Origin: a bacterium
Lineage (GTDB): Bacteria > Elusimicrobiota > Elusimicrobia > Elusimicrobiales > UBA9959
Assembly (NCBI GenBank): GCA_021847485.1
Contig: JAJZRA010000008.1
Span: 1 to 52,544, forward strand
DNA: 52,544 bases
Reading direction: 5' to 3'
Below, one piece after another: positions 1 through 52,544 of this stretch (the stretch's first letter is position 1; each line of letters starts with the position of its first letter). Made by a program: the position numbers and the translations under genes. The notes beneath the pieces are model-generated. The model searched no databases and was not told the DNA's origin. It saw only the letters and a program-made list of their open reading frames with translations.

Positions 1-1135
1 CGGGCATGAACTCGTTGACGGTGTGCGCGTAGACCTCGTTGCCGGGGCCGAAGCCGATGGTCGGGATCTTGAGGCGGCCGGCCGAGGCCACGCCGTTCGT
101 GGAGAACACCCACTTGTCTACGACGGGGTTCCGGCCCAGGGCGACCTTGCCCGCCAGCTCGCCGGCCTTCACCAGCTTGTGCTCGCGCGGCAGCACCCAG
201 GTAGGGAAGTACTTCTCCTGGTCCACCTTGGCGCCGGTCCAGGCGACGGCGTTGTACCACAGCACCTCCACCTTGGCCTTGGCCTTCTTCACGGCGGGCA
301 GCTTATTGATCTCGGCGACCGAGCTCTTGAGCGTCTCGCCCACGGTCAGGCGGCGGTCCAGGTAGATCGTGCACTCGTCGGGCACGGCGTTCAGCGACGG
401 GGTCTTGCACTCTATCGACGTCACGGCCACGGTGCCCTTGCCGATGAACTTGTCGTTCTTGAGGCGCTTGTTCAGGGCGGTGATCTCGTTGATGATGCCG
501 GTCATCTTGACGACGGCGTTGTCGCCGCGCTCGGGGGCGCTGGCGTGGCAGCTGCGGCCCTTCGTGACGACCTTCATCTCCATGCGGCCGCGGTGGCCGC
601 GGTACACCTTGAGGTCGGTGGGTTCGGTGATCACGACGAAGTCGGGCTTTATCCCCTCCTTCTTCACCATGTGCAGGATCGGCAGGCCGTCGCAGTCCTC
701 TTCCATCACGGAGCCGGTCACGATCAGCGTGTAGTCGCCCTCGAGCTTGAGCTCCTTTATGATCTTGCCCGCGTAGACCATCGAGGCCATCGAGAGCTTC
801 TGGTCGGTGGCGCCGCGGCCGTAGATCGTGTCGTTCTTGTAGATGCCCGCGAAGGGGTCTATCTTCCAGGCCTTCGGGTCGCCGATGCCCACCGTGTCGA
901 TGTGGGCGTCCATCATGATCTTCTTCCTGCCGTGGCCGATGAAGCCGATCACGTTGCCGATCTTGTCTATCTTCACCTTGTCGAAGCCGACCTTGAGCAT
1001 CTCCTTCTTGATGAGGGCGACGAGCTTGCCCTCCTGGCACGAGAAGCTGGGGGTGCGGATGATGTTGCGCGCGAAGGCCACGATGTCTTTCTTGTATTTG
1101 TCCGCGGCCTGGCGGATGAGCTTTTCCTTGTTCAT
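1..1135 (-). CDS. ygeY: YgeY-family M20 metallohydrolase (3' end cut by window edge)
   Basis: About 378 codons are present; the reading frame is open at base 1, so the last C-terminal residues are missing. The N-terminal half carries the M20 dinuclear zinc signature: DAHIDT (residues 76-81), a bridging Asp in ATDQ (D111) and the EE pair in MEEDCDGL (145-146). VYRGHRGRME, SCHASAPERGDNA and VVDKWVFSTNGV match the YgeY (selenium-metabolism-associated hydrolase) branch better than ArgE or DapE. The family hydrolyses amide bonds of small N-acyl or dipeptide-like substrates; the true substrate is unknown. The ATG at 1135 is fixed by a GGAGG at 1140-1144. No selenium genes are visible beside it. The product should be cytoplasmic, as no signal peptide is seen. 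Confidence 0.9.
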   Translation of the reverse strand, partial: MNKEKLIRQAADKYKKDIVAFARNIIRTPSFSCQEGKLVALIKKEMLKVGFDKVKIDKIGNVIGFIGHGRKKIMMDAHIDTVGIGDPKAWKIDPFAGIYKNDTIYGRGATDQKLSMASMVYAGKIIKELKLEGDYTLIVTGSVMEEDCDGLPILHMVKKEGIKPDFVVITEPTDLKVYRGHRGRMEMKVVTKGRSCHASAPERGDNAVVKMTGIINEITALNKRLKNDKFIGKGTVAVTSIECKTPSLNAVPDECTIYLDRRLTVGETLKSSVAEINKLPAVKKAKAKVEVLWYNAVAWTGAKVDQEKYFPTWVLPREHKLVKAGELAGKVALGRNPVVDKWVFSTNGVASAGRLKIPTIGFGPGNEVYAHTVNEFMP

Positions 1136-1179
1136 TTTTCCTCCGTTGAAATACCTGCGAACCGCTTAAATCCACCTAT

Positions 1180-1185
1180 ATTCTA
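1180..1185 (-). promoter_or_regulatory. -10 element (TAGAAT) of the ygeY-like gene
   Basis: TAGAAT on the minus strand lies in an AT-rich island in otherwise GC-rich DNA and would start transcription near 1173, leaving about a 38-nt leader with a good ribosome binding site. No clear -35 box is seen. The same hexamer recurs in front of at least four other genes in this window. Confidence 0.5.
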
Positions 1186-1247
1186 TATCTCTGCCGGCGG
1201 CTTGTAAATCGGGGCGGCGCCCGCGGGGGGCCGCCGGACGAATATTA

Positions 1248-1279
1248 TATAATTAGGTTCCGGGCCGGGCGCCCGGCCC
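1248..1279 (+). promoter_or_regulatory. TATAAT box followed by an 18-bp perfect GC palindrome before the lone plus-strand radical SAM gene
   Basis: A perfect TATAAT at 1248-1253 predicts a start near 1260. Directly after it, 1262-1279 is a perfect 18-bp palindrome (GGGCCGGGC and its complement) ending four bases before the ATG at 1284. No Shine-Dalgarno sequence is visible between them. The palindrome could be an operator or a hairpin that controls ribosome access. Confidence 0.45.
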
Positions 1280-1283
1280 AGCC

Positions 1284-2225
1284 ATGAAGAAGAACGAGCC
1301 GATAGTCTGCCTTACCGACCGCTGCGGGCAGAGATGCCTCTACTGCTCGCGAGCCGGCTACGACCCCACCTATTCGCCCAGCCGCATCAGGCGCAGGATC
1401 AGGGCCTTCCGGGATTCCATCTGCATCGAGGGCGGAGAGCCCACCATGGCCCCGGACCTGCTGAAATGGGTGCGCTACGCCAAAACCCGGGGCACCCGCG
1501 ACATCATCCTGGTCAGCAACGGCTTCCGGCTGGAGCGGCCGGAATTCGTCAGGAGCCTGCTGGACGCGGGAGTGACCACGTTCAACGTGCAGCTGCCGGC
1601 GCATAACGCGCGCCTCTTCGACCTGGTGACGCAGACTCGCGGCTGCTTCCGGACCAGGCTGGCGGCGGTCAGGAACCTGATCGAGACCGCCGGCCGGACC
1701 AGGGTGCGCCTTACGCACGTCGTCAATTCCGTCACGTACCGCTTCCTGCCGCAGTACGCCGCTTTCCTCGCGGAACGCTTCCCCGGAATACTTTACGTAG
1801 AGCTCAACATGGTCAAAGTGCTGGGCGCAGTGAAGGGGAGGACCTGGCTGGTGCCGCGCCTCTCAGACCTCGCCCCTAAGCTGCTGGAGGCTTTCGAGGT
1901 CCTGGGGAGAGGCGGCGTGCAGTTCCTGACCGACGGCTTCCCCCTCTGCGCTATACCCGGCTACGAGTACCGCTCCATCGACACCTTCAAGCTGGCCCAC
2001 TCCGGCGGCCGGCTCTACCTGAACGAGAAGGTCTCCGGCCCGGCCTGTTCCGGGTGCACGCTCAGGCGGATCTGCCCCGGCCTCCGCTCCGACTACGCCG
2101 GGCTCTACGGCACCGGCGAGCTCAAAGCCTCGCGCAGGGACCCCGGGCCCATGATCCGGAAAGCCTTTCACCAGCTGTGGGAGAAGCCCTCCGGGCCCGA
2201 AGGGCGCCGCTGCGGGCGAGGCTAA
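1284..2225 (+). CDS. Radical SAM protein with C-terminal auxiliary-cluster motif
   Basis: The 313-aa protein has the radical SAM CxxxCxxC motif at C14, C18 and C21, and GGEPT at 50-54, which binds the SAM amino group. The C-terminal part has a PLC cysteine followed by CSGCTLRRIC (C-x2-C-x5-C), the same arrangement found in four radical SAM proteins on the opposite strand. This suggests a second Fe-S cluster of the SPASM/twitch type. It is the only member transcribed on the plus strand and converges with the PLP-enzyme gene: the two stop codons overlap (2222-2225). It has its own TATAAT box. The substrate is unknown; by context it belongs to the Hxs-like modification locus. Confidence 0.85.
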   Translation: MKKNEPIVCLTDRCGQRCLYCSRAGYDPTYSPSRIRRRIRAFRDSICIEGGEPTMAPDLLKWVRYAKTRGTRDIILVSNGFRLERPEFVRSLLDAGVTTFNVQLPAHNARLFDLVTQTRGCFRTRLAAVRNLIETAGRTRVRLTHVVNSVTYRFLPQYAAFLAERFPGILYVELNMVKVLGAVKGRTWLVPRLSDLAPKLLEAFEVLGRGGVQFLTDGFPLCAIPGYEYRSIDTFKLAHSGGRLYLNEKVSGPACSGCTLRRICPGLRSDYAGLYGTGELKASRRDPGPMIRKAFHQLWEKPSGPEGRRCGRG

Positions 2226-3472
2226 TCCAGGGACTTCAGGTACTCCTCCAGCGCGGCCGTGAAAACGTCCGTGTCGGCCTGCGTATTGTAGGAGAAGAAG
2301 GAGAGGCGGACCGTCTCCCTGTAGCCGGAGGCCAGGCAGGCCAGGTCGGCGCAGTGGCGGCCGGTGCGCACCGCTATGAAACGGCCCTTCAGCTGGTGGT
2401 TCAGGAACAGGTTGAAGTCGGGCACCGAGAAGCCCTTCCTGACCGGCACGAAGGAGACCAGCGAACCCTCGAGCAGGTCCTCGCGGCGGCCCAGCACCTT
2501 CACCCCTTTTACGCCCGAAAGCGACTTGAAGGCCCCGTCCACCAGCCCCGAGACGTGGGCGCGGATGTTGTCGAAGCCGCATTCCCCGAGCCGGTCGAGC
2601 GCGGCGGCCAGCCCGGCCGCGCCCGAATAGTTCTGCACGCCGGCCTCGAACCCCTGGTAATTGTCCAGGTACTTGACCCGGAACTTCCCGCCGCCGGCGG
2701 AGACGTCCTCCACCGTGCCGCCGCCGACGCGCCACGGGCGCAGGCGGGCCAGCAGGTCCCTTTTGACGTAGAGCGCGCCGGTGCAGTAGGGAGCGCCGAT
2801 CTTGTGCCCGGAGAACGCGCAGGCGTCGGCGCCGAAAGGCGCGCCGCAGCCGCCGTGCGTGGGCGCGTACTGCGCGTCGTCGGTGAACAGCAGCGCCCCG
2901 GCGGCGTGGGCTATGTCCGCGGCGCGGGCGGCGTCGCAGCGGCCGCCGAAGATGTTGGAGGCGTGGGTGACGCAGACCAGCGCCGTCCTGCGGCCGACCA
3001 GCCGCTCCAGCCCGTCCCAGTCCACGCCGCAGCCCTTGAGCGGGGCGACCTTAAGCTTGATCCTGCCGGCGGCGGCCAGCCGCTCGAACGGCAGGAACAC
3101 GGCGTTATGCTCCAGCGGCGACAGCACCACCTCGTCGCGCGCCGGCGTGAAAGGGAACGAGTTGGCCAGCAGGTTGGCGGCGTCGGTCACGCCGGAGGTG
3201 AAGACGATCTCCTCCGGGGAGGCCGCGCCCATGAAGGCCGCCGCCTTGGCGCGGACGGAGTTGAACTCCTCCTCCATCGCCGAGGCCAGCGCGTGGAAGG
3301 AGCGCTTGCCGCCGCACCCGCCGAGCTCCAGCAGGTGGCGGCGCTGCGCGTCGGCCGCGCAGCGCAGCTTCAGCACCGTGCAGGCGCTGTCCAGGTACAC
3401 CAGCCGCTTGCCCCCGAACCGGGAACCGAGCGCCGGGAACTCCTTGTTCAAAGCTTCGATCTTCTTGTTCAT
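2222..3472 (-). CDS. Cysteine desulfurase-like class V aminotransferase
   Basis: The 416-aa PLP enzyme resembles the SufS/CsdA group. SGHK places the Schiff-base lysine at K224; EHNAVF gives the active-site histidine (H122), TDDAQ the cofactor aspartate, and RTGRHCAD the sulfur-accepting cysteine (C374) in its expected loop. EAGVQNYSG is the usual EAGTPN-type segment with changes. All catalytic residues are kept, so it may remove sulfur from cysteine. It is the last gene of the minus-strand radical SAM operon and its ATG overlaps the stop of the gene before (ATGA, 3469-3472). It may feed sulfur to Fe-S clusters of the neighbouring enzymes, or act directly on a cysteine-containing product. Isc/Suf scaffold genes are absent here. 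Confidence 0.85.
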   Translation of the reverse strand: MNKKIEALNKEFPALGSRFGGKRLVYLDSACTVLKLRCAADAQRRHLLELGGCGGKRSFHALASAMEEEFNSVRAKAAAFMGAASPEEIVFTSGVTDAANLLANSFPFTPARDEVVLSPLEHNAVFLPFERLAAAGRIKLKVAPLKGCGVDWDGLERLVGRRTALVCVTHASNIFGGRCDAARAADIAHAAGALLFTDDAQYAPTHGGCGAPFGADACAFSGHKIGAPYCTGALYVKRDLLARLRPWRVGGGTVEDVSAGGGKFRVKYLDNYQGFEAGVQNYSGAAGLAAALDRLGECGFDNIRAHVSGLVDGAFKSLSGVKGVKVLGRREDLLEGSLVSFVPVRKGFSVPDFNLFLNHQLKGRFIAVRTGRHCADLACLASGYRETVRLSFFSYNTQADTDVFTAALEEYLKSLD

Positions 3473-4314
3473 AATCCGCCGTGAACCGCTATATAGTCCT
3501 TCCTGGGCCCGGGGCAGACCTCGAGGTAGCGGCAGCCGCGGCAGGCCGCGACGCGCTCCTTCTCCTCCAGGTGGGGCCCCGCGGCGCCGTTCTTCATCTT
3601 GGCCACGTCCACGTTCAGCCGCCAGAAACCGCCGAGGAAGCAGGGCGGGATGTGGTCCACCTCGCAGTGCAGGCCGTTCTTCTCGCAGACGAACAGCGCC
3701 CGCTCCAGGAACGGCTTCACTTCCGAGTATTTCGGCAGGAACACGCTGCCCCCGGCCCTGCCTATCCCCTTGATGTAGCTGAACTGCACCCACGACGCGC
3801 CCTTCAGGCCCTTCACCGCGAAAGCGGCGAAGTCCGGCAGCTCCCGGTAGTTCAGCGACGTGATCACGTGCGTCAGCCGCACGCGCGCGCCGGCCTTTAT
3901 CAGCCGGCCGACGCCCTTGAGCCGCTTCGCGAAGCCCCCGCGCACGCGGGTGATCTTCAGGTCCAGCGCGGCCGTGGCGGCCGGGAAATTCACGTTGAAA
4001 TAGCCGTCCGCCGCGTTCAGCGCCTTCACCAGGGCGCCGAGCCTGTCCGCGCGCATGCCGGCGGCCGCCAGCGCGTTGGTCTGCAGCTCCGCGCGGCGGC
4101 CCAGCTTCCTGACCGCCGCCAGCAGGGCCAGCAGGCCGGCGTGCGGGGCCAGCAGCGGCTCACCGCCGGAGATCTGCACCAGGCCCGGGGGCATAGCGGC
4201 TATCTCCTTGAGCCAGTCCTTGAGCGACGCCTCCTCCTCCGCGCCGGCCTCGGCGGGGTAGGAGCAGAACACGCAGCGCTGGTTGCAGCGCCTGAACAGG
4301 TGGATCAGAGCCAT
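3469..4314 (-). CDS. Radical SAM protein (operon paralogue 3)
   Basis: The 281-aa protein starts with the cluster motif almost at once (C10, C14, C17), followed by GGEPL at 50-54. The C-terminal region has PPC followed by CRGCRYLEVC, the shared PxC plus C-x2-C-x5-C auxiliary motif. The ATG at 4314 lies inside the end of the upstream gene (10-nt overlap), and its TGA overlaps the next ATG, so translation is probably coupled. It lacks the long N-terminal domain seen in the HxsB-like protein. It is related in sequence style to the 4305-5504, 5501-6433 and 7584-8471 products. A catalytic function cannot be assigned. Confidence 0.85.
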   Translation of the reverse strand: MALIHLFRRCNQRCVFCSYPAEAGAEEEASLKDWLKEIAAMPPGLVQISGGEPLLAPHAGLLALLAAVRKLGRRAELQTNALAAAGMRADRLGALVKALNAADGYFNVNFPAATAALDLKITRVRGGFAKRLKGVGRLIKAGARVRLTHVITSLNYRELPDFAAFAVKGLKGASWVQFSYIKGIGRAGGSVFLPKYSEVKPFLERALFVCEKNGLHCEVDHIPPCFLGGFWRLNVDVAKMKNGAAGPHLEEKERVAACRGCRYLEVCPGPRKDYIAVHGGL

Positions 4315-5504
4315 TTCTTCATCTCTTCGTAGGGCTTCGCCAGCGACCAGCGGTAGGTCCCCTTCTCGAACGAGCTTTTGACCAGCCCCTTGGCGCCCAG
4401 GCTGGCGGCCGAGTTCATCACGACGTTGCCGTCCGAGCAGTCGCGGCACAGCACGATATCCTTCGAGAGCGCGAGCACCTCCCTGGTGGAGGCGCCGGGC
4501 TTTATACGCAGGATCTCCACCAGGCATTTCTCGTTGTCGGACAGGTAGACCCGGCCGGCCGCGCCGGCCTTGCGGGCCGCCGCGCCCTTCTTCACCGGGA
4601 CGAAGCCGGTCCAGCCGAAGCGCTCTATATAATGCACGTCGGCGCCGCGGCATTTGGCGGCGAGCGCGCAGGTCCGGCACGGCGGGCCCTGCACCTTGGC
4701 CGCCTCGGCGTTGGCGTCCAGGTCGGTGCGGGCGCCGGCCGGGTCGGTCACCAGCGTATTGAAGAGGTCCAGGCCTATCGCCAGCTTCTCGCGGCCTTTC
4801 AGGAAGCAGGGCGGCACGTTCAGGAACAGGATCTCGCCGGGCAGGCCGGCGCGCTCCATCACCTTGACGGCCGCGTCGAAGTACTGCTCGCAGTCGCCCA
4901 GCCGCACGCCGAGCTTCCTGCAGTTGCGGTCCATCGCGCCGGTATAGACCGGGTAGATGATCACGAAGTTGGTGATGCCGCGGTCCAGGTAAAAGGAGAT
5001 GATCTCCGGCAGCCGCGCGTAATTGAGGCGGTTGACCAGGATATTGGTGCCGAGGCGGACCTTGAGGCGGCGCAGGTTCTCGAGACCCGCCAGGGCCTTC
5101 TTCAGCGCGCCCGGCACGCCGACGAGCCTGTCGTGGTCGGCCGCCCTGTCGGAGGTGAACGAGAACTTGCAGAAGGTCAGCCCGGCGTCCGCGAGGGCCG
5201 CGCAGAACTCCGGGTCGGCCAGCCTGATGCCGTTGGTCTGCACGCGGATGAAGCGGAAGCCGACCGACCTGCCCAGCGCTATCACCTTCAGGATGTCGGG
5301 GCGCACCAGCGGCTCGCCGCCGGTCAGCCCGAGGCGGCGGTAGCCGGCCTTCCAGGCGGAATAGATGTTGCGCGCTATCGCGCTGAACGGCGCGTTAAGA
5401 GACTTGTCGAAACCGCCCTGCGAGCAGAACAGGCAGCGCGCGTTGCAGTTGTAGTTAAGTATCAGCTCGTAGCAGCGGCCCGAGCCTTCGTCGGCTTTCT
5501 TCAT
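4305..5504 (-). CDS. Radical SAM protein with C-terminal helical extension (operon paralogue 2)
   Basis: The 399-aa protein carries CxxxCxxC at C20, C24 and C27 and TGGEPL at 61-66. VPPC and then CRTCALAAKC give the auxiliary cysteines common to the set. Unlike its paralogues it continues for about 100 residues after this motif. That tail contains an extra CRDC and ends in a basic, winged-helix-like stretch that may bind a partner or substrate; this is inference. The ATG at 5504 overlaps the preceding stop (ATGA). It sits in the middle of the minus-strand operon. Confidence 0.83.
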   Translation of the reverse strand: MKKADEGSGRCYELILNYNCNARCLFCSQGGFDKSLNAPFSAIARNIYSAWKAGYRRLGLTGGEPLVRPDILKVIALGRSVGFRFIRVQTNGIRLADPEFCAALADAGLTFCKFSFTSDRAADHDRLVGVPGALKKALAGLENLRRLKVRLGTNILVNRLNYARLPEIISFYLDRGITNFVIIYPVYTGAMDRNCRKLGVRLGDCEQYFDAAVKVMERAGLPGEILFLNVPPCFLKGREKLAIGLDLFNTLVTDPAGARTDLDANAEAAKVQGPPCRTCALAAKCRGADVHYIERFGWTGFVPVKKGAAARKAGAAGRVYLSDNEKCLVEILRIKPGASTREVLALSKDIVLCRDCSDGNVVMNSAASLGAKGLVKSSFEKGTYRWSLAKPYEEMKKWL

Positions 5505-6433
5505 TTCACGGCCTTCAGTTCGGCGTCCCCGTAATTGCGCAGGTACTCCACCCAGATGCCCTCGCAGGCGCGGTAGAGGCGGCAGCCGCGGCAGCGCGCG
5601 GTCTTGCGGCGGCCGACCGCGGCGCGGGAGCCGATGGCGTCCTCGTTGCGGAAGTCCGGCGCCCAGTGCTCGGTCAGGAACAGCGCGCGCTCGTTGATCT
5701 CGCTGATCTGGTCCAGGCAGTCCCTGAAATGACAGAGCGGCACGTAACGGACCTTCCACTGCCCGTAGCCGGCCTCCCGGCCGGCCGCCAGCGCGCGCCG
5801 CATGTACGGGGCGGCCTTCGAGATGCGCGGCACCAGCCCTTTAAAATCGTTGCGGGCCCCTCCGTAATTGGGGTCGACGAAGATATACTCCACGTTGCGC
5901 ACGCGGTTCCTCGCGTAGAACTCCGCCAGCCGCGGCAGCGCGGCCATGTTGCCCTTCACCACGGTGGTGTTGCCGCCTATCCGTTCGAAGCCGAGGGCGC
6001 GCAGGTTGCGCAGGCCCTTCTTGAGCTGCGCGAAGCTGCCCGGCACGCGGGTCAGCGCGTCGTGCGTGGCGGCGTCGGGGCCGTGCACGGAGAAGATGAC
6101 GGAATCTATGCCGGCGCCGACGATGCGCTTGGCGGCGGCGGGGTCGGCGAAGACCCGGCCGTTGGTGGCGCAGCTGACCTGCGGGATGCCGAGCTTCTTG
6201 GCCGCCGCGACCACCCGGGCGAAGTCGGGCCGGATCGTCGCCTCGCCGCCGATGAACTCCAGGATATGCGCGCCCTTGCGCGCGGCGGCCGCCGTCTCCC
6301 TGAGCAGCTCGGCCGTCGTCTTCTCCGGCAGGCCGCGCTTGTCGGCGTCGATGCAGAAGGCGCAGTTGTTGTTGCAGGCGTAGCCCGTGAACAGCACGAC
6401 CTTGAGCATCTTGGGGGCTTTATCCTTGGTCAT
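5501..6433 (-). CDS. Radical SAM protein (operon paralogue 1)
   Basis: The 310-aa protein has CNNNCAFC (C20, C24, C27) and an IGGEAT variant of the GGE motif. Its C-terminus has VPLC and CRGCRLYRAC, then a tail ending in GDAELKAVK that resembles the tail of the 7584-8471 product. I chose the ATG at 6433 because it overlaps the TGA of the A24 peptidase gene as ATGA, like the other junctions, rather than a longer upstream frame inside that gene. The reaction and substrate are unknown. Its place directly behind the peptidase gene suggests it acts on the same product. Confidence 0.83.
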   Translation of the reverse strand: MTKDKAPKMLKVVLFTGYACNNNCAFCIDADKRGLPEKTTAELLRETAAAARKGAHILEFIGGEATIRPDFARVVAAAKKLGIPQVSCATNGRVFADPAAAKRIVGAGIDSVIFSVHGPDAATHDALTRVPGSFAQLKKGLRNLRALGFERIGGNTTVVKGNMAALPRLAEFYARNRVRNVEYIFVDPNYGGARNDFKGLVPRISKAAPYMRRALAAGREAGYGQWKVRYVPLCHFRDCLDQISEINERALFLTEHWAPDFRNEDAIGSRAAVGRRKTARCRGCRLYRACEGIWVEYLRNYGDAELKAVK

Positions 6434-7587
6434 CTGAAGAAGGCCGTCACGCCGCGGTCCAGGACCAGCGTCAGCGCCGCCCCGGCGAAGATCCACAGCG
6501 CGAACGGCTTGCCCTTGACCGTCTCTATCTTCGGGTCCTGCACCGGCAGCTTCCGGAGCCAGCCTTTCAGCAGCTCCACCTGCTCGGCGGTGAGCCCGTC
6601 CTTGAAGCAGTCCTCGAACGCCCCGTCGAAGACGGGGTTGTTCTTAAGCGTGCGGGCGGCGCCGGAGGAGAGGATCATCCCCGGCTCCAGCTCGCGCGGG
6701 CCCACGTAGACCGTGTCCTTCTTCTCCATCAGGTGCTCCAGCATGAAGCGGCCGAAGAAGAGGATCAGGCTGAACTTGAAGACGTTGGCGAGCGAGGCCA
6801 GCAGCAGCGCGGCGAGGCGGTCGTAGAAGAGGAAATAGCCGGCGAAGAAATAGACGGCGTAGCAGGCCGTCGTCACGTAGAGCCACTTCCGGCCGGTGAA
6901 GACGTCGCCGACCTTGTCCCACAGGAAGAACAGGAAGAAGTAGATGATGTCGGTGCGCCCCAGGAAGCGCCCCAGGAAATAGCGCGTCTCCATGTTCAGG
7001 ACCTGCTGCAGCAGGAACAGGAAGGTCATGTTGGCCAGGTAGGCGCCGATGCGCCAGCCGCCGCGCGCGCCGGTGCCGGCCAGCTCGGAGAAGCGCCGCT
7101 TCACGTCGCCCCGCAGCTCGGCGAAGAAATCGGCGGGGCTCGCCCGGTAGAAGCCGGCGGCCAGGAAGGACCCGAAGGTCACGAGCGCCGCGGCGACGAA
7201 GGTGTTGACCAGGATGCCGATGAACAGGTAATTGGGGAAGTTGCGGATGAACGGGTCGATGACCGGCAGCCAGGCCGCGCACAGCATGAAGAACTTGGCG
7301 TCGCCCGCGGGCCAGACGCCGGAGTACCACAGCACCACGCCGGCCGTGGCCGCCCACAGGAAATGGACGGCCCACAGCCCGTAGAAGCTCCAGTTCAGAT
7401 AGCTGGCCGAGCGGCCGTAGTGCCCCAGCGCGGTGTTCAGGGCCAGCAGGCCCAGCGCCAGCAGCAGCAGCTTGAAGCCGGCGGTTATCCGCGCGTTGGG
7501 GATCTTCCGGGAGGCCATGTCCACGCCGACCACCGAGACGCCCCACCAGGAGAAGGCGGCGAGATAGACCAGGTAGAGGTATTTCAT
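6430..7587 (-). CDS. A24-family (prepilin/preflagellin-type) aspartic membrane peptidase with archaeal-like C-terminal domain
   Basis: The 385-aa polytopic membrane protein keeps both catalytic aspartates of A24 leader peptidases: D23 in VDMASRKIPN (D-x5-IPN) and D96 in PAGDAKF (GD-x-K). These enzymes cut the leader of type IV pilin-like and archaellin precursors at the inner membrane. After a middle block of membrane helices comes a soluble stretch with GPRELEPGMIL and DGLTAEQVELLK, then a last helix. This resembles the C-terminal domain of archaeal preflagellin peptidases rather than bacterial PilD, and the zinc-binding N-terminal domain of PilD is missing. No pilus assembly genes are nearby; the gene is embedded between radical SAM genes with ATGA overlaps on both sides. 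The secreted protein at 10753-11487 is the obvious candidate substrate in the operon. Confidence 0.8.
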   Translation of the reverse strand: MKYLYLVYLAAFSWWGVSVVGVDMASRKIPNARITAGFKLLLLALGLLALNTALGHYGRSASYLNWSFYGLWAVHFLWAATAGVVLWYSGVWPAGDAKFFMLCAAWLPVIDPFIRNFPNYLFIGILVNTFVAAALVTFGSFLAAGFYRASPADFFAELRGDVKRRFSELAGTGARGGWRIGAYLANMTFLFLLQQVLNMETRYFLGRFLGRTDIIYFFLFFLWDKVGDVFTGRKWLYVTTACYAVYFFAGYFLFYDRLAALLLASLANVFKFSLILFFGRFMLEHLMEKKDTVYVGPRELEPGMILSSGAARTLKNNPVFDGAFEDCFKDGLTAEQVELLKGWLRKLPVQDPKIETVKGKPFALWIFAGAALTLVLDRGVTAFFR

Positions 7588-8471
7588 AGCCGCCTGAGCT
7601 CGCCGTCCCCGAAAGCCTTGTGATACTCGGCCATCAGGCCGAGGCAGCCGCGCCGAGCGGCGCAGCCCCTGCACTTCTCCGTATAGACCCTGTCCTCTTT
7701 CGGCAGCGTCACCCAGCAGAGCCGCCGCAGCTCCTTGCGCACCAGGCAGCGCGGGAAATGGTAGAGCCTGAAATTCCTGAAGCGCCTGACCCGGGGCAGC
7801 GCCGCGGCCAGCGCGGCCGCGGAGTCCCTGAGGCGGAGCGCCAGCCGGCGGTGGTTGGCGAGCGACATTCCCTCGATCTCGTAGTGGATCAGCGTGACGC
7901 GGTAGCGCTCCGTGTCAGGATAGCGCTCCAGCAGCGAGGCCAGCAGCCGGCCCAGCCGGCGGACGTTCAGCCGGTGCAGCACCACGCGGACCTCGACGTC
8001 CACGGCGCCGCCGGCCGCCAGCAGGTTGTCCAGGCCGGCCATGGTCTGCGCGTAGGCGCCGCGCGCGCCGGCTATCTTGTCGTGCAGCGCCGGCGTGTCG
8101 GCGTGCACCGGCACCGCCACGGCGAAAGGCGGGGCGGCCACCGCCAGAAAGCGCCGCGTGAAGGCGGCGTCGGCGAAGCGGCGCCCGTTGGAGAGCAGCG
8201 TGATGCCGGTCTCCGGCAGGCGGCGCCGGAAATAGGCGAGCAGGCGGAAGAAGTCGGGATGGATGGTCGGCTCGCCGCCGGTCAGGCTGACGAAGCCGCG
8301 CTTCTCGTCGTTCTTGAGGTAGACCCCGCCGCGCCCCCTCAGCCAGCGCTCGAGCTTCTCCACCTGCGCGCGCAGGCCGTAGAGCGCGGGGTCGTGCCGC
8401 GCGAAGGAGGCTTCGTTGGTGCACATCACGCAACGATTGTTGCACTTGTTCCAGAAAGCTATGTCGGGCAT
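7584..8471 (-). CDS. HxsC-like radical SAM protein
   Basis: The 295-aa protein begins with NKCNNRCVMC (C10, C14, C17), then LTGGEPTIHP, and a VPVHAD/HDKIAG segment that recalls the HxsC partner maturase of His-Xaa-Ser systems. FPRC and CRGCAARRGC form the auxiliary motif shared with the other paralogues. Its assignment as HxsC rests on motif style and on its place one gene from an HxsB-like protein; it could equally be another member of the local paralogue family. It starts 43 bases after the stop of the small HxsD-like gene, the only gap of this kind inside the coupled block from 10277 to 2222. Confidence 0.75.
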   Translation of the reverse strand: MPDIAFWNKCNNRCVMCTNEASFARHDPALYGLRAQVEKLERWLRGRGGVYLKNDEKRGFVSLTGGEPTIHPDFFRLLAYFRRRLPETGITLLSNGRRFADAAFTRRFLAVAAPPFAVAVPVHADTPALHDKIAGARGAYAQTMAGLDNLLAAGGAVDVEVRVVLHRLNVRRLGRLLASLLERYPDTERYRVTLIHYEIEGMSLANHRRLALRLRDSAAALAAALPRVRRFRNFRLYHFPRCLVRKELRRLCWVTLPKEDRVYTEKCRGCAARRGCLGLMAEYHKAFGDGELRRL

Positions 8472-8514
8472 GGTCAGGCGGCCGCGCGCCGCGCGGCCTC
8501 CGCGAAGTACGGGC

Positions 8515-8829
8515 TCAGGCCCTCTTCTTCGGGGTCTTCCCCTCGCCGGCGGCGGAGAGCAGGGCCCGGGTGGCTATCATGCCGGCGGCCTTGGCGTTCT
8601 TCTTCGCCAGGTCCAGCCGGCACTGCTGGTTGAGGGCCTCGTTGAAATAATCTCCGGGAGAGAAACTTTCGGCGGCGCCCGAGAAAGAGACGGCGTAGAA
8701 GCCTGCGCCGGCGGCCTTCACGGCGATGCCGGCCCTGCCGGCGAAGACGAAGGCCGCCAGCCTGAGGGCCTCGCCGGAGTAGACGGCCGCGTCCACGCGG
8801 ACGGAGGCCTTGTCGGAGTTCTTGGTCAT
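8515..8829 (-). CDS. HxsD-like small protein, copy 1
   Basis: The 104-aa product has the HxsD layout: an N-terminal strand (SVRVDAAVYSGEALRLAAFVF), a second strand pair, then a helix NEALNQQCRLDLAKKN that parallels the LLNDYxLRE-type signature of the family. HxsD proteins accompany the HxsB/HxsC radical SAM pair; I suspect a peptide-recognition or chaperone role, by analogy with other small radical SAM partner proteins. The ATG overlaps the HxsB-like stop (ATGA). The end is odd: after the TGA at 8515, another frame keeps coding-like third positions for 14 more codons up to a TGA just before the next ATG, so a frameshift at the 3' end is possible. Confidence 0.68.
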   Translation of the reverse strand: MTKNSDKASVRVDAAVYSGEALRLAAFVFAGRAGIAVKAAGAGFYAVSFSGAAESFSPGDYFNEALNQQCRLDLAKKNAKAAGMIATRALLSAAGEGKTPKKRA

Positions 8830-10277
8830 TTTTGCACCCACTTCCTGAGCACGGCCTCGTTGGCCGGCTTCTTCAGCAGGCCGAAGAGCGCGCCGAACGT
8901 CCCCTTGAACAGGGCGCAGCGGTCGTTGACGGCCATGTCCCCCCACAGCGAACCCTGCGTCTCGTAGTTATAGACGGGACAGACCCCGCAGTAGGGCCTG
9001 TAGACGCAGCGGGCGCAGTCCGGCTGGGACTCCAGGTTGGAGGCGAGCACGCAGGCCCTGGCGGCGCCGCCGGTCAGCACCTTGCGGTAAGAGTCCTTGC
9101 GCACGTTGCCTATCCTGAAGGCGTCGTCGCCGTCCCAGCCGACCATGCGGCCTTCGTCGCAGGTATAGAGGTCGCCGTTATAGTTGTAGGCGATCTGGCC
9201 TATCGCCGCGCCGCAAGGGCAGCGCGCGTCCAGGTACCCCGGGTCCCGGAAGTTGAGCACTTTCTCCAGCATCGTGGCCGACATCTTCTCGCGGATAACG
9301 ACTCCGGAGCGGTTCAGCTTCAGGATGTAGTCGAGGCTGTCCAGGTAGAACTTCGCGAAATCGGCCGCCGTGTAGCCGATGCGGTCCCAGTATTTCCTGG
9401 CGTAGCCGATCGGCGCGAGCGGCCGCACGAAGACGTCCTCGAGCCCCAGCTTGACGTACTCGTCGACGATCTCCTTGTGGCGGCCGAGCGAGCAGCGGGA
9501 CACCGTCAGCAGCGCGCTGGGCTTGAACGTGCGGTACTCCGGGACCTGCCGTTTGTACTTCTCCTGGAAATACCGGAGCCACTTCACGGTGGCGGCGTGC
9601 GAGTCGCCCCCGGAATAGACCCGGTTGCGGTTGTGCAGGTCCGCGGGCCCGTCGAGCGAGGTGCAGATGGAGACCTCGTTCTCCATCAGGAAGCGCGCCT
9701 TCTCCACGGTCATCAGGCTGAAGTTGGAGACCAGCGCCAGCTGCAGGTCCTTGCCGGCCCTGGCGGCCCGGGCCCTGGCGTGCAGCACGGCCGCGGTCAG
9801 GGCGTCCCAGTTCAGCAGCGGTTCGCCGCCCTGGAACTCTATGGTGATATTGGGGTTAGGGGAGCCGAAGGCGAAATCCACGCATTTGCGGGCCGTGGCC
9901 GGGCTCATGTCGGTGTCCCTGGCGCCCACGCCGGCGGCGGCCGACTGGCAGTAGAGGCACTTGTGATTGCAGCGCAGCGTCAGCACGAGGATGTGCAGGC
10001 CCGGGCCGGAGGCCAGGTGCGAGTTCGCGGAGCGCCACCGGGCGGCGAGGCCCTCGAAGTCGAGGCGGTCGCGGACGAAACCCTTGGCGGCGAGGTCCCC
10101 GTAGAGCGGGTGCTTGTCGCTCAGCCCGCCGGACATCAGGGCCTCGAAGTCGCGCAGTCCGAGCCACGCGTAGTGTCCGGAATCGTTGGTCACCAGGCAC
10201 CTGTCGCCGTCGCGGCGCCACAGCAGGTGCGGGGCCCCGGGGCGGCTAGTTCTTTCTGCGGCTTTTTTTTGCGCCAT
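8826..10277 (-). CDS. hxsB: HxsB-like radical SAM/SPASM maturase
   Basis: The 483-aa protein has an N-terminal substrate-domain-like part (DGDRCLVTNDSGHYAWL, residues 23-39), the radical SAM motif at C103, C107 and C110, QGGEPL, and a full SPASM region. That region includes CPCGAA, GDLYTCDEGRM, then CARCVYRPYCGVCPVYNYETQG and a last NDRC. The TCDEGRM and CGVCPVYNY...NDRC combination matches my memory of the His-Xaa-Ser system maturase HxsB. Such enzymes install a radical-derived cross-link or modification in a ribosomally made protein. The ATG at 10277 overlaps the preceding gene by 32 nt across a run of eight A. It is flanked by HxsD-like genes on both sides. Confidence 0.8.
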   Translation of the reverse strand: MAQKKAAERTSRPGAPHLLWRRDGDRCLVTNDSGHYAWLGLRDFEALMSGGLSDKHPLYGDLAAKGFVRDRLDFEGLAARWRSANSHLASGPGLHILVLTLRCNHKCLYCQSAAAGVGARDTDMSPATARKCVDFAFGSPNPNITIEFQGGEPLLNWDALTAAVLHARARAARAGKDLQLALVSNFSLMTVEKARFLMENEVSICTSLDGPADLHNRNRVYSGGDSHAATVKWLRYFQEKYKRQVPEYRTFKPSALLTVSRCSLGRHKEIVDEYVKLGLEDVFVRPLAPIGYARKYWDRIGYTAADFAKFYLDSLDYILKLNRSGVVIREKMSATMLEKVLNFRDPGYLDARCPCGAAIGQIAYNYNGDLYTCDEGRMVGWDGDDAFRIGNVRKDSYRKVLTGGAARACVLASNLESQPDCARCVYRPYCGVCPVYNYETQGSLWGDMAVNDRCALFKGTFGALFGLLKKPANEAVLRKWVQK

Positions 10278-10731
10278 ACTTGTCTTCCCAGGTCTTCGTG
10301 ATGCCGAGGGGGTCCGCCGCGCCGCCGGCGGCGGCCTCCTGCTTGATCTCCGCCTCCACCTGCGCGATCAGGGCGTCGAGCTCTTTCTCCTGCTCCGGGG
10401 TCAGGCCGGAATCGTCCTGGCGGGCCGGGGCTTTTTCCGGCTCGCCCGCGAGGGCCTTCAGCAGCATGAAATCCCTGAGCTCGCGGTTGGCCTCCCAGAG
10501 GGAGGCGCGCAGGCGCTCGTCGGCCAGCTCGGCCCGGAACGCGGCCGCGGCCCCGGCCGCGGTGCAACCGCCCGTCGGTTCCAGTTCCACGACCGCCGTC
10601 CCTGGGCCGTCCAGCCGGATAAAGACCCTGGCCGAGCGGCTGGCCGCGTGCGCGGCGTAGCGTACCGTCTCCAGCGCGCAGTCCGCCAGGCTTACGCGCA
10701 CCTCCGTCCTCTTGTTGCCGGTCTTGTTCAG
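10246..10731 (-). CDS. HxsD-like protein, copy 2, with C-terminal tail; probable CTG start
   Basis: The core (VRVSLADCALETVRYAAHAA, then FRAELADERLRASLWEANRE) follows the HxsD pattern even better than copy 1, followed by an acidic/basic tail of about 60 residues ending in KKSRRKN. An in-frame GTG at 10701 directly abuts its own GGAGG, which is too close. A CTG at 10731 lies five bases behind a strong GGGAGG (10737-10742) and gives an N-terminus equal in length to copy 1; I therefore prefer 10731 (161 aa). No ATG is available in frame before the upstream stop. It is the second gene of the operon, 21 bases behind the secreted-protein gene, and overlaps the HxsB-like gene by 32 nt. Confidence 0.65.
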   Translation of the reverse strand: MNKTGNKRTEVRVSLADCALETVRYAAHAASRSARVFIRLDGPGTAVVELEPTGGCTAAGAAAAFRAELADERLRASLWEANRELRDFMLLKALAGEPEKAPARQDDSGLTPEQEKELDALIAQVEAEIKQEAAAGGAADPLGITKTWEDKYGAKKSRRKN

Positions 10732-10752
10732 ATCTTCCTCCCGATAAAAACG

Positions 10753-11487
10753 TCAGCTCACCTGGATGCGGCAGCAGATCATATTGCCGGAGCAGTTCAT
10801 CTCGTAATGCGGCACCCAGCGCCCCGGGTTCTCCAGCGCGCCGCCCAGGAACAACAGGCCCCCGGAAGGGCAGGCGGCGCCGCCGCCGTAGCTGCCCATG
10901 AAGAAATAGCCGGGCGGGCAGGGCGTGGTCGACCCGCTGGAGTAGCCCACCATGCGGCAGACGCCCATCAGATAGCCGTTGTCGATCTGGACGTTGCCGT
11001 TGACGTGCAGGCGCTGCGCCGGGTTGGTGCCGACGCCCAGGTTGGCGTTGTCCACGCGCAGCATGCCGGGGGCGCCCATGATGATCCTGGCGTTGAAATC
11101 GGCGCTGGAGGTATTGGCGAAGTCTATGAAGGGCGTGCCGCCGCTGGAATCGGAGCGCAGCTCTATGCCGACATTGGGGTCGTCGTCCACCACGAAGCGG
11201 TCCATGGAGTTCTTGTTCATCTTCACTTCCAGGACCCCCTGGGGGTTGTCGTTGCGGATACCGACGGCGTAGCGGTTGCCGTTGTTGCCTTCCCGGGCGA
11301 GGAGGGTGCGCTGGGTGGTAAGCAGGCTTACGTAACCGCCGTAGGGGGCCGGGTAATAGGTGGTGAGCTGCAGCGTCTCCGAACCCAGCGGCCTGGGGTG
11401 CCAGCACAGGAACAGCAACGCCAGCGCAAGGAAGGCGGACCTCCGCGTGAACCTGAACTGCAGCGTCACTATATTCTCGTTCTCCAT
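10753..11487 (-). CDS. Secreted protein with TTYYPAPYGGY motif and cysteine-rich C-terminus; candidate substrate
   Basis: The 244-aa protein begins with a basic stretch and a hydrophobic segment (about residues 14-32), then LTTYYPAPYGGYVSLLTT, a motif I associate with a large family of exported proteins in Elusimicrobiota-like genomes. The middle resembles tail-fibre or adhesin repeats (VGTNPAQRLHVNGNV). The last 70 residues contain six cysteines (VCRM, TPCPPGYF, AACPSG, NCSG, MICCRI). It is the first gene of the radical SAM operon, behind a good promoter, so it is the best candidate for the protein that is modified and processed. It has no His-Xaa-Ser repeats and no classic pilin G-F-T-L-x-E site, so both roles are inference. 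Confidence 0.7.
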   Translation of the reverse strand: MENENIVTLQFRFTRRSAFLALALLFLCWHPRPLGSETLQLTTYYPAPYGGYVSLLTTQRTLLAREGNNGNRYAVGIRNDNPQGVLEVKMNKNSMDRFVVDDDPNVGIELRSDSSGGTPFIDFANTSSADFNARIIMGAPGMLRVDNANLGVGTNPAQRLHVNGNVQIDNGYLMGVCRMVGYSSGSTTPCPPGYFFMGSYGGGAACPSGGLLFLGGALENPGRWVPHYEMNCSGNMICCRIQVS

Positions 11488-11564
11488 AAGACCCCCTCTT
11501 CCCTCGCCGCCGGCGGGACAAAAGACATGGGAGCGGAACGGCCGGCCGGCGCCGGCCCGCATTC

Positions 11565-11598
11565 AGTATAGTCTAATACAAATATTCGCGGTTTTCAA
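11565..11598 (-). promoter_or_regulatory. Sigma-70-type promoter of the radical SAM operon
   Basis: On the minus strand TTGAAA (11598-11593) is followed after exactly 17 bases by TAGACT (11575-11570), with an alternative TATACT at 11570-11565. Transcription would start near 11563 and leave about a 76-nt leader before the ATG at 11487. It is one of the two best promoter matches in the window. Confidence 0.6.
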
Positions 11599-11614
11599 TA
11601 CGCGGGCGCGTATT
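11597..11614. repeat. Inverted repeat overlapping the -35 box of the operon promoter
   Basis: Two 8-base arms, AATACGCG and CGCGTATT, are separated by GG. The repeat overlaps the first bases of the -35 box of the radical SAM operon and touches the stop codon of the barstar gene. It may be an operator. No T-run follows in either direction, which argues against a terminator. Confidence 0.45.
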
Positions 11615-12000
11615 TAAAGAAGGACCACCTTGAACTGCACGTTCAACTTTTCCGCCAGGAACTCCGCGGCCTCGGCCGCCACTTCCCTGAAGACGGCCAT
11701 CTCGTCCGCGGACGCGGAGAGGAAAGCCCCCGAGTTCAGCACGGCCAGCACGTAGCCCCGGGCGGGGTTGAACTCCGGCATGGAGCGCAGGCAGTCGAGC
11801 AGGGCGTCCCAGTTGCGCCCGAAATAGGAGGGGAACTTCAGCGCCGCGGCGGCCTCGGTCATCAGGCCGTCCTTGCCGCGCGACTTCGAGCCGTCCATGA
11901 AAGCGGTGAAATAGAACGGCGGAGGGAATCTTTCAACGACTCCCTCCGCCGTACCGTCCGGCCGCAGGTCGATGAAAACCTCGTCGCCGGGACGCGCCAT
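11614..12000 (-). CDS. Barstar-family ribonuclease inhibitor
   Basis: The 128-aa protein has the barstar core: FMDGSKSRGKDGLMTE, then ALKFPSYFGRNWDALLDCL, matching the fold's conserved PxYFGxNWDALxDCL segment whose helix plugs the RNase active site. It has no signal peptide, so it would act in the cytoplasm. The start lies four bases behind the stop of the secreted RNase gene, so the pair is co-transcribed, as expected for an enzyme and its inhibitor. An unusually long first strand region (about 30 residues) precedes the core. Confidence 0.85.
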   Translation of the reverse strand: MARPGDEVFIDLRPDGTAEGVVERFPPPFYFTAFMDGSKSRGKDGLMTEAAAALKFPSYFGRNWDALLDCLRSMPEFNPARGYVLAVLNSGAFLSASADEMAVFREVAAEAAEFLAEKLNVQFKVVLL

Positions 12001-12004
12001 CCGC

Positions 12005-12571
12005 TCAGTAGACCACGGTCAGCTCGATAAAATGCGCGTAATGGTCCGGCGTGTAGTAGACGTGCTGGCCGCCGCCGATGATCACGCGCTCGGAGCCGCG
12101 GGCGCTCAGGTCGGGGGCGACCTGGTAGGTCTGACCGCCGATGGTGACGGTATGCGGCGCGCTGCCGGTCAGCAGCGTGTATTCATGGTAGTAGCCCCTG
12201 GGCTGCTGGGGCAGGCGGCCTTCTTTATTGGAGAAGATCGCGCCGTCCTGCGAATAGGGCAGGTGGACGCCGTTATAAATGTCGGTGAGCAGCTTCATGA
12301 TCGCCTTGACGCGGGCGTTGTCCTCGACGGCAGGCGAGAAGGTGCGGCCGGGGCGGGGGCAGTCGGCGGAGGATCTCTCCGCTGCGGCCTCGGGGGCCTT
12401 GACCTCGGGCAGCGCCGGCAGCTCGACGTAATTGCCGGCCGTCATCAGGTCGGAGAGCGCGGGCGCCTCGGGCGCGGCGGCGGGGGCCGGCTGCGCGAAA
12501 AGGTTCGCGGAGGGGAAAGCGAGGGCGGCTACGACTGCGACTTTCAACCACAGGTTCTTGTTCTTCATCAT
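12005..12571 (-). CDS. Secreted barnase-type guanyl-specific ribonuclease
   Basis: The 188-aa precursor has a signal peptide (MKNKNLWLKVAVVAALAF, ending near LFA-Q), a proline/alanine-rich linker to about residue 70, and a C-terminal microbial RNase domain. GYYHEYTL carries the general base (E130), SERVIIGG the arginine (R162) and YYTPDHYAHF the general acid (H177), the barnase Glu-Arg-His set. It should cut single-stranded RNA outside the cytoplasm. The ATG at 12571 is supported by AAGGA at 12577-12581. The barstar gene follows directly. Such pairs serve nutrient scavenging or bacterial competition; the sequence does not decide which. Confidence 0.87.
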   Translation of the reverse strand: MMKNKNLWLKVAVVAALAFPSANLFAQPAPAAAPEAPALSDLMTAGNYVELPALPEVKAPEAAAERSSADCPRPGRTFSPAVEDNARVKAIMKLLTDIYNGVHLPYSQDGAIFSNKEGRLPQQPRGYYHEYTLLTGSAPHTVTIGGQTYQVAPDLSARGSERVIIGGGQHVYYTPDHYAHFIELTVVY

Positions 12572-12593
12572 GCTGGTCCTTATCGGCCGTCTT

Positions 12594-12599
12594 ATTGTA
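12594..12599 (-). promoter_or_regulatory. -10 candidate (TACAAT) of the RNase/barstar pair
   Basis: TACAAT on the minus strand would start transcription near 12587, just upstream of the AAGGA ribosome binding site. No good -35 hexamer lies 16-18 bases upstream, so an activator or another sigma factor may be needed. The AT-rich block upstream is listed separately. Confidence 0.35.
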
Positions 12600-12604
12600 C
12601 GCAA

Positions 12605-12687
12605 TACTTCACATATAGTTTAGGGTCTGAAAAATATTTGGCGAGGGTCATAGGGCCCACCAAAGCATAGGACTAAAGTCCTAAATG
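12605..12687 (-). other. Patterned AT-rich intergenic element with a 7-bp palindrome and two GACCCT blocks
   Basis: Read on the minus strand, TAGGACT-TT-AGTCCTA (the TAG stop of the upstream glycosyltransferase gene lies in it) is followed by two GACCCT blocks, separated by an A/T-rich run. Base composition differs sharply from the surroundings. It could be a terminator-like hairpin plus an activator-binding or riboregulatory region for the secreted RNase. No known riboswitch consensus was recognised. Confidence 0.35.
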
Positions 12688-14685
12688 CCCGTCCCGGCCG
12701 CCGCGCCCCCTTGCGGCCAGCCGGTCCCCCAGCGCCTTGCGGAAAGCCGCCGCCGACCGCGCCCACTCCCCGCTCCCGAACTCTCCGGTGTAAAAATCCA
12801 GCCTGCGCTCGGCCTCCGCGTGGTCCCCCCTGGCCGCGGCACCCAGCGCCAGCAGCAGCGGCCGTTCAGCGTCCTCGGGCCCGGAATCCAGCACCCTTTT
12901 CATGGTCAGCGCCCAGACGGGGGAGCCCTCCAGTATCTGGGCCGCGGCCAGGTCGGCAGCGCACGCGCGGCAGGCCGGGTCCAGGCGCAGGGCGGCGGCG
13001 AATTTAAGACCGGCTTCCGCGGGCAGGCCGGCCTTAAGGGCGCAAAGCCCCTCGCCGCGGGCCGTACGCGCCCTGTCCGCCGGCGAGTCCGCGCGGTAGA
13101 ACCCTATTTTCACCCGTACCGGCGCCCTGGTCTCGGAACCCAGGAAGATCGTATAGAACCTGTGCGCGAAGGAGCTCTCGGCCGGGAAGGCCGGCGTCCC
13201 GGCAGGGGGCGGCAGCCAGTCCGCCGAGCAGCCGGGAGCGCGGCCGCCGCCGGGCCCGGAGAAGATCTGGCAGGGAGCCGAGACGTACTTCAGCACACAG
13301 GACGGAGCCGGGGCCGAGCAGTCGCCGCGCAGCAGCGGGAAATATTTAAGCAGCACGGGGCGCCTTGAATCGTCCGGGGCATAATCCAGGGCGCAGCCCG
13401 GCGGCCAGGCCCCGGAGGCCTTCAGCAGCAGCTGCCATTCCAGGTCGTTCGTGCGCAGGCTGCCGTCAAAAGAGCGGGCCGCGCGGACGTTGCCCCAAAG
13501 ATAGAGGGCGCATAGCGCGGCCAGCGCGGCCCACCGGGCCCGGGGGGCGCGCCCGCCCCAGGCCGCGCTCCAGGCCAGGCCGGCCAGCCACGCGAACGGC
13601 ACAAGGAAGTAGAGCTGGTGCCGCATGAACTGCAGGGGGTACTCGTCCAGCGGCATGAAGACCGCGGAAAGGAACAGGACGGACAGCAGCGCGGCCCAGG
13701 CCTGCGCGCCCGGCCGCCCATCGGCGGAGCGGGGACGCTTAAGGAAGACCAGCGCGAAACCGCCGGCCGTCAGCGCCCAGGCCGCGGCCGACGGCAGGTG
13801 CAGGACCAGGCCCAGGTCCCGGCTCCAGAACTGGTAGACGAAGTTGCGGGCGGCCTGCAGCGGGCCGAATTCCTGAGGGCCGTTGTAAGGGAAGACGGCG
13901 ACGATCTTCAGGTACCACGCCGCGCAGAGAAAGGCCGCCCCGGCCGCCAGCGCCAGGGCCGGGGCCCGGCGCCCGGGGGCGGCCAGCAGGCGCCCAGCGC
14001 CTCCCTCCCGGCGGGCCAGCGAAGCCGCCAGCAGGAAGGCAGGCACGGGGGCCAGCTCGTAGCGCCCGGCCCAGACGAGGAACAGGGCGCCCAGCGCCGC
14101 CGCGAACCCGGCCAGGCCGCGCCTCCCCGCGTCCACGGCGGCCGCGGCGTAGAGCGCCGCGCAGAGGTAGAAAAGGTTGGCCGGCGTGGTGGAGACCGTG
14201 CGGGCGTTGAGCGCGGAAAGGAAATCCAGCAGCAGGAAGGCGCCGCCGGCCGCCGCCGCGGAACCGCCGAGCCCGCCGCGCCGCAGGAACGCGTACATCA
14301 GCAGCGCGGCCAGGAAGACCAGCAGCGAGTTCAGCGCCGGCACGGCGGCCAGCGAATTCCCGCTAGCCGCGTCGCCCAGCGCCGTCAGCAGCAGCGGCGA
14401 GACCTCCTTGCCGGAAAAGCAGTCGCGCAGCCGCGAATGCCCGAACGGGGCCTGGCCCAGATACTGGAAATCGTGGTCGTTGTCGTAGCCGCCGCGCAGC
14501 GGGACCCCCGAGAAGGCGGCCTGCCACGCCAGGAACAGCGCCGCCGCGGCGGCGAGCGCGGCGAGCGCGCGGCGGGGGCCGGCGCCGCGGGCCCATTCCA
14601 ACAGGTCCGCGCCGAGCAGCCAGGCCGTCAGCAGGAAGGAGGCCGCCAGCGCGGCGCAGAAGGCGTAGAGCGGCCAGGGCCCCAT
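12673..14685 (-). CDS. Large polytopic membrane protein, GT-C-type glycosyltransferase-like, with C-terminal TPR-like part
   Basis: The 670-aa protein has some ten or more hydrophobic helices in the first 420 residues, with an acidic periplasmic loop after the second helix (GGYDNDHDFQYLG). That loop position and its acidic residues resemble lipid-linked-sugar glycosyltransferases of the ArnT/PMT class. The last 200 residues are soluble, alanine-rich and helical (ALKAGLPAEAGLKFAAALRL), like tetratricopeptide repeats. It overlaps the family 2 glycosyltransferase gene by ATGA, so the two likely use the same polyprenyl-linked sugar route. I do not recognise a specific family member. Confidence 0.65.
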   Translation of the reverse strand: MGPWPLYAFCAALAASFLLTAWLLGADLLEWARGAGPRRALAALAAAAALFLAWQAAFSGVPLRGGYDNDHDFQYLGQAPFGHSRLRDCFSGKEVSPLLLTALGDAASGNSLAAVPALNSLLVFLAALLMYAFLRRGGLGGSAAAAGGAFLLLDFLSALNARTVSTTPANLFYLCAALYAAAAVDAGRRGLAGFAAALGALFLVWAGRYELAPVPAFLLAASLARREGGAGRLLAAPGRRAPALALAAGAAFLCAAWYLKIVAVFPYNGPQEFGPLQAARNFVYQFWSRDLGLVLHLPSAAAWALTAGGFALVFLKRPRSADGRPGAQAWAALLSVLFLSAVFMPLDEYPLQFMRHQLYFLVPFAWLAGLAWSAAWGGRAPRARWAALAALCALYLWGNVRAARSFDGSLRTNDLEWQLLLKASGAWPPGCALDYAPDDSRRPVLLKYFPLLRGDCSAPAPSCVLKYVSAPCQIFSGPGGGRAPGCSADWLPPPAGTPAFPAESSFAHRFYTIFLGSETRAPVRVKIGFYRADSPADRARTARGEGLCALKAGLPAEAGLKFAAALRLDPACRACAADLAAAQILEGSPVWALTMKRVLDSGPEDAERPLLLALGAAARGDHAEAERRLDFYTGEFGSGEWARSAAAFRKALGDRLAARGRGGRDGHLGL

Positions 14686-15404
14686 CAGGCGCCCCGCCGC
14701 AGCGCGGCGCGCAGGGCCGGGCCGGCCTTCACGTTGCGCCAGGACAGCGCCAGCCGGTCGCCCAGGCCGCGGTTCCAGCTGGAGACGCCCGCGTAGCGCG
14801 GGCGGGTCTCGACGTCGAAACGGACCTCGGCGTAGCCGGCCAGCCTGGCCGAGGCGTAGGCGTACAGGTCCAGCGAGAAATCGTGCGGCGGCGCCTCCCA
14901 GGTGTTCAGGAGGGCGCGGTCGAACAGCGTGGGCTGGCCGTTGACGTCGCGCAGGCGCACGCCCAGGCAGAGGCTGGAATACAGCGCCATCCCGGCGGTG
15001 AAGAAGCGGTCCGCGAGCGGGCGGCCGCGGCGCAGGCCCTTGACCAGCACCCGCCGGCCGCCGGCGCGCTCGAGCAGCAGCGCGGCGCGGAAGACGGCCG
15101 CCGGGTCGAACTGCAGGTCGGCGTGCACCCAGCCCACGGCGCGCCCGTACGAGGCCGCCAGCCCGTTGAGGATGCCGAAGCCGTAGCCGCGGTTGACGTC
15201 GACCTTGACGCCGCGCGCGAAAGGATAGAGCGGCAGCAGGCGCGCCAGCTCGGCGGCGGTGCCGTCGGTGGAGCCGTTGTCCACCAGGACCAGCTCGAAA
15301 TCCCTGCCCTCGCCGGCGGCGGCGAAGGCGTCGAGCAGGGCCGGCAGGCCCGCCGCCTCGTTGTAGCAGGGCACCACCACCGAGAAGGCCGGGATCCCGC
15401 TCAC
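14685..15404 (-). CDS. Family 2 glycosyltransferase (polyprenyl-phosphate sugar synthase-like)
   Basis: The 239-aa protein has the GT-A fold signature: VVVPCYNEAAGLPALLDAF, LVDNGSTDGT, VNRGYGFGILNGL, and HADLQFDP as the metal-binding DxD region. This pattern is typical of dolichyl- or undecaprenyl-phosphate sugar transferases, which would donate to the membrane glycosyltransferase encoded next. There are no membrane segments. The GTG start at 15404 overlaps the TGA of the nucleotidyltransferase gene (GTGA); a longer upstream frame lies inside that gene and was not used. Confidence 0.85.
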   Translation of the reverse strand: MSGIPAFSVVVPCYNEAAGLPALLDAFAAAGEGRDFELVLVDNGSTDGTAAELARLLPLYPFARGVKVDVNRGYGFGILNGLAASYGRAVGWVHADLQFDPAAVFRAALLLERAGGRRVLVKGLRRGRPLADRFFTAGMALYSSLCLGVRLRDVNGQPTLFDRALLNTWEAPPHDFSLDLYAYASARLAGYAEVRFDVETRPRYAGVSSWNRGLGDRLALSWRNVKAGPALRAALRRGA

Positions 15405-16144
15405 GGCGCCGGCCTCCGGCCGAAGGCGGCCACGTCCTCGGGGGTGCCCAGCGGGACCAGCTCGTCGACCTGGTCCAGCACGAATTCTTTGCCGGCCGCT
15501 ATGAGCCCGTTGTAGAGCGGCGCCACGTAATACTCCCCGCCGGAGGTCGCGCCGGCGCCCACGGCCCGCTCCGCGGCGGAGAAAAAATCCTCCGCGCGGC
15601 TGAAATGGTAGAACCCGGTCAGGGCCTGGCGGGAGATCTGCCTTTTTTCGGCCGTCTCCGTCACCAGCCCGTCGGGACCGGTGCGCGCGAAGCTCCACTT
15701 GGGGTCTTCCGCCTCCAGCCGGAACGCGCCGATCACGCCGTCGCGGCGGGCGGCCGGGTCGGCCAGGCGGGCGGCCAGCGTGGCGGAGCGGAAGGCGGTG
15801 TCTATGTTGTAGATGCCGAGGCCTGAGTCCGGCGGGACGAGGCCGCGCAGCTTCAGGACGGTCTCGGCCTGGCCGCGCGTGGGCCCGTCGAGCAGGACCA
15901 GCTCCCAGGGGCGGGCGCCGCCGAGCTTGCCTGCGATGAAGGAGGAGAGCCCGAAGTCGCGCTCGTGCTCCCGCAGGGCGAGGAAATAGGTCTTATCGGC
16001 GAGGTCCAGCGGCAGCGAGAGGACGGAACGCTCGAACAGCGTGCGGCCGCCGGCCTCGATCATGTACTTCGGGACGGTGAAGCCGGCCCGGGAAAAGCGC
16101 AGGCCCCTGCCCGCCATCGCCACGGCGAAACAGAGGCCCGGCAT
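15401..16144 (-). CDS. Sugar-phosphate nucleotidyltransferase-like protein
   Basis: The 247-aa protein begins LCFAVAMAGRGLRFSRAGFTVPKYMIEAGG, a variant of the NTP-transferase GxGxRxxxxxxxxPK loop in which GGxGTR has become MAGRGLRF. GIYNIDTAFRS supplies an aspartate where the metal-binding residue is expected. The family activates sugar phosphates to NDP-sugars. It probably supplies the donor for the two glycosyltransferases downstream, to which it is translationally coupled. Shorter, single-domain relatives exist in capsule and glycan loci. The substrate is not readable from the sequence. Confidence 0.78.
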   Translation of the reverse strand: MPGLCFAVAMAGRGLRFSRAGFTVPKYMIEAGGRTLFERSVLSLPLDLADKTYFLALREHERDFGLSSFIAGKLGGARPWELVLLDGPTRGQAETVLKLRGLVPPDSGLGIYNIDTAFRSATLAARLADPAARRDGVIGAFRLEAEDPKWSFARTGPDGLVTETAEKRQISRQALTGFYHFSRAEDFFSAAERAVGAGATSGGEYYVAPLYNGLIAAGKEFVLDQVDELVPLGTPEDVAAFGRRPAP

Positions 16145-16162
16145 CCCTTCCCCCTCCCCGGC

Positions 16163-17464
16163 CTAGAGCAGCTCGGCCACCAGGGCGGCCAGCGAGCTGC
16201 GCTCGGTCTTCGTGAACGTCAGGTGGCCGTAGAGTTTCTGGCCGCGCATGCGGTCCACGATGTAGGTGAGGCCGTTGGACGCGATGTCCAGGTACGGGTT
16301 GTCGATCTGGTACGGGTCCCCGGTCACGACGACCTTGGTGCCCTCGCCGGCGCGCGACAGGATGGTCTTGATCTCGTGCGGCGTCAGGTTCTGCGCGTCG
16401 TCGACGATCATGTACTGCTTCGGCAGCGAGCGGCCGCGGATATGCGTGACCGAGGCGATCTCGATCTTCTCGTTCTGCAGCAGGTACTCGAACTTCTCTA
16501 TCGCGCCCTCGGGGTGCTTCTTGTCCATGACGAACTCGAGGTTGTCGTAGATCGCGCCCATCCAGGTGGAGAGCTTCTCCTCCTTGGTGCCGGGTATGAA
16601 GCCGATGTCCTTGCCGACCGGCACGATGGGGCGGCAGATGATGAGCTTGCGGTAGACGTTCTCCTCGACGGCCTTCTGCAGGCCGCAGACCAGGGTGCAC
16701 AGCGTCTTGCCGGTGCCGGCCGCGCCGAGCAGCGTCACGAGCTTGATCGAATCGTCGAGCAGCAGCTCCATCGCGCAGCGCTGTTCCTTGTTGAGCGGGC
16801 GGATGCCCCACGGCGAGGGCTCCGGGCCCAGCGCGCGGATCCTGGAGATGTCGGAGGGATCGACGCGGCCGAGCGCCGACTTCTTGGGGTCCTCCTTGGA
16901 ATGGATCACGACGAACTCGTTGGGAGAGAGCTCCTTGTCGGAGTTCTTCATCTCGTGGTCCTTGTAGAACCTGTCCACCTCGGCGCCGGAAGCCTCGACG
17001 GAGACCAGGCCCGGGTACAGCTCTTCCACCTTGACCTTGCCGGACTCGTAGTCCTCGGCCGTCAGGCCGACGGCCTCGGCCTTCAGGCGCAGGTTGATGT
17101 CCTTCGTGACGAGGATGGCGTTGTGCTTCTTCTGTTCGTACCAGTAGGCGGTGTTCAGGATGCGGTTGTCCATCTCCTGCAGCTTGAATTCTTTCGGCAG
17201 GACCTGCACGTGGTCCAGGTCCACGATCAGCGTACCGCCCGCGTCGGTCTTAACGCCGGCGTTCAGCTTACCCTTCGCGCGGAACTCGTCGAGTTTGCGC
17301 GACACGACGCGCGCGCTCTTGCCGCGCTCGTCCCCGGCGTGCTTGAAGGTGTCCAGCTCCTCGATGACGGAGATCGGTATGACGACGGTATTGTCCTCGA
17401 ACTTGGTGAAGGAAAGCGGGTCGTGGATAAGGACGTTGGTGTCCAGTATGTATACCTTTTTCAT
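16163..17464 (-). CDS. PhoH-family ATPase with N-terminal PIN domain (PhoH2/YlaK type)
   Basis: The 433-aa protein has a PIN nuclease domain (residues 1-135) with the acidic set D8 (LDTN), E35/E36, D99 and D122, then a PhoH ATPase domain. Walker A is GAAGTGKT (247-254); Walker B is MIVDDAQNLTP (352-362), in which the usual glutamate of DEAQ is an aspartate (D356). VVTGDPYQID closes the core. Such fusions are RNA helicase/RNases. The TAGAAT box at 17510-17515 lies 45 bases upstream of the start. It heads the glycan gene group with an 18-base gap; a functional link is not evident. Confidence 0.9.
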   Translation of the reverse strand: MKKVYILDTNVLIHDPLSFTKFEDNTVVIPISVIEELDTFKHAGDERGKSARVVSRKLDEFRAKGKLNAGVKTDAGGTLIVDLDHVQVLPKEFKLQEMDNRILNTAYWYEQKKHNAILVTKDINLRLKAEAVGLTAEDYESGKVKVEELYPGLVSVEASGAEVDRFYKDHEMKNSDKELSPNEFVVIHSKEDPKKSALGRVDPSDISRIRALGPEPSPWGIRPLNKEQRCAMELLLDDSIKLVTLLGAAGTGKTLCTLVCGLQKAVEENVYRKLIICRPIVPVGKDIGFIPGTKEEKLSTWMGAIYDNLEFVMDKKHPEGAIEKFEYLLQNEKIEIASVTHIRGRSLPKQYMIVDDAQNLTPHEIKTILSRAGEGTKVVVTGDPYQIDNPYLDIASNGLTYIVDRMRGQKLYGHLTFTKTERSSLAALVAELL

Positions 17465-17509
17465 CTTTTATTTCCCCATGGAAGCCGGCTGGATTTTACG
17501 CACGGGCTA

Positions 17510-17515
17510 ATTCTA
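17510..17515 (-). promoter_or_regulatory. -10 element (TAGAAT) of the phoH operon
   Basis: TAGAAT on the minus strand sits in the 139-base divergent intergenic region shared with bamA and would give a leader of about 40 nt. No strong -35 box is visible. Confidence 0.5.
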
Positions 17516-17566
17516 GCATAAAAACCGCGCCGGGGCCCTGCCATACCCCCGGCGCCCAAAAAGTAG

Positions 17567-17572
17567 TAAGAT
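17567..17572 (+). promoter_or_regulatory. -10 element (TAAGAT) of the bamA operon
   Basis: TAAGAT predicts a transcript start near 17579. This would leave only a few bases before the first ATG at 17583, which argues for the later ATG at 17604 with its AAGGA (17594-17598). No clear -35 box. Confidence 0.45.
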
Positions 17573-17603
17573 ATCTATATAAATGCCCGCTTCAAGGAAC
17601 ATG

Positions 17604-20060
17604 ATGATCAGATCCCCGCTCCTCGCCCTGCTGCTCGCTCTTTATCCCCTTTCGGCCCCGGCGCAGACCACGGCCCCGGCGCCGGCCCCCGGAGTTCAGC
17701 CCTCGACCGCGGCCCCTTCCGAGCTGCCCGGAATGGAGGACGTCTCGCCCTCCACCGCCGCCGCGCAGCCCCCCGAGGCCGCGCAGGCCCCGGAGGCCGC
17801 GCAGGCCAGCGGCCCGTGGGAAGTGGCCGAGACGGCCGTACGCGGCACCCGCAACGTCAAGCCGAAGGCCGTCCTGAAGGCCGGCAAGGCGCGAAAAGGC
17901 CGCCTTTACGCCCGCGACTTCGTCTCCCAGGACATCGAGGCCATCCTAGGCCTGGGCAGCATCGACCGCGTCTCGGTGGACATAGCCGAGCTGCCCGGCC
18001 GGCGCGTCTCGCCCAAGCTGGCGGCCGTGGTCGGCTCCACCACGCCGGTCCGCGTGACCTACATAGTCACCGAGAAGCCGATGATAAAGACCATAACCGT
18101 GGTCGGCGCCAAGGGGATGTCCAAGGGCGCGGTCAAGGACGAGATGTCGCTCAAGGAGAAGGACTTCTTCGACGAGCTCAAGGTGCGCGAGGACCTGATC
18201 AAGATCGCCGACAAGTACCATGAGAAGGGCTTCATCGACGCGAAAGCCGACTACGAGGTGAAGTTCGACACGGCCGCGTCCCTCTGCTTCCTGACCATCG
18301 AGGTCAGCGAGGGCAAGAAGGCCAGGGTCGGGGCGGTGGTGCTCGAAGGCGCGCGCGGCTTCAAGGCGAAAAAACTGGTCAAAAAACTCAAGAACCGGCC
18401 CAAGAAGATCTATTCCCCGCAGGACCTCGAAGCGGACTTCAAGACGCTGGAGACCTTCTACCGCAACAACGGCTACGCCGATTTCAGGATAACCGGCAGT
18501 TCCGTGACCTTCAGCCCGGACCGCTCCAGCGTGACGATCACGGTGGACCTGGACGAGGGCAGACGGCAGAAGTTCGGCGCGACCTATTTCAACGGGGAGA
18601 CCGTCTACCTCCCGAGCCAGCTGATGACGGCCATAGAGTACCGGCGCGGCAAGCTCTTCAACCAGGAGCGCTTCGAGGACTCCATCCGCGGCATCCAGGA
18701 CAAGTACGCCGACAAAGGCTACCTGAAGGCCTCGCTCGTGCCGGACAAGGTCTACAACGAGAAGACCGGCGAGACCGACATCACGTTCAACATCACCGAG
18801 AACTCGCAGATCTACGTGGACCACGTGGACGTGGAGGGCAACAAGGCCACGAAGACCTACGTGCTCAAGCGCGAGATAACGCAGAAGGAAGGCACGGTCT
18901 TCAGCTCCTCCAAGATCCGCCGCAGCCAGGAGAAGATCTTCAACCTAGGCTTCATCGACGACGTCAGCCCGGTCATCAATCCGACCGCCGACCCGGACAA
19001 GGTGGACCTGGTCTTCGACGTGACCGAGGGCAAGCCCGGCATGCTGACCGCCGGCGCCGGCATTTCCTCGACCGACGGCCTGGTCGGCACGCTGTCGCTG
19101 TCGCACATGAACCTGTTCGGCCGCGCGTACAAGACCTCCCTGTCGTGGAACTTCGGCAAGCGCGTGCAGGACTACTACCTGAGCTGGAGCACGCCGTGGG
19201 TCGGAGACAGCCCGACCACGCTCGGCGTCGACCTCTTCAACACCAGGCACTACAAGCCCTACCGCGACACGATCTCCGCCTATACCGAGCGCCGCACCGG
19301 CGGCAAGATCACGGTGGCGCCGCGCTTCGACGACGACAAGTACCACCTGACCACCTCCTACACCTACGAGAAGGTCCGCATCTACGAGGTGGACGACATC
19401 TACAAGAACGAGCTGCAGGAGGGCACGAGCGTGACCTCCTCCGTCTACGTGGAACTGGCCCGCGACACGCGCGACAACGTCTGGGACCCCACGCGCGGCA
19501 CCAAGACCTCGCTCGGCGTGGAGTTCGCCGGCGGCCCGCTGCAGGGCGACGTCAACTACTACAAGCCTACGCTCGCCTACAGCTACAACCTGAAGCTGTT
19601 CTCGATAGACGACTACCCGTTCGTGCTGGCGGCCGGCAACCGGCTGGGCTTCGTCGGCCGCTTCGGGAAGACGCGGAGCGTGCCGGTCTACGAGCGTTAC
19701 TTCCTGGGCGGCGCCGAGACGATCCGCGGCTACTCGAACAACGGCCAGATCGGGCCTCTCGACGGCGGCAAGGTCTACGACGTGGCCAACATCGAGTTCA
19801 AGTTCCCGCTGGCCCGCGAGAGGCGCCGCACGATAGTGCAGTGGGCGTTCTTCTTCGACGTGGGCAACTCGTGGGACAGCTTCGACGACGTCAGCGGCCG
19901 CTTCGGCACCGGCACGACCAACCTGAAGTGCGGCGCCGGCTTCGGCATCCGCTTCACCACGCCGGCGTTCCCGATAAGGCTGGACTGGGGCTACGGCTTC
20001 AACCACAAGCCGGGCGAGCAGCGCTCGGACATCTACTTCACGCTGGGCAACCTGTTCTAA
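17604..20060 (+). CDS. bamA: Outer membrane protein assembly factor BamA
   Basis: The protein (818 aa from this start) has a signal peptide (IRSPLLALLLALYPLSAPAQ), a proline/alanine/glutamate-rich linker of about 60 residues, five POTRA domains (about 75-480) and a C-terminal 16-stranded barrel. The barrel has the lock motif IRGYSNNGQIG and ends in the outer-membrane signal TLGNLF with terminal phenylalanine. It inserts barrel proteins into the outer membrane. The low-complexity linker before POTRA1 is unusual and shares LPGME with the next gene product. I chose 17604 over 17583 because AAGGA lies five bases before it. The skp-like gene follows after 21 bases, as in many genomes. Confidence 0.95.
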   Translation: MIRSPLLALLLALYPLSAPAQTTAPAPAPGVQPSTAAPSELPGMEDVSPSTAAAQPPEAAQAPEAAQASGPWEVAETAVRGTRNVKPKAVLKAGKARKGRLYARDFVSQDIEAILGLGSIDRVSVDIAELPGRRVSPKLAAVVGSTTPVRVTYIVTEKPMIKTITVVGAKGMSKGAVKDEMSLKEKDFFDELKVREDLIKIADKYHEKGFIDAKADYEVKFDTAASLCFLTIEVSEGKKARVGAVVLEGARGFKAKKLVKKLKNRPKKIYSPQDLEADFKTLETFYRNNGYADFRITGSSVTFSPDRSSVTITVDLDEGRRQKFGATYFNGETVYLPSQLMTAIEYRRGKLFNQERFEDSIRGIQDKYADKGYLKASLVPDKVYNEKTGETDITFNITENSQIYVDHVDVEGNKATKTYVLKREITQKEGTVFSSSKIRRSQEKIFNLGFIDDVSPVINPTADPDKVDLVFDVTEGKPGMLTAGAGISSTDGLVGTLSLSHMNLFGRAYKTSLSWNFGKRVQDYYLSWSTPWVGDSPTTLGVDLFNTRHYKPYRDTISAYTERRTGGKITVAPRFDDDKYHLTTSYTYEKVRIYEVDDIYKNELQEGTSVTSSVYVELARDTRDNVWDPTRGTKTSLGVEFAGGPLQGDVNYYKPTLAYSYNLKLFSIDDYPFVLAAGNRLGFVGRFGKTRSVPVYERYFLGGAETIRGYSNNGQIGPLDGGKVYDVANIEFKFPLARERRRTIVQWAFFFDVGNSWDSFDDVSGRFGTGTTNLKCGAGFGIRFTTPAFPIRLDWGYGFNHKPGEQRSDIYFTLGNLF

Positions 20061-20081
20061 GGACGGTAACGGAAGGCTGAT

Positions 20082-20903
20082 ATGAAAAAACTCATCTTCG
20101 CGGCCCTGCTGGCGCTGGTGCCGCTCAAGGCGGCGGCGCTGGAGCTGCTGCTAGAGGAGAACCGCGGCGAGTCCGGCACGATAGGCTACGTCGACATCGA
20201 CCGCGTCTTCAAGGAGTACTCGGGCACGACCGGCGCCCGCGACGAGTTCGTCGCCGAGATCAAGAAGAAGGAGGACGAGGTCAACGCGCGCAAGGCGGCC
20301 ATCTTCACGCTGAAGGCCGAGATCGCCAAGCTGCGCCAGGAGCGGGCCTTCGCGCTGACGCTGCCTTCGCTGCTGGAGACGAAACGCAGCGTGGACCAGG
20401 CCGCCGGGGAACCGGCCGGGGACGTCCAGGCCTCGACGCGGCCGGCCCCGCCGGCCGTCCAGCTCTCCACGCAGGCGGCGCCCCAGGCGCAGATCTCCAC
20501 CGCCGCAGCCGTAGCCGTCTCCACCGCGGCCGCCCCCGAGGGCCTGCCGGGCATGGAGGGCATAGACATGCCCGGCATCTCCAAGGTCCCGGTCAACCGC
20601 TTCAAGTTCTCCGTCTCCACCTCCGTGCCGGAGATAGACCTGGCGATCGCCCGCAAGGAGAACGAGCTGAAGGACAAGGAGGAGGACCTGCGCGGCTTCC
20701 AGCGCATGGCGGAGAAGGAGCTGCTGGAATACGAGAGCCGTAAGTCCGAGCTGCTGCTCGGCCGCATCTACGTCGCGCTGAAGGAGCTCGCCGCCAAGGA
20801 GGAGGTCAGCGTGGTGGTGGACAAGCGCAATATCCTCTACGGCCAGAAGGCCGTGGACCTGACCGACAAGCTGCTCAAGAAGCTGGAGGAGCCGGGGATA
20901 TGA
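20082..20903 (+). CDS. Skp/OmpH-family periplasmic chaperone with a large insert
   Basis: The 273-aa protein has a signal peptide (KKLIFAALLALVPLKAAA), the Skp opening IGYVDIDRVFKEYSG, a charged coiled coil, and a C-terminal half (LLEYESRKSELLLGRIYVALKELA then VSVVVDKRNILYG) that is standard for OmpH. Between the two coiled-coil arms (about residues 95-180) lies a proline/alanine/serine-rich insert with LPGMEGIDMPGI, not found in the usual 160-180 aa Skp. The insert would sit at the tip of the tentacles that hold unfolded barrels. The order bamA-skp-lpxD is classic. The stop overlaps the lpxD start (ATGA). Confidence 0.88.
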   Translation: MKKLIFAALLALVPLKAAALELLLEENRGESGTIGYVDIDRVFKEYSGTTGARDEFVAEIKKKEDEVNARKAAIFTLKAEIAKLRQERAFALTLPSLLETKRSVDQAAGEPAGDVQASTRPAPPAVQLSTQAAPQAQISTAAAVAVSTAAAPEGLPGMEGIDMPGISKVPVNRFKFSVSTSVPEIDLAIARKENELKDKEEDLRGFQRMAEKELLEYESRKSELLLGRIYVALKELAAKEEVSVVVDKRNILYGQKAVDLTDKLLKKLEEPGI

Positions 20904-21931
20904 ACCTCACCATAGCCGACATCGCGAAGCTCGCCGAGGGAGACCTGAAGGGCGACGCCTCCGCGAAGATACTGGCGGCGGCCCCCATCGAGAAGGCCGG
21001 CGGGAACGACCTGACCTTCCTGGCCGACGCGGCCGGCGCCCCGGCGGCCCTGGCGTCGCGCGCCGGCTGCCTGCTGGCGCCGCGCGGCACCGAGGACGTT
21101 TTCAAGGATTTCAAGGGCAACGTGGTGTTCACCAAGAACCCCCGCTACGCCTTCATGCTGGCGCTGCGGCTCCTCGAGAAGGACCTGCGCCCGCTGCCGG
21201 CGGCCGGCGCGCACCCGTCGGCCGTGGTCTCCCCTTCGGCGAAGGTGGAGCCTTCCGCCCATATCGGCCCCTGCGCCGTAATAGAGGACGGCGCGGAGGT
21301 GGGCTACGGCGCGGTGATAGGCGCGCAGTGCTACGTGGGCCGCGGCGCGAAGATAGGCCGCGCCACGCGCCTGTACCCGGGCGTGAAGGTGATGGACGCC
21401 TGCGAGCTCGGCGCCGAGTGCATCGTCCACGCCGGCGCGGTGATAGGCTCCGACGGCTACGGCTACACCTCCCCCCGCGGCGTCCACGAGAAGATCCCGC
21501 AGCTGGGCCGCGTGGTGATCGAGGATAAGGTGGAGATCGGCGCCAACACGGCGATAGACCGCGCGGCCCTGGAGGCCACGCTGATAGGCGCCGGCACCAA
21601 GATAGACAACCTCGTCCATATAGCCCATAACGTGCGGATCGGCAGGAACTGCCTGATCATCGCGCAGGCCGGCATCGCCGGCTCCACGTCGGTCGGCAAC
21701 GGCGCCATCATCGCCGGCCAGGCCGGCATCTCCGACCACGTCACGATAGGCGACAATTCGGTCGTCATGGCCAAGACCGGCATCATGAGCGACCTGGCCC
21801 CGAACCAGGTGGTGTTCGGCCACGTCGGCCGGCCGCGCCTGCAGGCGATGAAGATAGAAGCTTTGCTCTCTAAACTCCCCGAGATGCACCGCACGCTCTC
21901 GAAGATCAAGAAGCGCCTCGGGATAGAATAA
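20900..21931 (+). CDS. lpxD: UDP-3-O-(3-hydroxyacyl)glucosamine N-acyltransferase
   Basis: The 343-aa protein has the N-terminal uridine-binding domain (1-100), a left-handed beta helix of hexapeptide repeats (105-320) and a C-terminal helix. DNLVHIAHNV holds the catalytic histidine (H243). It adds the second hydroxyacyl chain to the amino sugar in lipid A synthesis, using acyl-ACP, in the cytoplasm. It is coupled to the skp-like gene by ATGA and followed by a 394-base repeat-rich gap before lpxC. Confidence 0.95.
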   Translation: MNLTIADIAKLAEGDLKGDASAKILAAAPIEKAGGNDLTFLADAAGAPAALASRAGCLLAPRGTEDVFKDFKGNVVFTKNPRYAFMLALRLLEKDLRPLPAAGAHPSAVVSPSAKVEPSAHIGPCAVIEDGAEVGYGAVIGAQCYVGRGAKIGRATRLYPGVKVMDACELGAECIVHAGAVIGSDGYGYTSPRGVHEKIPQLGRVVIEDKVEIGANTAIDRAALEATLIGAGTKIDNLVHIAHNVRIGRNCLIIAQAGIAGSTSVGNGAIIAGQAGISDHVTIGDNSVVMAKTGIMSDLAPNQVVFGHVGRPRLQAMKIEALLSKLPEMHRTLSKIKKRLGIE

Positions 21932-22325
21932 TCGGGGTCGGTCCTGCAGGCAACGACGTCGGTCCTGCAAGTGAATGGGCCCGTATCCTGTGCAGAGCCT
22001 GCCGTGGGCCCGGGGGCCGGAAAAACCGGCGTCGCGCACACCGTGCGCGCGCCTGCCTACCTCGGTCCTCGCGCTTACGCAAGCTCGGACCTCCGGAGGC
22101 TTTTTCCAACCCCCGGGCCCGCGTCAGGCCTGTAGAACCTGGAGGGCCGACAAGGGTGTGCCTTTCGAGGGATGTCGCGGAGGGTCCGGCTTGCGTAAGC
22201 GCCGGACCCGAGCGATCAAGGCGCGGGCACGGTGTGCCCGACGCCGGCCCGAGGAAGGCATACCCTTGTCGGACCGACTTCGCTTCTCGCGGTCAGGCAC
22301 AGACAACGAACTTGGAAGTTGCACG
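21932..22325. repeat. Repeat-rich intergenic block between lpxD and lpxC
   Basis: The 394 bases hold no gene I can support. Two 59-nt arms (22026-22084 and 22189-22247) are inverted copies with 48 of 59 positions identical by my count; they share CCGGCGTCG and CGCTTACGCAAGC. A second inverted pair (22147-22168 and 22251-22272, CCGACAAGGGT...) interleaves with the first. GTCGGTCCTGCA occurs twice as a direct repeat (21937-21948, 21958-21969). Each long arm also contains a short hairpin of its own (GCGCAC/GTGCGC, GGGCAC/GTGCCC). The block looks like decayed copies of one repeat unit in both orientations. Confidence 0.75.
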
Positions 22326-23156
22326 ATGAGAACCACGATACTGAAAACGGCGGAGATAGACGGCATCGGGCTGCATAAGGGCAGGCCCAGCCGGGTGGTC
22401 TTCAGGCCCGCGGAGGGCCCGACGGGCTACCGCTTCCTCGGCCAGGGCTTCGCGCAGCCGCTGCCGGCCAGGCTGGAGCGCGTCGCCGGCACGGTGCGCG
22501 GCACCAACATCACCGACGGCAAGAACACCATCTATACGGTGGAGCACCTGCTCAGCGCCGCCGCCGGCCTCGGCGTCGACGACCTCGACATCGAGATAAC
22601 AGGCGAGGAACCGCCCGCGGCCGACGGCTCGGCCCTGCCCTTCGCCGAGGCCCTGCGCCGCGCCGGCCTCCGGGAAAAGCCGGACCAGGAGCGCGGGACC
22701 CTCTCGATCGGCGGCCAGCTGGAGATGGAGAAGGGCGACATCCGGTACCTGGCCCGCCCCATGAAGGACGGCGTCTTCATAAAGCTCACCTACGACCACC
22801 CGCACAGGCTCGTCGGCCGCCAGACAGTGGAATTCCTGCTCTCCCCGGACGAATACCTGGTGCGCGTGGCCCCGGCCCGGACCTTCGGCTTCTCGCACGA
22901 GCTCGAGGCCCTGAAGAAGGCCGGCCTCGCGCTCGGCGGCTCGCTCGACAACGCGGTCGTCATCGCCGAGAACGAGGTGCTGGCCAGGAACGGCCTGCGC
23001 TTCGCCGACGAACTCGCCCGCCACAAACTGCTCGACCTCATAGGCGACCTGGCGCTGACCGGCCTGCCCCTGAAAGATATCTATATCGAGGCCGAGCGCC
23101 CCGGCCACGCCGCCAACGTCAATTTTGCTAAACTATTGCTGGAGAAGGCATTATAA
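22326..23156 (+). CDS. lpxC: UDP-3-O-acyl-N-acetylglucosamine deacetylase
   Basis: The 276-aa zinc enzyme has the ligands H74 (VEHLLSA), H233 and D237 (HKLLDLIGD), and the catalytic H261 (PGHAANVNFA). It catalyses the first committed step of lipid A synthesis. The start at 22326 (MRTTILKTAEIDGIGLHKG) matches the family's N-terminus; the frame remains open upstream through the repeat block, but that part is not LpxC-like. It is a stand-alone LpxC and not an LpxC-FabZ fusion, though fabZ follows after one base. A YejM-like gene at 36866 could regulate its stability. Confidence 0.95.
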   Translation: MRTTILKTAEIDGIGLHKGRPSRVVFRPAEGPTGYRFLGQGFAQPLPARLERVAGTVRGTNITDGKNTIYTVEHLLSAAAGLGVDDLDIEITGEEPPAADGSALPFAEALRRAGLREKPDQERGTLSIGGQLEMEKGDIRYLARPMKDGVFIKLTYDHPHRLVGRQTVEFLLSPDEYLVRVAPARTFGFSHELEALKKAGLALGGSLDNAVVIAENEVLARNGLRFADELARHKLLDLIGDLALTGLPLKDIYIEAERPGHAANVNFAKLLLEKAL

Positions 23157-23157
23157 T

Positions 23158-23619
23158 ATGACCGAAACCAAGCCCCCGCAGTACCAGCCGGTCCGCACCA
23201 TCCCCTGCGAAGAGATCCTGAAGATCATCCCCCACCGCTACCCGTTCATGATGGTGGACCGGGTCGAGGTCGTCCAGGAAGGCAAGTACTGCGTAGGCGT
23301 GAAGTGCGTCAGCGCCAACGAGCTCTACTTCCACGGCCATTTCCCCGAGAAACCGATCATGCCCGGCGTGCTGATGCTAGAGGGCATGGCCCAGACCGCG
23401 GCCGCGATGATGATGGACCTGCCCGAGACCAAGGGCCGCCTCGGCTTCTTCGCCGGCATCAGCCGCGCCAAGTTCCGCCGCCAGGTGGTGCCGGGCGACG
23501 TGCTGAAGATGCACGTCGAGATCGTCAAGTTCAAGAGCAGCGTAGGCAAGGTGCGCGCGCAGGCCTGGGTCGGGGACGAGCCGGCCGCCGAGGCCGACCT
23601 GACCTTCGCGATAGGCTAG
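23158..23619 (+). CDS. fabZ: 3-hydroxyacyl-ACP dehydratase FabZ
   Basis: The 153-aa hot-dog-fold protein has the catalytic pair H61 and E75 in GHFPEKPIMPGVLMLEGMAQ. It dehydrates beta-hydroxyacyl-ACP in fatty acid elongation, competing with LpxA and LpxD for the same acyl-ACP pool, which is why it is often encoded here. The ATG at 23158 follows the lpxC stop after one base; a frame extension into lpxC was rejected. Confidence 0.95.
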   Translation: MTETKPPQYQPVRTIPCEEILKIIPHRYPFMMVDRVEVVQEGKYCVGVKCVSANELYFHGHFPEKPIMPGVLMLEGMAQTAAAMMMDLPETKGRLGFFAGISRAKFRRQVVPGDVLKMHVEIVKFKSSVGKVRAQAWVGDEPAAEADLTFAIG

Positions 23620-23643
23620 ATTTCAGACACCCCAAGGAGACAT

Positions 23644-24453
23644 ATGGCCACCAAGATACACCCCACCGCCGTAATAGACCCCAAGGCGCAGATCGACAAC
23701 GACGTGGAGATCGGGCCCCTCACCGTCATCGGCGAGGACGTGCGCATAGGCGCCGGCACCAAGATCGGCCCGCACTGCATCCTCGAGTTCTGTACCGTCG
23801 GCAAGAACAACCTGTTCACCGGCGCGGCCTACGTGGGCATGCCCCCGCAGGACTGGAGCTACAAGGGCGAGCGCAAGCTCTTCATAATGGGCGACAACAA
23901 CGTCATCCGCGAGAACGTCACGCTGCACCGCGGCGCGCATTCCGACACGACCGAGATGGGCAGCAACTGCATGCTGATGGCCAACACGCACCTCGGCCAC
24001 GACTGCCGCGTCGGCAACAACGTAGTGATGGTCAACTGCGCCTCGGCCGCCGGCCACGTCGAGATAGGCGACCGCGCCCTGATCAGCGGCCTCGCCGGCA
24101 TCCACCAGTTCACCCGCATCGGCAAGTTCGCGATGATCTCCGGCGGCGGCATGGTCAACCAGGACATCATCCCCTACGTCACCGCCCAGGGCGACCGCGC
24201 CCGCCCGGTGGCGCTGAACCTCGTAGGCATGAAGCGCAACGGCTTCACGCGCGAGCAGATCAAGGCCGTCAAGCACGTCTTCAAGACGCTGTTCTTCCGC
24301 GGCCTGCTGCTGAAGGACGCGATAGTCCGGCTGCGCGGCGAGAACCTGCCGCCGGAAGCCTCGCTGATACTGGACTTCGTGGAGGCCTCCAAGCGCGGCG
24401 TGGCCCGCCCCCGCCGCAGCGCGGGCTCGCTGGAGAAGGACCTCGCCGACTGA
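23644..24453 (+). CDS. lpxA: UDP-N-acetylglucosamine O-acyltransferase
   Basis: The 269-aa protein consists of hexapeptide repeats (beta helix, residues 5-180) and a helical C-terminal domain. NTHLGHDCRVGN carries the catalytic base H119, and GIHQFTRIGK and GDRARPVALN are LpxA signatures. It catalyses the first, reversible acylation of UDP-GlcNAc. AAGGAG precedes the start. The TGA overlaps the lpxI ATG. Confidence 0.96.
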   Translation: MATKIHPTAVIDPKAQIDNDVEIGPLTVIGEDVRIGAGTKIGPHCILEFCTVGKNNLFTGAAYVGMPPQDWSYKGERKLFIMGDNNVIRENVTLHRGAHSDTTEMGSNCMLMANTHLGHDCRVGNNVVMVNCASAAGHVEIGDRALISGLAGIHQFTRIGKFAMISGGGMVNQDIIPYVTAQGDRARPVALNLVGMKRNGFTREQIKAVKHVFKTLFFRGLLLKDAIVRLRGENLPPEASLILDFVEASKRGVARPRRSAGSLEKDLAD

Positions 24454-25286
24454 TGGGCGAACGGATAGGCATCATCGCCGGCGGCGGGAGCTTCCCGCTG
24501 CTGTTCGCGGCCGAGGCCAAGAAAGCCGGCCGCGAGGTCTGCGTCGCCGCGCTCGACGGCATAACCGACAAGGCCATAGAGAAGGACGCGGCGGCCGCGG
24601 CCTGGTTCCGGCTCGGCAACGTCGGCGGGCCGATAGCCTTCCTGAAGGAGCAGGGCGTGAAGCGCACGCTGCTGGCCGGCTCGGTGCCGCACGTCTCCGT
24701 CTTCGGCGGCATCGTCCCGGACCTGCGCGGCGCGAAGCTCCTCTTCAGGCTGCGCGACAAGAAGGCCAACGCCATCTTCGCCGCGATAGCCGAGGAGCTG
24801 GCCTCCGACGGCATAGAGGTGGCGAGCTCCGCCACGCTGCTCGAGCACCTGCTGGTGAAGCCCGGCGTGCTCGCCGGGCGCCATATAGATTCCGCCACCC
24901 TCAAGACCGCGGCCTACGGCTGGAAGGCCGCCAAAGCGCTGGCCGCGCTGGATATAGGCCTCACCGTGGTCCTGCGCGACCAGGTCGTGGTCGCCGCCGA
25001 GGGCATCGAGGGCACCGACGAGTGCATAAAGCGCGCCGGCGCCCTCACCCGCGAGAAGGGCGGCGAACTGACCGTGGTTAAAGTCGCGCGCCCGGACCAG
25101 GACATGCGCTTCGACCTGCCGGTGGCCGGCGCCCGCACGCTGCGCGTCATGAAGGAGTCGGGGGCCGCGACGCTGGTCCTCGAGGCCGGCAGGACGCTGA
25201 TACTCGGCATGGAAGATTTCCTCGCCGCCGCCAAGGAGACCGGCATAACCGTTCTCGGCGCCGAGGACGGCACTTTCGGGTCCTGA
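24453..25286 (+). CDS. lpxI: UDP-2,3-diacylglucosamine pyrophosphatase LpxI
   Basis: The 277-aa protein has the LpxI opening IGIIAGGGSFPLLFAAEAKK, the central LLEHLLVKPGVL region and a C-terminal domain with GTDECIKRAG and DMRFDLPVAG. LpxI makes lipid X from UDP-diacylglucosamine and replaces LpxH in many lineages outside the gamma-proteobacteria. No lpxH-like phosphoesterase is present in the window. It starts within the lpxA stop codon (TGATG). Confidence 0.93.
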   Translation: MGERIGIIAGGGSFPLLFAAEAKKAGREVCVAALDGITDKAIEKDAAAAAWFRLGNVGGPIAFLKEQGVKRTLLAGSVPHVSVFGGIVPDLRGAKLLFRLRDKKANAIFAAIAEELASDGIEVASSATLLEHLLVKPGVLAGRHIDSATLKTAAYGWKAAKALAALDIGLTVVLRDQVVVAAEGIEGTDECIKRAGALTREKGGELTVVKVARPDQDMRFDLPVAGARTLRVMKESGAATLVLEAGRTLILGMEDFLAAAKETGITVLGAEDGTFGS

Positions 25287-25316
25287 CCCCCGGACCCGCG
25301 GACACCCCAGGGACGG

Positions 25317-25964
25317 ATGAACGAACTTCTCTACAGGAACTCCCCCGCGCACTGGCTGCTGCCGCTGCTGGCGCGCCTCTATATCCGTTTCCTCGGCCTC
25401 ACCTCCAGCATCGCTATAAAAGGACGGAAAGACTACCCGGGCCCTGCCGTCTACGCCCTCTGGCACCGGCAGGAGGTGCTGATGATCTGGCTGCACCGCA
25501 ACCGCGGCCTGGCCGGGCTGGTCAGCCAGAGCAAGGACGGCGAGTACATGGCCCGCATCCTGCTCGGCATGGGCTTCAACGTGATCCGCGGCTCCTCCAC
25601 CACCGGCGGCTCGCAGGCGCTGCGCGCGCTCACCAAGGCGGCCCGGGCCGGCTACTCCATAGCCGTCACGCCCGACGGCCCCAAGGGACCGATCTTCAAG
25701 GTGCACCCCGGGATCATCTTCATCGCGCAGAAGGCCGGCGTACCCATAATCCCCGCCGCCTGCGCCCTTTCCAACAAGAAGATACTGCGCAGCTGGGATA
25801 AGTACCAGTTCCCGCTGCCTTTCGGCCGGATAGAGGCCGTCTACGGCGAACCGATCCGCGTGGCCGGGACCGACGACGTCGCGGCCAAGGCGGCCGAAGT
25901 GGAGAACGCGCTGAACCGGCTGACCGAAGAGGCCGAGGCGCTGCTGGCAGGGGGACGGGGATGA
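25317..25964 (+). CDS. DUF374 / lysophospholipid acyltransferase-family protein
   Basis: The 215-aa protein shows the DUF374 pattern: ALWHRQEVLM with the catalytic histidine, VIRGSSTTGGSQALRAL, and TPDGPKGP, which together form the LPLAT-like acyl-acceptor site. One membrane-associated hydrophobic N-terminal segment is seen. In lipid A operons this family is thought to add a secondary acyl chain or Kdo-lipid acylation in place of LpxL; this is inference from context. It shares an ATGA overlap with the cyclase gene downstream. Confidence 0.85.
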   Translation: MNELLYRNSPAHWLLPLLARLYIRFLGLTSSIAIKGRKDYPGPAVYALWHRQEVLMIWLHRNRGLAGLVSQSKDGEYMARILLGMGFNVIRGSSTTGGSQALRALTKAARAGYSIAVTPDGPKGPIFKVHPGIIFIAQKAGVPIIPAACALSNKKILRSWDKYQFPLPFGRIEAVYGEPIRVAGTDDVAAKAAEVENALNRLTEEAEALLAGGRG

Positions 25965-27529
25965 GCGGGACCGCTTACGATATGAACCTTTTCGCCGACG
26001 CGCTGCTGGAGAAATGCGCCCGCCGCAAGCTCGGGCTGAAGGCCACGCTGGAGGCGTTCCTGCCCCCGGTGGCGGCCAGGCTCGGCGCCGCGGCGGCGGC
26101 CGTGGAGACCCTCAACGAGGACCTGGACCGCGAGACCTTCAGCTGGAAGTCGTCTCCCGCCTTCGACCTGGCAGGGACCCCCGGCAGAACGGCGCTGCGC
26201 GAGTCGCGCGGCCTGCGCTGGCTCTCCCGCCCGCTCGACCTCGACGGCCGGCGCGTGGGCACCCTCGCCTTCGGCTTCCGCGACCGGCCAGGCCCGGAGC
26301 TGCCGGAACTGCTGGACGCGGTCTGCGAGGAGCTCGACGGCGTGCTCTGGGGCGTGCACAGCGCGGCGGTCAAGCAGAAGCTGATGGAGCGCATCACCCG
26401 CTGCCTGACCCGCAGCGTGCTGCGCGAGGGCATCGACGAGGCGGTGAAGGCGCTGCACCGGGAGGTCCCGTTCCGCCACCTCGGCCTGGTCTACCGCAAC
26501 GAGGACGCCGCCGAGGGGGAGCGCATCCAGTACCGCGTCTACCGCGGCCCGCGCGGCGCCTACGACTCCGAGCTGCGCCCCCATCCCACGCTCAACCGCG
26601 CGATAGGCAAGCTCGGCATACGGCTGCTGGACCCGCAGCAGCGCAACGTGCGCCGCATCCTGGGCCTGCGCGACGGCGTCTCTTTCACGCTGGACGGCCA
26701 GGCCGCCGGCGCCGGCCAGCTGGGCAAGCTGGTGGTGGAGGCCGACGGCGGCCTCTCCACGCTGGGCCGCGACCTGATGCAGATCTTCGCCAACTCGGTC
26801 AGCCAGCGCCTGATAGACTATAACCGCGAGCGCCGCCACCTGGCCAAGTTCTTCTCCCCCGAGACCGTCTCCCGCCTGCTGCGCGACCGCCATTACATGC
26901 TCAAGCACCTCTCCCCGCGGGTGGAGACCTTCGCGATCCTCTACGTCGACATCAATTCGTTCACCAAGATCTGCGAGAAGGGGCTGCGCACTCCCGCGAA
27001 AGTGGGCGAGTTCGTCGACCGCTGGAGCGAGGGCGCGGTACGCATAGTCTGGGCGCACGGCGGGGTCTTCGACAAGATGGTCGGCGACTGCGTGATAGCG
27101 CATTTCGGCCCGCCGTTCTTCGAGAGACCCCAGGCCGCCTGCGCCCGCGAGGCCGCGCTGGCCGCGCTGGAGATACAGGATTTCACCGCCGCCCTGGGCC
27201 GGCTGCCGCAGTACCGCGGCCTCGCGGCCAGGGTCAAGGCGAAGGGCCTCGGCGTGGCCGCCGGCATCAACCTCTGCCCGGCCGCCGTGGGCCTGTTCGG
27301 CCCGAACCACGATTTCACCGCCTTCTCGAGCGGCATGAACCAGGCGGCCCGCCTGCAGTCCAAGGCCGGCTTCCGCGAGACCCTCGTGATGGCCGGCGCC
27401 CGCGACGCCATGCTCCGTCAGGGCGAAGCCGGGGGGCTGGCCTTCGAGGGCCCCTACGAGACGGAGGCCAAGAACGTGGCGAAGCCGCTGCGCTATTACC
27501 GGCTGAAGCGCCGCGGCGCGGGCCGCTGA
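25961..27529 (+). CDS. Class III (adenylate-type) nucleotidyl cyclase with N-terminal sensor domains
   Basis: The 522-aa protein has a GAF-like N-terminal sensor region (about 1-290) and a class III cyclase domain (about 305-515). [11 protein letters not shown] and [14 protein letters not shown] hold the two metal-binding aspartates; the lysine of DKMVGD and the aspartate of HDFTAF are the adenine-choosing pair, and MNQAARL supplies the transition-state Asn and Arg. The usual IGD before the VN is changed to FSS. It probably makes cAMP. There is no membrane segment. A cyclic-nucleotide-binding protein is encoded at 36359 and could be its effector. Confidence 0.87.
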
Positions 27530-27557
27530 ACCCGCCGGGCGGGGCCCGGACCTCATC

Positions 27558-29462
27558 ATGGACCAGAACAACGACACCCAGCTCCTCACCGACCAGGACC
27601 TCTACCTCTTCAACGAGGGCAATCACCTGCGCCTCTACGGGAAGCTCGGCGCGCACCAGGAGACCCGCGGCGGGGCGGAGGGCACCGGCTTCGCCGTCTG
27701 GGCCCCGAACGCCGCGCAGGTGTTCGTCATCGGCGACTTCAACGGTTGGAACAGGGAGTCGCACCCGCTGAAGGCGCGCGGTTCTTCCGGCATCTGGGAA
27801 GGCTTCATCCCCGGCGTCAGGGAAGGCTGTAACTACAAGTACTATATCGTGTCCCGCTACGGCGGCCACCGCGCCGAGAAGGCCGACCCGTTCGCCTTCT
27901 GCTCCGAGACCCCGCCCAAGACCGCCTCGGTGGTGCGTTCGCTGGACTACGAGTGGGGCGACGCGGAATGGATGAAGACCCGCGCGGCGAAGAACGGCCT
28001 GAAGAGCCCCGTCTCCATCTACGAGGTGCACCTCGGCTCCTGGATGCGCGTCCCCGAGGAGGGCGACCGCCCGCTGACCTACCGCGAGCTCGCCGACAAG
28101 CTGACCGCCTACGTCAAGGACGCCGGCTTCAGCCACGTCGAGTTCCTGCCGGTCACGGAACACCCCTTCTACGGCTCGTGGGGCTACCAGACGATAGGCT
28201 ATTTCTCTCCCACCAGCCGCTACGGCTCGCCGCAGGACCTGATGTACCTGATAGACCGCCTGCACCGGGCCGGCATAGGCGTGATCCTGGACTGGGTGCC
28301 GGCGCATTTCCCCACCGACCCGCACGGCCTGGCTTTCTTCGACGGCACGCACCTCTACGAGCACGCCGACCCGCGCCAGGGCTTCCACCCCGACTGGAAG
28401 AGCTCCATCTTCAACTTCGGCCGCAACGAGGTGAAGAGCTTCCTGCTGAGCTCGGCGATGTTCTGGCTGGACAAGTACCACGCGGACGGCCTGCGCGTGG
28501 ACGCCGTGGCCTCGATGCTCTACCTCGACTACTCCCGCAAGGCGGGCGAGTGGGTGCCGAACAAGCACGGCGGCAACGAGAACCTGGAGGCTATCGCTTT
28601 CCTGAAGCAGTTCAACCACGTCGTCTACGAGCATTACCCGGACGCGCAGACCTACGCCGAGGAATCCACCGCCTGGCCGATGGTCTCGCGCCCGACCTAC
28701 CTCGGCGGCCTCGGCTTCGGGCTGAAGTGGGACATGGGCTGGATGCACGACACGCTGCACTATTTCGCCAAGGACCCGGTGTACCGCAAGTACCACCACA
28801 ACGACCTGACGTTCCGCATGCTCTACGCGTGGGGCGAGAACTTCGTGCTGCCGCTCTCGCACGACGAGGTGGTGCACGGCAAGGGCTCGCTGATGCAGAA
28901 GATGGCCGGCGACGACTGGCAGAAGTTCGCCAACCTCCGCCTGCTCTACGGCGCGATGTACGCGCAGCCGGGCCAGAAACTCATGTTCATGGGCGGAGAG
29001 TTCGCGCAGTGGCGCGAATGGAGCCACGACCGGAGCCTGGACTGGCACCAGGCCGGCCACGGCCCGCACGCCGGCATGCTGCGCTGGGTGAAGGACCTCA
29101 ACGCGCTGTACCGCCGCGAGCCGGCCATGCACGAGCTCAACTGCAGCCCGTCCGGCTTCGAGTGGATAGACGCCAACGATTCGCAGCAGAGCGTGGCGGC
29201 CTTCCTGCGCAAGGACGCCTCCGGGCGCGCGGTGCTGGCCGTCTTCAACTACACGCCGCTGGCGCGGCTGGACTACCGCGTCGGCGTGCCGAAGGACTGC
29301 TTCTGGAAGGAGCTCCTGAACAGCGACGCCCCGGATTACTGGGGCGGCGGCATGGGCAACTTCGGCGGCGCGCAGGCCGAGGCGGCGCCCGCCCACGGAC
29401 GTCCGTATTCGCTCAGGATCACGCTGCCGCCGCTGTCGGCGCTGTTCTTCAGTCCGGAGTAG
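27558..29462 (+). CDS. glgB: 1,4-alpha-glucan branching enzyme
   Basis: The 634-aa protein has an N-terminal CBM48 ([18 protein letters not shown]), a GH13 barrel and a C-terminal all-beta domain. The nucleophile aspartate lies in [18 protein letters not shown], the acid/base glutamate in YAEESTAWP and the stabiliser in [11 protein letters not shown]. It makes alpha-1,6 branches in glycogen. No other glycogen gene is close; it stands between a signalling gene and lipid A genes, on the same strand. Confidence 0.95.
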
Positions 29463-29493
29463 CGGCGGCGAGCCCCCAATCCCCCATTTTTAG

Positions 29494-29499
29494 TAGAAT
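29494..29499 (+). promoter_or_regulatory. -10 element (TAGAAT) before the Gfo/Idh-lpxB-msbA group
   Basis: TAGAAT occurs in the AT-rich run TTTTTAGTAGAATAATAAG, 60 bases before the ATG at 29560. It is the likely internal promoter for the distal lipid A genes. No clear -35 box is seen. Confidence 0.5.
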
Positions 29500-29559
29500 A
29501 ATAAGATAGGCCGGGCCGGAAAGCCCGGGCCAGGCGGCATTTTAGTTCCAGAGGACACC

Positions 29560-30630
29560 ATGGCTGAAAAAGAAAAGAAACTCCGTTTCGGCGTAGTCGG
29601 GGCCGGCAAGCTCGGCGGCTTCCACACCCGCACCCTTTCCACGATGCCCGAGGTAGAGCTGGTGGGCGTCTCCGATCCCAACCTGCTGCGCGCGCAGGTG
29701 CTGGCCTGGCGCTACAACTGCGTGGCCTACAAGACCATGGACGAGCTGCTCAACCAGGTGGACGCGCTCGTGATAGCCGCCCCGACCGAGTACCACGCGG
29801 AGCTGGGCGTCAAGGCGCTGTCGGCGGGCGTGCACGTGCTGATGGAGAAGCCGATCACGAACTCCGAGGAGGGCGCCCGCAAGCTGCTCGAGCTCTCCGA
29901 GAAGAACAAGGTCGTGCTGCAGGTAGGCCACAGCGAGCGCTTCAACGCCGCCGTCGTCGAGACGCTGAAGCACGTCAAGAACCCGCGCTACGTCACCATC
30001 GAGCGCCTCGGGCCCTTCGACCCGCGCGTAGCCGCTACCGGCGTCACGCTGGACCTGATGATCCACGACCTCGACATCATCCTGACGATGATAGACTCCG
30101 AGATCGAGAGCTTCGAGGCCATCGGCGCCAGCATGCTCTCCAACCACGAGGACATCTCCAACGTCCGGCTCAAGTTCAAGAACGGCTGCGTCGCCGATAT
30201 CACCGCCAGCCGCGCCAGCATGGAGGCCTCCCGCCGCATGCGCATCTACCAGCAGGACGCCTACATCTCGGTGGACTACGTCAGCGCGAAGCTGAAGATC
30301 TACACCAAGAAGGTCCCGGTGATCCGCTCGCTCAAGGACATAGACGTGGCCTTCCCGAAGTTCGCGCCGAAGCAGCCCATCCGCGAGGAACTCGCGCATT
30401 TCATAGACTGCATCAGGACCTCCAAGACCCCCACGCCCAGCGGCGAGAAGGGCCTGAAGGCGCTGCGCCTCGCGCTCGACATCACCGACAAGATGCGCCG
30501 CTTCGAGGTGTCCGGCGCCAAGACCGAGGAATCCCCCGAGTCGCTGGCCGGCACGCTCTCCGACATCGGCAAGGTCACCAAGGTGCTGGTGGAGGAAGGC
30601 CTCAAGAACGCCGGCATCGACAAGCACTAG
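29560..30630 (+). CDS. Gfo/Idh/MocA-family NAD(P)-dependent oxidoreductase
   Basis: The 356-aa protein has a Rossmann fold (FGVVGAGKLGGFHTRTL), the MEKPI motif with the conserved lysine, and LMIHDLDIIL with the active-site histidine-aspartate of the sugar-dehydrogenase branch. Relatives lie between lpxI or lpxA and lpxB in many genomes. One known relative, GnnA, oxidises UDP-GlcNAc for 2,3-diamino-sugar lipid A, but the required aminotransferase GnnB is absent here, so I do not use that name. It sits on the same strand as lpxB. Confidence 0.85.
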   Translation: MAEKEKKLRFGVVGAGKLGGFHTRTLSTMPEVELVGVSDPNLLRAQVLAWRYNCVAYKTMDELLNQVDALVIAAPTEYHAELGVKALSAGVHVLMEKPITNSEEGARKLLELSEKNKVVLQVGHSERFNAAVVETLKHVKNPRYVTIERLGPFDPRVAATGVTLDLMIHDLDIILTMIDSEIESFEAIGASMLSNHEDISNVRLKFKNGCVADITASRASMEASRRMRIYQQDAYISVDYVSAKLKIYTKKVPVIRSLKDIDVAFPKFAPKQPIREELAHFIDCIRTSKTPTPSGEKGLKALRLALDITDKMRRFEVSGAKTEESPESLAGTLSDIGKVTKVLVEEGLKNAGIDKH

Positions 30631-30638
30631 CGTCCCCG

Positions 30639-30674
30639 CCCGGGCGCCCGCGCGCCCGGCACGGCGCCTTTTTT
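30639..30674 (+). terminator. Weak hairpin with downstream T-run between the oxidoreductase gene and lpxB
   Basis: CCGGGCG pairs with CGCCCGG across six bases (30640-30659), and a T6 run ends at 30674. The run lies nine bases past the stem, so this is a poor intrinsic terminator. It may attenuate rather than stop transcription. Confidence 0.25.
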
Positions 30675-30678
30675 ACCT

Positions 30679-31827
30679 ATGGCTAAGATCGCACCCACGA
30701 ACAAGAACATCCTGATAGTCGCCGGGGACCCCTCCGGCGACCTGCACGCCGCCAGCCTGATCAAGGAGCTGCGCGCCAAGGACCCCGAGATCACCGTCAC
30801 CTCCATCGGCGGCGTCCGCATGCAGGAGGTCTCGACCCACTTCATCTACAACCTGGTCTCGGTGGGCGCCGTCGGCTTCTCGGAACCTTTCAAACACTTC
30901 TTCCTGTGGCTCAAGCTGATCCGGCTGATCCGCCGCTACATGGAGGAGAGGCGCCCCGCCTGCGTGATCGCGGTGGACTTCTACGGCTTCAACCACCAGG
31001 TGCTGGGCCTCGCCGCGCACCGCAAGATCCCGGCCTTCTACTACATCAGCCCGCAGGTCTGGGCCAGCCGCCCGGGCCGCGCCGCGAAGATAGCCAAGCT
31101 GACCCGCGAGATCTTCGTGATCTTCCCGTTCGAGGAAGGCCTCTACAAGAAGGTCCGCGGCAACGCCACGTTCGTCGGCCACCCGCTGCTGGACATCATG
31201 CCCCAGCCGGAACCCCGCGCGACCGCGCCCGAGAACGGCGAGTGGCGCATCGGCATCCTGCCCGGCTCCCGCAAGACCGAGATCTACCGGCACCTGCCGC
31301 TGTTCGTGAAGGCCTTCTACCGCATCAAGGAAGCCCACCCGAAGGCCAAGGCCTACCTGTTCGCCGTGCCGGAATTCCCGGACGAGAACATAGTGCCCGC
31401 GCTCGAGAGCGTGGAGAAGTACTGGTCCAAGGACATCGAGATCGTGCGCGAGAAGGACTACAAGGTGCGCGCGCAGCTGGACTTCGCGTTCACCTGCTCC
31501 GGCACGGCCACGCTGGAGAACGCGCTGCTCGGCGTGCCGATGGCGGTGGCCTACCGCATGCCCAAGCTCACTTTCGAGATCGCCAAGCGCGTGGTGAAGA
31601 CCCCCTATATCTCGCTCGTCAACATCCTGCTCAAGCGCCCCGCCGTCAAGGAGCTGATCCAGGAGAAGGCCACGGTGGACGACCTGGCGCAGGAGGCCTT
31701 CGCCTTCATCAACAACCCGGCGAAGATGCGCGCCGCGCGGACGGAGCTGACCGGCCTGCGCGATATGCTGGGCTCCCACGGCGCCGCCGGCCGCGCCGCG
31801 GACAAGATCCTCACCTACCTGAGCTGA
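30679..31827 (+). CDS. lpxB: Lipid-A-disaccharide synthase
   Basis: The 382-aa GT19 enzyme opens with ILIVAGDPSGDLHAASLI and has YYISPQVWASRPGR and LPGSRKTEI, the family signatures. SPQVWAW-type residues bind the acceptor. It joins lipid X to UDP-diacylglucosamine at the inner membrane. The start is 11 bases past a T-run. It is followed by the exporter gene after three bases. Confidence 0.96.
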   Translation: MAKIAPTNKNILIVAGDPSGDLHAASLIKELRAKDPEITVTSIGGVRMQEVSTHFIYNLVSVGAVGFSEPFKHFFLWLKLIRLIRRYMEERRPACVIAVDFYGFNHQVLGLAAHRKIPAFYYISPQVWASRPGRAAKIAKLTREIFVIFPFEEGLYKKVRGNATFVGHPLLDIMPQPEPRATAPENGEWRIGILPGSRKTEIYRHLPLFVKAFYRIKEAHPKAKAYLFAVPEFPDENIVPALESVEKYWSKDIEIVREKDYKVRAQLDFAFTCSGTATLENALLGVPMAVAYRMPKLTFEIAKRVVKTPYISLVNILLKRPAVKELIQEKATVDDLAQEAFAFINNPAKMRAARTELTGLRDMLGSHGAAGRAADKILTYLS

Positions 31828-31830
31828 ACG

Positions 31831-33594
31831 ATGACGGAACACCACCACAGGCAGGCCCCCGACAAGGCCAGGATGAAGGTCCTGGCCAAGGCGCTGATAA
31901 AGTACCTCAGGCCGTACAAGGCCCGCCTGCTGCAGGCGGCCGTCTCCATGATCGTGCTGGCCGCCATCAAGAACGCGGTCATCTACATCTCCGGCCCCGT
32001 GATCCAGGGCGTGTTCGTCAACAAGGACATGCACATGCTGCGGCTGATCGTGATCGGCCTGCCGCTGCTGTTCACGCTGCGCATGCTGGTCGAGTACGCC
32101 AACGGCTACCTGATGAGCTGGGTGGGCCAGCGCGCCGTGCAGGACATCCGCGGGGACCTGTTCGAGCACATCCACCGGCTGTCGCTGGAATTCTACTGGC
32201 GCAAGCGGTCCTCGGACGTGATGAGCCGCGTCATCAACGACCTCAACAACGTGCAGAGCACCGTCCAGTTCATCCCGCTCTACGGCATCCGCGACGTGCT
32301 GACGGTCGTGGCCTGCGTGGCGCTGCTGTTCTATATCAACTGGAAGCTCGCGCTGATAGCCGTGCTGGTCCTGCCGGCGATCGCGGCGCTGCTCGGCGTG
32401 CTGGGCAAGAAGATGCGCAAGGCCTCGGCCGAGAGCAACGTGATCGTGGGCGAGATCTCCCACCGCTTCCAGGAGAGCCTGCAGGGCATCACGGTCGTGA
32501 AGGCCTTCAACTACGAGGACCAGGCGATCGCCCGCTTCAAGCTCTCCAACGACGCCTACTTCTCCAAGATGATGCGCTACCTGCGCGCCACCGCGATGAG
32601 CGGCCCGGTCATGGAGTTCATCAGCGGCATGGTGCTGATCGCGATCATCTACCTGAGCGGGCGCGCCATCTTCGACGGCACGATGACGACCGCCCACTTC
32701 TTTTCGTTCATCGCCGCCTACGTGACCGCCTACGTGCCGCTCAAGAACATCGGCAACATGAACTCGAAGCTGCAGCAGGGCATGGCCGCCTGGGAGCGCA
32801 TCTACCAGATCCTCGAGGAGAGGCCGGCGGTCGTGGTCAAGACCGAGACCAAGAACATCGACCAGCTGGCCGGCCGCATAGAGTTCAAGGGCGTCGGCTA
32901 CAAGTACCCGTCGCGGGACACGCAGGTGCTCAAGGACCTGTCGTTCACGATAAACCCCGGCGAGGTCGCGGCGTTCGTCGGCCCGTCCGGCTCCGGCAAG
33001 ACGACGATCGTCCACATGCTGCTGCGTTTCTTCGACCCGGTCTCGGGCCGCATCGAAGTGGACGGCCACGACATGCTGGACCTGGACACGACCGACCTGC
33101 GCGCGCACATGGGCCTGGTGACGCAGGACACGATCCTTTTCGACGACTCGGTCTACAAGAACATCACTATAGGCCGCCCCGGCGCCTCGATGGACGAGGT
33201 GATAGAGGCGGCCAAGGCGGCCGACGCGCACGCCTTCATAGAGGCGATGCCGCAGGGCTACGAGACCGTGCTCGGAGAGCGCGGCGTGAAGCTCTCCGGA
33301 GGCCAGCGCCAGCGCCTGGCGATAGCCCGCGCGATCATCAAGAAGCCGAAGATCCTGCTGCTGGACGAGGCGACCTCCAACCTCGACACCGCCAGCGAGC
33401 AGGCCGTGCAGGGCGCCATCGAGCGCATCCTCGGCGGGCGCACCGTGGTGATGGTGGCGCACCGGCTGTCCACGGTGAAGAACGCCGACAAGATCTTCGT
33501 TCTCAAGAAGGGCGAGCTGGCGGAGACCGGCACGCACGAGGAACTGCTCAGGCTCGGGGGCATCTACAAGGGCCTCTACGAGGCGCAGACGTAA
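31831..33594 (+). CDS. msbA: MsbA-like lipid A/lipid ABC exporter
   Basis: The 587-aa half transporter has a six-helix membrane domain (about 25-320) and an ATPase domain with Walker A GPSGSGKTT, signature LSGGQRQRLAIARA and Walker B ILLLDEATSNLD. Its place directly behind lpxB supports flipping of core-lipid A across the inner membrane, although the family also exports other substrates. No kdtA or lpxK is found in the window, so the pathway is completed elsewhere. Confidence 0.88.
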   Translation: MTEHHHRQAPDKARMKVLAKALIKYLRPYKARLLQAAVSMIVLAAIKNAVIYISGPVIQGVFVNKDMHMLRLIVIGLPLLFTLRMLVEYANGYLMSWVGQRAVQDIRGDLFEHIHRLSLEFYWRKRSSDVMSRVINDLNNVQSTVQFIPLYGIRDVLTVVACVALLFYINWKLALIAVLVLPAIAALLGVLGKKMRKASAESNVIVGEISHRFQESLQGITVVKAFNYEDQAIARFKLSNDAYFSKMMRYLRATAMSGPVMEFISGMVLIAIIYLSGRAIFDGTMTTAHFFSFIAAYVTAYVPLKNIGNMNSKLQQGMAAWERIYQILEERPAVVVKTETKNIDQLAGRIEFKGVGYKYPSRDTQVLKDLSFTINPGEVAAFVGPSGSGKTTIVHMLLRFFDPVSGRIEVDGHDMLDLDTTDLRAHMGLVTQDTILFDDSVYKNITIGRPGASMDEVIEAAKAADAHAFIEAMPQGYETVLGERGVKLSGGQRQRLAIARAIIKKPKILLLDEATSNLDTASEQAVQGAIERILGGRTVVMVAHRLSTVKNADKIFVLKKGELAETGTHEELLRLGGIYKGLYEAQT

Positions 33595-33828
33595 CCACCT
33601 ACGGGCCGCCCTGCAGGCACCCCGGGAGCGATTTTAGGGCGCAGGGCCAAGGTCCGGAGCGGACCGCCTATCATTAAGGCGGCGGCGGAGTTGTCTGAGC
33701 GAGGCACTGTGTGCCGAGCGAGTTCTCCGCCGGCGTAGGACCGCAGGCCCTCTTCTGCCGCGCCCGCTTATGAGCGAGCGGGGTGCCTGCAGGGCGGCAG
33801 CGCCCGCGATTATTACGGGATCCGGTTT
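33595..33828. repeat. Nested inverted-repeat element between msbA and the ZIP gene
   Basis: The 234-base gap has no gene. Its outer arms, 33605-33624 and 33779-33798, are a perfect 20-bp inverted repeat. Inside are CGGCGGAG/CTCCGCCG (33683-33690, 33725-33732), an apical GGCAC-TGT-GTGCC (33703-33715) and two side hairpins (33651-33665, 33664-33682). The whole could fold as one branched stem of about 194 nt. It lacks an open frame and a T-run. It resembles a small non-autonomous element or a structured RNA; its centre is similar to a hairpin in the lpxD-lpxC gap. Confidence 0.75.
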
Positions 33829-34551
33829 ATGGTCATAATCTTCAGTATTATCGCACTGGTCTTCACGCTGGCGGGCGCGCTGCTCGTCATCAGGTACGGC
33901 GGCCTCAACCGCCGCTTCCTGGCCTGGTCGCTGGCCTTCTCCTCCGGCGTGCTGGTCTCGGTCGCCTTCATGGACGTGATCCCCGGGGGCGCCGCCCTGG
34001 ACCCGCAGCGCACCTTCGCCGGCTGCCTGGCCGCGCTGCTGGCCATCTTCCTGGTGGAGAGCTTCACCGTGGTCCACTCCTGCAACGAGGCTATCGAGGA
34101 CTGCCACGTCCATTCGCTGGGCATGGTGGCCTTCGTCGCGCTGTCGCTGCACGCCCTGACCGACGGCCTCAGCCTGGCCGTGGCCGCGGAGAGCGGCGGG
34201 GTCCTGGGCCTCAACATCGCGCTCGGCGTGATCCTGCACAAGTTCTCCGGCGGCGTGGCGCTGGCCTCGCTGCTGCTCAACAGCGGGCGCGGCGCCCGCC
34301 GGACCTTCTGGATGTCGCTCTTCTTCGCGCTGATGACCCCGCTGGGGGCTTTCGTCGCGGCGCCGCTGCTGACCGGCGTCTCCCCCGCCGCTATGGCGCT
34401 GCTGCTGGGCATCTCGGGCGGCTCGTTCGTCTACATAGCGATGGCCGACATCCTGCCGGAGCTGCACCGCCAGCACGACAAGCTTTCAAGGCTGATCTAC
34501 CCGTTCGGCTACCTCGTCGTCTACGTCATCAAGAAGCTCGGGGCCGAATAA
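33829..34551 (+). CDS. ZIP-family divalent metal transporter
   Basis: The 240-aa protein has about eight membrane helices. HALTDGLSLAV (helix 4) and HKFSGGVALA (helix 5) are the ZIP metal-binding motifs, with histidines, Asp and Gly placed as in zinc/iron transporters; the usual glutamate of HELPE in helix 5 is replaced by lysine (HKFSG). A loop with HSCNEAIEDCHVHS may bind metal. It sits directly behind the inverted-repeat element and three bases before the relA/spoT-like gene. Confidence 0.87.
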   Translation: MVIIFSIIALVFTLAGALLVIRYGGLNRRFLAWSLAFSSGVLVSVAFMDVIPGGAALDPQRTFAGCLAALLAIFLVESFTVVHSCNEAIEDCHVHSLGMVAFVALSLHALTDGLSLAVAAESGGVLGLNIALGVILHKFSGGVALASLLLNSGRGARRTFWMSLFFALMTPLGAFVAAPLLTGVSPAAMALLLGISGGSFVYIAMADILPELHRQHDKLSRLIYPFGYLVVYVIKKLGAE

Positions 34552-34554
34552 TCT

Positions 34555-35997
34555 ATGGAACTCGACGAACTGCTCAAGAAATTCCGCGAATATTCCTCGC
34601 AGGACACCACGCTGCTGGAGTACGCCTGGAACTACGCCGCCGAATCCCACCAGGACCAGAAGCGCGCCTCCGGCGAGAAGTACTTCGTGCACTGCGCCGC
34701 CGTGGCCGAGATCCTGGTGGACTACAAGATGGACCTCGAGACGGTGGCCGCCGGCCTGCTGCACGACGTGCTGGAGGACACCAAGATCCCGCACGAGACC
34801 TTCAGGAAGGAGTTCGGCGACGAGATCTACCAGCTGGTGGCGGGCGTGACGAAGATAGAGACGCTGAAGTTCTCCTCGCGCGACGAGGCGCAGGCCGAGA
34901 ACTGGCGCAAGATGCTGCTGGCCACCGCCAAGGACATCCGCGTCATCATGATCAAGCTGGCGGACCGCCTGCATAACATGCGGACGCTGAACTTCATGCC
35001 CAAGGAGAAGCAGCTCGCGATCAGCCACGAGACGCTGTCGCTCTACGCGCCGCTGGCGCAGCGCCTAGGCATCTTCCACCTGAAGAGCGAGCTCGAGGAC
35101 CTTTCCTTCAAGTACCTGTTCCCGGACGAGTACCAGAGCCTGCTCGCCAAGGTGCAGCTGCGCTACGCCAAGCGCGAGAAGCTGCTGGAGGATTTCAAGG
35201 CCGAGCTCGAGAAGCACCTCGCGGGCGCCAATGTCCCGCACCGCGTGCTCAGCCGCGTGAAGAACCTCTACTCGATCTACCGCAAGATGCTGCGCCAGCA
35301 GAAGCCGTTCGAGGAGATCCAGGACGCGCTCGCCGTGCGCGTCATCACCGACACGGTCATCAACTGCTACGCGCTGCTCGGCACCGTGCACGCCACGTTC
35401 AAGCCGGTGGCCGGCTCGTTCACGGACTACATCGCCGTGCCGAAGATGAACCTCTACCAGAGCCTGCACACCAGCGTGATGGCCTCCTCCGGCGAGATCA
35501 TCGAGATCCAGATCCGCACCGAGGACATGCACCGCACCTCGGAGTACGGCATCGCCGCCCACTGGCGCTACAAGCTGGGCGACAAGGGCGCCGACAAGCA
35601 TTTGGACGAGAAGCTGAACTGGCTGCGCCAGTGGATGGAGTGGCTGCAGGACCTGTCGAGCCCGCGCGAGTTCATCGAGAGCTTCAAGACCGACCTCGAG
35701 CTGGACCAGATCTTCATCTTCACGCCGAAAGGCGACGTGAAGCCGCTGCCGGTGGACGCTACGCCGATAGACTTCGCCTACGCGATCCACACCGACGTGG
35801 GCAACACCTGCATCGGCGCCAAGGTCAACAACAAGATGGTGCGCCTCGACCACGCGCTGAAGAGCGGCGACATCTGCGAGGTCATCACCCGCCGGAACTC
35901 CGCGCCGAAGAAGGACTGGCTGGCCGTGGTCAAGACCGCCGGCGCCCGCTCGCATATCCGCAAGTGGCTGCGGGAGCACGGCCAGCCGGAGGATTAG
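34555..35997 (+). CDS. RelA/SpoT homologue with HD, synthetase and TGS domains, lacking the C-terminal ACT part
   Basis: The 480-aa protein has an intact HD hydrolase domain (H46, HDVLED 70-75, D137), a synthetase domain (235-340, with YIAVPKMNLYQSLHT and EIQIRTEDMHRTSEYGIAAHW) and a TGS domain (400-463), then ends. Long Rel proteins are about 700 aa, so the helical, zinc-finger and ACT regulatory parts are missing. In the synthetase the RxKD motif of bifunctional enzymes (ExDD in RelA) reads SFTD (288-291). Hydrolysis of (p)ppGpp is therefore well supported; synthesis is less certain. It is followed by two short coupled genes. Confidence 0.88.
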   Translation: MELDELLKKFREYSSQDTTLLEYAWNYAAESHQDQKRASGEKYFVHCAAVAEILVDYKMDLETVAAGLLHDVLEDTKIPHETFRKEFGDEIYQLVAGVTKIETLKFSSRDEAQAENWRKMLLATAKDIRVIMIKLADRLHNMRTLNFMPKEKQLAISHETLSLYAPLAQRLGIFHLKSELEDLSFKYLFPDEYQSLLAKVQLRYAKREKLLEDFKAELEKHLAGANVPHRVLSRVKNLYSIYRKMLRQQKPFEEIQDALAVRVITDTVINCYALLGTVHATFKPVAGSFTDYIAVPKMNLYQSLHTSVMASSGEIIEIQIRTEDMHRTSEYGIAAHWRYKLGDKGADKHLDEKLNWLRQWMEWLQDLSSPREFIESFKTDLELDQIFIFTPKGDVKPLPVDATPIDFAYAIHTDVGNTCIGAKVNNKMVRLDHALKSGDICEVITRRNSAPKKDWLAVVKTAGARSHIRKWLREHGQPED

Positions 35998-35999
35998 GC

Positions 36000-36359
36000 T
36001 TGAACTTCCCGGAGCTCTCCGACATAACCCCGGCCAAGGTCGCCGCGCTCAAGGAGCGCATCGCGCGCCTCGCCGTGGACCTGCGGCAGGTGGAGGAGCA
36101 GTTCGTGAAGGGCGGCGGCAAGGGCGGCCAGAAGATCAACAAGACGGCCAACTCGGTGCTGCTGAAGTACCCGCCGCTCGGGCTGATAGTGCGGTGCCAG
36201 CGGGAGCGCAAGCGGTCGCTGAACCGTTTCCTGGCCCTGCGCGAGCTGGTGGACGAGATAGAGCTGCGCGTCTCCCCGGAGACCTCGGAAAAGCTCCGGG
36301 AGATAGCGCGCCTCAGGCGGCGCAAGGCCGGGCGGCGCCGCGGCGGACGGGAGGCTTAA
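36000..36359 (+). CDS. Small GGQ release-factor-like protein, TTG start
   Basis: The 119-aa protein is a stand-alone domain 3 of class I release factors: VKGGGKGGQKINKTANSVLLKY contains the GGQ peptidyl-tRNA hydrolysis motif, followed by a basic RKRSLNRFLALREL stretch and an arginine-rich tail. Relatives rescue stalled ribosomes (ArfB/YaeJ) or act as RF accessory proteins. The start is TTG at 36000, placed seven bases after GGAGG (35988-35992); no ATG fits. The stop overlaps the next ATG (TAATG). Context with a stringent-response enzyme fits translation stress. Confidence 0.83.
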   Translation: MNFPELSDITPAKVAALKERIARLAVDLRQVEEQFVKGGGKGGQKINKTANSVLLKYPPLGLIVRCQRERKRSLNRFLALRELVDEIELRVSPETSEKLREIARLRRRKAGRRRGGREA

Positions 36360-36862
36360 TGGGACGCGACATGGACAGGAACGAGATCGAGAAGCTCAAG
36401 GGCATGCCCTTCTTCGCCGGCTTCTCCGACAAGGGCTTCGCCAAGTTCTTCGGCACTTTCAACCGCGTCTCGCTGCGCCGCAACGAGGTGCTCTTCCGCG
36501 AAGGCGCCGAGGGCGACACTTTCTTCGTCATCCTGTCCGGCGAGGTCGTCATCGAGAAGCGGACGGACCGCGGCGGCAAGTTCAAGCGGCTGGCGCTGCT
36601 CAACGCCGGCGACTTTTTCGGGGAGATGGCCGTGCTGGAGACCCAGCCGCGCTTCGCCCAGGCCCGGGCCGTCACGGACACCGAGCTGGCCGAGCTCAGC
36701 CGCGACCTGCTGCTGCGCTTCATCAAGGACTGCCCGGAGGAGGGCGCGGGGATGCTGATCGAGTTCCTCCGCGTGATCCTGGGCCGCCTGCGCCATACCT
36801 CCAACGAGCTGATGACGGCGCACAGCTTCATGGAAGTCCTGGCCAAGTACAAAAAGCGCTAG
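36359..36862 (+). CDS. Cyclic-nucleotide-binding domain protein
   Basis: The 167-aa protein is a single cNMP-binding domain with a C-terminal helix. FGEMAVLETQPRFAQARA matches the phosphate-binding cassette (FGE...R-x-A-x-x-R-A), with the arginine that contacts the cyclic phosphate. It has no DNA-binding helix-turn-helix and no kinase or channel domain, so it would act as a small sensor or adaptor. The class III cyclase at 25961 is the only visible source of cAMP. It overlaps the upstream gene by one base and converges with the sulfatase-fold gene with three bases between the stops. Confidence 0.87.
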   Translation: MGRDMDRNEIEKLKGMPFFAGFSDKGFAKFFGTFNRVSLRRNEVLFREGAEGDTFFVILSGEVVIEKRTDRGGKFKRLALLNAGDFFGEMAVLETQPRFAQARAVTDTELAELSRDLLLRFIKDCPEEGAGMLIEFLRVILGRLRHTSNELMTAHSFMEVLAKYKKR

Positions 36863-36865
36863 GGC

Positions 36866-38692
36866 CTACTTCAGGAAACGTTTCGCTTCTTTCTGGAAGC
36901 GCAGGATCAGCGGCGAGTACGCCTCGGCCGCCTTGCGGCCGCGCACCTCGGAATAATCCCGGTCGAACACCTTCACGCCGCCCTTGTAGACCTCGAGCGG
37001 CATCTCCAGCGTGCCGGAGCTGGTCAGGATGGCCGCGCTGTCCCAGGAGAACGACGTCAGGAACTCCCGAGGGGACGGGTCGAACAGGCTTTGCCCGGAA
37101 GAATAGTCCGCGGCGGGGTCCTTAACCCCGGCCAGCGGCAGCAGCGTGGGCACGATGTCCATGTGCCCGGTCGGGCGCGAGACCGCCTCCGGCCGGCGAC
37201 CCGGCGCGTACAGCACCAGCGGCACGCGCACTTCCTCGGGGCTGTAGCCCTGGTTATGCCCGTAGCGGCCGCGCTCCAGGAAAGCCTCGCCGTGGTCGCC
37301 CATCACCAGGATCACGGTGTCCTTCATCCCGCCGGTCTCCCGGACGGTCTTGAGTATCCCCCCTATCAGCGAATCGTCGTAGTGGACCGAATTCTTGTAC
37401 TTGTTGAACAGCGGCCCGATGTTCTCCGAGTTCAGCGCCAGCCGGTTGGTGTCCACCGAAGGCTTGAATTTCTCGCGGCCGGGCGGGTAGTCGTAGCCGC
37501 CGTGGGACGCGTCGTAGAACAGGAAGGCGAAATACGGCCTGCCGCGGTCCCGCGCCTTAAGCCAGGAGGCGAAGCGTTCCGAGATCTCGGCGTCCTTCCG
37601 CGCCCCGTCGGCTCCCCGCGGCTCGTCGTAAATATCCGCGCGGGGCACCTTCACGAAGCAGGTCTTGTTGAACTCCGGGAAGCTGAGCTTGGCGCTGGCG
37701 TAGATCCTGAGGTCGTAACCCTCTTTCTCCAGCACGTCCACCAGGACCGGGCCGCGGCGCTCGCCCAGCATCGGGAACCAGTAGTTCCCGTAGATGCCGT
37801 AGAGCATGGAGAAGATCCCGAAGCGGGTGCAGTTGCCGCCGCTGTAGTGCTCCCGGAAGACGGCGGCCTCCCGCCCCAGGGCGTAGGTCTCCGGCATGAT
37901 GTCGGGGGTCAGCATGTCGGCGCGCAGCGAGTCCACCACTATGAAGAGGAAGTTCAGCGGCCGGGCGGGCTTTTCTATCTTCAGCGGCGCGGCCGGGTAG
38001 CGCAGGCCGGAATACCGCATATCCACCCCGCCGCGCACCTCCCTGTCCAGCCTGACCCCCAGGTACCTGGCCGCGAAGCTGCGGATACGCAGGGGCTGGT
38101 AGAGCGGGAACAGCTGGGAATTGCGCGTGATATAGACCGAATCGTAGAGCGTCCCCCAGGCGAACAGCGCCTTGTCGGCGGCGACGAAGGCCAGCAGCAG
38201 GGCCGCCGCCAGCGCGAAGCGGCGCCGCGTCACCCCGCCCTCCAGCCGCGGGGCCAGCCGCAGGAACCACCACTGAGCGGCGGCGGCGAACAGGGCCGCC
38301 CCGGCGAAGATGGCTATGGTGCCCCAGCCCTGGTCCAGCGATTCCAGCCCCCCGGGGGTCAGCACCAGGTTGAGCACCATGGAGTTAAGGTGGAACTTGA
38401 AGATCTTGTAGACCCCGGCGTCCGTTATCAGCATCAGCTGGAAGAACGCCAGCAGGGCGGCCAGCGCCCCCCTGCCCGGGGCGAAACGCCACAGCGGCAG
38501 GGCCGGCAGGGCCAGCGCCGCGTAGAGCATGACCGTGTTGGAGACCAGCGCCACCAAGACGAAGGCGAGCTCCAGGGGGTGCCCCCCCGCGAAAAGCAGG
38601 AAGAAGGAGCAGATGAGCAGCGAGAGCAGGAAGTTGAGGCCCAGGTAGGCCGCGAGGCGGGGATAGCCGCCGTTTTCGGTGTGGTAGGTCAT
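36866..38692 (-). CDS. YejM/PbgA-like inner-membrane sulfatase-fold protein
   Basis: The 608-aa protein has five N-terminal membrane helices (1-190) and a periplasmic sulfatase-fold domain (from about 245). VYKIFKFHLNSMVLNLVL parallels the YejM segment between the helices, and NFLFIVVDSLRADML, GGNCTRFGIFSMLYGIYGNYW and VMGDHGEAF follow the YejM/LtaS-like pattern. In Enterobacteria YejM senses LPS and protects LpxC from proteolysis through LapB; it is not a working sulfatase. Here the lpx genes lie just upstream on the other strand. An LTA-synthase-like enzyme or real sulfatase is the alternative; the NCTR nucleophile position is kept. Confidence 0.8.
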   Translation of the reverse strand: MTYHTENGGYPRLAAYLGLNFLLSLLICSFFLLFAGGHPLELAFVLVALVSNTVMLYAALALPALPLWRFAPGRGALAALLAFFQLMLITDAGVYKIFKFHLNSMVLNLVLTPGGLESLDQGWGTIAIFAGAALFAAAAQWWFLRLAPRLEGGVTRRRFALAAALLLAFVAADKALFAWGTLYDSVYITRNSQLFPLYQPLRIRSFAARYLGVRLDREVRGGVDMRYSGLRYPAAPLKIEKPARPLNFLFIVVDSLRADMLTPDIMPETYALGREAAVFREHYSGGNCTRFGIFSMLYGIYGNYWFPMLGERRGPVLVDVLEKEGYDLRIYASAKLSFPEFNKTCFVKVPRADIYDEPRGADGARKDAEISERFASWLKARDRGRPYFAFLFYDASHGGYDYPPGREKFKPSVDTNRLALNSENIGPLFNKYKNSVHYDDSLIGGILKTVRETGGMKDTVILVMGDHGEAFLERGRYGHNQGYSPEEVRVPLVLYAPGRRPEAVSRPTGHMDIVPTLLPLAGVKDPAADYSSGQSLFDPSPREFLTSFSWDSAAILTSSGTLEMPLEVYKGGVKVFDRDYSEVRGRKAAEAYSPLILRFQKEAKRFLK

Positions 38693-38730
38693 TTTATGTT
38701 GACTATTGTCAAAAGGAGCGCCTATTTTTG

Positions 38731-38736
38731 TAGAAT
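38731..38736 (+). promoter_or_regulatory. -10 element (TAGAAT) giving a near-leaderless lipase-like mRNA
   Basis: TAGAAT in TTTTTGTAGAATATTATA ends 11 bases before the ATG at 38748. A start six to seven bases downstream would leave a leader of about five nt with no room for a ribosome binding site. TTGTCA lies 19 bases upstream as a possible -35. Confidence 0.5.
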
Positions 38737-38747
38737 ATTATATAAAT

Positions 38748-39926
38748 ATGAGAGTCACTAAAACCGCATTCGTTGCTGTTTTTGCAGTTCTCATCCTGGC
38801 CGGCGCCGCCTCCGCGGCCGAGCTGAACGCCATCGGCGCCGCCGATGTCCGCTCCCTGGCCTCCGATCTGCAGGTCCCCGCGCCCCGGCCGGAGATCTCC
38901 GGTTCCATAGATTCCCAGCTGCCCCCGGCGGAAGAAGCCCCCGCGCCCCGCAACCCGGCCCCCCGGGCCCTGGAAGAGGTCCTGACGACCCGCAACGGCC
39001 TCGACCCGGTGGTCATCACCGTCCCCGGCCTCAAGTTCGGCGAGATAGGCTGGGGCCCTTTCGAGCTGAGCCATATCCTCAATTTCGTAAAGCGGTTCTA
39101 TCCCAAGCGGATCAGCGAGGACGACATCGTCAACGGCCTGGTCGCTTTCAACCCCCGCTATTTCTTCCCCGAGCAGGAAGGGGTCGCCACCCCTCCCGCC
39201 ATAGCCCGCATGCCGGACAACTACCTCGAGCAGAAGCTGCGCGAGATCCCCGGCTACGCCGAACATGACGTCATCATAGAGCCTTTCCAATGGTCCCGCG
39301 ATCCCGGCGAGACCCGGCAGACCCTGCCGCTGCTCGAGCAGCGGATAGCCCAGGTCTGCGACAAGTACAAGGGCACCGGCCGCCCCATCTATATCCTGGC
39401 CCACAGCTGGGGCTCGGTGCTGGCCCACACGGCCCTGCACCGCCTGGCGAAGGACCGCCCGGATCTCAGCGTGGACAAGCTGATCACCGCCGGCTCCCCG
39501 CTGGTGCCGGCCAACCTGGTGGTGAGGCTCTTCGTCAAACTCGAGGTCTCCAAGGAAGGCCTGGAGAAGAAGGTCTCCAAACCCGCCAACGTTGTTGTGT
39601 GGCGCAATATCTGGGCCATGCGCGACGCGTACTCCAACAAGATAGAAGCCGCCGACTCCAATTACCAGGCCGACGCCAAGGTGGAGAACGTGGAGCCCAC
39701 GCTGATCGACCTGATCCTGCACGCCAAGCCGCTGCGCAAACAGGCCCGCAAGGACCTCTTCAAGATCCGGGACATCAAGGCCTGGCACGGCGCCTACTTC
39801 TACGACTACAAGGCCGAGCTGGATTCCATACATAAGGAGATCTTCGTGCCGGTCTTCAGGCCGGTGCTGGCCCCCCAGGTGGTGGACTGCGCCCGCCCCT
39901 CCAACGCGGCCCTCTGCCCGGCCTGA
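38748..39926 (+). CDS. Secreted alpha/beta-hydrolase (lipase-like)
   Basis: The 392-aa precursor has a signal peptide (TKTAFVAVFAVLILAGAASA), a proline-rich linker (about 40-75), and a hydrolase domain. VVITVPGLKFG is the strand before the oxyanion region and ILAHSWGSVLAHTAL carries the nucleophile serine in an A-x-S-x-G variant of the lipase box. A candidate histidine is in AWHGAYFYD. The enzyme probably cleaves lipid or ester bonds in the periplasm or outside. The start at 38748 fits the signal peptide; upstream in-frame codons lie within the promoter. A hairpin terminator follows. Confidence 0.75.
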   Translation: MRVTKTAFVAVFAVLILAGAASAAELNAIGAADVRSLASDLQVPAPRPEISGSIDSQLPPAEEAPAPRNPAPRALEEVLTTRNGLDPVVITVPGLKFGEIGWGPFELSHILNFVKRFYPKRISEDDIVNGLVAFNPRYFFPEQEGVATPPAIARMPDNYLEQKLREIPGYAEHDVIIEPFQWSRDPGETRQTLPLLEQRIAQVCDKYKGTGRPIYILAHSWGSVLAHTALHRLAKDRPDLSVDKLITAGSPLVPANLVVRLFVKLEVSKEGLEKKVSKPANVVVWRNIWAMRDAYSNKIEAADSNYQADAKVENVEPTLIDLILHAKPLRKQARKDLFKIRDIKAWHGAYFYDYKAELDSIHKEIFVPVFRPVLAPQVVDCARPSNAALCPA

Positions 39927-39946
39927 AGCCGCGCGGCCGCGTCCCG

Positions 39947-39970
39947 CGAAGCCCGCTCCGGCGGGCTTCG
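39947..39970 (+). terminator. Hairpin terminator of the lipase-like gene
   Basis: CGAAGCCCGC and GCGGGCTTCG form a perfect 10-bp stem with a TCCG loop, 20 bases past the stop. The T-tract after it is weak (TCATTT), so termination may be partial or Rho-assisted. The rlmN promoter follows at once. Confidence 0.55.
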
Positions 39971-39992
39971 TCATTTATGGCCGCGGATTTGA

Positions 39993-39998
39993 GATAAT
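39993..39998 (+). promoter_or_regulatory. -10 element (GATAAT) of rlmN, probably leaderless
   Basis: GATAAT in GAGATAATATAGCT ends six bases before the ATG at 40005, so the predicted transcript start falls on or next to the start codon. No ribosome binding site is visible. Confidence 0.45.
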
Positions 39999-40004
39999 AT
40001 AGCT

Positions 40005-41027
40005 ATGGACTTCAAGAAACTTTCCGCCTTCCTGGAAGAGAACGGCCTGCCGGCCTTCCGCCTGAAGCAGGTACGCGACGCGGTCTACAAGAATTTCGCC
40101 GTCTCCTGGGACGAGATCACCGTGCTGCCCGCCCCGCTGCGCGAGCGGCTGGCCGCCGGCCTGCGCGTGAACTCGCTGGACACCGCCGAAACGCTGGTCT
40201 CGAAGAAGGGCGACGCCGTGAAGTTCGCTTTCAGGCTGAAGGACGGCCACGTGATAGAGACCGTGCTGCTGAACCTCCTGCCGGAGAAGTGGAGCCTGTG
40301 CGTCTCCACGCAGGTGGGCTGCCCGGTGCGCTGCCCGTTCTGCGCCACCGGCCGCAAGGGCTTGAAGCGCAACCTCTCCCCGGACGAGATCGTGGACCAG
40401 TTCCTGGCCGCGGCCTCCTACCTGAAGAAGACCCGCGGCCAGAAGATCTCCAGCGTGATCTTCATGGGCATGGGCGAGCCGTTCTACAATTACGAGGCCG
40501 TCGGCGAGGCTATACGGGCGATGACCGACCCTGACCTGCTAGGCCTGGGCCAGCGCCACATCTCGGTCTCCACCTCCGGGCACGTGCCCGGCATCCGCAA
40601 GTTCGCCAAGGACTTCCCGCAGTGCAACCTCGCGATCTCGCTGCACGCCTCCGAGGACAAGCTGCGCAACGAGCTGGTGCCGCTCAACGTCACCTACCCG
40701 CTCTCGCAGCTGGCGAAGGCGCTGACCGACTACATCTTCATGACCAAGCGGCGCGTGTTCGTGGAATACGTGCTGATGGACGGCGTCAACAACAGCCGCT
40801 CGCAGGCCGCCAAGCTGAGCTCCTGGCTGCGCTCGGTGGCCGCCCCCAAGTACTTCACCATCAACCTGATCCCGTACAACCGCACCGGCGGGCCTTTCAA
40901 GGCCCCCGCGAAGGAGCGGGTGAAGGTCTTCGCCGGCCTGATGGAAGAGTACGGCTTCGAGGTCACCGTCCGCAAGAGCCTCGGCGACGACGTGGCCGGC
41001 GCCTGCGGCCAGCTCGCCGGCAAATAA
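40005..41027 (+). CDS. rlmN: 23S rRNA (adenine2503-C2)/tRNA methyltransferase RlmN
   Basis: The 340-aa radical SAM methyltransferase has CPVRCPFC (C106, C110, C113), GMGEPFYN, and the C-terminal catalytic cysteine in GDDVAGACGQLAG (C334) that forms the covalent RNA intermediate. It methylates A2503 of 23S rRNA and A37 of some tRNAs. It is unrelated to the peptide-modifying radical SAM cluster. The stop codon is only two bases from the left end of a transposon. Confidence 0.95.
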   Translation: MDFKKLSAFLEENGLPAFRLKQVRDAVYKNFAVSWDEITVLPAPLRERLAAGLRVNSLDTAETLVSKKGDAVKFAFRLKDGHVIETVLLNLLPEKWSLCVSTQVGCPVRCPFCATGRKGLKRNLSPDEIVDQFLAAASYLKKTRGQKISSVIFMGMGEPFYNYEAVGEAIRAMTDPDLLGLGQRHISVSTSGHVPGIRKFAKDFPQCNLAISLHASEDKLRNELVPLNVTYPLSQLAKALTDYIFMTKRRVFVEYVLMDGVNNSRSQAAKLSSWLRSVAAPKYFTINLIPYNRTGGPFKAPAKERVKVFAGLMEEYGFEVTVRKSLGDDVAGACGQLAGK

Positions 41028-41028
41028 G

Positions 41029-41051
41029 TTATGGTGACACACAACTTAATT
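41029..41051 (+). repeat. Left terminal inverted repeat of the transposon
   Basis: A 23-base sequence starting TTATGGTGACACACAAC; its exact reverse complement is at 41795-41817. The match ends abruptly on both sides, which marks the element boundary. Confidence 0.85.
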
Positions 41052-41078
41052 CCCTAAAAAGCCCTCCAATAGGCAAAG

Positions 41079-41110
41079 GAACACCCCGACAATACCCTGT
41101 CGGGGTGTTC
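41079..41110 (+). repeat. REP-like hairpin inside the transposon
   Basis: GAACACCCCGACA pairs perfectly with TGTCGGGGTGTTC over 13 bp with a six-base loop. It precedes the transposase gene and is a candidate for the hairpin recognised by Y1 transposases. It could also stop read-through from rlmN, but no T-run follows. Confidence 0.6.
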
Positions 41111-41136
41111 TGCTATGCTTTCAAAGAGGGGGATTT

Positions 41137-41817
41137 ATGTCAAGAATCGCCAGGGTGGTAGCACCGGGGTATCCGCACCATGTAACACAGCGCGGAAACA
41201 GACGCCAGAAGACATTCTTCAGAGATGGAGACTACATCTTATACCTTGAATTGATGCGCAAGTGGTGCGCCGAATACAACGTTGAGATATGGAGCTATTG
41301 CCTAATGCCCAACCATGTCCATCTTGTGGCCGTGCCCAGTGACGAGGCGGCCCTGCGCAAAGCAATAGCCAAAGCGCATTGGCATTATACCTGCCGGATC
41401 AATAACAGAGAAGGATGGAAAGGATGCCTTTGGCAGGGAAGGTTCGCTTCTTATGTCATGGATGAAAATTATCTATGCGCTGCGGTCGACTATATAGAAC
41501 TGAACCCCGTACGCGCCGGGCTCGCGGCAAAAGCGACGGATTACCCCTGGAGCAGCGCAAAAAGCAGGATCTCAGGCGGGCTGGATACACTTGCGGTATC
41601 GGGAAGACTGAATGAAATTCTTGCACAACGAAGAACAGCCGGGACAGAAGAACCGGGTTTCGATATCTCACTACTTAAGAAACATTCAGCCACCGGACGC
41701 CCCTTGGGAAGCAGGGAATTCCTGATAGATATCAGCAACAAGCTGGGGCGAGTCTTGATAAAGGGTCGCCCAGGGCCTAAATCCCGCAATGGCAAATTAA
41801 GTTGTGTGTCACCATAA
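41137..41817 (+). CDS. REP-associated tyrosine (Y1/HUH) transposase
   Basis: The 226-aa protein has the Y1_Tnp core: PHHVTQRGNRRQKTFF, the metal-binding HUH motif in LMPNHVHLV, and the nucleophile tyrosine in AAVDYIELNPVRAGL. Such enzymes cut single-stranded hairpin DNA and transpose or mobilise REP sequences. A purine-rich GAGGGGG precedes the ATG. The frame is intact, ending inside the right terminal repeat. Its codon use and lower GC point to recent arrival. Confidence 0.92.
   Translation: MSRIARVVAPGYPHHVTQRGNRRQKTFFRDGDYILYLELMRKWCAEYNVEIWSYCLMPNHVHLVAVPSDEAALRKAIAKAHWHYTCRINNREGWKGCLWQGRFASYVMDENYLCAAVDYIELNPVRAGLAAKATDYPWSSAKSRISGGLDTLAVSGRLNEILAQRRTAGTEEPGFDISLLKKHSATGRPLGSREFLIDISNKLGRVLIKGRPGPKSRNGKLSCVSP
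41795..41817 (-). repeat. Right terminal inverted repeat of the transposon
   Basis: The exact reverse complement of 41029-41051; it includes the last codons and the TAA of the transposase gene. Confidence 0.85.
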
Positions 41818-41820
41818 TAA

Positions 41821-41856
41821 AAAAAGAGCCCCGGGAGGTACCGGGGCTCTTTTTTT
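41821..41856. terminator. Bidirectional terminator between the transposon/rlmN and argF
   Basis: AGAGCCCCGG and CCGGGGCTCT form a 10-bp stem with a six-base loop, with an A-run on the left and a T-run on the right. It can end transcription of argF (minus) and of rlmN/transposase (plus). It was probably the rlmN terminator before the element inserted. Confidence 0.85.
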
Positions 41857-41872
41857 ATTCCTGCGGCGGCGT

Positions 41873-42877
41873 TTACGCGCCGAGGGTGGCCACCATGACG
41901 GCCTTGATGGTGTGCATGCGGTTCTCCGCCTGGTCGAACGCGATGCACGCGGGCGACTCGAAGACGTCCTCGGTCACCTCGATGCCGTTCTTCAGGCCGA
42001 ACTGCTCGGAGACCTGCGCGCCCACTTTGGTGTCGGCGTTGTGGAACGCCGGCAGGCAGTGCATGAACTTCACGTTCCTGTTGCCGGTCTTCTTCACCAT
42101 CGCCGGGTTGACCTGGTAGGGCTTCAGCAGCTTGATGCGCTCGGCCCACACTTCCTTGGGCTCGCCCATCGACACCCAGACGTCGGTGTGCAGGTAGTCC
42201 ACGCCCTTCACGGCGACGTCCACCTTGTCGGTGACGGTGATGCGGGCGCCGGAGGTCCTGGCTATCTCCCTGCACTGCGCGACGAGCGCGGCGTCGGGCT
42301 GCAGGCCCTTCGGCGCGCCGATGCGCACGTCCATGCCGAGGATGGAGCCTATGACGAGCAGCGAGCGGCCCATGTTGAAGCGGGCGTCGCCCACGTAGGC
42401 GTAGGCTATCTTGGAAAGCGGTTTATCGCAGTGTTCGGTCATCGTCAGCACGTCCGCGAGCATCTGCGTGGGGTGCCACTGGTTGGTCAGGCCGTTCCAG
42501 ACCGGGACGCCCGCGTACTTGGCGAGCTCCTCGACGATCTCCTGGCCGAAACCGCGGTACTCGATGCCGTCGTACATGCGCCCGAGCACGCGGGCGGTGT
42601 CCTTGACGGTCTCCTTGTGGCCCATCTGGCTGCCGGTCGGCTCCAGGTAGGTCACGTGCGCGCCCTGGTCGTGCGCGGCCACCTCGAAGGCGCAGCGGGT
42701 GCGGGTGGAGGTCTTCTCGAAGATCAGCGCTATGTTCTTGCCCTTGAGGCGCTGCTGTTCGGTGCCGGCGTACTTGGCCGCCTTAAGGTCGGCCGACAGC
42801 TTCAGCAGGAACACGAGTTCCTCCCTGGTGAAGTCCAGTTCCTTGAGGAAATGCCTGTTGCGAAGGTTGAAGCCCAT
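41873..42877 (-). CDS. argF: Ornithine carbamoyltransferase
   Basis: The 334-aa protein has the carbamoyl-phosphate site [14 protein letters not shown], the ornithine-binding HCLPAFHN and the long-form insert ([22 protein letters not shown]). It makes citrulline from ornithine and carbamoyl phosphate. The length and insert also fit the catabolic ArcB form; no arginine deiminase or carbamate kinase is nearby, so ArgF is preferred. It is monocistronic, with a TATAAT box and a terminator. Confidence 0.93.
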
Positions 42878-42908
42878 TTTATTCTCCTTTTATAGCCGCT
42901 AAATACGG

Positions 42909-42926
42909 AAATCCGTCTATATTATA
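42909..42926 (-). promoter_or_regulatory. -10 element (TATAAT) of argF with a small palindrome at the start site
   Basis: TATAAT (42926-42921) predicts a start near 42914. The palindrome ACGGA-AA-TCCGT lies at the start site and could be an operator or a leader hairpin. It does not resemble an ARG box. The ATG at 42877 has AGGAGAAT before it. Confidence 0.45.
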
Positions 42927-42957
42927 CCCTTTTAAACTTACCCGGGCGCCGCCGCGG

Positions 42958-43548
42958 TCAGGCCGCCGCGGCGGCCCGCAGCGCGGACCTCCTGGCCAGG
43001 ATAAGACCGCCCATCGCCCCGTTGGAGACCACCAGCACGGCCGAGTAGAGCCAGGTCGACAGCGTGTAGTTGTCCACCGCCAGGATGGCGCAGGCCGCGC
43101 AGGCGGACGAGATGAAATAGCTGAACGGCGTCTCCTCCGCCGGCTTGTGCCAGGATTTGCGCACGGTCGGCGCGTAGCCCACGGTGTCTATCACGCAGAC
43201 TATGATGACGGAATAGACCGGGGTCCTGGTTATGACCCACAGCGGGATGGCGGAGAAGGCCGCGGCCAGCGTGAGCCAGTCGCCGCGCGTTATGTTCTTC
43301 TCGCCGCGGTAATAGCCGAGGACGGCCAGCATCAGGCAGGTCGCGGCGCTGAAGCCGCGCGCCCAGGAGCCGGGGCCGGCCCCCTCGGCCACCTGCGCCG
43401 CGAAGCCTATCCCGGAGATCGCGGCCCAGATCAGCCAGGAGAAAGCGTGCGGCCGCGTCCGGCCGCGGAAGACGGAGCCGAAGTAGACGCCGCGCGAGAG
43501 CACCTGCAGCGCCACCGAAGCCAGTCCGAAAAACACCTTATAGTCCAT
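42958..43548 (-). CDS. Small polytopic membrane protein of unknown function
   Basis: The 196-aa protein has six or seven hydrophobic helices with short loops, paired as AFSWLIWAAISGIGFAAQ and PLWVITRTPVYSVIIVCVID. The repeated pattern and length resemble small PQ-loop-like or SemiSWEET-type proteins, but no clear PQ motif is seen, so I assign no function. I prefer the ATG at 43548; a TTG 24 bases upstream is in frame but has no better binding site. TATCAT at 43578-43583 may be its -10 box. Confidence 0.6.
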   Translation of the reverse strand: MDYKVFFGLASVALQVLSRGVYFGSVFRGRTRPHAFSWLIWAAISGIGFAAQVAEGAGPGSWARGFSAATCLMLAVLGYYRGEKNITRGDWLTLAAAFSAIPLWVITRTPVYSVIIVCVIDTVGYAPTVRKSWHKPAEETPFSYFISSACAACAILAVDNYTLSTWLYSAVLVVSNGAMGGLILARRSALRAAAAA

Positions 43549-43596
43549 CAGAGGGGCCGTTCCGCGGCCCAAGAGCTATGATACAAAAAGCGGCGC

Positions 43597-45540
43597 CTAC
43601 AGTCCGAGAAGGCCGCCGCGCTCCGGAGCCGGGGGCGGCACCGAGCCGGTATAGAAAGGCTTGCAGGAACTTCCCGGCACCAGCTTCTCCGCGGTGCCCA
43701 GCACCGACAGCACCGGGCCGGCCAGCGATTCCAGCATGCTGAGCTTGCCCAGCCGGGGCTCGCGGGCCGTGCCTTCCAGCGTCTGGGTATAGGCGGCGCA
43801 GCCCCGCTCGTCGAGGATGGCCAGCGTCATCTCCTCGAAGTCGAGGCCGGCCAGCGCCACGCGGCCCTTGATGGCCAGCCGGTACTTATCGGTGGCCAGC
43901 GCCACGTCGCGGGTCTCGGCGTGCCCGCCGGCCAGACGCCACTCCGACATCAGGCGCTCCACCCTGGTCCGGCGGCCGCGGGCCAGGCCCAGGTCGACGA
44001 AATTGTAGCTCTTGGTCACGGCCGTGCCCAGCGGCCCGGCCAGCAGGAAGGCGCCCGCGTCTATCAGGTTGAAGTTCTGGCTGCGCTCCAGCTTGGCGAC
44101 AACGTCGTCGAGGTCCAGCCCGCGCAGCACCAGGCCCCGGCCGGAGAGCGAGACCGTACCGCGGGCGCTGCGCTTGAGCTCAGCCGCGCCGCGCCCGGCG
44201 GCCGTACCCGCCACCTTGAGCTCGAGCGGGCCTCGCAGCGAGGCTTTTTCACCTCCGCCGTTCAGCGCGTCCAGCAGGGCGCCGAGCGTGGTCCCGCTTA
44301 TGAGGAAATCTGCCTCGTAGCGCGGCGCGCCCTTGCCCAGCCGCGCCTCCAGCCGGCCGCGCCCGCTCCCGCCGAAAAGATACATCGAGACCGGGTCCGC
44401 GGCGAACCTCCCTCCGGAGAAATCCGCCCGCATGGCCAGGCCGGAAAAGGAAAAGCGCCCGGCCCGCAGCGTACCGCCGGTCACCGCGCCCTTCAGAGTA
44501 AGGCCGGCGTAGGCGGGCGAAGCCCCGAAAGCGTAGGAGAACTCTCCGCCGGGCGCCAGGCCCGCCTCGGCCGCCTCCACCCCGGGACCGAGCTTCAGGT
44601 CGTCAGCGGAGAGCCCGCCCCTGAAAACCAGCTTGCCGCCCGCCAGACCGCGCGCAGGTCCTTCGTAGGAAAGCTCCCCGGCGGCCCCGGCCAGACCCAG
44701 CGCCTGCCGGCCGCCCGGCAGCCGCAGCTCGGCGCACTTTATACCGCCGGACACGGCGAGGACGCGGCGAGGACGCGCGGCCGAAGCCGGAGAATATTCC
44801 AGCGTGCCGCCGTCCAACTCCAGGCCGTAGGCCCCGGCGCCGCCGGGGACGAGAGAGGCGGCCGCCGCGGTCCCTTTGAAAACGACCGCGAAAGGCGCGC
44901 CGCCCGGCCCCGGCGCCTCGTAAGAGAAGGAAGCGGCCTCGAGGCGCAGCCCCTCCGCCGCGGCGCCGCCGGTCAGGACCGAAGCCGCCGAGGCCCGGCC
45001 GCCCAGGTAAAGCCGCCTGCGCGGCGAACCTCCCGGCCGCCCCACATAGACCAGGTCCGAGGCGTCCAGGTCAAGACCCGAGACAGCGGCCGAAGAACCG
45101 TCCGCCCCGGTATAGCTTAAGGAGCCGTCCCTGACCTTCAGCGAGTCCAACGCGAAGGAGACTGCCCCGGAACCTCCGCGGCCCCATTTTATCTCCGGCG
45201 CCAGTTTCAGGGAAGCGCCGTCCAGCTCGGCGCCGAGCACCCGCACCTCGCGGCCGAGCAGCGGCCGCAGCGCCAGGCGCACCGCCACCCGCTCCGCCTT
45301 GAAAGCCTCCGCCCCTGGGGGCCCCGCCCTCACCCCGGAAAGCGCCACGCCGAGCCCCGGGGAAAAAGAGAGCGCCGGGCCGCCGGCGATGGAGACCGGC
45401 ATGCCCAGCGCCGCGGCGGCCCGCTTCTCCAGCAACCCGCGCAGCAGCGCGGTCCGGCGCGGCAGCAGGAAAAGCAGCGCGGCCGCCAGCGCCAGCAGCG
45501 CGGCGGCTAGAACGAGGCTGATCTTCCTGAAAGCGGTCAT
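43597..45540 (-). CDS. AsmA-like envelope protein
   Basis: The 647-aa protein has one N-terminal membrane anchor (ISLVLAAALLALAAALLFLL) followed by a long repetitive beta region. GMPVSIAGGPALSFSPGLGVALSGV is the AsmA N-terminal signature and GTVSLSGRGLVLRGLDLDDVV with NLIDAGAFLLAGPLG is the AsmA C-terminal signature. Such proteins bridge the periplasm and help phospholipid transport or outer-membrane assembly. The sequence is very rich in Ala, Gly and Leu. It is transcribed away from the secreted helical protein, with TATAAT at 45567-45572. Confidence 0.8.
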   Translation of the reverse strand: MTAFRKISLVLAAALLALAAALLFLLPRRTALLRGLLEKRAAAALGMPVSIAGGPALSFSPGLGVALSGVRAGPPGAEAFKAERVAVRLALRPLLGREVRVLGAELDGASLKLAPEIKWGRGGSGAVSFALDSLKVRDGSLSYTGADGSSAAVSGLDLDASDLVYVGRPGGSPRRRLYLGGRASAASVLTGGAAAEGLRLEAASFSYEAPGPGGAPFAVVFKGTAAAASLVPGGAGAYGLELDGGTLEYSPASAARPRRVLAVSGGIKCAELRLPGGRQALGLAGAAGELSYEGPARGLAGGKLVFRGGLSADDLKLGPGVEAAEAGLAPGGEFSYAFGASPAYAGLTLKGAVTGGTLRAGRFSFSGLAMRADFSGGRFAADPVSMYLFGGSGRGRLEARLGKGAPRYEADFLISGTTLGALLDALNGGGEKASLRGPLELKVAGTAAGRGAAELKRSARGTVSLSGRGLVLRGLDLDDVVAKLERSQNFNLIDAGAFLLAGPLGTAVTKSYNFVDLGLARGRRTRVERLMSEWRLAGGHAETRDVALATDKYRLAIKGRVALAGLDFEEMTLAILDERGCAAYTQTLEGTAREPRLGKLSMLESLAGPVLSVLGTAEKLVPGSSCKPFYTGSVPPPAPERGGLLGL

Positions 45541-45566
45541 GGCCGGTCCTTCGATCTCCTCGTCGA

Positions 45567-45640
45567 ATTATAACATAACGGGCACGCCGGGGCCCGGCGC
45601 GGCCTCGGCGGGACGTAAGCCGCGCGTGATTTGTTATCAT
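45567..45640. promoter_or_regulatory. Divergent promoter region between the asmA-like gene and the secreted helical protein gene
   Basis: TATAAT on the minus strand (45572-45567) serves the asmA-like gene, and TATCAT on the plus strand (45635-45640) serves the gene at 45674. Both lie in AT-rich islands. No good -35 box was found for either. Confidence 0.45.
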
Positions 45641-45673
45641 ATCCATATATTATCCGGTCTGAAGGAGCCCATC

Positions 45674-47044
45674 GTGAAACTTCGAAACCTAGCCGCTTCG
45701 CTGCCGGCCCTGGCCGTTCTCTTCTGCTCCGCCGTGGCCTACGCCAAGTCCCCGCGGGAGATCGCCGACGACCTGGCGAATAAAGGGCGCGTAGGCGGCC
45801 CCGACACCACCCTGCACGCCCTGGAGTGCTACAGCAAGGCCAAGGACAACAAGTGCCCTTCGCTGGCCAAGCTGGACCAGGATACCGCCAAGCTCGACGG
45901 CGACACCATCCGCCTGGCGGACCGCCTGGACGCCATGTCCAAGCGCCTCGGGGTGCTGGCCTCGCGGCTGGCCATCCCCGGCCAGGTGGCCAAGACGCTC
46001 GGCGCCATAGAGGTGCAGATGGTGGCCGCTCAGAAAGGCGCCAAGCTGGCCGAAGGCGTCCCCCAGTTCGCCGAGAGGGCGAAGAAACTGGACAATTCCA
46101 TTACCCCGGCGCTGGCCAACGTCAGGGCGGCCAAGGCCAAGGCCGACGCCGTGGCCAGGCGCGTGGAACCGGCCCGCAAGGCCGCGGATAAATTCTCCGG
46201 CTATTCCGCCAAAGCCGCCTTAGGGCTCCGGGGCTTCTCGACCGGGGTGCTCAAGTTCGAGCCCGACGTGACCTATTGCGTGCAGTTCGCCGTGCTCTAC
46301 CACGACCAGGAGCCGGCCGAGTCCTGCGTCCAGGGCAAGGCCGACGGCATCTCCGCCAAGATCGACCCGGTGGTTCTGGGCATGGACGAGGTGATGCTGG
46401 CGCTGCTGACGGACTACTCCGTGAACGCTCCCGCCCTGGCCGGCCTGGAGGCCTTCGACGCCGAGCTCAACGGCCTGGCCGACCTCCAGAAGAAGGCCGA
46501 GGCCCTCCAGAAGAGGCTGCAGCCTATCTGCGACGCCCTCAAGAAGCTCGAGGACAAGATGGACGCCGGCTTCACCGTCAGCATCCCCTACCTCGTCGGC
46601 CACTACGACATCAAAGTATCGATGGCCACCATCCTCAAGGGCAGCGCCGCCATCGAAAGCTATATCGAGAAGGCCGTGAGCGACGCGGTCTGGAAGGCGG
46701 CCAAGCTCTTCGGCCTGGGCAAGATAGTCGACACGCTGACGAGCAAGGCCAACGACGCCATAAACGCCATCCTCGGCAAGATGAACTTCACCCCCGACCT
46801 GTCCCTGTCGCTGGACCCGCTCAACAAGATAGAGGCGAAACTCCCCGCCCTCGAGGCGGTCTTCCCCGGCAGCTTCACCGTGCCGCAGACGCTGGACCTG
46901 AACAAGCCGGACTTCGGCCTCCCGCACGTTCCGGCCGGCCTGGACCTCCGGAACATCGGGCTCGGCTTCAAGGGCGTCTCCACGGGCTGCGCCACCGGCT
47001 ACACGAGGCACCTCACCGACCTGACGCTGGGCTGCCCCAGGTAA
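45674..47044 (+). CDS. Secreted alpha-helical protein of unknown function, GTG start
   Basis: The 456-aa precursor has a signal peptide (RNLAASLPALAVLFCSAVAYA), then mostly lysine/alanine-rich amphipathic helices (residues 60-200 and 280-340), a hydrophobic central part with YLVGHYDIKVSMATILKG, and a beta-rich C-terminus ending CATGYTRHLTDLTLGCPR. Six cysteines occur, mostly in pairs (CYSKAKDNKC, CVQF...SCVQ, CATG...GCPR). The start is GTG at 45674 behind GAAGGAG; earlier in-frame codons overlap the divergent promoter. I do not recognise the family; the coiled-coil content suggests an envelope structural or surface protein. Confidence 0.7.
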   Translation: MKLRNLAASLPALAVLFCSAVAYAKSPREIADDLANKGRVGGPDTTLHALECYSKAKDNKCPSLAKLDQDTAKLDGDTIRLADRLDAMSKRLGVLASRLAIPGQVAKTLGAIEVQMVAAQKGAKLAEGVPQFAERAKKLDNSITPALANVRAAKAKADAVARRVEPARKAADKFSGYSAKAALGLRGFSTGVLKFEPDVTYCVQFAVLYHDQEPAESCVQGKADGISAKIDPVVLGMDEVMLALLTDYSVNAPALAGLEAFDAELNGLADLQKKAEALQKRLQPICDALKKLEDKMDAGFTVSIPYLVGHYDIKVSMATILKGSAAIESYIEKAVSDAVWKAAKLFGLGKIVDTLTSKANDAINAILGKMNFTPDLSLSLDPLNKIEAKLPALEAVFPGSFTVPQTLDLNKPDFGLPHVPAGLDLRNIGLGFKGVSTGCATGYTRHLTDLTLGCPR

Positions 47045-47064
47045 GCCGCCTAAGCCGCAGAAAA

Positions 47065-47097
47065 AAAAGAGCCCCGGGTTTTGCCCGGGGCTCTTTT
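47065..47097. terminator. Bidirectional intrinsic terminator between the secreted protein gene and thiolase
   Basis: AAAAGAGCCCCGGG and CCCGGGGCTCTTTT form a 14-bp stem with a TTTTG loop, flanked by an A8 run and a T4 run. It serves both convergent genes. Confidence 0.88.
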
Positions 47098-47113
47098 ATG
47101 GTTCCGTCGCCGC

Positions 47114-48295
47114 TTACTGGCGCTCGACGCAGACGGCTATGCCCATGCCGCCGCCGATGCAGAGCGTCGCAAGACCCTTCTTGAGGTTGCGCTTCTTCAT
47201 CTCGTGGATCAGCGTCACTATGATACGCGCGCCGGAGGCGCCGACCGGGTGGCCGAGCGCTATCGCGCCGCCGTTCACGTTCACGATGTCCTTGTTGAAG
47301 CCGAGCTCCTTGGCCACGCTGAGGGCCTGGGCCGCGAAGGCCTCGTTGGCCTCGATCAGCTCGACGTCCTTGAGCTCCCAGCCGGCCTTCTTCAGGGCCT
47401 TGCGCACGGCCTCGACGGGGCCGATGCCCATGATCGACGGGTCCACGCCGGCCCAGCCGTAGGAGACGAGCTTCGCCATCGGCTTGAGGTTATGCTTCTT
47501 GACGGCCTCGCCGGAGGCTATCAGCAGGGCGGCGGCGCCGTCGTTGATGCCGGAGGCGTTGGCGGCGGTCACGGTGCCGTCCTTCTTGAACGCCGGGCGG
47601 AGCTTCGCCAGGCCCTCGGCCGTCACGCCGGCCTTGGGGTACTCGTCCTTGGCGAAGGCCACCGGGTCGCCCTTGCGCTGCGGTATCATGACCGGCGCGA
47701 TCTCGTCGGCGAAGCGGTTCTCCTTCAGGGCCTTCTCGGCCTTGTTCTGGGACTCGGCCGCGAACTTGTCCTGCTCCTCGCGGGAAAGGTTGTACTTGGC
47801 GGCGAGGTTCTCGGCGGTCATGCCCATGTGGTAGTTGTTGAAGACGTCCCACAGGCCGTCGCCGATCATGGAATCTATCAGTTCGCCGTGGCCCATCCGG
47901 TAGCCGTAGCGGGCCTTCTTGAGCAGGTACGGGGTATTGGTCATGCTCTCGGTACCGCCGGCGATGATCATCTCGGCGTCGCCGCACATGATGTTCTGCG
48001 CGGCCGTAGCCACGGTGCGCATGCCCGAGCCGCACAGCATGTTGAGCGTCACGGCGGTCTTCTCCACCGGGATGCCGGCGCCTATGGCCACCTGGCGCGC
48101 CACGCCCTGGCCGAGGCCGGCCTGGTAGATGCTGCCCATCAGCACCTCGTCTATGTCGGCGGGCTTCACGCCGGCCCGCTCCATCACGGCCTTGGTCACG
48201 ACCTTGCCGAGCTCCACGGAGCTGAAATCCGCCAGGCTCCCCCCGAAGCTGCCTATCGCCGTCCTCACGCCGTCCACTATGAACACTTCTTTCAT
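47114..48295 (-). CDS. Acetyl-CoA C-acetyltransferase (thiolase)
   Basis: The 393-aa thiolase has the acyl-accepting cysteine in [11 protein letters not shown], the histidine in [13 protein letters not shown] and the second cysteine in [33 protein letters not shown] is the usual start. It condenses or cleaves acetoacetyl-CoA. It is the last gene of the TetR-CoA transferase-thiolase operon; the 37-base gap before it has GGAGG. The pair fits short-chain fatty acid (acetate, butyrate or acetoacetate) metabolism. Dehydrogenase and crotonase genes are not in the window. Confidence 0.92.
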
Positions 48296-48332
48296 TTTAT
48301 TCGCCTCCTGAGCTTATATAAAGGATACCAAA

Positions 48333-49664
48333 TCAGAGATACCCGAGTTTTTCCGCCTGCGCGCGCAGTTCGGCGCGGAAATCCGGGTGGGCCACGCCTA
48401 TCAGCGCGTTCGCGCGCTCGCGCACCGTGCGGCCGCGCAGCCGCGCTATGCCGAACTCGGTGACGATATTGTCGGTGTTGGCGCGGTGCAGCGTCACGGC
48501 CGTGCCGGGGGCGAGCGTCGGCACTATGGCCGACACGGTCCCTTTCTTGGCGGTGGCGCGGCAGGCTATGATGCTCTTCCCGAGGCCGTCGTAGGCCTCC
48601 TTGGCGCCGACGGCGGTGTCGGTCTGGCCGCCGGTGCCGGAATACTGCGCGGGGCCTATGGATTCGCTCGCCACCTGGCCGGTCAGGTCAACGGTAAGGC
48701 AGGTGTTGATGGACACCATGCGCGAGTTCCGCCGTATCACGGCCGGGTCGTTGACCCAGGAGCCGCGGCGGAACTCCACGGCGGGGTTGTCGTGCAGCCA
48801 GTCGTAAAGTTTGCGCGAGCCCATCGCGAACGTGCAGACGAACTTATCCTTCAGCAGCGCCTTGCGCTTATTGGTGACGACGCCGGCCTCGTAGAGCTCC
48901 ATCATGCTGTCCACCATCATCTCGGTGTGGACGCCCAGGTCCCGCTTGCCCTTCAGCGCCAGCGCGCAGGCGTTCGGGATGCCGCCGATGCCCAGCTGGA
49001 TCGTGGACCCGTCGTCAACCAGTTCGGCTATGTAATTGCCTATCGTGGTCTCCACTTCGTCCGGGTTCGGCGACGGCAGCGTCGGCACTTCCTGGTCGTG
49101 CTCGACGAACCAGTCGACGTCGCTGACGTGCAGGTGCGTGTCGCCGAAGGTGCGCGGCAGGTTGCGGTTGATCTCCAGGACGACGGCGTCCGCGGCCTCT
49201 ATAACGTCCTTCTCGTAGGTGATGCCGAGCGACAGCGACACGAAGCCCTTGCCGTCCGGCGGGGTGCAGGTGCCGAAGAAGATATTGGGCTTGCGGGCCT
49301 GGATGCGGTCGGTGGCCGCGCGGTGCAGCATGTTGGGCACGTAGGTCACGGTGCCGGCGCCGGCGGCGAGCGCCTGGCGGGAGCCCGGCGCGTGGAACCA
49401 GCTCGCCAGCTCGAAATGCCCCTTCATCTCCGGCTTCATGTAGAAGTCGTAGGGCTTGAGCGTCAGCACGGAGAAGACCCTCACGTCCTTCACCCGCGGC
49501 GCAGCGGTATGGAACTTCGCCATGCAGCCCTGCGGCTCGGAGGCGCACTGCGCCACTACCACGTCGTCGCCGGAATTTATCTTCCCCGCGGCCTCCTCGG
49601 CCGTTATCAGCTTGCCGGCCAGGGCGTCCTTATGCGCGGGCCGCGTCATCTCAGCTACCGTCAT
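48333..49664 (-). CDS. Acetyl-CoA hydrolase/CoA-transferase family protein
   Basis: The 443-aa protein belongs to the class I-like acetate/4-hydroxybutyrate CoA-transferase group. GIGGIPNACALAL and LGVHTEMMVDSMMELYEAGVVTNKRK contain the glutamate that forms the CoA thioester. GTGGQTD and SAIVPTLAPGTAVTLHR are also typical. It moves CoA between acetate and other short acids. The ATG overlaps the tetR stop (ATGA). The specificity (butyrate, 4-hydroxybutyrate or succinate) is not readable. Confidence 0.9.
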   Translation of the reverse strand: MTVAEMTRPAHKDALAGKLITAEEAAGKINSGDDVVVAQCASEPQGCMAKFHTAAPRVKDVRVFSVLTLKPYDFYMKPEMKGHFELASWFHAPGSRQALAAGAGTVTYVPNMLHRAATDRIQARKPNIFFGTCTPPDGKGFVSLSLGITYEKDVIEAADAVVLEINRNLPRTFGDTHLHVSDVDWFVEHDQEVPTLPSPNPDEVETTIGNYIAELVDDGSTIQLGIGGIPNACALALKGKRDLGVHTEMMVDSMMELYEAGVVTNKRKALLKDKFVCTFAMGSRKLYDWLHDNPAVEFRRGSWVNDPAVIRRNSRMVSINTCLTVDLTGQVASESIGPAQYSGTGGQTDTAVGAKEAYDGLGKSIIACRATAKKGTVSAIVPTLAPGTAVTLHRANTDNIVTEFGIARLRGRTVRERANALIGVAHPDFRAELRAQAEKLGYL

Positions 49665-50293
49665 GCCTTCCCCCTCAGTATCCCTCTTTTGAAGATCCTG
49701 GCGAAGAGCTTCACGGCCTCGGTATCGGGCAGGCCGTAATGCCCCTTCACCTTGAACAGCTTCTCCATGATGAAATAGTTGGTGTAGTTCCAGGTCACCA
49801 TCATCAGCGCGGCCACCGGGTCCACGTCCGGAGCGATCTTCTCCAGGCCGGAGGGGCCGCGGCTCTTCAGGGCCTTCGCGTACCCCTCGCGCATGTTCCG
49901 GAACAGCCGCGCCACGTGCCTGGCCTCGAACTCGACCACGTCCACGTAGATAAGGAGTATATAATCGGAGAACTTCTCTATGGTGTCCCGCGAGGCGAAG
50001 CCGAGCTCCTCGATATTATCCGGGAAGTCGCCGGAGGCCAGGGCCTTTATTAGGGGCTGGTCGGCGCGGAAATACTCCTTCTCGCGGCTTTCCAGCAGCG
50101 AGACGAAGATCTCCTCCTTGGTGCCGAAATAGTTGTAGATATTGCCGAGCGACACCCCGGCCTCGGAGGCGATGTCCCTGGTGGAGGTGCCGTGGAAGCC
50201 CTGCCGCGTGAACAGCCGCGCGGCGGCGGCGAGGATGCGGGCGAGGTTGTCCCCGGGCGTTTTCTTCGCTTTGGCGGTCCCCGACTTGGCCAT
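49661..50293 (-). CDS. TetR-family transcriptional regulator
   Basis: The 210-aa protein has an N-terminal helix-turn-helix (TSTRDIASEAGVSLGNIYNYF) and a ligand-binding C-terminal domain with a hydrophobic pocket. Its gene heads the CoA-transferase/thiolase operon, and a perfect operator-like inverted repeat lies three bases before its start codon. This points to autoregulation and control by an acyl-CoA or fatty acid, as for FadR/PsrA-type TetR proteins; the ligand is inferred. Confidence 0.9.
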   Translation of the reverse strand: MAKSGTAKAKKTPGDNLARILAAAARLFTRQGFHGTSTRDIASEAGVSLGNIYNYFGTKEEIFVSLLESREKEYFRADQPLIKALASGDFPDNIEELGFASRDTIEKFSDYILLIYVDVVEFEARHVARLFRNMREGYAKALKSRGPSGLEKIAPDVDPVAALMMVTWNYTNYFIMEKLFKVKGHYGLPDTEAVKLFARIFKRGILRGKA

Positions 50294-50296
50294 AAA

Positions 50297-50349
50297 TGAA
50301 CGAGCGTTCGTTCACACATATTCTACCACGGGCCGGGGCCGCGGGTCAA
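50297..50349 (-). promoter_or_regulatory. Promoter and TetR operator of the thiolase operon
   Basis: TTGACC (50349-50344) and TAGAAT (50325-50320) are separated by 18 bases, an almost consensus promoter. The inverted repeat TGAACGA-GCGT-TCGTTCA (50297-50314) covers the predicted start site. The spacing and TGAAyGA half-sites resemble operators of TetR-type fatty-acid regulators. Confidence 0.75.
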
Positions 50350-50380
50350 CAAAAAAGGCCCCCGGCGGTTCCGGGGGCCT
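50350..50380 (-). terminator. Intrinsic terminator of the single-domain secreted protein gene
   Basis: AGGCCCCCGG and CCGGGGGCCT form a 10-bp stem with a five-base loop; read on the minus strand a T6 run follows. It insulates the downstream tetR promoter, whose -35 box begins a few bases further on. Confidence 0.82.
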
Positions 50381-50398
50381 CCTTTAGGCGGACGGCCT

Positions 50399-50899
50399 TT
50401 ATCTCCTGTTCGCCCTCTCCAGCGGGGCCCCGGCGCCGGCGGGGGCGGGCTCGGCCTTCTTCAGCACGTAGTACTGCGGCTTCTTGCGCCTTATCGTGTA
50501 GTCGCCGCTCTTCCATTCGAAGAACATGTAGAGGGCGCCGTCGATCTCCTTTATGGTATAGCGGGAGGCCGTATGGTCGCCGCCCAGGTGCATCACCACG
50601 CCTTTCGTCCAGCCGAACCACGGCACCGCGGTCTTGCCGCCCGGCAGGAAGGTGAGCCCCTCCAGGTACAGGTCGCCGCGGAACCGCCTGGCCCCGGGCG
50701 TGAACTGGGAAGGCTCCCTGACGAAATCCACGCTGACCCAGCGCCCCAGCGCCGCGGGGTCGTTCACGAAGGACAGGTTGGAAAAATCGTCGACCAGCCT
50801 GCCGTTCACCTCGGTGGTGTTGATCACCGGCTCCCCGGAGGCGGCCATGGCCGGCACCGCCGTCATCACCGCTATCACCGCAATAAGGACCCTTTTCAT
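50399..50899 (-). CDS. Secreted single-copy WTKG/FFEWKSGDY-domain protein
   Basis: The 166-aa precursor has a signal peptide (KRVLIAVIAVMTAVPAMA) and one domain of about 105 residues: FVNDPAALGRWVSVDFV, LYLEGLTFLPGG, GWTKGVVMH, then ALYMFFEWKSGDYTIRRKKP and YYVLKK. The same domain occurs twice in the product of 51009-51785. I have seen it at the C-terminus of some BlaR1-like and AraC-type proteins of Firmicutes, but know no function. GGAGGGATT precedes the start. It has a short proline/alanine-rich tail. Confidence 0.75.
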   Translation of the reverse strand: MKRVLIAVIAVMTAVPAMAASGEPVINTTEVNGRLVDDFSNLSFVNDPAALGRWVSVDFVREPSQFTPGARRFRGDLYLEGLTFLPGGKTAVPWFGWTKGVVMHLGGDHTASRYTIKEIDGALYMFFEWKSGDYTIRRKKPQYYVLKKAEPAPAGAGAPLERANRR

Positions 50900-50961
50900 A
50901 ATCCCTCCTTGGTTTTGCCTCTCGCCTGTTAATACGCCCGGCCCCGGAAAGTATTACAAAC

Positions 50962-50987
50962 AAAAAGCCCCCGGCAGGCCGGGGGCT
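50962..50987 (-). terminator. Intrinsic terminator of the sigma factor operon
   Basis: AGCCCCCGG and CCGGGGGCT form a 9-bp stem with a four-base loop; on the minus strand a T5 run follows. It lies 20 bases after the stop of the two-domain gene. Confidence 0.8.
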
Positions 50988-51008
50988 CGGGCTGGCCGCG
51001 GCGGCGCG

Positions 51009-51785
51009 CTACTTCCTCTTCAGGACATAATAGAAAGGCTTCCGGCCGCGGAAGACGTAGTCCCCGCTCTTCCATTCGAAGAACATGTATTCCGTCCCGC
51101 CGATCTTCTTTATCTCGTATCCGGAGGCGGTGCGGTCGCCGCGGTGCAGCACGTAGCCTTTGGTCCAGGTCCACCACGGGTCGCCGCCCTTGCCGCCCGG
51201 CAGGAAGACCAGCTTCTTGAGGTACAGGTCCTCTTTCCAGGCCTTTACGCCCGGCCTGAAGTCGGCCGGCGTTCTTACGAAGTCCACGCTGTCCCATTCC
51301 CCGGCGACGCGCGGATCGTCCCTGAAGGGCAGGTCGATATCGTCGCGGCGGATGCCGGCCTCTTTCTTGAGCACGTAGTACTTGGGGGCCATATGGCGGA
51401 TGGTATAGTCGCCGCTCTTCCACTCGAAGAACATGTACTCGGCCCCGGCCAGCTTCTTTATCTCGTAGCGGGCGGCGGTCCTGTCCCCTTTATGCATCAC
51501 CGCGCCTTTGGTCCAGGTCCACCACGGGTTGCCCCCCTTGCCGTCAGGCAGGAAGACCAGCTCTTTAAGGTAGAGGTCCGCGGCCGCCGGGGCGCCGGGG
51601 CGGAAATCCGCCGACTTGTCCACGAAGGCCACCGACCTCCAGGAACCCAGCGCGGCCGGGTCGTTCACGAACGGCAGGTCGATGTCGTCCACGATGCGCC
51701 CCTGGGCGTTCACCGAGCTCTTGATCTCCAGCCCGCCGGCCGGGCCGGCGGCCAGCAGCAGGGCCATGACCGTTATCTTTACCAT
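51009..51785 (-). CDS. Secreted protein with two tandem WTKG/FFEWKSGDY domains
   Basis: The 258-aa precursor has a signal peptide (VKITVMALLLAAGPAGG) and two copies of the domain found in 50399-50899 (about 38-140 and 147-255). Both have DLYLK.LVFLP.GKGG.PWWTWTKG and YMFFEWKSGDY. The first ends ...YYVLKKEAG and is joined by a short linker to RRDDIDLPFRDDP. The strong similarity between copies points to a tandem duplication. It starts one base after the stop of the anti-sigma-like gene, so it is the likely regulated output of the ECF sigma factor. The function is unknown. Confidence 0.78.
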   Translation of the reverse strand: MVKITVMALLLAAGPAGGLEIKSSVNAQGRIVDDIDLPFVNDPAALGSWRSVAFVDKSADFRPGAPAAADLYLKELVFLPDGKGGNPWWTWTKGAVMHKGDRTAARYEIKKLAGAEYMFFEWKSGDYTIRHMAPKYYVLKKEAGIRRDDIDLPFRDDPRVAGEWDSVDFVRTPADFRPGVKAWKEDLYLKKLVFLPGGKGGDPWWTWTKGYVLHRGDRTASGYEIKKIGGTEYMFFEWKSGDYVFRGRKPFYYVLKRK

Positions 51786-51786
51786 A

Positions 51787-52131
51787 TCAGAAGCTCTCCC
51801 CCGGCCGTTCTTCCCCCAGGCCCATGCGGCCGCAGGCGCCGTAGCCGTCGTCAGGCAGCGAGTAGGCCGAGGCGTAGGATACCGCCTCCGGCGCGGCCGG
51901 GGCGGCCTTCCTGTGCCGCGGCGCGAAGACCACCAGCAGCGCCGCCGCCACCGCGGCCGGCACCAGCCAGGCCAGCGCCGGCACGCGCCGGCGGGGCCGC
52001 TCCTCCCTGTCGATCAGGCTGCGCTTGAGCGTATCCTTCACCAGGCTCTCCCCGCTGAAGTCCGCCCGGCGCAGCTTGCGCTCCAGCCGGCACATCTCCC
52101 CGCCGAATTCGCAGTCCTTCTCCTGTTTCAT
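51787..52131 (-). CDS. Putative anti-sigma factor with one membrane helix
   Basis: The 114-aa protein has a charged N-terminal cytoplasmic part (about 1-50), one membrane helix (VPALAWLVPAAVAAALLVVF) and a short external tail. The position directly behind and overlapping (ATGA) an ECF sigma gene is classic for an anti-sigma factor. There is no zinc-binding HxxxCxxC motif. The external tail of about 40 residues could sense an envelope signal. Confidence 0.68.
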   Translation of the reverse strand: MKQEKDCEFGGEMCRLERKLRRADFSGESLVKDTLKRSLIDREERPRRRVPALAWLVPAAVAAALLVVFAPRHRKAAPAAPEAVSYASAYSLPDDGYGACGRMGLGEERPGESF

Positions 52132-52544
52132 ACGACCTCCGGGCCCAGCTCGGCCTTGAGCTTCTTCATGGCCCTGAAAAGTATAACGCCGACGTTGCTC
52201 TCGCTCAGGCCCGTCTGCGCGGCTATCTCGCGGTTGTTCTGGTCCAGCGTGAACTTCATCGCTATCAGCTCCCGCTCCCGCTCCTCCAGCGTTCCCAGCG
52301 CGGCCAGCAGCCTGGCGTTGTCCTCGCTGCGCTGCGCGTCGCCTTCCACGGACCCGGGCGCGGCCAGCGCCTCCTCCCTGTCGCCCAGCGAAAGCCAGTT
52401 CCTTATCTTCCGGCGCCTGAAATGGTCGTTGAGGGTATTCCTCGCTATCGCGAACAGCCACGGCTCCAGCGGGGCGCGGGCCGGGTCGAAGCTGTCGAAC
52501 TTGTCCAGCACCTTCTCGAAGACGGCCGAGACCAGGTCGTCGGC
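52128..52544 (-). CDS. ECF-type RNA polymerase sigma-70 factor (5' end beyond the window)
   Basis: The visible 138 C-terminal residues have the region 2 end (FDSFDPARAPLEPWLFAIARNTLNDHFRRRK) and region 4 (LEERERELIAMKFTLDQNNREIAAQTGLSESNVGVILFRAMKKLK), which bind the -10 and -35 boxes. The start codon lies outside. It heads a three-gene operon with the anti-sigma-like gene and the two-domain secreted protein. Confidence 0.9.
   Translation of the reverse strand, partial: ADDLVSAVFEKVLDKFDSFDPARAPLEPWLFAIARNTLNDHFRRRKIRNWLSLGDREEALAAPGSVEGDAQRSEDNARLLAALGTLEERERELIAMKFTLDQNNREIAAQTGLSESNVGVILFRAMKKLKAELGPEVV

Follow-up and report, generated by a model that had tools for sequence, protein, structure and literature searches.

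Which protein is acted on by an operon that combines five radical SAM enzymes with a putative membrane peptidase? The question is posed by a locus in the window (the whole stretch of 52,544 nt that was analysed), in which the preliminary description saw an Hxs-type operon of ten genes in one direction, with a secreted cysteine-rich protein as its product. The operon is borne out by the present analysis, and the secreted protein is not the obvious product, as an HxsA protein is encoded elsewhere in the genome. We consider it reasonably likely that these ten genes make up a single module of an expanded Hxs system, that its substrate is the HxsA4-type protein of a second module on another contig, and that this protein is processed in the manner proposed below.

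Gene content of the operon

Open reading frame calls over the window, made with a simple purpose-made caller that places some starts wrongly, give ten minus-strand genes from 11487 to 2222 that form one operon. Five of its nine junctions overlap by exactly 4 bases, two overlap by more (32 and 10 bases) and two are gaps (51 and 43 bases). The operon is confirmed as real and beyond chance because 90 of the 340 phylum genomes have an HxsB that scores above its cut-off and because the gene order recurs in relatives, where the gene set is conserved together.

The first gene encodes the secreted protein (10753–11487; 244 aa, or 269 aa if the start is at 11562), which carries the motif TTYYPAPYG and is here called the TTYYPAP protein. 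It is followed by an HxsD-like protein, D1 (10246–10701), with a C-terminal tail containing DPLGITKTWEDK, and by HxsB (8826–10277), a radical SAM/SPASM maturase with CxxxCxxC at residue 103. Downstream lie a second HxsD-like protein, D2 (8515–8829), an HxsC-like radical SAM enzyme (7584–8471), an A24-like membrane aspartic peptidase of a WPAGDAK subfamily with a C-terminal domain (6430–7587), the HxsC-like radical SAM enzymes R3 (5501–6433), R2 (4305–5504, with a C-terminal extension) and R1 (3469–4314), and a SufS-like cysteine desulfurase (2222–3472). Each of the operon's five radical SAM genes encodes CxxxCxxC and a C-terminal CxxCx5C. Five is also the number first reported, which holds for the operon; a sixth HxsC-like radical SAM enzyme, OPP, had been overlooked on the plus strand (1284–2225; C-terminal motif CSGCTLRRICPG), convergent with the operon; its 3' end and that of the desulfurase gene share 4 bases.

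In profile searches HxsB passes TIGR03978 (471.4 vs 370 bits), whereas the HxsC, HxsD and A24 models match below their cut-offs. The HxsC-like protein falls short of the TIGR03977 cut-off (162.2 vs 267.9 bits), yet TIGR03977 is its top NCBIfam model, as it is for R1 (70.1 bits), R2 (83.9 bits) and OPP (80.5 bits). R3 is closest to HxsC4 but far below the cut-off of that model (NF038332, 133.5 vs 500 bits; TIGR03977, 72.9 bits). The desulfurase exceeds the PF00266 cut-off (242 bits), and its best NCBIfam match, SufS TIGR01979, is below cut-off (256.8 vs 475.1 bits). Profile matches and joint conservation in relatives together uphold the extra radical SAM paralogues, the two HxsD-like proteins and the A24-type peptidase of the preliminary description, and the outcome that it named as refuting did not occur.

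It is very improbable that the additional radical SAM enzymes build a small-molecule cofactor by MoaA/NirJ-type chemistry and modify no protein. R1–R3 and OPP do match MoaA and heme-type models, but these score lower than TIGR03977 or HxsC4, and genes of the R1–R3/OPP type recur beside HxsB, HxsD and HxsA. One relative carries nitrogenase-like genes close to the modules, which would suit a cofactor; radical SAM genes beside nitrogenase paralogues are reportedly described in a paper of 2020 in the ISME Journal that deals with Elusimicrobia from groundwater.

Both HxsD-like proteins are below the TIGR03976 cut-off of 50 bits (D2, 26.6; D1, 15.4, E 0.018), and the model is matched at E ≤ 0.01 by 28 of 35 aligned HxsD-like sequences. 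For the neighborhood counts we used 49 stretches, namely the window and 48 hand-picked from HxsB matches, so that HxsB is present by construction, and the family profiles were built from these same loci. On this basis the D1 family is found in 44 of the 49 and adjoins HxsB in 40; a DPxGIxxPW-like tail is present in some archaeal D1 proteins as well. The predicted D2 fold is beta-alpha-beta-beta-alpha-alpha (AlphaFold2 mean pLDDT 88.7). PqqD-like recognition domains have three strands followed by three helices, and HxsD was rejected as a PqqD-like RiPP recognition element, the order of elements being different (E-H-E-E-H-H) and the PDB giving no match at E ≤ 0.001. The HxsD model weakly resembles the dimerization fold of an RNA polymerase subunit (7a6h_K, probability 0.89, TM 0.53, E 0.31), and the family sequence profile matches RpoA at E 0.51; we treat this likeness as a lead and no more. 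In one archaeal group HxsD is fused to ferredoxin, a hint that it may serve the radical enzymes as an adaptor or as a partner that delivers electrons to them.

The candidate substrate and its leader

The window contains no run of at least three H-x-S triplets, and the HxsA leader motif is absent from it as well. The reported lack of His-Xaa-Ser repeats therefore stands for the window but fails for the system: contig C43 of the same genome encodes an HxsA4-family protein at 21327–21638 (NF038313, 80.9 vs a cut-off of 55 bits), and in many relatives such a protein belongs to the same cluster. HxsA is thus found in the same genome and not in the same operon, which is on contig C5. On C43 it is part of a second module of hxsB, a conserved unknown gene (X) and hxsA, with other genes on the outer side. 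Five relatives (G126, G139, G142, G149 and G157) have this second module on the same contig as the A24 gene, with 12–19 kb between the A24 gene and hxsA. Of the 49 stretches, 34 have hxsA no more than 5 kb from an HxsB gene, and the A24 gene and hxsA share a stretch in 20, or in 16 of the 30 from the window's own family (2.5–28 kb apart). In the fuller clusters of G107, G152, G106 and G123, hxsA is found one or two genes further downstream than D2 and adjoins an HxsB of the same kind.

This last arrangement argues against the operon modifying the TTYYPAP protein, with the C43 module and its own HxsB serving HxsA alone, a reading that we judge improbable. It would account for TTYYPAP being the first gene of the operon and for the family occurring in 34 of the 49 stretches (the window included), directly adjoining D1 in 24. 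As judged by eye, the motif recurs close to the N-terminus of the sequences inspected, and its pattern, which has one match in the window's own genome, is found in 86 of 340 phylum genomes, 72 of them with HxsB over cut-off (Fisher p 7e-42, kinship ignored). However, 14 genomes have the motif without HxsB over cut-off, one of them (G233) in 13 copies, and the TTYYPAP protein is therefore not dependent on the system; moreover, the archaeal profile matches are weak (16–33 bits, in 3 of 16 loci). Pfam and NCBIfam at E ≤ 1 returned no match for this protein, and a weak phage tail-fibre match was obtained (E 7e-4). It had been the sole candidate product, a role that we rejected on finding the HxsA4-type protein on C43; with HxsA in the same genome, the cysteine-rich TTYYPAP protein is, as judged from sequence, a candidate partner and not the obvious product.

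HxsA, the preferred substrate, has a characteristic leader. Among 71 distinct repeat frames (artefacts and cut frames sorted by eye, identical ends merged), F-x3-E-[EKR]-[GA] is present in 61, and the remaining ten comprise one with Y for F, three cut at locus ends, two judged to be artefacts of another frame and four ordinary plasmid HxsA. A leader of the F-x3-E-[EKR]-G type is thus found in 62 of 62 assessable frames and is absent from the four ordinary HxsA. Tad/Flp-type prepilins have a basic leader with E-E-G ahead of a hydrophobic segment. The E-E-G leader of HxsA is alike, but the 8–9 residues after E-E-G include several charged ones, unlike in type IV pilins. By eye, the hydrophobic segment of HxsA is followed by an A-x-A-like signal peptidase I site and by a recurrent H[ST]N stretch. 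Given the charged residues and the A-x-A-like site, signal peptidase could cut HxsA and E-E-G could serve as a recognition motif. HxsA was rejected as a Flp pilin by sequence; with four HxsA scanned, the collagen model was best, through the repeats, and no Flp model appeared.

The A24-like peptidase

The A24-like protein of the window scores under the PF01478 gathering score (17.3 vs 26.5 bits), which three relatives exceed (L187, 36.5; L186, 32.2; L047, 26.6). In the wider A24-like set PF01478 is matched at E ≤ 0.01 by 22 of 35 sequences, and the archaeal A24 C-terminal domain by three of the 35. None of the NCBIfam models matches the window protein at E ≤ 1, and a PDB sequence search with the family gave no useful match. 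Across 22 sequences from loci chosen by HxsB, D23, N31, W92–D96 and K98 are invariant, and D23 and D96 make up a catalytic-type Asp pair (22/22); the 35-sequence set, some members of which were picked by the WPAGDAK motif itself, agrees on both Asp. The family thus shares two invariant Asp and modelled membrane helices with A24 prepilin and preflagellin peptidases, and differs from them in having P-A-G-D for G-x-G-D (22/22), in the sub-cut-off Pfam score of the window protein and in its occurrence with hxs genes.

These differences give some room to another reading, that the A24-like protein serves as a membrane anchor with altered catalysis, or cleaves some other surface protein, with signal peptidase I cutting HxsA and E-E-G acting as an HxsD/HxsB recognition motif. 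The A-x-A-like sites and the H[ST]N stretch would fit it, as would the replacement of the first Gly of G-x-G-D by Pro and, in four archaeal A24-like proteins, of the second Gly by Ala. In the fold comparison FlaK (3s0x) had the highest TM among the 50 matches listed (0.43 on target), an alignment that is not significant (E 5.9). We nevertheless hold this reading unlikely, as neither catalytic-type Asp varies among the 22 sequences, the second is kept in 15 of 15 archaeal proteins checked, and the leader type and the A24 gene travel together, four ordinary loci having neither.

Distribution and a proposed pathway

Among the 340 phylum genomes, HxsA4 is matched at E ≤ 0.001 in 93 (79 over cut-off) and the A24 family in 88. 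From per-family genome lists transcribed by hand and then compared, HxsB and HxsA4 occur together in 85 genomes and HxsB and A24 in 81 (Fisher p 6e-59, kinship ignored), with A24 lacking HxsB over cut-off in seven and HxsB lacking A24 in nine. A contig scan with one eight-residue A24 pattern, [VI]WPAGDAK, which misses variants and makes the motif invariant by design, gave 72 confirmed loci, of which 53, including all three archaeal ones, show at least one Hxs marker (HxsB, HxsD, H-x-S runs or the HxsA leader) within the stretch examined; the other 19 show none there. When archaeal loci were chosen by HxsB alone, an A24-like gene was close by in 12 of 14. In a quick FastTree phylogeny of HxsB, midpoint-rooted, the archaeal clade falls together with that of the ordinary HxsB proteins (support 0.91), and the A24 variant is therefore not one HxsB clade.

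The system has in common with canonical HxsABCD an HxsB over cut-off, HxsC- and HxsD-type proteins and an H-x-S-repeat HxsA in the same genome. The canonical plasmid loci compared (Aeromonas, Nostoc, Novosphingobium and Methylobacter; n = 4) have one HxsD, two radical SAM genes and an HxsA that starts with an apparent plain signal peptide; the A24, leader and TTYYPAP profiles all fail to match in them. NCBIfam variants were compared by model scores rather than by descriptions; besides the HxsA4 and HxsC4 results above, the archaeal D2 of L186 is near the cut-off of the HxsD-like model NF038315 (38.8 vs 41 bits). In the parts of the literature that our searches covered, we found no paper describing an Hxs variant with an A24-like peptidase, and neither a product nor a function for any Hxs system.

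From sequence comparison, several radical enzymes probably modify a His-Ser-repeat surface protein, which is then cut at the membrane. HxsA would be synthesized with F-x3-E-E-G-K in a hydrophilic leader, followed by a hydrophobic segment and a tail of H-G-S triplets, and the two HxsD proteins would bring it to the radical SAM enzymes, whose iron-sulfur clusters the desulfurase may supply. While HxsA is still in the cytoplasm, HxsB and the HxsC-type enzymes would act on the triplets and would most likely crosslink side chains that lie near each other. Export would follow, with trimming at the membrane by the A24-like peptidase, most likely near the Gly-Lys bond of E-E-G-K, and the end product would be an H-x-S rod, anchored or assembled on the cell surface, where the TTYYPAP protein is a putative partner. 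We read the system, which recurs in archaea, as a variant form of Hxs: HxsB and several enzymes of the HxsC type would act on HxsA before its export, and the peptidase would then trim it.

More tentatively, Elusimicrobiota and DPANN archaea may have in common a class of surface polymer, an H-x-S rod crosslinked by radical SAM enzymes that bears a prepilin-like leader, is processed by a dedicated A24 peptidase and perhaps polymerizes as pilins do; we regard this as a speculative extension that is doubtful at present. Since the substrate leader, a group of HxsC-type enzymes and a membrane peptidase dedicated to the system occur together in bacteria and archaea, leader recognition, order of action and export can be tested with defined genes. 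If it is true that the H-x-S triplets become a crosslinked rod, the result would be a surface polymer of a new kind, for which many Elusimicrobiota carry large clusters of radical SAM genes.

Composition of the operon

ORF calling placed ten genes on the minus strand of the window (contig C5 of a draft genome of 2.2 Mb), from 11487 to 2222: a secreted protein with a TTYYPAP motif, the HxsD-like protein D1, HxsB, a second HxsD-like protein (D2), an HxsC-like protein, an A24-like membrane aspartic peptidase, three HxsC-like radical SAM enzymes (R3, R2, and R1), and a desulfurase. Neighbouring genes share four bases at five of the nine junctions; two others overlap by 10 or 32 bases, and the remaining two leave gaps of 51 and 43 bases. 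A sixth radical SAM gene (1284–2225, plus strand) has HxsC as its best model (80.5 bits), and all six radical SAM proteins carry CxxxCxxC and a C-terminal CxxCx5C motif.

The preliminary description had assigned several of these genes to Hxs families; for HxsB, the NCBIfam profile TIGR03978 confirmed this clearly (471.4 bits against a cut-off of 370). The HxsC-, HxsD-, and A24-like proteins also matched their own families, but all below curated cut-offs, which counts against our main reading, as does the putative nature of the A24 cut site on HxsA. TIGR03977 was the top model for the HxsC-like protein (162.2 bits), R1 (70.1 bits), and R2 (83.9 bits), and HxsC4 for R3 (133.5 bits), each under its cut-off; HxsD matches were weak for D1 (15.4 bits) and D2 (26.6 bits; cut-off 50), and the sole Pfam match of the A24-like protein was PF01478, at 17.3 bits and under cut-off.

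Directly upstream of the operon (11614–12571), a barstar-like gene (PF01337, 75.3 bits) adjoins a gene whose product is a barnase-type secreted ribonuclease (PF00545, 51.5 bits), a position kept in many relatives. Two adjacent secreted-looking proteins (50399–50899 and 51009–51785) have a common FVNDPAALGxW stretch and are likely a local duplication.

Gene order in relatives and the location of HxsA

Comparison of the window with 48 stretches carrying HxsB genes, chosen among the HxsB matches in the phylum, bore out the proposal that these genes belong together: HxsB adjoins D1 in 40 of the 49 stretches, the A24-like gene is present in 27, and the gene order recurs. D1 was found in 44 stretches, HxsA (the H-x-S repeat protein and proposed substrate) and TTYYPAP in 34 each, D2 in 33, and HxsC in 27; hxsA lies within 5 kb of an HxsB gene in 34/49. 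The fullest order, TTYYPAP-D1-HxsB-D2-X-HxsA-...-RQ-further HxsB-HxsC-A24-R3-other-R2-R1-desulfurase, where X is a conserved gene beside hxsA, is complete in genome G123, lacks X in G120, and has X and HxsA swapped in G114; R1 and the desulfurase are missing within the stretch in G107 and G106. The window has a reduced form, also seen in G125, G126, G139, and G157, in which HxsC directly follows D2 without X, HxsA, or RQ. A separate HxsB-X-HxsA module occurs further along the same contig in G126, G139, and G157, and likewise in G142 and G149, which retain X and RQ between D2 and HxsC. In G149, NifH-like and nitrogenase component 1-like genes (L035:18513–20000 and L036:1007–2320) occupy part of the interval separating the two hxs modules. 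HxsB is present in 72 of 86 genomes with the TTYYPAP motif, the other 14 being without HxsB over cut-off, a further point against our main reading; one of these, G233, has 13 TTYYPAP sites, and the motif also occurs outside hxs clusters.

Neither H-x-S runs of three or more triplets nor the HxsA leader motif was found in the window. On another contig of the same genome, C43, a second HxsB gene (430.4 bits) is accompanied by X and by an hxsA gene whose 103-residue product has H-G-S repeats and exceeds the HxsA4 cut-off (80.9 against 55). The earlier statement that His-Xaa-Ser repeats are missing is therefore correct for the window but not for the genome, and the HxsA gene here lies on a different contig from the operon, which again counts against the main reading. 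In the HxsB tree, the window and C43 proteins share a clade of 23 members (support 0.986), which is what a duplication giving rise to the second module would predict. A 31-kb span of C43 has CxxxCxxC in 11 called genes; approximately 24 kb around its hxsB-X-hxsA module (L033 and L034) are rich in radical SAM genes, one or more of which encode a B12-binding domain.

The HxsA leader and the A24-like peptidase

A leader motif, F-x3-E-[EKR]-[GA], lies upstream of 61 of the 71 distinct H-x-S repeat frames in the fetched loci; five of the 61 are archaeal. One of the other ten has Y for F (L024), three are cut at locus ends, four are ordinary plasmid HxsA, and two (L021 and L022) were judged other-frame artefacts; with these exceptions explained and L024 counted, the motif is present in 62/62 assessable frames outside ordinary loci. 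Downstream of it come several charged residues, then a hydrophobic segment and, in most cases, an H[ST]N-like stretch. In contrast, the N-terminus of ordinary HxsA looks like a plain signal peptide. The four ordinary hxs loci, on plasmids of Aeromonas, Nostoc, Novosphingobium, and Methylobacter, have one HxsD and two radical SAM genes, and none of them was matched by the profiles for A24, the leader, or TTYYPAP.

PF01478 was matched at E ≤ 0.01 by 22 of 35 A24-like family members. D23, N31, W92–D96, and K98 are invariant in 22/22 rows from HxsB-chosen loci; the 35-row set agrees on them, most of its rows having been selected via that motif. In a PDB search with the predicted structure (pLDDT 84.9), nothing reached E ≤ 0.001; the highest TM among the 50 matches listed, 0.43 on the target, belonged to FlaK (E 5.9).

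A contig scan with one A24 family pattern yielded 72 confirmed loci, most in records titled Elusimicrobia, Elusimicrobiota, or just bacterium, and three from DPANN archaea. HxsB, HxsD, the HxsA leader, or H-x-S runs occurred in the fetched stretch of 53 loci and none of these in 19; where at least 20 kb was fetched, the proportion was 30/35. Across 340 genomes of the phylum, the A24 family was found in 88, HxsB over cut-off in 90, and HxsA4 in 93 (79 over cut-off); HxsB co-occurred with A24 in 81 (Fisher p 6e-59, kinship ignored) and with HxsA4 in 85. Seven genomes had A24 without HxsB over cut-off and nine the reverse.

Among genomes sampled from the phyla of two of the archaeal loci, HxsB exceeded its cut-off in 8 of 145 (phylum of the Aenigmatarchaeota locus) and 4 of 28 (phylum of the Nanohalarchaeota locus). 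Fourteen loci from HxsB matches (12 genomes) and two previously known via A24 gave 16 archaeal loci, those in G355 and G388 with HxsB under cut-off. In 12 of the 14 HxsB-chosen loci an A24-like gene (21–79 bits) stands at most three genes away from HxsB or an HxsD partner; none was found in L221 and just a distant one (19 bits) in L222. HxsD-like genes are paired side by side in 13/16, and repeat-bearing HxsA was called in L216, L219, and L226, also in L186 and L188, with a fragment in L183. All 15 archaeal A24-like proteins have the second Asp, and 12 matched the first-Asp pattern. Archaeal HxsB groups with the ordinary HxsB clade (support 0.91), which also counts against our main reading; the A24 association is therefore either old and subsequently lost, or was gained twice. 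One genome of the phylum, G325 (L048), has an ordinary-clade HxsB in a plain D1-HxsB-HxsC order; its absence from the A24 family matches fits this placement.

The D1 protein of archaeal locus L186 (10905–11585) ends in a fused 4Fe-4S ferredoxin domain (Fer4_13, 49.7 bits) and three further loci, L226–L228, have similar C-terminal D1 cysteines, so HxsD may hold enzymes, substrate, or electron donor together. CxxCxxC was found in 0 of 50 Elusimicrobiota D1 proteins.

Relation to known Hxs systems

Some radical SAM/SPASM enzymes modify peptides, and cyclophanes can form at three-residue motifs. On this basis, crosslinks might form inside each H-x-S triplet, which the three-residue period would suit. 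A literature search turned up no structure of the product of an Hxs system; HxsB and HxsC are termed putative maturases in PMC9062424, and the phrase His-Xaa-Ser also occurs in PMC8446631 and PMC6537148. The existence of NCBI models for HxsA4 and HxsC4 shows that an Hxs variant was noticed before. Our search of open papers found no description of an Hxs system with both an A24-type peptidase and this type of HxsA leader. We conclude that the operon is a real, conserved, and expanded variant of the known Hxs system, in which the dedicated A24-type peptidase, with its putative role, and the special HxsA leader are the elements that look new.
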